A DNA stretch of 21,547 nucleotides from a virus. A program made the position numbers and the translations under genes. A model generated the notes under the pieces. The model was not told the origin of the DNA. It saw only the letters and a list, made by a program, of their open reading frames with translations, and searched no databases. Below, piece after piece: positions 1 through 21,547 of this stretch. Each line of letters starts with the position of its first letter. Position 1 is the stretch's first letter. Location: IMG/VR virus record IMGVR_UViG_3300008114_000172, positions 1 through 21,547 of that record. One strand, given 5' to 3'.

Positions 1-796
1 CAGCTGCTTGTTGTTGAGCATCTCTACTTTCTTCAACTTTTTTACCTTTAAGTATTTCAGGTGTCACCACTTGTTCTTGTTGTGGTGTTGGAACTTCTTT
101 TGGTTTAACATCAAATCCAAATAAGCGTTTTATTCCATCCCATTTTTCACCAAGCCAATCGGTGAATTTACCAAAATATTCTTTGATTTTATTTCCGATA
201 TTTGATAAAGTTTCTAATTCCCAATCTTGAAAGGCTTTGATGTCTTCTTTACCAATTAAACCAAAGGTTACTACTTCTAAAAATGAACCAATGATTCCTA
301 CTTGAGAAGCTTTCCATGCTTCCCAAATACTTCCAGTTTCTTCATATGTTTTGAAAGCATCTACGATACCATTACCAATTGAATAGATAGCCAATGCTGG
401 TAGTGCTATTTTCCCTAAAAGTTTCATTATATTTTTAGGTTTGAAAAACACTTTAATATTTTTCATCACATTCTGAATCATCTTTCTAGGATTCAGAATA
501 TTCTCCATGATAGTGCTAAGAATTCCTTTTTTCTTTGTAGGTTCTTCTTTCTTAACTGGTGTTGGTGGTTTAACTTTTGCTGCAGTTTGAAAATCTTTTT
601 CAGCGATAAACTTCTCATCTGGACTTTCTTTTGCTTCACCACCTTTTTGTTTTACAATACCAACAATACTTTGAACCGCTTCATTTAAGTCACGAGCAAT
701 ACCAGGTAAAAGTAGAAAATTCTTTGCGATAACGCTGAAAGAATCCGCTAGATTACTTTGTTGTTTATCTTTATCTGTTACAAGTGTTGGTGACAT
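1..796 (-). CDS. Tape-measure-like tail protein, second paralog (C-terminus cut by window edge)
   Basis: Starts at ATG 796 (MSPTLVTDKDKQQ) and stays open to base 1, so about 265 residues are visible and the C-terminus is missing. It is clearly related to the gene just upstream: both have an N-terminal LPGIA-(R/K)-D-(L/M)-N segment, a charged Lys/Pro/Glu-rich linker, a hydrophobic stretch after a P-K-(N/M)-(I/L)-(M/I) segment, and the block ETGS....A....VTFGL-(I/F)-G-(K/E). The visible part ends in a Lys/Gln/Glu-rich linker. No signal peptide or enzyme motif is seen. The gap to the upstream stop is 3 bp and holds a second in-frame TAA, so the two genes are probably co-translated. Position after gene 26 and the hydrophobic, linker-rich composition suggest a tape-measure or hub-core role (gp29-like). 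That is inference; no residue-level match to T4 gp29 was recognised. It could be another elongated virion protein. Confidence 0.6.
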   Translation of the reverse strand, partial: MSPTLVTDKDKQQSNLADSFSVIAKNFLLLPGIARDLNEAVQSIVGIVKQKGGEAKESPDEKFIAEKDFQTAAKVKPPTPVKKEEPTKKKGILSTIMENILNPRKMIQNVMKNIKVFFKPKNIMKLLGKIALPALAIYSIGNGIVDAFKTYEETGSIWEAWKASQVGIIGSFLEVVTFGLIGKEDIKAFQDWELETLSNIGNKIKEYFGKFTDWLGEKWDGIKRLFGFDVKPKEVPTPQQEQVVTPEILKGKKVEESRDAQQQAA

Positions 797-799
797 TTA

Positions 800-2500
800 T
801 TATGTTCTTGCTAATAGGTTTAATAAGTCCATATTATATGTGTCGCCCACTTGTGGTTTATTTCCACTTCCCATAGAACCTGATGTATTATTTGTTACTG
901 GTGCATTGAATAGTGAACCAATGTCGGCTGCTGATTCCATTCTTTGACCTTCAGAAATTTGTGATGATTTGGATGCAATATCTGAACCTAAACTTGGTGC
1001 TGATTGTGTTGGTGTAGGCGCAGTTGAACCGCCACCTAAAAGTGATGAACCCGAACCTGTTGTGTTTTCAGCTGCACCACCAGCCGATATTTTACCACTC
1101 AAAGCTTGAGTAGCTTTATCCATAGAACCTGAAAGTAATTTATCCCAACCGCCTTCTGGTCCTTGATTAAATTTATTTTGTGCAGTAGCTAATTGGTTTT
1201 TAACTGGATTAACAACATTCTTTTCATAATCTTCAGCACGGCCTAAACTATAATCACCTTTTGCATTAAGTTTTTTAATGTTTTGTAAATTACTTTCGGT
1301 GATTGCATTTAGATTACCTAATATGTTAGCTTGTTCTTTTCTATTTTTAGGTAAATCTTTAACAAGAGAAGTTGCCTTCTCCATATTTTTATTTACTTCT
1401 TCAACAACTTTATCTTTGGTTGGACCTAATTGTTTATCCACACCAGCAATAAAGTCTGTGGCCTTTTGCATTTCTTTTTGAACTTTTTCAGCTGTTCTTT
1501 GTGCTTTGAATTCACCAGCTGAATTTTCTTTTGCAGAACTCTTTGAATCTTTTTTGAATGGATAATATGGACCAAAACTCACATCTTTATTAATATATGG
1601 AATAGTAAATGAAACTCTTGGTATACCAACATTATTAGCAATCCAATCTTTCATTGAGTAATAGGTTTCTTTGATATTATCAATAATTGGTTCAACAGCA
1701 TCACCAACATCTTTTATTAATTTGCGTAATGAATCTTCACCAAAAAGCCCAAAGGTAACGAAATCAAGCATTTTACCTAAACCTGTTATAAAGGCTTCAG
1801 ATAAAGAACCTGTTTCTTTCCATTTTTCAAAACCAGCTGTGATGCCTTTCCATAAAGAGGCTAATATTGCACCGATAGCTAAAGTTTTACCTATGGTACC
1901 AATTAACATTTTAGGACTAAATGCACCAGATATGCCGCCAAGTAATCCTTCTTTTATAGAATCAACAATACCACCAAACATGCCGCCTGTTTTCGGTTTA
2001 CCATCTGGTGGGCTTTCTTCACCGCCAGCTTTAACGGCTGTTGGAGAACCAGGAGTTTGTGATTTGAGTTTTTGTGCTTCTAATTGAGATTCTAAAGTGT
2101 CTTGTGATTTGAAAAAATCGCCTTGTTTGGATAAATCTTGTTGTTCTTCGGCTTTTCTTTCAATTCTCGCCAATTCAACAATGTTTTGGCGAAGAATATT
2201 CATATCTTTGGCTATACCAGGAAGAGCCAAAGAATTTCTTGCAATTGTTTCTATGAAATTAGAATCAACACCTTCTTTTGTTGGTGATTTTTCTTTTCTA
2301 TACTTTGTGATACCCAACCTGCCACGAATCATGGCCGAAAAAATATCATCACCACCAAAAACACTTTTAACAAGGTTTTCTTTGGAGAACTTTTTACCTA
2401 TATCTTTTTTGGTATCTTTGAAGATTTCTTTGGCAGAAGCACCAAGGCCTTTACCTTCTTCAATATCAGATAAGTATCTACTAGCAAAAGTTGATGCCAT
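800..2500 (-). CDS. Tape-measure-like tail protein (gp29-like candidate)
   Basis: 566 residues, close to the size of T4 gp29 (about 590), the tape measure that sets tail length inside the tube. In order: a charged N-terminus, an LPGIAKDMN segment near residue 93 shared with the next gene, a Gln/Lys/Glu-rich stretch, a Pro/Gly linker, a hydrophobic Gly/Ala/Ile segment around residues 180-225, the block ETGSLSEAF...DFVTFGLFGE shared with its paralog, a long Lys/Glu/Gln helical region suited to coiled coil (about 330-460), and a Gly/Ser/Thr-rich low-complexity tail. The start lies 2 bp after the stop of the gene 26 extension ORF. A chaperone directly upstream of a tape measure is the classical order in tailed phages, which supports the assignment. 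There is no strong ribosome site before ATG 2500, only an A-rich stretch, so translation may be coupled to the upstream frame. The family call is inferred from position, length and composition. Confidence 0.6.
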   Translation of the reverse strand: MASTFASRYLSDIEEGKGLGASAKEIFKDTKKDIGKKFSKENLVKSVFGGDDIFSAMIRGRLGITKYRKEKSPTKEGVDSNFIETIARNSLALPGIAKDMNILRQNIVELARIERKAEEQQDLSKQGDFFKSQDTLESQLEAQKLKSQTPGSPTAVKAGGEESPPDGKPKTGGMFGGIVDSIKEGLLGGISGAFSPKMLIGTIGKTLAIGAILASLWKGITAGFEKWKETGSLSEAFITGLGKMLDFVTFGLFGEDSLRKLIKDVGDAVEPIIDNIKETYYSMKDWIANNVGIPRVSFTIPYINKDVSFGPYYPFKKDSKSSAKENSAGEFKAQRTAEKVQKEMQKATDFIAGVDKQLGPTKDKVVEEVNKNMEKATSLVKDLPKNRKEQANILGNLNAITESNLQNIKKLNAKGDYSLGRAEDYEKNVVNPVKNQLATAQNKFNQGPEGGWDKLLSGSMDKATQALSGKISAGGAAENTTGSGSSLLGGGSTAPTPTQSAPSLGSDIASKSSQISEGQRMESAADIGSLFNAPVTNNTSGSMGSGNKPQVGDTYNMDLLNLLART

Positions 2501-2502
2501 TT

Positions 2503-2646
2503 TTATCTATTTTTTCTCTGTTGTCGTTGTAATTCTAATCTTTCTTTTTCTTCTTCAAGGTGCCTAATTAATAAGCTAACATAGATATTTCTTTCCCAAG
2601 GAATCATTTGTTCAAGCTCAGATAAACTATACTTGTGATGTTGCAT
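2503..2646 (-). CDS. Small 47-codon ORF after gene 26; likely the C-terminal part of a frameshifted gp26 fusion
   Basis: Between the gene 26 stop and the next gene, an ORF from ATG 2646 to TAA 2503 encodes 47 residues: MQHHKYSLSELEQM, then an IPWERNIY core, then a very Glu/Arg/Lys/Gln-rich helical tail. Independent initiation looks weak, because the bases before ATG 2646 (ACCAACTTTGCTTTA) contain no Shine-Dalgarno sequence. The same frame is open upstream through 19 more protein-like codons (beginning RLIFRYDTLGNYY) back to a slippery heptamer in gene 26. A Leu/Glu plus aromatic-Trp core is reminiscent of the T domain of tail-assembly chaperones, though that resemblance is only qualitative. 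It sits where T4 carries gene 51 but is far shorter than T4 gp51. That it is coding is likely; that it is made only as a separate protein is less likely. Confidence 0.6.
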   Translation of the reverse strand: MQHHKYSLSELEQMIPWERNIYVSLLIRHLEEEKERLELQRQQRKNR

Positions 2647-3428
2647 TAAAGCAAAGTTGGTCTGATAGTAGTTCCCTAGTGTATCATAACGAAAAATTAA
2701 ACGAAAAAACTTTGTAGGCCTTTTATTTGGATATCCTCTTCATATTCACATTTTGGACATTTGAAATGGACATCTTTTTTAATTTCAGGCAAGGTGTCAA
2801 AGAACACTTTAATCTTTTCTAAATCTTTTTGTTGAAGGTTATCAACAAACTCAACCAACTCATCTTTTGAAGAATCTTTAGCATAATATATTTGGTCTTT
2901 GTCGTAAATATAATCAATACAGTCAACCAATACTGAAGACATAATGTCTGATTCAGTTTTATCTTCATATCTTTGAATCATATCAAAAGATGGATATTTG
3001 AGAACAACACCTAAATTATCTGTCAGTTGAATTTTATTTGTGTGGTTAGGATTCTTTGTAGGTTGAATTTCAAGTAAATTAACTTTGAAATCAACAACAC
3101 CGGTACAAGCATCACTTTCACCTTTGTCATTTAGAACCACATTATTACATTTGTATTTCAAATCTACAATTTCTTCTACTGACCTAGCTCTTAAATTCAT
3201 AAACAAGAATTCAAGGTCAAAAGTTGGTAATGAATCAACATCAATTTCATCAAGCACACAATTCTTTAATACTTGACGAATGACATTAACTGTTTCTTTA
3301 GGGTCACTAGATTCTGACGCCATTAGAAATAGTTTTTGTTCTTTGACCAAAAATGGTCTGAAACGGATTGTTTTGCCCGTTGAAATTAATTTAACTTCAT
3401 GTATAGGCACATCTAGTTTAGGTAACAT
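2503..3428 (-). CDS. Predicted gp26 -1 frameshift fusion (308 aa), G/G-T-like
   Basis: Reading gene 26 from ATG 3428 through codon 242 (TTC, 2705-2703), slipping back one base on T TTT TTC and continuing at CGT (first base 2703) gives 66 further residues ending at TAA 2503, for a 308-residue fusion. The -1 frame is closed by TGA codons just upstream (about 14 codons before the slip), and between there and ATG 2646 it has no ATG, GTG or TTG. The 19 protein-like codons before ATG 2646 can therefore be translated only by frameshifting. In lambda-like phages a G/G-T pair made this way chaperones the tape measure before tube assembly, and here tape-measure-like genes follow directly. No convincing downstream stimulatory hairpin is visible, only a weak TAG-GGAA-CTA stem. 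The efficiency, and whether the event occurs, cannot be read from sequence. Confidence 0.6.
2697..3428 (-). CDS. 26: Baseplate hub assembly protein gp26 (T4_baseplate family)
   Basis: 243 residues; T4 gp26 is 208. The N-terminus (MLPKLDVPIHEVKLISTGK, then RFRPFLVKEQKLFLMA) is the signature of the T4 gp26 family found across T4-like phages: P.Y/H-E-L followed by STGK, a basic RPF-VKEEK segment and a Leu/Met helix. C94, C108, C224 and C227, the last two as CPKC, could form a zinc site. The protein ends GLQSFFV, and the FF codons are the slippery site. In T4 gp26 is needed for hub assembly. Here its place before tape-measure-like genes suggests it acts as the short form of a tail-assembly chaperone pair (inference). 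A good ribosome site, GCGAGG, precedes ATG 3428. It lies 19 bp after the gp54-like gene. Confidence 0.88.
   Translation of the reverse strand: MLPKLDVPIHEVKLISTGKTIRFRPFLVKEQKLFLMASESSDPKETVNVIRQVLKNCVLDEIDVDSLPTFDLEFLFMNLRARSVEEIVDLKYKCNNVVLNDKGESDACTGVVDFKVNLLEIQPTKNPNHTNKIQLTDNLGVVLKYPSFDMIQRYEDKTESDIMSSVLVDCIDYIYDKDQIYYAKDSSKDELVEFVDNLQQKDLEKIKVFFDTLPEIKKDVHFKCPKCEYEEDIQIKGLQSFFV
2703..2709 (-). promoter_or_regulatory. Slippery heptamer T TTT TTC for -1 ribosomal frameshifting
   Basis: In gene 26 phase the message reads CAA AGT TTT TTC GTT TAA. The heptamer T TTT TTC fits the X XXY YYZ rule exactly in the zero frame and lies two codons before the stop. After slippage both tRNAs re-pair with TTT codons. 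A second copy of TTTTTCGTT follows 14 bases downstream, just past the stop, making a short direct repeat. An internal Shine-Dalgarno-like stimulator is not obvious upstream. Confidence 0.6.
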
Positions 3429-3447
3429 AATAACCTCGCTTTAATAA

Positions 3448-4212
3448 TTAAAATGGTAATCTTGTAGCTGCTTTTCCAAAAGGCAATAATCTTGCACCAG
3501 CTGCTCCAAACAATGCGGTTGCAGCTGAAGCTAGGTTGTAAGTTCCTTCATATTGCACTCTTAAATATTGATATGCAAATTGAACTTGAAGTCTGTGGAA
3601 TCCATCTTCACCCCAATTCAAAGCTTGTGGTGCTACACCAATAGGATAAGCGTCAATCAATTCAACTGCATAAATCTGTTTAATAAATTCATCATATTGT
3701 ATAATTTTAATATTGGTCATATATCGTGAAGATTGACCTTTTGGAAACCGAAGATTGTTTGTGTCAGAAGGATGAATAGCTTCTAACCAACGGTCAAATA
3801 ACTTTCTTTCATAGAAATCATTGGTACATAAAAATGTTAGTGTTGTATCCGCATATTGTGATTGGTAAGGAACCTTAAATATTGGACCATATATTTTTAC
3901 ATCAGCTGTTGCTAAAGTTCTTCCAGGCAATTCAGCACTTTCACATTGTAAAGCCAAATATCTTGAAACGGATGGATTAGATGATTTTGATTGTTCATCT
4001 TTGGCGCCTTGACGACCAAAAGCAGAACCAATAGCATCACTCACATCATTAAATACTGAATTGGGAAAATTTAATATTTTCTCAATCACAGAATTACCAA
4101 CAAAGTTTCCAATGTATGTTGGTATAGGGAGAACAACTTCAAACCTTGATGGTTTAGCTAAGCCGTCTTTTGCTCTTACATTAGATAAGAATAAATTAGG
4201 TGAAAATGACAT
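3448..4212 (-). CDS. 54: Baseplate tail-tube initiator gp54-like protein (gp19 tail-tube fold)
   Basis: 254 residues. The core about residues 80-220 has the pattern of T4 gp19/gp54 tube proteins: YLALQCESAELPGRTL, then IYGPIFKVPYQ, a TLTFLC strand, an F.ERKLFDRWLEAI helix, an IKIIQYD strand and a YPIGVAPQALNWGED..HRLQVQFAYQYL C-terminal strand pair. The gp19-type tail-tube family is known for the L.C..A.LPG motif and the late W..Y/F.R region. A 254-residue length with an N-terminal extension (residues 1-75) and a Gly/Ala-rich C-terminal tail fits gp54, which starts the tube on the baseplate, better than the shorter major tube protein gp19. Start ATG 4212 overlaps the previous stop as TAATG and has an AGAGGA ribosome site. 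The gp54 versus gp19 choice rests on length and baseplate context. Confidence 0.72.
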   Translation of the reverse strand: MSFSPNLFLSNVRAKDGLAKPSRFEVVLPIPTYIGNFVGNSVIEKILNFPNSVFNDVSDAIGSAFGRQGAKDEQSKSSNPSVSRYLALQCESAELPGRTLATADVKIYGPIFKVPYQSQYADTTLTFLCTNDFYERKLFDRWLEAIHPSDTNNLRFPKGQSSRYMTNIKIIQYDEFIKQIYAVELIDAYPIGVAPQALNWGEDGFHRLQVQFAYQYLRVQYEGTYNLASAATALFGAAGARLLPFGKAATRLPF

Positions 4213-4790
4213 TAAAATTGTTCCTCTGATTCAGCGTGAACTTTATTGGTTGAAGCGCCAACAAAACTTTCCATTGGTAATAGAGCTGCGATATCCCATT
4301 CATCTGCTGTTATTTCTAAAAATCTTGATTGTATTTGACTGAACAAATATCTTTTGATGCACGGTGTCGCTTCAAACACTCTTGAAGCATTGGCTAGATA
4401 CCTGTAATTCAGTCTTAATTTTGTTTTCTCATCATATGTGTTATTAGAGGCTGTTACACTCAATTTATCCAAAAGTGTCATACGATATTTTGGAGCAATA
4501 TAGTGTAAGTTTAGTCCCAAGAAACCATCGTTATATGATTCAATCGGTATAACCAATGGAAATCTATCATAATAGGGCATCGTATCTTTTGTCTTTGGGT
4601 CATAAAAGTAAAAATACATCTTACCAATGACTGACGATTCTTTTAGTTTATTCCTGTCACTCATTAAAGCTGAACGGGTCGGTCTTAACTCTGCTACTTT
4701 AGATTGTAACCAAGCTCTCGCTTGATTAGAACGAGGAGCTAGTCCTTCTTTTGCTAAAGACGATTTGATACGGTCTATTAAATATGCCAT
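4212..4790 (-). CDS. Conserved-looking phage protein of unknown function (192 aa)
   Basis: No function recognised. The protein is mainly soluble and mixed alpha/beta. Residues 1-40 form a basic helix-rich N-terminus with an SNQARAWLQSKV segment. An aromatic core follows around residues 57-90, with a KMYFYFYDPKTKDTMPYYDR stretch and then FPLVIPIESYNDGFLGLNLHY, which looks like packed beta-strands. A basic helix-rich region comes next, and the C-terminus is acidic and unstructured (HAESEEQF). It sits between the head-completion gene 4 and the gp54-like gene and overlaps the latter by 1 bp (TAATG), so it is probably a virion assembly factor made late. The start follows gp4 by 12 bp, with a GATAAATA box in the gap and no clear ribosome site. 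A head-tail joining or baseplate assembly role is possible but not shown. Confidence 0.75.
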   Translation of the reverse strand: MAYLIDRIKSSLAKEGLAPRSNQARAWLQSKVAELRPTRSALMSDRNKLKESSVIGKMYFYFYDPKTKDTMPYYDRFPLVIPIESYNDGFLGLNLHYIAPKYRMTLLDKLSVTASNNTYDEKTKLRLNYRYLANASRVFEATPCIKRYLFSQIQSRFLEITADEWDIAALLPMESFVGASTNKVHAESEEQF

Positions 4791-4794
4791 CGTC

Positions 4795-4802
4795 TATTTA
4801 TC
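4795..4802 (-). promoter_or_regulatory. TATAAATA-like box (GATAAATA) in the gp4/unknown junction
   Basis: On the minus strand the junction reads GAGATAAATAGACGATGG. GATAAATA matches 7 of 8 bases of the T4 late-promoter core TATAAATA. If it worked as a late promoter, transcription would start at about the ATG itself, giving a nearly leaderless message. It overlaps the gp4 stop region, so it may simply be AT-rich junction sequence. Confidence 0.25.
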
Positions 4803-5234
4803 TCAAATGCCAAGGTCTTTTTCAGTTAAAATCTTAAACTCCCATCCATGTTCTTTACAGAACAGGTCGGCAGCTCTCCATTTCTCCTGATTAATTGCAT
4901 AAGTCATGGCTTCTTGGATAAATGTCTTTGTTTTGCGTTTTTGAGTTGGTTTCTTGGTTTGTTTCTCTGGTTTGACTTCAATGACCAGAGTGTTTTCTTT
5001 ATTGTTAGTTTGCCTAACACGAACAATGAAATCTGGATAGTAACGGTGCATCTTTTGGTCAATAGGTGATTTGTAACGAATAGACAACTCCTCTGACGCC
5101 CACCAAAGAACATTGGGGTCAATATCTAAATGTTTCATTACTCTTAATTCCCAATTGGAACGATAGACGATATTAGCTGCATCGCCTTTGTATTTTGTTG
5201 GGTTTTTTGGTCTAAACCATCCTTTATATGACAT
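4803..5234 (-). CDS. 4: Head completion protein gp4 (gp50/65), PD-(D/E)XK nuclease fold
   Basis: 143 residues, near T4 gp4 (150). It matches the family closely along its length: a KG.F.PKNP.KYKGD start, the YRS.WE helix, a WWASEEL..RYKSP segment, HRYYPDF, VIEVKP, and the C-terminal AD.FCKEHGWEFKILTE. The probable nuclease residues are E29 (in SNWE), D68 (in YPDF) and E86-x-K88 (in IEVKP), the PD-(D/E)XK layout. In T4 gp4 is needed to finish DNA-filled heads so that tails can join. It is the first gene of the leftward group, divergent from gene 48. The start is fixed by the conserved N-terminus although no Shine-Dalgarno sequence precedes ATG 5234; a CATAGATAGTATT box sits immediately upstream. 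Confidence 0.88.
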   Translation of the reverse strand: MSYKGWFRPKNPTKYKGDAANIVYRSNWELRVMKHLDIDPNVLWWASEELSIRYKSPIDQKMHRYYPDFIVRVRQTNNKENTLVIEVKPEKQTKKPTQKRKTKTFIQEAMTYAINQEKWRAADLFCKEHGWEFKILTEKDLGI

Positions 5235-5244
5235 AAATACTATC
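5232..5244 (+). promoter_or_regulatory. T4-type late promoter upstream of gene 48
   Basis: CATAAATACTATC matches the T4 late-promoter consensus TATAAATACTATT at 11 of 13 positions; only the first and last bases differ. It lies in the divergent spacer, and the expected start site would leave a leader of about 35 nt before ATG 5281, with a GGAAG ribosome site at 5271-5275. T4 late promoters are read by RNA polymerase carrying the phage sliding-clamp-activated sigma gp55, with no -35 box. The position at the head of the long rightward baseplate group makes functional sense. The first base is C instead of T. Confidence 0.6.
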
Positions 5245-5250
5245 TATGCT
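5238..5250 (-). promoter_or_regulatory. Possible opposing late-promoter box before gene 4
   Basis: The plus-strand stretch CATAAATACTATCTATG is nearly an inverted repeat, so the minus strand reads CATAGATAGTATT, 10 of 13 matches to TATAAATACTATT. Mismatches fall at positions 1, 5 and 9, the second of these inside the core. It overlaps the forward box on the other strand and lies only 3 bp before ATG 5234, so it would give an almost leaderless gene 4 message. No better promoter for the leftward group is visible in the spacer. Confidence 0.3.
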
Positions 5251-5280
5251 AATTAACACAATTTACCTCTGGAAGTAAAC

Positions 5281-6546
5281 ATGTCCCTTTTCGGTTTCGG
5301 TGATATAACATTCAATAAACAAGACAGTAGAAGAAATGGTCCACTATCAGCACTTGAAGGTACTGATTTTGAGAAAAACACCTTTCGTTATCCAATAGAT
5401 GTTGGATCAGCAGATAAGGGCCATTATATGGTCATCTATATTCGCCAACAAAGACATACAAGTTATGGAGGCAAAACGATAGGTGATAGTGCTATTCCAG
5501 TAACTAAAGGTTCTTCAGCCGCTTCTCAAACATTAGGTGCAAATATTGGAAACGCATCTGGTGCTTTTGGTGGTGGACTGTTGAGTAAAGTAAATGGCGG
5601 GCTAAATTCAATCAATTCATCCACAGGCGGAAAGTTTGCAAGCCTTACTAATGCAGCTAGTAAAAGTGTAAGTAGTGCTTTGGGTGGGTTGAATAGTGTC
5701 ACTGGTAAAATTGGCAATTTATTTGGTCAAGCCTCTATCTTTAACGGCAATTCAGAATCAACCAAAGCGGTGATAGACACTTCTATTAAAAAGATTACTG
5801 GTGGCAGTTTAGGTTTCTTAAAAACAACCACGCTTACGAGTGATGCTATTGCGTTGTATATGCCCGACACATTAAATTATACTTATGCACAAGGATATGA
5901 CCAATTACAATTGGGCGGTGAAATGACAGGACAAGCGTTAGCTGCTGGCGGTTCTATTGTTGAAAAAGTTAAAGCTGGCGATTACATGGGTGCGGGTAAT
6001 GCAGCTGCAAAATCAGCTGCAGGTAATGTCCTCAAGGGTGTATCATCATTAGCTGGTGAAAATACAGGTCAAGCACTATTTACTGCGGCTACAGGCACAG
6101 TTCAAAATCCTATGCTTGAAATGATTTACAAGTCACCAAACTTCCGTCAATTTCAATTTGATTTTACATTTTATCCAAGAGATGAGAAAGAAGCACTAGA
6201 GGTTCAAAAGATTATTGAAAGACTTCGTTTCCATCAAGCACCAGAATTAGCAAGCGCACAAGGTTTCTTGATACCGCCATCTGAATTTGATATTAAATTC
6301 TATTATGGTTCTTCACAAAACCCAAATATACCACCAATTGCAACTTGTGTGTTAACCACAATTGATGTGAATTATGCACCTAATGGTTTTTCAGCTTATG
6401 AAGTTCCTGGTGAAAGCAATCCAGCTTTAGGTAGAACTGGTATGCCGGTTGCAATTCAAGTGCAATTACAATTCCAAGAAACAACTTACCTTACTAAAGC
6501 AGATTTTAGAAACGATAGACCTAAATCTGAAATGATGAGAAAATAA
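5281..6546 (+). CDS. 48: Baseplate tail-tube cap gp48
   Basis: 421 residues; T4 gp48 is 364. The N-terminus (FRYPIDVGSADKGHYMVIYIRQQ) and the C-terminal domain match gp48-like proteins of environmental T4-like phages: NPMLEMIYKSPNFRQFQF, FYPRDEKEALEVQKIIE, RFHQAPEL, PPSEFDIKFYY, TCVLTTIDVNYAPNGF and a final Q.QFQET strand. This is a gp19-like tube fold, as in gp54. gp48 sits on the hub together with gp54 and starts tail-tube polymerisation. Between the conserved ends lie about 150 residues rich in Gly, Ala, Ser and Asn (about 75-165 and 220-270), an expansion that looks flexible. First gene of the rightward group, with a T4-type late promoter and GGAAG ribosome site upstream; gene 53 follows after 1 bp. 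Confidence 0.82.
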   Translation: MSLFGFGDITFNKQDSRRNGPLSALEGTDFEKNTFRYPIDVGSADKGHYMVIYIRQQRHTSYGGKTIGDSAIPVTKGSSAASQTLGANIGNASGAFGGGLLSKVNGGLNSINSSTGGKFASLTNAASKSVSSALGGLNSVTGKIGNLFGQASIFNGNSESTKAVIDTSIKKITGGSLGFLKTTTLTSDAIALYMPDTLNYTYAQGYDQLQLGGEMTGQALAAGGSIVEKVKAGDYMGAGNAAAKSAAGNVLKGVSSLAGENTGQALFTAATGTVQNPMLEMIYKSPNFRQFQFDFTFYPRDEKEALEVQKIIERLRFHQAPELASAQGFLIPPSEFDIKFYYGSSQNPNIPPIATCVLTTIDVNYAPNGFSAYEVPGESNPALGRTGMPVAIQVQLQFQETTYLTKADFRNDRPKSEMMRK

Positions 6547-6547
6547 T

Positions 6548-7198
6548 ATGGCAAAGTTTTTTAATTACTATCCAAAAACATTTTATACAAGTAATACGAA
6601 ATCAAGCGGTCTTGATTCTGTTACGAATATCATATCAAGGTTTGGTTTTGAAAAAGAGTTAAAAAATAACTCATCAGCTTTTTACAAATATCAAATTAAA
6701 GATTCTGATACGCCTGAAATTATTGCTTCAAAATACTATGATAATCCAGAAAGACATTGGATAGTTTTATTGTTTAATGATATTATTGATCCTCAATATG
6801 ATTGGCCTTTAGAGAACAACACCCTTATAGAATTTATTAATACAAAATATACCGCCAACGGTGCAGCTAACACCACACCGGTTTCAGGTATTCAATGGGC
6901 ACAAAGCACAAATAATACAAAAGCCTATTATAAGATTATCACAAGAACAGCATCTGATAGCACACAAATTGAAGAGAGGTTTCAAGTAGATGCTAACACT
7001 TATGCGAATGTTGCAGCCTCATCAACATCTTATACTTTAGATAGTGGTGCAACCGTTACTGAAACTATTTCAAAAGAAAAACAAACCTATTATGATTATG
7101 AAGTAGAAGTGAATGAATCTAAACGAGAAATTAAATTATTAAAAACAGAATTTGTTCCAGAAGTAGAAAAAGAATTCAAACGAGTTATTAAATTATGA
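6548..7198 (+). CDS. 53: Baseplate wedge protein gp53
   Basis: 216 residues; T4 gp53 is 196. The start MAKFFNYYPKTFY and the core at residues 45-85 are typical of gp53: FYKYQIKDSDTPEIIASKYY, then DNPERHWIVLLFNDIIDPQYDWPL. This core is the LysM-like segment of the Phage_gp53 family; in T4 gp53 helps hold wedges together around the hub. Residues about 97-185 form a Thr/Ser/Asn-rich beta-like insert, and the C-terminus returns to a conserved basic helix (NESKREIKLLK). The stop overlaps the next start as ATGA (4 bp), a sign of coupled translation with the hub gene. Confidence 0.9.
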   Translation: MAKFFNYYPKTFYTSNTKSSGLDSVTNIISRFGFEKELKNNSSAFYKYQIKDSDTPEIIASKYYDNPERHWIVLLFNDIIDPQYDWPLENNTLIEFINTKYTANGAANTTPVSGIQWAQSTNNTKAYYKIITRTASDSTQIEERFQVDANTYANVAASSTSYTLDSGATVTETISKEKQTYYDYEVEVNESKREIKLLKTEFVPEVEKEFKRVIKL

Positions 7199-8532
7199 GT
7201 GACTTAAAAGTCAAAAAGTCCACACAGTTTTTCATACATGAATTAACTTTAGTGACTAAAGCTGGTCCTGTTGACATTCAAAAGATATTTGAAGAACTGA
7301 ATATTTACGATTCAATGTTTTTACCAGTAATGTCTGGTAATATTCTTATTCGTGATTCAAATGGCCTTTCAGGTAAACTCTTGTTTGATGGCTCAGAATC
7401 ATTGCTGATTGATGTATCAAAAGATGAGAATTCTGATATTGGTAAGTTTCGTAAAGCATTTCGTGTTTATAAACAATCTGACCGTAAAAATGAAAATCAA
7501 AATAGTGAAACCTTTATTCTACATTTTGTTTCTGACGAACTCATGTTTTCAGACCAACAAAGAGTTAATCAAAACTTTGATTTAACATATTCGCAGATTG
7601 TTGAAAAGATACTATTTAATTATTTGAAAGTGCCACAAAATAATATTGGCGGTTTATATGAACCAACAAGTGGTGTTCGTAATGTTGTTATACCAAATTT
7701 AAGACCGTTAGATGCTATTGAATGGTGCGCCAAAAGAGCATTAGATAAACAAAATTCACCTAACTATGTTTTCTTTCAGAACCTAGTTGGATATAATTTT
7801 GTTTCATTATCAACGCTTCTAACACAGGATGATATATTAGATGTTAAATTTGAACCAAAGAACCAATCTAATAAAACATCTTTAGAAGAAATTAGTTCAG
7901 CTCGTCATCTTGAGGTGATTGCACAAAACGATTCTATTGAAAAAACAAGAAGTGGTGTTAATGCAGGTAAGTTTATGGGCTTTGACCCGATGACACGAAC
8001 ATTTGAAAAAAAGAATATTAGTTATGGTGACCACTTCTTAAATATGAAACACGGTAATGATAATCCGAATATAACGACAATGCAAAATCGTGATGGTCAA
8101 AAGAATGTTGAAGCATTTGATTCTAAAAAAGTTGTTAGTTTATTTGGTGCAGCTCGTCAATTAAGTAATTATATTAAACAATCTGACCCAACTTCATTAA
8201 GTAAAGTAGAATCACAAGAAAACTTTATATTTCAAAGAAAAGCTATATTGACTAACCTTATGGCTAAAAGAGTGAAACTTGTTATGCCTGGTAATTTTCA
8301 ATTAACTTCAGGCTTCAATATTAACTTAACTGCACCAACATTTGGATTAAAAGAAAAAGGCGACACAAACGAAGACAAGAGTTTAAGTGGTAAATATGTG
8401 ATTGTAGCTTCAAGGCACATTATTGGTTTTGATAAACACGAAACAATAATTGAAGTAGCTTCAAGTTCCAATAGTAACGATTTCATTCCTGCTGATAACC
8501 CATTACAAACAAGAGCGATGTTAGAATATTAA
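7195..8532 (+). CDS. 27: Baseplate hub protein gp27-like
   Basis: 445 residues; T4 gp27 is 391. Visible segments fit hub proteins of the gp27/VgrG N-terminal type: strand-rich residues 10-110 (FIHELTL, a P.MSGNILI.DS strand pair, ESLLIDV, ETFILHFVSDE), a helix-plus-strand domain with QIVEKILFNYL and RPLDAIEWCAKRA followed by a YVFFQNLVGYNFVSL strand, and a C-terminal barrel (MPGNFQLTSGFNINL, GKYVIVASRHII.F). The ELMFSDQQRVNQ and W-C-A-K-R-A elements recur in hub proteins of T4-like phages. gp27 forms the trimeric torus that binds the spike gp5, and gene 5 follows directly after 1 bp, which supports the call. Start ATG lies within the stop of gene 53 (ATGA). Confidence 0.72.
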   Translation: MSDLKVKKSTQFFIHELTLVTKAGPVDIQKIFEELNIYDSMFLPVMSGNILIRDSNGLSGKLLFDGSESLLIDVSKDENSDIGKFRKAFRVYKQSDRKNENQNSETFILHFVSDELMFSDQQRVNQNFDLTYSQIVEKILFNYLKVPQNNIGGLYEPTSGVRNVVIPNLRPLDAIEWCAKRALDKQNSPNYVFFQNLVGYNFVSLSTLLTQDDILDVKFEPKNQSNKTSLEEISSARHLEVIAQNDSIEKTRSGVNAGKFMGFDPMTRTFEKKNISYGDHFLNMKHGNDNPNITTMQNRDGQKNVEAFDSKKVVSLFGAARQLSNYIKQSDPTSLSKVESQENFIFQRKAILTNLMAKRVKLVMPGNFQLTSGFNINLTAPTFGLKEKGDTNEDKSLSGKYVIVASRHIIGFDKHETIIEVASSSNSNDFIPADNPLQTRAMLEY

Positions 8533-8533
8533 T

Positions 8534-9538
8534 ATGCAATATAACGAAGATACAAAAGATTTTGCTGGTAAAAACGGATTCATTTGGTGGGTCGGTGTGG
8601 TTGAAGATAGACAAGACCCATTAAAACTTGGCCGTTGTCGTGTAAGATGTATGGGTTGGCATGCAGATAATAAAATGCAACTACCGACTGAAAATCTACC
8701 ATGGGCTATGCCTAGTCTTCCTGTAAATAATCCTCATCCGTATGCACCAAAAGAAGGTGATATGGTTTTTGGATTCTTTGTTGATGGTGAGAACGCACAA
8801 GAACCTGTTATCATTGGAGTGTTTCCAAGTATCCCATTGAAAGCGGGTAATCCGCAAGAAGCTTATTCAGACCCAAGAACAGGCGAAGCTCTCACTTCAG
8901 CGCCAGTTAAACCAAATGAAACACAAACGGTTTACCCAAGAAAACTTGACGAACCAACAACTTCACGCTTGGCAAGAAACGAAACCATAGATGATTCTAT
9001 TGTATCACAAAAAAAGGCAAAGAAAGCCTCACGGGTAGAACCAGAGCCATATTACAATGCCACTTACCCATATAATAATGTATATGAGAGTGAATCAGGA
9101 CACGCCCTAGAGTTTGATGACACGAAAGACAATGAAAGAATACACTTGTACCATCGGTCAGGTTCATATGTTGAATGGGGACCTGCTGGAGACCGTGCTG
9201 AACGCATCCAAAAAGACAAGTTTAGTGTGATTGTTGGTAACGATTCAGTTTATGTTCAAGGTAATGTTAATTTGTATGTGGACGGTAATGTAAATTGGAA
9301 AGTTGCCGGTGATTTCAATCTTACCGTAGGTGGTGCATTTAACGCAAGTGTGGGCAGTAAAACTGAAACTATTAAAGGTGATTCTAATATAAGACATAAT
9401 GGCAACTATCATCGTTGGATTGGCGGTAACTTCTATGAAAGAAGACAATCTGGCAGAACGGACTTCTCATGTCCCGGTGATACAAGAACCGGCGGAACAG
9501 ATTGCTCGGATGTTAATTCCGCTTCCGAGGTAGAATAA
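8534..9538 (+). CDS. 5: Baseplate central spike gp5, lysozyme-less form (OB fold plus beta-helix)
   Basis: 334 residues; T4 gp5 is 575. An OB-fold domain runs about residues 17-105 (FIWWVGVVEDRQDPLKLGR, RVRCMGWH, then LPWAMP, PKEGDMVFGFFVDG, PVIIGVF). A Pro/Thr/Lys-rich linker follows, then ESGHALEFDD at 186-195 and ERIHLYHRSGSYVEW, the gp5C/VgrG entry sequence, and a beta-helix about 232-295 with short repeats of V-x-G-(N/D) type (VYVQGNVNLYVDGNVNWKVA). The lysozyme domain that T4 gp5 carries between OB fold and helix is absent; the linker is too short and shows no E..D..T catalytic pattern. The spike pierces the host envelope, so wall digestion must come from another protein or be unneeded. 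The C-terminus has two Cys (SCPGD and TDCSD) that could cap the needle. Confidence 0.87.
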   Translation: MQYNEDTKDFAGKNGFIWWVGVVEDRQDPLKLGRCRVRCMGWHADNKMQLPTENLPWAMPSLPVNNPHPYAPKEGDMVFGFFVDGENAQEPVIIGVFPSIPLKAGNPQEAYSDPRTGEALTSAPVKPNETQTVYPRKLDEPTTSRLARNETIDDSIVSQKKAKKASRVEPEPYYNATYPYNNVYESESGHALEFDDTKDNERIHLYHRSGSYVEWGPAGDRAERIQKDKFSVIVGNDSVYVQGNVNLYVDGNVNWKVAGDFNLTVGGAFNASVGSKTETIKGDSNIRHNGNYHRWIGGNFYERRQSGRTDFSCPGDTRTGGTDCSDVNSASEVE

Positions 9539-9541
9539 ATA
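9534..9541 (+). promoter_or_regulatory. TATAAATA-like box (AATAAATA) before gene 25
   Basis: The junction reads GAATAAATAGAACATGG. AATAAATA matches 7 of 8 bases of the T4 late core and includes the gene 5 stop. Initiation would fall on or beside ATG 9546. The layout almost repeats the junction before the 192-aa unknown gene on the other strand (GATAAATAGACGATGG). A GAGG at 9527-9530 lies 15 bases before the ATG, far for a ribosome site. Confidence 0.25.
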
Positions 9542-9545
9542 GAAC

Positions 9546-9950
9546 ATGGCTACAGTAGATATAGATAACGCAAGGGCTTTCAAAGATTTGGATTTGAATT
9601 TCACTATTCATCCAGTTAAGAAAGACATCAATACGCATAAGAATGAATATGCGATTATTAATGCAGTTAAGAATTTAATCTTAACAAATCATTATGAACG
9701 ACCATTTCAACCAGAAATTGGTAGTAATATACGCCGTCTTTTGTTTGAAAATGTAGATGCTGTAACTGGCGCACAAATTGAAAGAGAAATCATTGAGACC
9801 ATAGATAACTTTGAGCCTCGTGTTCAAACATCTAAAGTGACCGTAGTGGCGGATCCAGATAATAATGGTTTCAAAGTAGAATTAGAATTCTTTGTGATTA
9901 ACAATCCAAACCCACTAACAATTAATTTTTTCCTAGAGCGAATTAGATAA
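9546..9950 (+). CDS. 25: Baseplate wedge protein gp25 (GPW/gp25 family)
   Basis: 134 residues, the same size as T4 gp25 (132). The GPW/gp25 fold is clear: FKDLDLNFTIHPVKKDI, a NAVKNLILTNHYERPFQPEIGSN segment with the conserved ERP.(N/Q)P..G core, IRRLLFENVD, a REIIETIDNFEPRV helix, and a final strand pair ending TINFFLERIR. gp25 forms the sheath-initiating wedge piece next to gp6 and gp53 and is conserved in contractile systems, including type VI secretion. Gene 6 follows after 1 bp. Confidence 0.95.
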   Translation: MATVDIDNARAFKDLDLNFTIHPVKKDINTHKNEYAIINAVKNLILTNHYERPFQPEIGSNIRRLLFENVDAVTGAQIEREIIETIDNFEPRVQTSKVTVVADPDNNGFKVELEFFVINNPNPLTINFFLERIR

Positions 9951-9951
9951 A

Positions 9952-12009
9952 ATGGCAGACCGTTTAAGAATATCAGAACTTGATTTTGATACAATCAAGA
10001 CAAATCTAAAAACATTTCTGAATCAACAAGCAGAATTCACCGACTATGATTTTGATGGAGCTGGTTTGAATGTTCTTTTAGATATACTAGCATATAACAC
10101 CCATTATAATGCTTACTATCTTAATATGGTCGCTAATGAATCTTTCTTGGATACAGCGTTATTAAGAGATTCAGCTGTATCACATGCTAAAACATTAAAT
10201 TATGTTCCTCATTCAACACGAGCTCCAGTAGCCGTTATTGATTTTTCAGTAGAATCAAATACAACTACTTCAGCCACCATGACATTGAATGAAGGATTTT
10301 CATTCTTATCTAATCAAATTGATTCTAAATCTTATAACTTTGTGGTATTAAATGATGTAACTGTAACAAAATCAAACACGGAATTTGTATTTGAAAACCT
10401 TGAAATCTATGAAGGTCAACTTGTTACCTATAATTTCACACATAATGCAGCTACAAATCCAAAACAAATATTTACATTACCTGATGCTAATATAGACACA
10501 ACCACATTAAAAGTAACTGTTGCACCAAGTGTGGGTAATACATCAACTTCAGTTTATAATAAAGTGACAGAGATATTAGATGTTGATGCTTCATCTGAAA
10601 TATTTTTCTTACAAGAAGAACGAAGTGGAAAATACCAAATTTATTTTGGTAATGATGTTGTTGGTAAATCTTTACCCGATGGTGCATCTGTGACAACAAC
10701 ATATTTACTCACTAATGGAACAGCCGCAAATAAAGCAAATAATTTTGTAGCAACAGCCACATTAACCGATTCATTAGGTAATTCACAAACAAACTTTACA
10801 ATTACACCTGTGAGTGCAGCTGCTGGTGGAGCTGACCGTGAATCTGTGGATGATATTAAGTTTTCAGCTTCAGCACAATTCTCAACACAAAATCGTTTGG
10901 TCACATTCAAAGATTATGAATCATACATTCTAAACAATTATCCAAACCTTGATTCTGTTTCTGTTTGGGGTGGCGAAGAAAATATTCCTCCAGTTTATGG
11001 CAAAGTATTTGTATCATTAAAACCATCAGCAAATTATTTCATATCTGAAACGGAAAAACAAAGAATTATTGATGAAATCATTTCACCAAAATCTATCGTA
11101 GCGGTTCAAACTGAAATATTGGATCCAGAATATCTTTATCTTATTGTTGAAAGTACCGTTCAATATGATACTAAAAAAACAACCAATTCTGAAACCGCTA
11201 TCAAGCAAGCTGTTCGTAACGCTATTTTAACTTATCGTGACCGAGAATTAAATAAATTTGATGCTCGCTTTATTCTTTCTAAACTACAAGATGATATTGA
11301 TGGAACAGACACGAATGCTATTCTTGGTTCAGAAACGATTGCTCGTGTGCAAAAAAGATTTCAACCGAATCTTGGTGTAAGTCAAGCCTATACAGTTAAT
11401 TTTAATGTGCCATTACATCGTGGTACTATTTCAAATAAATTAGTATCAACGGAATTTGTGGTAAATGATACAAACGGCATAGCAAGAACAGTTACTTTTG
11501 AAGAAATACCGCAATCATATTCAGGTATATCTTCAATTTCTATATCAAATCCTGGTACAGGTTATACTACTACACCAACAGTTACAATTACTGGTGACGG
11601 TTTAGGTGCTACTGCTACCGCTACAATTGTTAATGGTTCAATTCAAAGTATTGAAGTAACTAATCGTGGTATTGATTACACTCGTGCTATTGTTACAATA
11701 TCTGGTGGTAATGGATACGGTGCAACTGCAACGGCCGTGATTGATGCAAGAACTGGTGCATTAAGAACCATTTACTACGATACTAATGCTGAAAGACAAA
11801 TTGTTGATTCAACAGCTGGTACAATTGATTATGATACCGGTGTGATTACTGTTAATGACATCAATATTCGTTCACTAGATACTGATGATGGTTTGATTCG
11901 TTTATCTATTGAATCAGAAAAAGGAATTATACAATCGGTTCGTAATACAATCATTACGATTGATGAAGACGATCCTACATCTATTGTAACAACACTTGAA
12001 GTTATTTAA
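9952..12009 (+). CDS. 6: Baseplate wedge protein gp6
   Basis: 685 residues; T4 gp6 is 660. The N-terminus is characteristic: LRISELDFDTIKTNLKTFL, a YDFDGAGLNVLLDILAYNTHY segment and YNAYYLNMVANESFLDTA, then LRDSAVSHAKTLNYVPHS. A Baseplate_J-like middle region follows, with strands and GDADRE-like context (GGADRESVDDIKFSA, FKDYESYIL, SVSVWGGEEN). Residues about 400-440 hold the wedge-dimerisation-type helix with LTYRDRELNKFDARF. Residues 525-598 are two Gly-Tyr beta repeats (NPGTGY, NRGIDY) inserted in the C-terminal part, also found in the next genes. gp6 forms the ring that ties six wedges together. The stop overlaps the gene 7 start (TAATG), implying coupled translation. Confidence 0.92.
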   Translation: MADRLRISELDFDTIKTNLKTFLNQQAEFTDYDFDGAGLNVLLDILAYNTHYNAYYLNMVANESFLDTALLRDSAVSHAKTLNYVPHSTRAPVAVIDFSVESNTTTSATMTLNEGFSFLSNQIDSKSYNFVVLNDVTVTKSNTEFVFENLEIYEGQLVTYNFTHNAATNPKQIFTLPDANIDTTTLKVTVAPSVGNTSTSVYNKVTEILDVDASSEIFFLQEERSGKYQIYFGNDVVGKSLPDGASVTTTYLLTNGTAANKANNFVATATLTDSLGNSQTNFTITPVSAAAGGADRESVDDIKFSASAQFSTQNRLVTFKDYESYILNNYPNLDSVSVWGGEENIPPVYGKVFVSLKPSANYFISETEKQRIIDEIISPKSIVAVQTEILDPEYLYLIVESTVQYDTKKTTNSETAIKQAVRNAILTYRDRELNKFDARFILSKLQDDIDGTDTNAILGSETIARVQKRFQPNLGVSQAYTVNFNVPLHRGTISNKLVSTEFVVNDTNGIARTVTFEEIPQSYSGISSISISNPGTGYTTTPTVTITGDGLGATATATIVNGSIQSIEVTNRGIDYTRAIVTISGGNGYGATATAVIDARTGALRTIYYDTNAERQIVDSTAGTIDYDTGVITVNDINIRSLDTDDGLIRLSIESEKGIIQSVRNTIITIDEDDPTSIVTTLEVI
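11524..11748 (+). repeat. Two Gly-Tyr beta-repeat units in gp6
   Basis: Residues about 525-598 of gp6 hold two units of the pattern I-x-I-x-(N)-x-G-x-x-Y-x-x-(x)-x-V-T-I-x-G-x-G-x-G-A-T-A-x-A, first at SISISNPGTGY and then at SIEVTNRGIDY. Both units carry a GATATA or GATATAV segment. Matching units occur in the gp7-like, gp8 and DUF4815 genes. Confidence 0.65.
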
Positions 12010-14570
12010 TGTCTGACTTAAAAACCTCACTACTTGTTAATCGCCAAGTTCCAGAGTTTATTCGGGAAGAATATCCCCTATTCATTACATTTTTGGAAGC
12101 TTACTATGAATACCTTGAAACAAAACAAGGTTCTGAACTTAATGATTTAACAGCTAAAGCAAAAGATTTAAGATACCTCTCCGATGTGGATTCATCTATT
12201 GATGATTTTGAATCTAACTTCTTTAACAGTTATGCTTCACTCATACCAAAAGATGTTCAGGTTGACAAAGCTTTCCTTATTAAAAATGTTTTACCTTTAT
12301 ACTTGTCAAAAGGTTCAGAAGGCGCATTTAAGTTATTATTCAGAATGCTCTTTAATGATGAGGTTGAAGTTCTTCTACCAAAAAATAATGTATTAAGAGC
12401 TTCAGATGGTAAATGGACAATTGATAATGTTCTTCGTATTGAAACCGATATACGAAGTATCTATATTGCCAAAGGTAATAATTCTGTCAACGCTGTTGCT
12501 TCAGGTAACACTACATTCTTATTAGCTCAGCAACCAACTAATGGTGACATTTCAGTTTATGTGAATGATGTATTAAAAACTGAATTAACTGATTATTATT
12601 TCCGTAAAGAAACTAAAAAACTCATATTCTATACAGCACCTTCAGCTAATTCTGAAGTTAAAATAGTTTATTCTGATTTTAATATTGAGTTACTGAATAA
12701 TCGTAAAGTAACAGGTGTAACTTCTGGTGCAACAGCACTAATTGAAAAAGCTACAAAGAGAATTATTACTGACCAATTAAACCTTGGTTTCCCATTTGAA
12801 TTATTCATTAATGAAAAAACACTTCTTGGTTCATTTGAACAAGGTGAATTAGTTGAAACCGATGTAATTGCTGATGATGGTTCTCTCATCACATTAGAAG
12901 CCGATACATTCTCCTTTGTCAATCGTATTAATATTATTCAAGGCGGCGCAAGTTATAATGTGGGTGATGTTGTTACAGTTACAGGCGGTGGAGCTGAAGA
13001 AGATGCTACTGCAATCGTTGAAGATGTTGTTGAAGGATATATTGATGCTATTGTAGTCAATTATGGTGGTGCTGGTTTTGCTGATGGTGGTGATATTATC
13101 GTATCAGGAATTGCACCTCTATTATTAGACCTTGCGATTGACGGTGTTGATGCAACAGGTGTGGCTAATTCAACATCAAACACCTATACAGTCAACAATG
13201 ATGTCATAGAAACTTACGCTAACACACTTATTTCTGCCTCTGATTATGGTTTTCCAAGCACAATTATTCCTGCTGGTGAAAATGTAGCTACTGTAATTGC
13301 TGATGCTTTAACTTCTTTAGAATTAACAGGCCTTGGTCCAATTACCAATGTGATTGTTCTTTTCTCTAATACTAACACAACAATTTCACCAACACTAGAT
13401 GCTTTTGGTGCAACATATACAGCTGGTAATAATACATTCAGTATTAAAACAAATGGTTCAGTAGGCCGTATTAAAATTAATAATGGTGGAACAGGATATG
13501 CCGTTGGTGAAGAAATCATTTTTGGTTCTAATCCAATAGGAACAAATGGTCGTGGTGCAGCTGCAACTGTCAAATCTGTATTAGCTAACGGACAAATTAC
13601 ACAGATTGAAATTCAGCCATCAAGAATCACAGGAACAGCCAATATCTTAAATAATACATCTGAACTTATTGGTACAGGAACAAACTTTGGCACAGACATC
13701 AGAGTTGGTGACAGAATCATTATTAATAATGAAAGTCGTTACATCAATTCAATTTCAAATGTTACTCATGCAAATGTAAATGTGAACTTTACTTCTACTG
13801 CCACAGGTAAAAAAGTAGGCCGCTATGGAGTTTATCCTATTGGTGGTGTAAGTTATACACAAGGTAATTTCCCAACAGTTTCAGTATCAACTATTTCTGG
13901 TGTCAATGCAAACATTGAAATTACATCAACAATGAGTAATGGAGAAACATTAACACCATTTATTGGTAATACACAACCTGGTCAAATCGTAAGTATCAAA
14001 GTATTAAGTGGTGGTTCTGGATATGAATATATCCCACAAGTTGATTTGACTGGTATTGGTAACGGATTAGCTACTGCAAATGCACAGATTGAAGCTGGTT
14101 ATATAACTCTACCTGGTCGTTGGACAACTTCAGATTCTATTCTTTCTACTTCTGAAAGAAAATTACAAGGTCGTGATTACTATGTGGATTATTCTTATGT
14201 GACATCTTCACTTACAGAATTTGCAAAATACAAAGCTATATTAAAACAACTCATGCACCCAGCTGGTTTCATAAACTACGCTGACTTGAATGAGTTTGCA
14301 ACAATTACATCAAATACAATTACAATTTCAACCACATCAGCCAATACGATTTCTGGTACTGTAGCTATTACAAACGGTTCTATCTATGTAAATGGTACTA
14401 ACACTAAATTTAATGTGGCTAATACAAGAGGCACTCTTACTGTTGGTGACAATGTGTCTGTTAGTGGTGTAATTAGAACAGTAAGTAACATCATAAGTAA
14501 TACAAACCTTGCGGTTTCAGTTGCATTTACTTCAAATGCAAGCGCACAAACTCTTATTATATTGACATAA
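12009..14570 (+). CDS. 7: Baseplate wedge protein gp7-like
   Basis: 853 residues; T4 gp7 is 1032. The N-terminal 130 residues are those of environmental T4-like wedge proteins: VPEFIREEYPLFITFLEAYYEYLE, a LRYLSDVDSSIDDFE helix, DKAFLIKNVLPLYLSKGS and FKLLFRMLFNDEVEVLLPK. The rest is largely beta structure and modular: three Gly-Tyr units (about 305-368, 488-537, 660-699) and two further modules of the GT..I.N.S....GT.T.F type (541-603, 780-853). A conserved helical segment near 740-770 (TEFAKYKAILKQLMHPAGF) lies between modules. Position between gene 6 and gene 8, as in T4, and large size support gp7; the repeat-rich centre could hardly be assigned by itself. Adjacent gp8 starts 9 bp later. 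Confidence 0.75.
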   Translation: MSDLKTSLLVNRQVPEFIREEYPLFITFLEAYYEYLETKQGSELNDLTAKAKDLRYLSDVDSSIDDFESNFFNSYASLIPKDVQVDKAFLIKNVLPLYLSKGSEGAFKLLFRMLFNDEVEVLLPKNNVLRASDGKWTIDNVLRIETDIRSIYIAKGNNSVNAVASGNTTFLLAQQPTNGDISVYVNDVLKTELTDYYFRKETKKLIFYTAPSANSEVKIVYSDFNIELLNNRKVTGVTSGATALIEKATKRIITDQLNLGFPFELFINEKTLLGSFEQGELVETDVIADDGSLITLEADTFSFVNRINIIQGGASYNVGDVVTVTGGGAEEDATAIVEDVVEGYIDAIVVNYGGAGFADGGDIIVSGIAPLLLDLAIDGVDATGVANSTSNTYTVNNDVIETYANTLISASDYGFPSTIIPAGENVATVIADALTSLELTGLGPITNVIVLFSNTNTTISPTLDAFGATYTAGNNTFSIKTNGSVGRIKINNGGTGYAVGEEIIFGSNPIGTNGRGAAATVKSVLANGQITQIEIQPSRITGTANILNNTSELIGTGTNFGTDIRVGDRIIINNESRYINSISNVTHANVNVNFTSTATGKKVGRYGVYPIGGVSYTQGNFPTVSVSTISGVNANIEITSTMSNGETLTPFIGNTQPGQIVSIKVLSGGSGYEYIPQVDLTGIGNGLATANAQIEAGYITLPGRWTTSDSILSTSERKLQGRDYYVDYSYVTSSLTEFAKYKAILKQLMHPAGFINYADLNEFATITSNTITISTTSANTISGTVAITNGSIYVNGTNTKFNVANTRGTLTVGDNVSVSGVIRTVSNIISNTNLAVSVAFTSNASAQTLIILT
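12927..13112 (+). repeat. Gly-Tyr beta-repeat, copy A in gp7-like gene
   Basis: Residues about 307-368: INIIQGGASYNVGDVVTVTG, then a variant second half with IVVNYGGAGFADGGDIIVSG. Same layout as the gp6 units: I-x-x-x-G-G-x-x-(Y/F), then a V-V-T-V-T-G-G strand. Confidence 0.6.
13470..13619 (+). repeat. Gly-Tyr beta-repeat, copy B in gp7-like gene
   Basis: Residues 488-537: IKINNGGTGYAVGEEIIFG, a GRGAAATVKSV stretch, and a QITQIEIQP strand. It matches the G-GA-A-A-V, G-I--I-V layout of the gp6 units. Confidence 0.6.
13629..13817 (+). repeat. GT-NxS-GTGT beta module, first copy in gp7-like gene
   Basis: Residues 541-603 read TGTANILNNTSELIGTGTNF, then VGDRIIINNESRYINSISN and a NVNFTSTATG strand. 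It is similar to the C-terminal module of the same protein: GT-start, N-x-S, GT-x-T-x-F, VGD, a strand pair, and FTS-x-A. Confidence 0.6.
13986..14106 (+). repeat. Gly-Tyr beta-repeat, copy C in gp7-like gene
   Basis: Residues 660-699: IVSIKVLSGGSGYEYIPQVD, then LTGIGNGLATANAQIEAGYI. The I-x-V-x-x-G-G-x-G-Y pattern and the alanine-rich second strand match the other units. Confidence 0.6.
14346..14567 (+). repeat. GT-NxS-GT beta module, second (C-terminal) copy in gp7-like gene
   Basis: Residues 780-853: TISGTVAITNGSIYVNGTNT, then KFNV, LTVGDNVSVSGVIRTVSN and VAFTSNASAQ. It ends the protein and repeats the layout of residues 541-603. Confidence 0.6.
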
Positions 14571-14573
14571 ATA
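14566..14573 (+). promoter_or_regulatory. TATAAATA-like box (CATAAATA) before gene 8
   Basis: The junction reads GACATAAATAAAGACCATGC. CATAAATA matches 7 of 8 bases of the late core and contains the stop of the previous gene. Initiation about six bases downstream would fall on ATG 14580, giving a leaderless message. The AAAGA stretch could equally be read as a weak ribosome site. Confidence 0.25.
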
Positions 14574-14579
14574 AAGACC

Positions 14580-16190
14580 ATGCCATCAATAACTACTAAA
14601 AAACTAGGTTACAATAACGCCAAACTGTGGCGTAATGCCTTATACAATTCAGGTGCAACCGATCCTGTCCTTTATATCTTTATAGGCAATCATGTTCCAT
14701 ATGCAAATGAAGCTTCGCCAGATTCTATCGTAGATACGGTTGATGCTGAAAAAGATGTATGGGATAACATGTATGCAGCCAAGAAACTTACTGCTAATGA
14801 TATTGAATTAGTTATTCCTAGGGTTAATTGGTCAGGCAATACTAAATTCCGTCAGTATGATGACACTATCACTATTGACAATCTATTAAGTGCCAATACA
14901 TCGCAAAATCTAAAACCGATGTATATCATTACCACAGAGCGTAATGTTTATAAGTGTATGTCTAATAATGCTTCTGCTAATTCAACAGTAGAGCCAACAG
15001 GCGACTATTCAACTTCAAATGGTAATATTGCTACTGCCGATGGTTACATTTGGAAATACATGTATAATGTTAAACCATCAAACAAATTCTTAACAACTGA
15101 TTGGGTTCCAGCGCCATCATCAACAAATCAATTAGATTACAATGTAGATAATACAGGTGTGGTTGATGGTGAATTGACTTCTATTGTGGTGACTACATCT
15201 GGTACAAACTACCGTCAAGCCTCTAATGTGCTTGTGAATGGTTTCACTTCAGGTCAAACAACACTCACTTTAGCCAATACTGCTCGTATTTTACAGATTT
15301 TCAATGTGACTGCACTTGCTAACCTTGCTAACATGGCTATTTCTGGCACAGGTATTGCAGCTGGCACATACATTAGTAATACTGCAAATGCTACAGGTGT
15401 TTTAACACTTTCTACTGCTACAACGGCTTCTGGTGGTAATACAAATAATATGACCATTTCAACCAGAGTTTATATTGATGGTGATGGAACAGGTGTGATT
15501 GCATCAGCTACACTTTCAAATACAACTTCAGGCGTATCATCAGCTAATGCGAATGTTTCAAAGATTACAGTTACCACAATCGGCACAGGATACTCAAGAG
15601 CTAATGCTTACATCTACGGTTCAGGAACAAATGCGACTGCTCGTGTGATTCTTTCACCAAAATATGGTCATGCTTATAATCCTGCAAAAGAATTAGGCGC
15701 TTCAAACATTATGACAGCCTCTCGTATAGGTGAAATTGATTCTACTGAAGGTGGGTTAATCTCATCAAATACTTCTTTCCGTCAGTATGGACTTCTTGCC
15801 AATCCGCATAAATACGGTAATACTTCGGCAGTAACCCAATCAACAGCCAATTCTGTGATTTCACAAACAACAGACTTAACGCTAGTTGCAGGTTCAAGTT
15901 ATACTTTAGACGAATATGTTTACCAAGGAAGTTCAGCAAGTGATGCTTCTTTCTATGGTTATTTGAACGCTCAAACATCTAATGAAGTTCAAATAAGTAA
16001 GGTTCAAGGAACAGTAACAATTGGTCTTCCATTGGTTGGTGCAACATCTGGTGTGTCCAGAGTTGTGATTACTAAAACCAATCCAGAATTCCAACCATAT
16101 AGTGGTGATATTCTTTATGCCGAGAATATTGTTAAAACAGAACGAGAAGATGGCCAGGCAGAAAATATTAAATTTGTTGTTAGATTTTAG
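14580..16190 (+). CDS. 8: Baseplate wedge protein gp8
   Basis: 536 residues; T4 gp8 is 334. The N-terminus is typical: LGYNNAKLWRNALY, then LYIFIGNHVPYAN, DVWDNMYAAKKLTANDIELV, IPRVNWSG..KFRQYDD, MYIITTERNVYKCMSNN, and DGYIWKYMYNVKPS. The gp8 core resumes at KYGHAYNPAKELGASNIM and runs to the end (FQPYSGDILYAENI). Residues about 197-355 are an insert rich in Thr, Asn, Ser and Gly, bounded by Gly-Tyr units (TTSGTNYRQASN, TTIGTGYSRANA) with an alanine-rich module between them; the insert accounts for most of the extra length. gp8 is a wedge dimer linking gp7 to gp10 in T4. Next gene begins 9 bp after the stop. Confidence 0.88.
   Translation: MPSITTKKLGYNNAKLWRNALYNSGATDPVLYIFIGNHVPYANEASPDSIVDTVDAEKDVWDNMYAAKKLTANDIELVIPRVNWSGNTKFRQYDDTITIDNLLSANTSQNLKPMYIITTERNVYKCMSNNASANSTVEPTGDYSTSNGNIATADGYIWKYMYNVKPSNKFLTTDWVPAPSSTNQLDYNVDNTGVVDGELTSIVVTTSGTNYRQASNVLVNGFTSGQTTLTLANTARILQIFNVTALANLANMAISGTGIAAGTYISNTANATGVLTLSTATTASGGNTNNMTISTRVYIDGDGTGVIASATLSNTTSGVSSANANVSKITVTTIGTGYSRANAYIYGSGTNATARVILSPKYGHAYNPAKELGASNIMTASRIGEIDSTEGGLISSNTSFRQYGLLANPHKYGNTSAVTQSTANSVISQTTDLTLVAGSSYTLDEYVYQGSSASDASFYGYLNAQTSNEVQISKVQGTVTIGLPLVGATSGVSRVVITKTNPEFQPYSGDILYAENIVKTEREDGQAENIKFVVRF
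15168..15645 (+). repeat. Gly-Tyr unit insert within gp8
   Basis: Residues about 197-355 of gp8 are absent from the compact T4 gp8. SIVVTTSGTNYRQASNVLVN and KITVTTIGTGYSRANAYIYG at the two ends follow the same I-x-V-T-x-x-G-x-x-Y pattern as the units in gp6 and gp7. Between them lies a module rich in TSG, TLTL and NNMTIS strands. Confidence 0.55.
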
Positions 16191-16199
16191 AGGAAATAA
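16191..16199 (+). promoter_or_regulatory. Ribosome binding site fixing the DUF4815 gene start
   Basis: TAGAGGAAATAAATG: an AGAGGA Shine-Dalgarno sequence overlapping the gene 8 stop, about 5 bases before ATG 16200. This supports ATG 16200 as the start of the long open frame. Confidence 0.6.
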
Positions 16200-19100
16200 A
16201 TGAGTATCAATACTAATTTTAATGTGAACCCATATTATGACGACTTTGATGAAGATAAGAAATTTCTTCGCATGTTGTTCAAACCTGGTTATGCTGTTCA
16301 AGCTCGTGAATTAACTCAACTTCAAACAATCTTACAAAAACAAGTAGAGCGTTTTGGTAATCATGTATTCAAAAACGGTTCTGTGGTTTCTGGCGGCACA
16401 ACATTTTTACAAGATGCTACCTATCTAAAATTAGATTCAACATATGCTGGCACAGCAGTTACTGCCAATAACTTCATTGGCGCTACAATTGTTGATTCTG
16501 TTTCTGCACCAACAAAACGAGCAGAAGTTATTAAAGTCTATGATGCTGATACAGGCACAGGTGACCCTAAAACTCTATTAGTAAAACAAATCTTCGGTAC
16601 CGCATTTACACCTGGTGACACCATTTACACTTTTGAAGCATCACCAACAACAGCTAATATTTCAACATCTGGCGTAGGCACAGGTCAAATATTCTCTGTT
16701 ACAGAAGGTGTTTACTTCTATGATGGTTTCTTCATTCAAAATGATGCACAAACTATCGCTACATCAAAATATTCTAGCACAACAGCTAATGCAAGAATTG
16801 GTTTTGAAATCACAGAATCAACAATCACATCAAGTTCAGACACTTCATTATTAGACCCAGCGCAAGATGCTTCTAACTACCAAGCTCCAGGTTCTGATAG
16901 ATTTAAGATTAATTTAACATTAGCTACTCGTAGTTTAGATTCTACCGACACAACACAGTTTATTGAATTAGCTCGTGTTGAATATGGTGTTCTTACTCGT
17001 AGTTATCGTTTCCCAATTTACTCTGTGCTTGAAGATACTTTAGCACGAAGAACATATGATGAATCAGGTAACTACACAGTTCGCCCATTCCAAATCTCAT
17101 TACAAACAAACACATCTAATACAGCTAACATGGATGTTATCCTATCTCCAGGTAAAGCTTATGTGTTTGGTTATGAATATGAAACGATTGCACCAACAAC
17201 ACTTACAATCGCAAAACCTCGTGATACAGATTCAGTAGCTAATAAGAGAATTACTGCTGACTATGGTAACTTCGTTTATACGAACGGCCACTATGGTTCA
17301 TTCCCAATTAATAGTTTAACGACTGTTGATTTGCATTGTGTACCTAACGCTTCTATTAATTTAACATCAACAGCTACTATCACAAATACTAAAGTTGGTA
17401 CAGCTCGTGTTAAATCTATTTCATACGATTCTGCTGCTAATACAGCTGACGCATCAACATACGAATATAAAACATATCTTTTTGATGTAAGTATTGGTTC
17501 TATTACAGGTACAATTAATACCGCAACATCAAGTTCAGTTACGATTGGTAATGTAACTGCTGGCCAAATTTATTCATCTGTTACCGATGCTTATAAGGGT
17601 GCTAAACTTCGTATTACTTCTGGTCCAGGTTCTAGTGAATCACCAAAAACAATTACAGGATTTACTTCTGCTACACAAACATTAGCTTTGGCAGAAACTT
17701 TTGTTACAACACCAAATAACACATCTGTATTTGCAATTGACTTTGAGTTTAATGATGTAGATTCTATCGCTACATTCTCAAGCACAACAAGAATTAATAC
17801 TGCTGATATTGATTCTCGTTCTAAAGATGCAGCTTCAACTTATACTGACGCTTTCTTAACCGATTCAAGATATGAACCTACTATATTCTCATTAGGTCAA
17901 GAATATATTACACAAAATTCTATTGCTGATTTCTCATTCTCATATCGTAGATTATATGAAAGCCAAACATTTGTATCTTCAGATTCACCAGCGTTATCAG
18001 TAAGTTCTGGTGAAAGTATAGCTTCTGCTACATCTACTTCAGCGATTGCAACAAATTATCAAGTGGTCGTAACAAGTGCTGGTACATCACCTTATACTGT
18101 GGGTCAAACTGTTCCTGCTGATAAGATTACATCTGTCAATACAACAACTCGTAAATTGACTATTACCAATGCTAATAACATGACTGCAAATATTATTGCA
18201 ACGATTGACTTTACATTAGCTTCTGGTAGTCCAGCAAAAACAAAAACATTAGTATCAGCAAACGCAACAGTTCAAACAACTGGCGGTGAAGACATATTTG
18301 CCAACTCATCTGTTTTAGTATATGCTTCACAAGGTCAAACAACAATTGCAAACACATTCGTTGTTAAAACACCAGATACAGCTCAATCATTATATGTTTC
18401 AGATGTCATTGAAATTGTTGGTGTATATGATTATAACGGTGCTGCTGTGGCAAACACAGGTTACACCGATGTAACTTCAAAATACTCATTTAATAATGGT
18501 CAAAAAGATTCTTACTATGACCATGCGTATATTAAATTAAAACCAGGTCAAACACCACCAGCTGGTCCATTGGTTGTAAGATATAACCTTTATACATCAT
18601 CTGGCGCTGGATTCTTTACAGTTGATTCATATCCAAATTATGCAGCAATACCAGCATATACATCACCAACTTCAGGTAATGAATATGATTTGCGTGATAG
18701 TTTAGACTTTAGACCTGTTCGCAGAAATGCAACAGCCGCTATTGGTTCTGCCGTTCAGTTTGATGTAGATTCATCAACAACTGGTCCAAAGATTCCAGAA
18801 AACGGTTCAGACATTTTATTAGACTATAACTATTATTTACCTAGAATAGATAAAGTCGTTCTTCATAAAAATAGAACTTTTGATGTCATTAAAGGATCAT
18901 CAGCTCTTAATGCTGTGCCACCAAAAGACAAAGATGACACAATGAATCTTTATGTTTTGCGTGAACCAGCTTATGTAGCTAACACAGGTGACATTCAAGT
19001 CCAATATGTTAATAATCGCCGATACACCATGCGTGATATTGGTACAATTGAAAAGCGTGTTGAAAATCTTGAATACTACACTTCATTGTCATTACTTGAA

Positions 19101-21547
19101 CAAGATGCTCTAAACAAACAAGATTTAACTATTCTTGATACTACAAACTTACCAAGATTTAAGAATGGTATCATTGTAGATTCATTCAAAGGACATTCTG
19201 TAGCTGATGTAACTTCAGCAGAATATCAAGCCTCTATTGACCCAAGATACCAAGAGTTAAGACCATCATTCAATGTAACATCTCGCATGCTTACATTTGA
19301 TGCAGCTAATTCTTCATCATATCTACAAACTGGTCCATTTGTGACAGTTTTGGCTTCTAACACAGCTTTTGTAAGTCAACCATTAGCATCAAAAACAATG
19401 AACATTAACCCATTCAATGTGGTTAATTACCTTGGTAAAATTACGCTTAATCCACCAAGTGATGTTTGGGTTGATACAAGTAAGAAACCCGATGTTCTTG
19501 TAAATATAGGTGGTGATAAAGATGCTTGGGAATTAATTTTAGGTGCAACAAACGCTTCAGGATTTACTACTGAATGGGGTTCATGGGAAACTGTTTGGTC
19601 AGGAACTCCAACTACAACTACTCAATTTATTGGCACAGGTCGTATTCCAGATAGAAATGTTAATAGAACGACAACAACGATTCAAGAAAGACAAACTCGC
19701 ACTGGTGTAACTTCTACCGTTTCAACAGAAACCATCACACAGTCTATTGGTGACCGTGTAGTGGATGTTTCTGTTGTTCCTTACATGAGGTCAAGAAGTG
19801 TATTATTCACCGCCTCTGATTTCAAACCAGATACCGTATTATATCCATTCTTTGATAATACAACTGTTGAGAAATATGTAGCTCGTGCAAATAGATTTAT
19901 TCTTGCTGGTAATGGTCTAAATTATAGAACAACAACTTCTAATACTGAAACAGTTACCGTTTTCAATAATGCAACAGCTACAACCAACGGTTCTGCTATT
20001 ATTGTTAAAACATCTAACACTTCAGCGTTTGTTGTCAATATTACACCAACAACATCATTTAATATTGCTAACGCTAACTTAATTGGTTCTTCAACATCAA
20101 CTAGCACAAGAATTTCTGGTTATGAACACTATTCAGGTTTAGTTGGTGCAGCTACATCAAGCACAATCACATTAGCAATTGATGCTACTGGCGCTAATAA
20201 TGAAGTTCTCTACGGCAATACTGCAAATAGTAATATCATTTCTATCGTAGGCGGTACAGGTGCGGGCCAACAAGCAACCATTTCTTCATACAACGCTTCT
20301 ACACGAATTGTAACTATTTCTGGCACATGGTCAACTACACCAGATACTACATCTACCTATTCTATCGGGCGTTTAACAACTACTCGTGCCGGTGATGTGG
20401 CTGGTATTTTCAATATACCTGCAAGCACATTTAGAACAGGTGAAAAACTATTCCGCTTAATTGATTCATCTACTGGTGATGTTCCTTCATCAACCACAAA
20501 CGGTGATGCTTCATTCTATGCACAAGGTCTATTACAAACGACAGAAAATACAATCGTATCTACCGTTGCGCCGACAGTTCAAAGAACATCTGTTAATGAC
20601 ACTCGTGTAACCACAACAACAAGTGTCAATGATGTTCCTGTTGCTGGTTGGTGGGATCCATTGGCACAAACATTCTTAATTGCACCGGCACAACATCCAC
20701 AAGGCATCTTTATTGACAAACTTCGTGTGTGTTTCAAATCTAAGCATGATACTGCACCAGTTACATTACAATTAAGACCAACAGTTAATGGTTATCCATC
20801 ATCAACAACTGTTTATCCATATGGTTCTGTAACACTTACACCTGATAAAGTTAATGTGACTGATTCACCTGATTTAGATGACGCAACCAAATATACAGAG
20901 TTTGTATTTGACGCACCAATCTATATGTTACCTGGTGAACACTCATTCGTATTGTTATCTAACTCAAATGGTTATGAGGCTTATGTAGCTGAAGTTGGTA
21001 AACTAGACTTGGTATCTGGTTTACAGATTTCTGAGCAACCATATGGTGGTTCATTCTTCCAATCACAAAACGGTTCTACATGGTCAGCTGACCAAAACCT
21101 TGACATCATGTTTAGAATTTACCGTAAAGTGTTTAGCACAACACCAGCAACTGCACAGTTCTTGGTTGATAAACCAAGTTCTAATATAGCATTTGATTTG
21201 GTTGATTTAATTAGTTCTGAAGTAAGTATGGCTAATACTTCAGTTTCATATACATTCTTGTCTGAAAAATCTACTGGTGGTTTAACATCTTACAAAGCAA
21301 TTAATCCATTAGAAGATTATACAATGAATGATGGCGATGGACGCCGTGTGTTAAATCCAACCACAGGTAATACTTCATTTATTGTTAAGGCTGCAATCTC
21401 AACATTAAATACAGATATTTCACCAATATTAGACATTACTCGTTTTGGTGGCATCTTTGTTGATAATACAATCAATGATTTACCATTATTGAATTCAGGT
21501 TTTGTAATCGCAAATACTGGTACAGGATATGCTAACTCTGCTGATGT
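16200..21547 (+). CDS. DUF4815-type baseplate/tail-fibre attachment protein, gp10-like position (C-terminus cut)
   Basis: Open from ATG 16200 to the window edge, at least 1,782 residues with no end in sight. The N-terminus (FNVNPYYDDFDEDKKFLRML, then FKPGYAVQARELTQLQTILQ and FGNHVFKNGSVVSGG) is the DUF4815 signature of T4-like phage structural proteins. Further family marks are RRYTMRDIGTIEKRVENLEY at about 941, SLSLLEQDAL, and a C-terminal-type block from WWDPLAQTFLI at 1484 with CFKSKHDTAPVTLQLRPTVNG and an APIYMLPGEHSFVLL strand pair. Long Thr/Ser/Asn/Ala-rich beta regions lie between. Near 1348 is a GGTGAGQQATISSYN module common in phage tail proteins, and just before the edge a GTGYANSAD unit like those of gp6 and gp7. 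It sits where T4 has genes 9 and 10, so a wedge or fibre-anchoring role is inferred. Confidence 0.82.
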   Translation, partial: MSINTNFNVNPYYDDFDEDKKFLRMLFKPGYAVQARELTQLQTILQKQVERFGNHVFKNGSVVSGGTTFLQDATYLKLDSTYAGTAVTANNFIGATIVDSVSAPTKRAEVIKVYDADTGTGDPKTLLVKQIFGTAFTPGDTIYTFEASPTTANISTSGVGTGQIFSVTEGVYFYDGFFIQNDAQTIATSKYSSTTANARIGFEITESTITSSSDTSLLDPAQDASNYQAPGSDRFKINLTLATRSLDSTDTTQFIELARVEYGVLTRSYRFPIYSVLEDTLARRTYDESGNYTVRPFQISLQTNTSNTANMDVILSPGKAYVFGYEYETIAPTTLTIAKPRDTDSVANKRITADYGNFVYTNGHYGSFPINSLTTVDLHCVPNASINLTSTATITNTKVGTARVKSISYDSAANTADASTYEYKTYLFDVSIGSITGTINTATSSSVTIGNVTAGQIYSSVTDAYKGAKLRITSGPGSSESPKTITGFTSATQTLALAETFVTTPNNTSVFAIDFEFNDVDSIATFSSTTRINTADIDSRSKDAASTYTDAFLTDSRYEPTIFSLGQEYITQNSIADFSFSYRRLYESQTFVSSDSPALSVSSGESIASATSTSAIATNYQVVVTSAGTSPYTVGQTVPADKITSVNTTTRKLTITNANNMTANIIATIDFTLASGSPAKTKTLVSANATVQTTGGEDIFANSSVLVYASQGQTTIANTFVVKTPDTAQSLYVSDVIEIVGVYDYNGAAVANTGYTDVTSKYSFNNGQKDSYYDHAYIKLKPGQTPPAGPLVVRYNLYTSSGAGFFTVDSYPNYAAIPAYTSPTSGNEYDLRDSLDFRPVRRNATAAIGSAVQFDVDSSTTGPKIPENGSDILLDYNYYLPRIDKVVLHKNRTFDVIKGSSALNAVPPKDKDDTMNLYVLREPAYVANTGDIQVQYVNNRRYTMRDIGTIEKRVENLEYYTSLSLLEQDALNKQDLTILDTTNLPRFKNGIIVDSFKGHSVADVTSAEYQASIDPRYQELRPSFNVTSRMLTFDAANSSSYLQTGPFVTVLASNTAFVSQPLASKTMNINPFNVVNYLGKITLNPPSDVWVDTSKKPDVLVNIGGDKDAWELILGATNASGFTTEWGSWETVWSGTPTTTTQFIGTGRIPDRNVNRTTTTIQERQTRTGVTSTVSTETITQSIGDRVVDVSVVPYMRSRSVLFTASDFKPDTVLYPFFDNTTVEKYVARANRFILAGNGLNYRTTTSNTETVTVFNNATATTNGSAIIVKTSNTSAFVVNITPTTSFNIANANLIGSSTSTSTRISGYEHYSGLVGAATSSTITLAIDATGANNEVLYGNTANSNIISIVGGTGAGQQATISSYNASTRIVTISGTWSTTPDTTSTYSIGRLTTTRAGDVAGIFNIPASTFRTGEKLFRLIDSSTGDVPSSTTNGDASFYAQGLLQTTENTIVSTVAPTVQRTSVNDTRVTTTTSVNDVPVAGWWDPLAQTFLIAPAQHPQGIFIDKLRVCFKSKHDTAPVTLQLRPTVNGYPSSTTVYPYGSVTLTPDKVNVTDSPDLDDATKYTEFVFDAPIYMLPGEHSFVLLSNSNGYEAYVAEVGKLDLVSGLQISEQPYGGSFFQSQNGSTWSADQNLDIMFRIYRKVFSTTPATAQFLVDKPSSNIAFDLVDLISSEVSMANTSVSYTFLSEKSTGGLTSYKAINPLEDYTMNDGDGRRVLNPTTGNTSFIVKAAISTLNTDISPILDITRFGGIFVDNTINDLPLLNSGFVIANTGTGYANSAD

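Follow-up and report, generated by a model that had tools for sequence, protein, structure and literature searches.

The locus analysed here raises the question of how a phage translates codons that lie beyond the end of a gene, in a different frame and with no evident start of their own. The window (the whole stretch of 21,547 nucleotides, positions 1 to 21,547 of the IMG/VR virus record IMGVR_UViG_3300008114_000172) contains a T4-like gene 26 that is followed by 66 open codons in the -1 frame. A first-pass annotation had proposed that ribosomes slip back by one nucleotide at the end of gene 26, and that gp26 and its extension form a tail assembly chaperone pair resembling gpG and gpG-T of phage lambda. 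This proposal is supported by a conserved slippery heptamer, a conserved -1 frame and purifying selection. Judged from the sequence, the -1 frameshift at the end of gene 26 is very likely real, and gp26 together with the gp26-gp51 fusion arising from this slip is, with high probability, the phage's tail assembly chaperone pair, equivalent to lambda gpG/gpG-T.

Gene 26 lies on the minus strand (2697..3428) and encodes the putative short chaperone form (gp26, TAC-N-like), a protein of 243 aa matching the Pfam family T4_baseplate (PF12322, 2.5e-61) and the PHROG family 'baseplate hub' (PHROG 150, 2.4e-68). Its ATG is preceded by GAGG. On the minus strand the 3' end of the gene reads CAA AGT (2711-2709) TTT (2708-2706) TTC (2705-2703) GTT (2702-2700) TAA (2699-2697). 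A single codon (GTT) thus separates the in-frame heptamer T TTT TTC (2703..2709) from the stop. From CGT (2703) the -1 frame stays open for 66 codons until a stop at 2505-2503, leaving a gap of 2 bp to the next gene, which starts with ATG 2500. The extension including its stop therefore occupies 2503..2703 on the minus strand. Both the heptamer and the open frame had been described correctly before. The -1 frame is also closed upstream, as had been claimed, yet not about 14 codons before the slip: 13 open codons are counted back from the gene 26 stop, and the earlier figure is thus the distance from the stop. The first ATG, GTG or TTG of the -1 frame past the slip is ATG 2646 (2644..2646, minus strand), codon 20 of the extension, and no Shine-Dalgarno-like sequence is found ahead of it (ACTATCAGACCAACTTTGCTTTA-ATG). 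On this point, too, reading the sequence bore out the first-pass annotation.

The conservation of this arrangement was surveyed in 408 related loci (IMG/VR relatives, relatives of five more distant gp26 proteins, and isolate phages); they are related by descent, and counts among them are not numbers of independent events. To locate the extension, the three frames following gene 26 were each scanned with a profile. A gp51-like segment was found in 399 of the 408 loci: 398 times in the -1 frame, once in frame 0 and never in +1. After removal of duplicates, 305 of the 306 distinct loci have an in-frame T TTT TTN close to the stop of gene 26, with TTC (230), TTT (72) or TTG (3) as last codon. Where the second Phe has been changed to Leu, the codon is TTG and the run of T is preserved. 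The residue ahead of the site can be Asp, Ser, Asn, Ala, Gly or Thr, but T is invariably the last letter of its codon. Among the 80 nearest IMG/VR loci (74-100% gp26 identity) the terminal Phe-Phe is encoded by TTT TTC after AGT or AAT, except in two disrupted loci. The isolate phages S-PM2, Mosig, S13, Ah1, pf16 and phiM9 display the same arrangement as the window.

Elsewhere in gene 26, an in-frame T TTT TTN occurs at 9 of 15,406 codons, which corresponds to an expectation of about 0.6% for any ten codons. Among 71 divergent representatives, all drawn from the loci that have the heptamer (305 of 306), it is found at the gene end in 71/71, compared to 4/75 of the other Phe-Phe pairs in the same genes. 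Independent codon choice at gene-wide usage would give the heptamer in about 41% per representative. The second codon is TTC in 46 of the 71, while TTC accounts for only 28% of the Phe codons in these genes.

Two candidate exceptions were rejected. Locus L009 does not represent a loss of the heptamer, but contains a premature TGA in the middle of the gene (around 310) with the heptamer intact downstream; over the region, its contig otherwise shares 94% identity with the window. Locus L020 was discarded as an in-frame fusion, being a contig with a 152-bp deletion that removes the slip site and otherwise identical to the window where aligned. The deletion (around 4598) places the extension in frame behind residues 1-199 of gp26 and is either an assembly artefact or a real deletion variant.

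The extension itself (gp51-like, TAC-C-like) behaves as coding sequence. It is matched by PHROG families 634 (gp51, 'baseplate hub assembly catalyst'; 4.8e-26) and 150 (gp26; 3.8e-07), the latter through the family's C-terminal end. From the latter match, it appears that some members of the gp26 family already carry the extension. Searching Pfam with the extension gave sub-threshold matches only, and a fold search against the PDB gave no match. The 19 codons between the slip and the first start had been said to look like protein, and this could be substantiated: in 46 distinct segments of the window clade, dN is 0.096 and dS 1.10 (NG86; dN/dS about 0.09), and the variation falls mainly on third codon positions when read in the -1 frame. 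A start codon is lacking before codon 19 in 61 of 76 window-clade loci and in 71 of 79 pelagiphage-like loci. AlphaFold predicts three helices for the extension (mean pLDDT 76), including one at residues 2-23 and a long one at residues 35-65. A start at codon 20 would hence delete most of the first predicted helix. The alignment of relatives that had been suggested as a check was thus carried out, and the heptamer, the -1 frame and the purifying selection on the 19 codons before the ATG are all retained.

In the proposed mechanism, most ribosomes would terminate at the gene 26 stop and yield the short protein gp26. A minority would slip by -1 at T TTT TTC, where both tRNAs paired with TTT TTC would re-pair with TTT TTT. 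The slipped ribosomes would then read 66 further codons, generating the gp26-gp51 fusion. Coating of the tape measure protein would fall to the short form, and recruitment of tail tube or baseplate subunits to the long form. We infer the occurrence of slippage, its rate and the chaperone roles from features and a conservation that were directly observed. The role of a G/G-T pair is probably the best reading of the slip, the gene order and a weak fold match to an HK97 chaperone. In a Foldseek search with the gp26 model, the PDB match of highest probability (0.80) was the HK97 tail assembly chaperone 2OB9, a weak match that is not significant (E 0.89); a sequence search of the PDB with gp26 gave no match. 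In T4, gp26 and gp51 are listed as hub assembly chaperones, and gp51, which assembly requires, is not part of the particle (PMC3004832).

The neighboring genes are arranged in the order tail tube, gp26, extension and probable tape measure, the last of which was called from its position. Upstream of gene 26 lies a tail tube or tube initiator gene (gp54-like, minus strand, 3448..4212; PHROG 45 tail tube, 7e-32). The ORF downstream of the extension (minus strand, 800..2500) encodes a 566-aa protein without a match in the Pfam or PHROG libraries. From its position, size and a hydrophobic segment, it is probably the tape measure protein. Its ATG 2500 has no Shine-Dalgarno sequence and lies 2 nt past the extension stop (2505-2498 for the whole junction). 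In 56 of the 71 representatives the next ORF starts between -30 and +10 nt from the extension stop, and this proximity suggests coupled translation. Elsewhere, the window contains a gene for a head-closure protein (4803-5234; gp4-like, PHROG 218), which matches a TnsA-like nuclease in Pfam (4.3e-24).

Candidate stimulators of the slippage were found on both sides of the site. In the window, the Shine-Dalgarno-like AAAGG (minus strand, 2719..2723) is located 9 nt upstream of the heptamer. Of 305 loci, 277 have an SD-like tetramer, nearly all between -11 and -15 and mostly at -12 to -15 from the heptamer; among the remaining windows of these genes the share is 14.5%. The motif is encoded by a conserved [K/E/R]-G dipeptide, so that protein conservation contributes to its enrichment. 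In S-PM2-like loci (mean z -1.22, n=37) and also in the Mosig-like ones (mean z -1.21, n=31), the RNA directly 3' of the site is more stable than versions shuffled among synonymous codons. For the window clade, a downstream RNA structure received no support (mean z +0.42, 5 representatives). Clade-specific hairpins lie directly 3' of the slip site in loci L113 and L204. The hairpin of S-PM2 is long and AT-rich (TGTTCTATAATAAT paired with ATTATTATAGAACA), and that of the Mosig-like loci is formed by GCCTCT/AGAGGC.

Could the extension be a separate small gene (gp51), with a start of its own or reached by re-initiation after the gene 26 stop? In GenBank a separate gp51 is indeed annotated for many cyanophages, and S-PM2, Mosig, phiM9 and others have such an entry; the ORF annotated in the Ackermannviridae phages Kamild and Gloob overlaps with the stop of gene 26. 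Moreover, many cyanophages (82 of the 110 S-PM2-like loci) have a start codon no more than ten codons from the slip, and a separate gp51 could also be made there. In the window, however, the first start comes only at codon 20, without a Shine-Dalgarno sequence, downstream of conserved codons and inside the first predicted helix. A separate gene would not require the retained heptamer or the -1 relation, and the equivalent T4 protein is the full gp26-plus-extension fusion. This reading is therefore considered improbable. Several public genomes leave the gp51-like extension without annotation, as do the records of S-WAM1, S13, Ah1 and VmeM-32 (L082 3008-3197, L088 2709-2871, L089 2721-2886 and L087 2712-2924), and in Mosig gp51 is truncated by the assigned start.

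The same fusion could be encoded by a subset of mRNAs if the RNA polymerase, rather than the ribosome, slipped on the run of six T, and at least six T are indeed present in every heptamer. Six T are, however, short for efficient polymerase slippage in E. coli. The codon phase of the site is moreover invariably X XXY YYZ, and its distance from the accompanying SD-like element is close to that used in the ribosomal frameshifting of dnaX, leaving polymerase slippage slightly less probable still than a separate gene. A sequencing or assembly error that splits one continuous gene might be suspected, the window being a metagenome contig. The recurrence of the arrangement in hundreds of contigs and in the isolates S-PM2, Mosig, S13, Ah1, pf16 and phiM9 makes such an error extremely improbable, and these relatives already refute it. 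Ribosomal -1 frameshifting is thus the preferred reading.

T4 itself has solved the problem differently. A profile of the fused protein aligns with T4 gp26 only up to the FF (3.9e-27) and with T4 gp51 through the junction (4.9e-14; both E-values for a three-sequence search), from which it follows that T4 possesses a short gene and a long gene. The statement that gene 51 normally follows gene 26 does not hold for T4, where the two are neighbors but divergently transcribed. The window has no T4-style separate full-length gene for the long form; what extends gene 26 there is just the stretch of 66 codons in the -1 frame. Within the Straboviridae, the phages S13, Ah1, VmeM-32 and Ci1 retain the frameshift arrangement. 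In the Ackermannviridae PhiSH19, Kamild, Gloob and FKP14 and in the Vibrio phages D503 and VPALA, the gene ends with NTT TTC, one codon and the stop (gene 26 stops of such loci in Ackermannviridae and related Vibrio phages: L091 2741, L409 2247, L410 2244, L413 2241, L092 2672, L411 2178). These phages keep the extension in the -1 frame, in most cases with the motif MPWH and sometimes with an ATG at the junction. The Vibrio phage Bakedbeans retains T TTT TTC. Loss of the heptamer with a separate small ORF, which the first-pass annotation had named as evidence against the slip, was thus seen in two places only: the Ackermannviridae and some Vibrio phages (NTT TTC), and T4 (separate genes).

A broader scenario can tentatively be drawn, to which we assign somewhat less than even chances. 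T4-like phages outside the T4 group may share a dnaX-type site, in which an SD-like stimulator precedes the slip by about 10 nt and is joined, in some clades, by a hairpin. Translation of the tape measure may be coupled to the frameshifted ribosomes, given that the start of its gene lies at the extension stop and, in the window, lacks a Shine-Dalgarno sequence. T4 would have replaced the frameshift by gene duplication, and the Ackermannviridae would operate on the degenerate NTT TTC.

Vladimirov, Gautam & Davidson (Virology 2022;566:9-15) reportedly dealt with the tail assembly chaperones of T4-like phages, TAC-N and TAC-NC. Judging from the title, the citing text and the T4 homology, the genes in question are probably 26 and 51. 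The tail-chaperone frameshift had earlier been described as widely conserved, with T4 as an exception (Atkins et al. 2016, PMC5009743). According to passages in later papers, Vladimirov et al. 2022 is the source for some T4-like phages having, in place of the frameshift, one short gene and one long, fused gene (PRFect, PMC10885494), and is credited with the poly-T slippery signals of TAC-N genes in T4-like phages (the phage Adele paper, PMC12846349). The earlier remark that T4-like phages are not the standard example thus has to be revised, frameshifting in T4-like phages having already been reported according to these citing papers. The mechanism is already known; what is added here is its wider conservation, the candidate stimulators and the lineage exceptions. 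The survey supports the view that tail-chaperone frameshifting is used by most T4-like phages, a group that had long counted as its exception (PMC5009743), and that T4 is the derived case. A phage with separable short and long forms would allow a direct test of their ratio and role.

Among the closest known systems is the T4-like gp26/gp51 (Vladimirov et al. 2022, as described by the citing papers), which shares the short/long chaperone pair and the poly-T slippery signal. In T4 the long form originates from a second gene (51), whereas in the window, an uncultivated relative, it would arise by a -1 shift from gene 26. Phage lambda slips at G GGA AAG instead of T TTT TTC, and gp26 of the window has 243 aa; the likeness considered here is one of arrangement. 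In lambda, a -1 slip at the end of a gene that lies upstream of the tape measure gene leads to a minor, C-terminally extended form (Levin 1993; Xu 2004), and the slip in the window would do the same. The TAC frameshift of Vandenendeviridae and Andersonviridae (PMC12846349) likewise concerns myoviruses with a poly-T slip and a -1 extension ahead of the tape measure gene, but in other families and with the motif GTTTTT rather than TTTTTTN. Finally, the slippery heptamer of E. coli dnaX is likewise preceded, at about 10 nt, by an SD-like sequence, and its downstream hairpin has counterparts in some of the clades studied here. The dnaX site differs in belonging to another gene and in having another heptamer, and the window clade has no clear hairpin.
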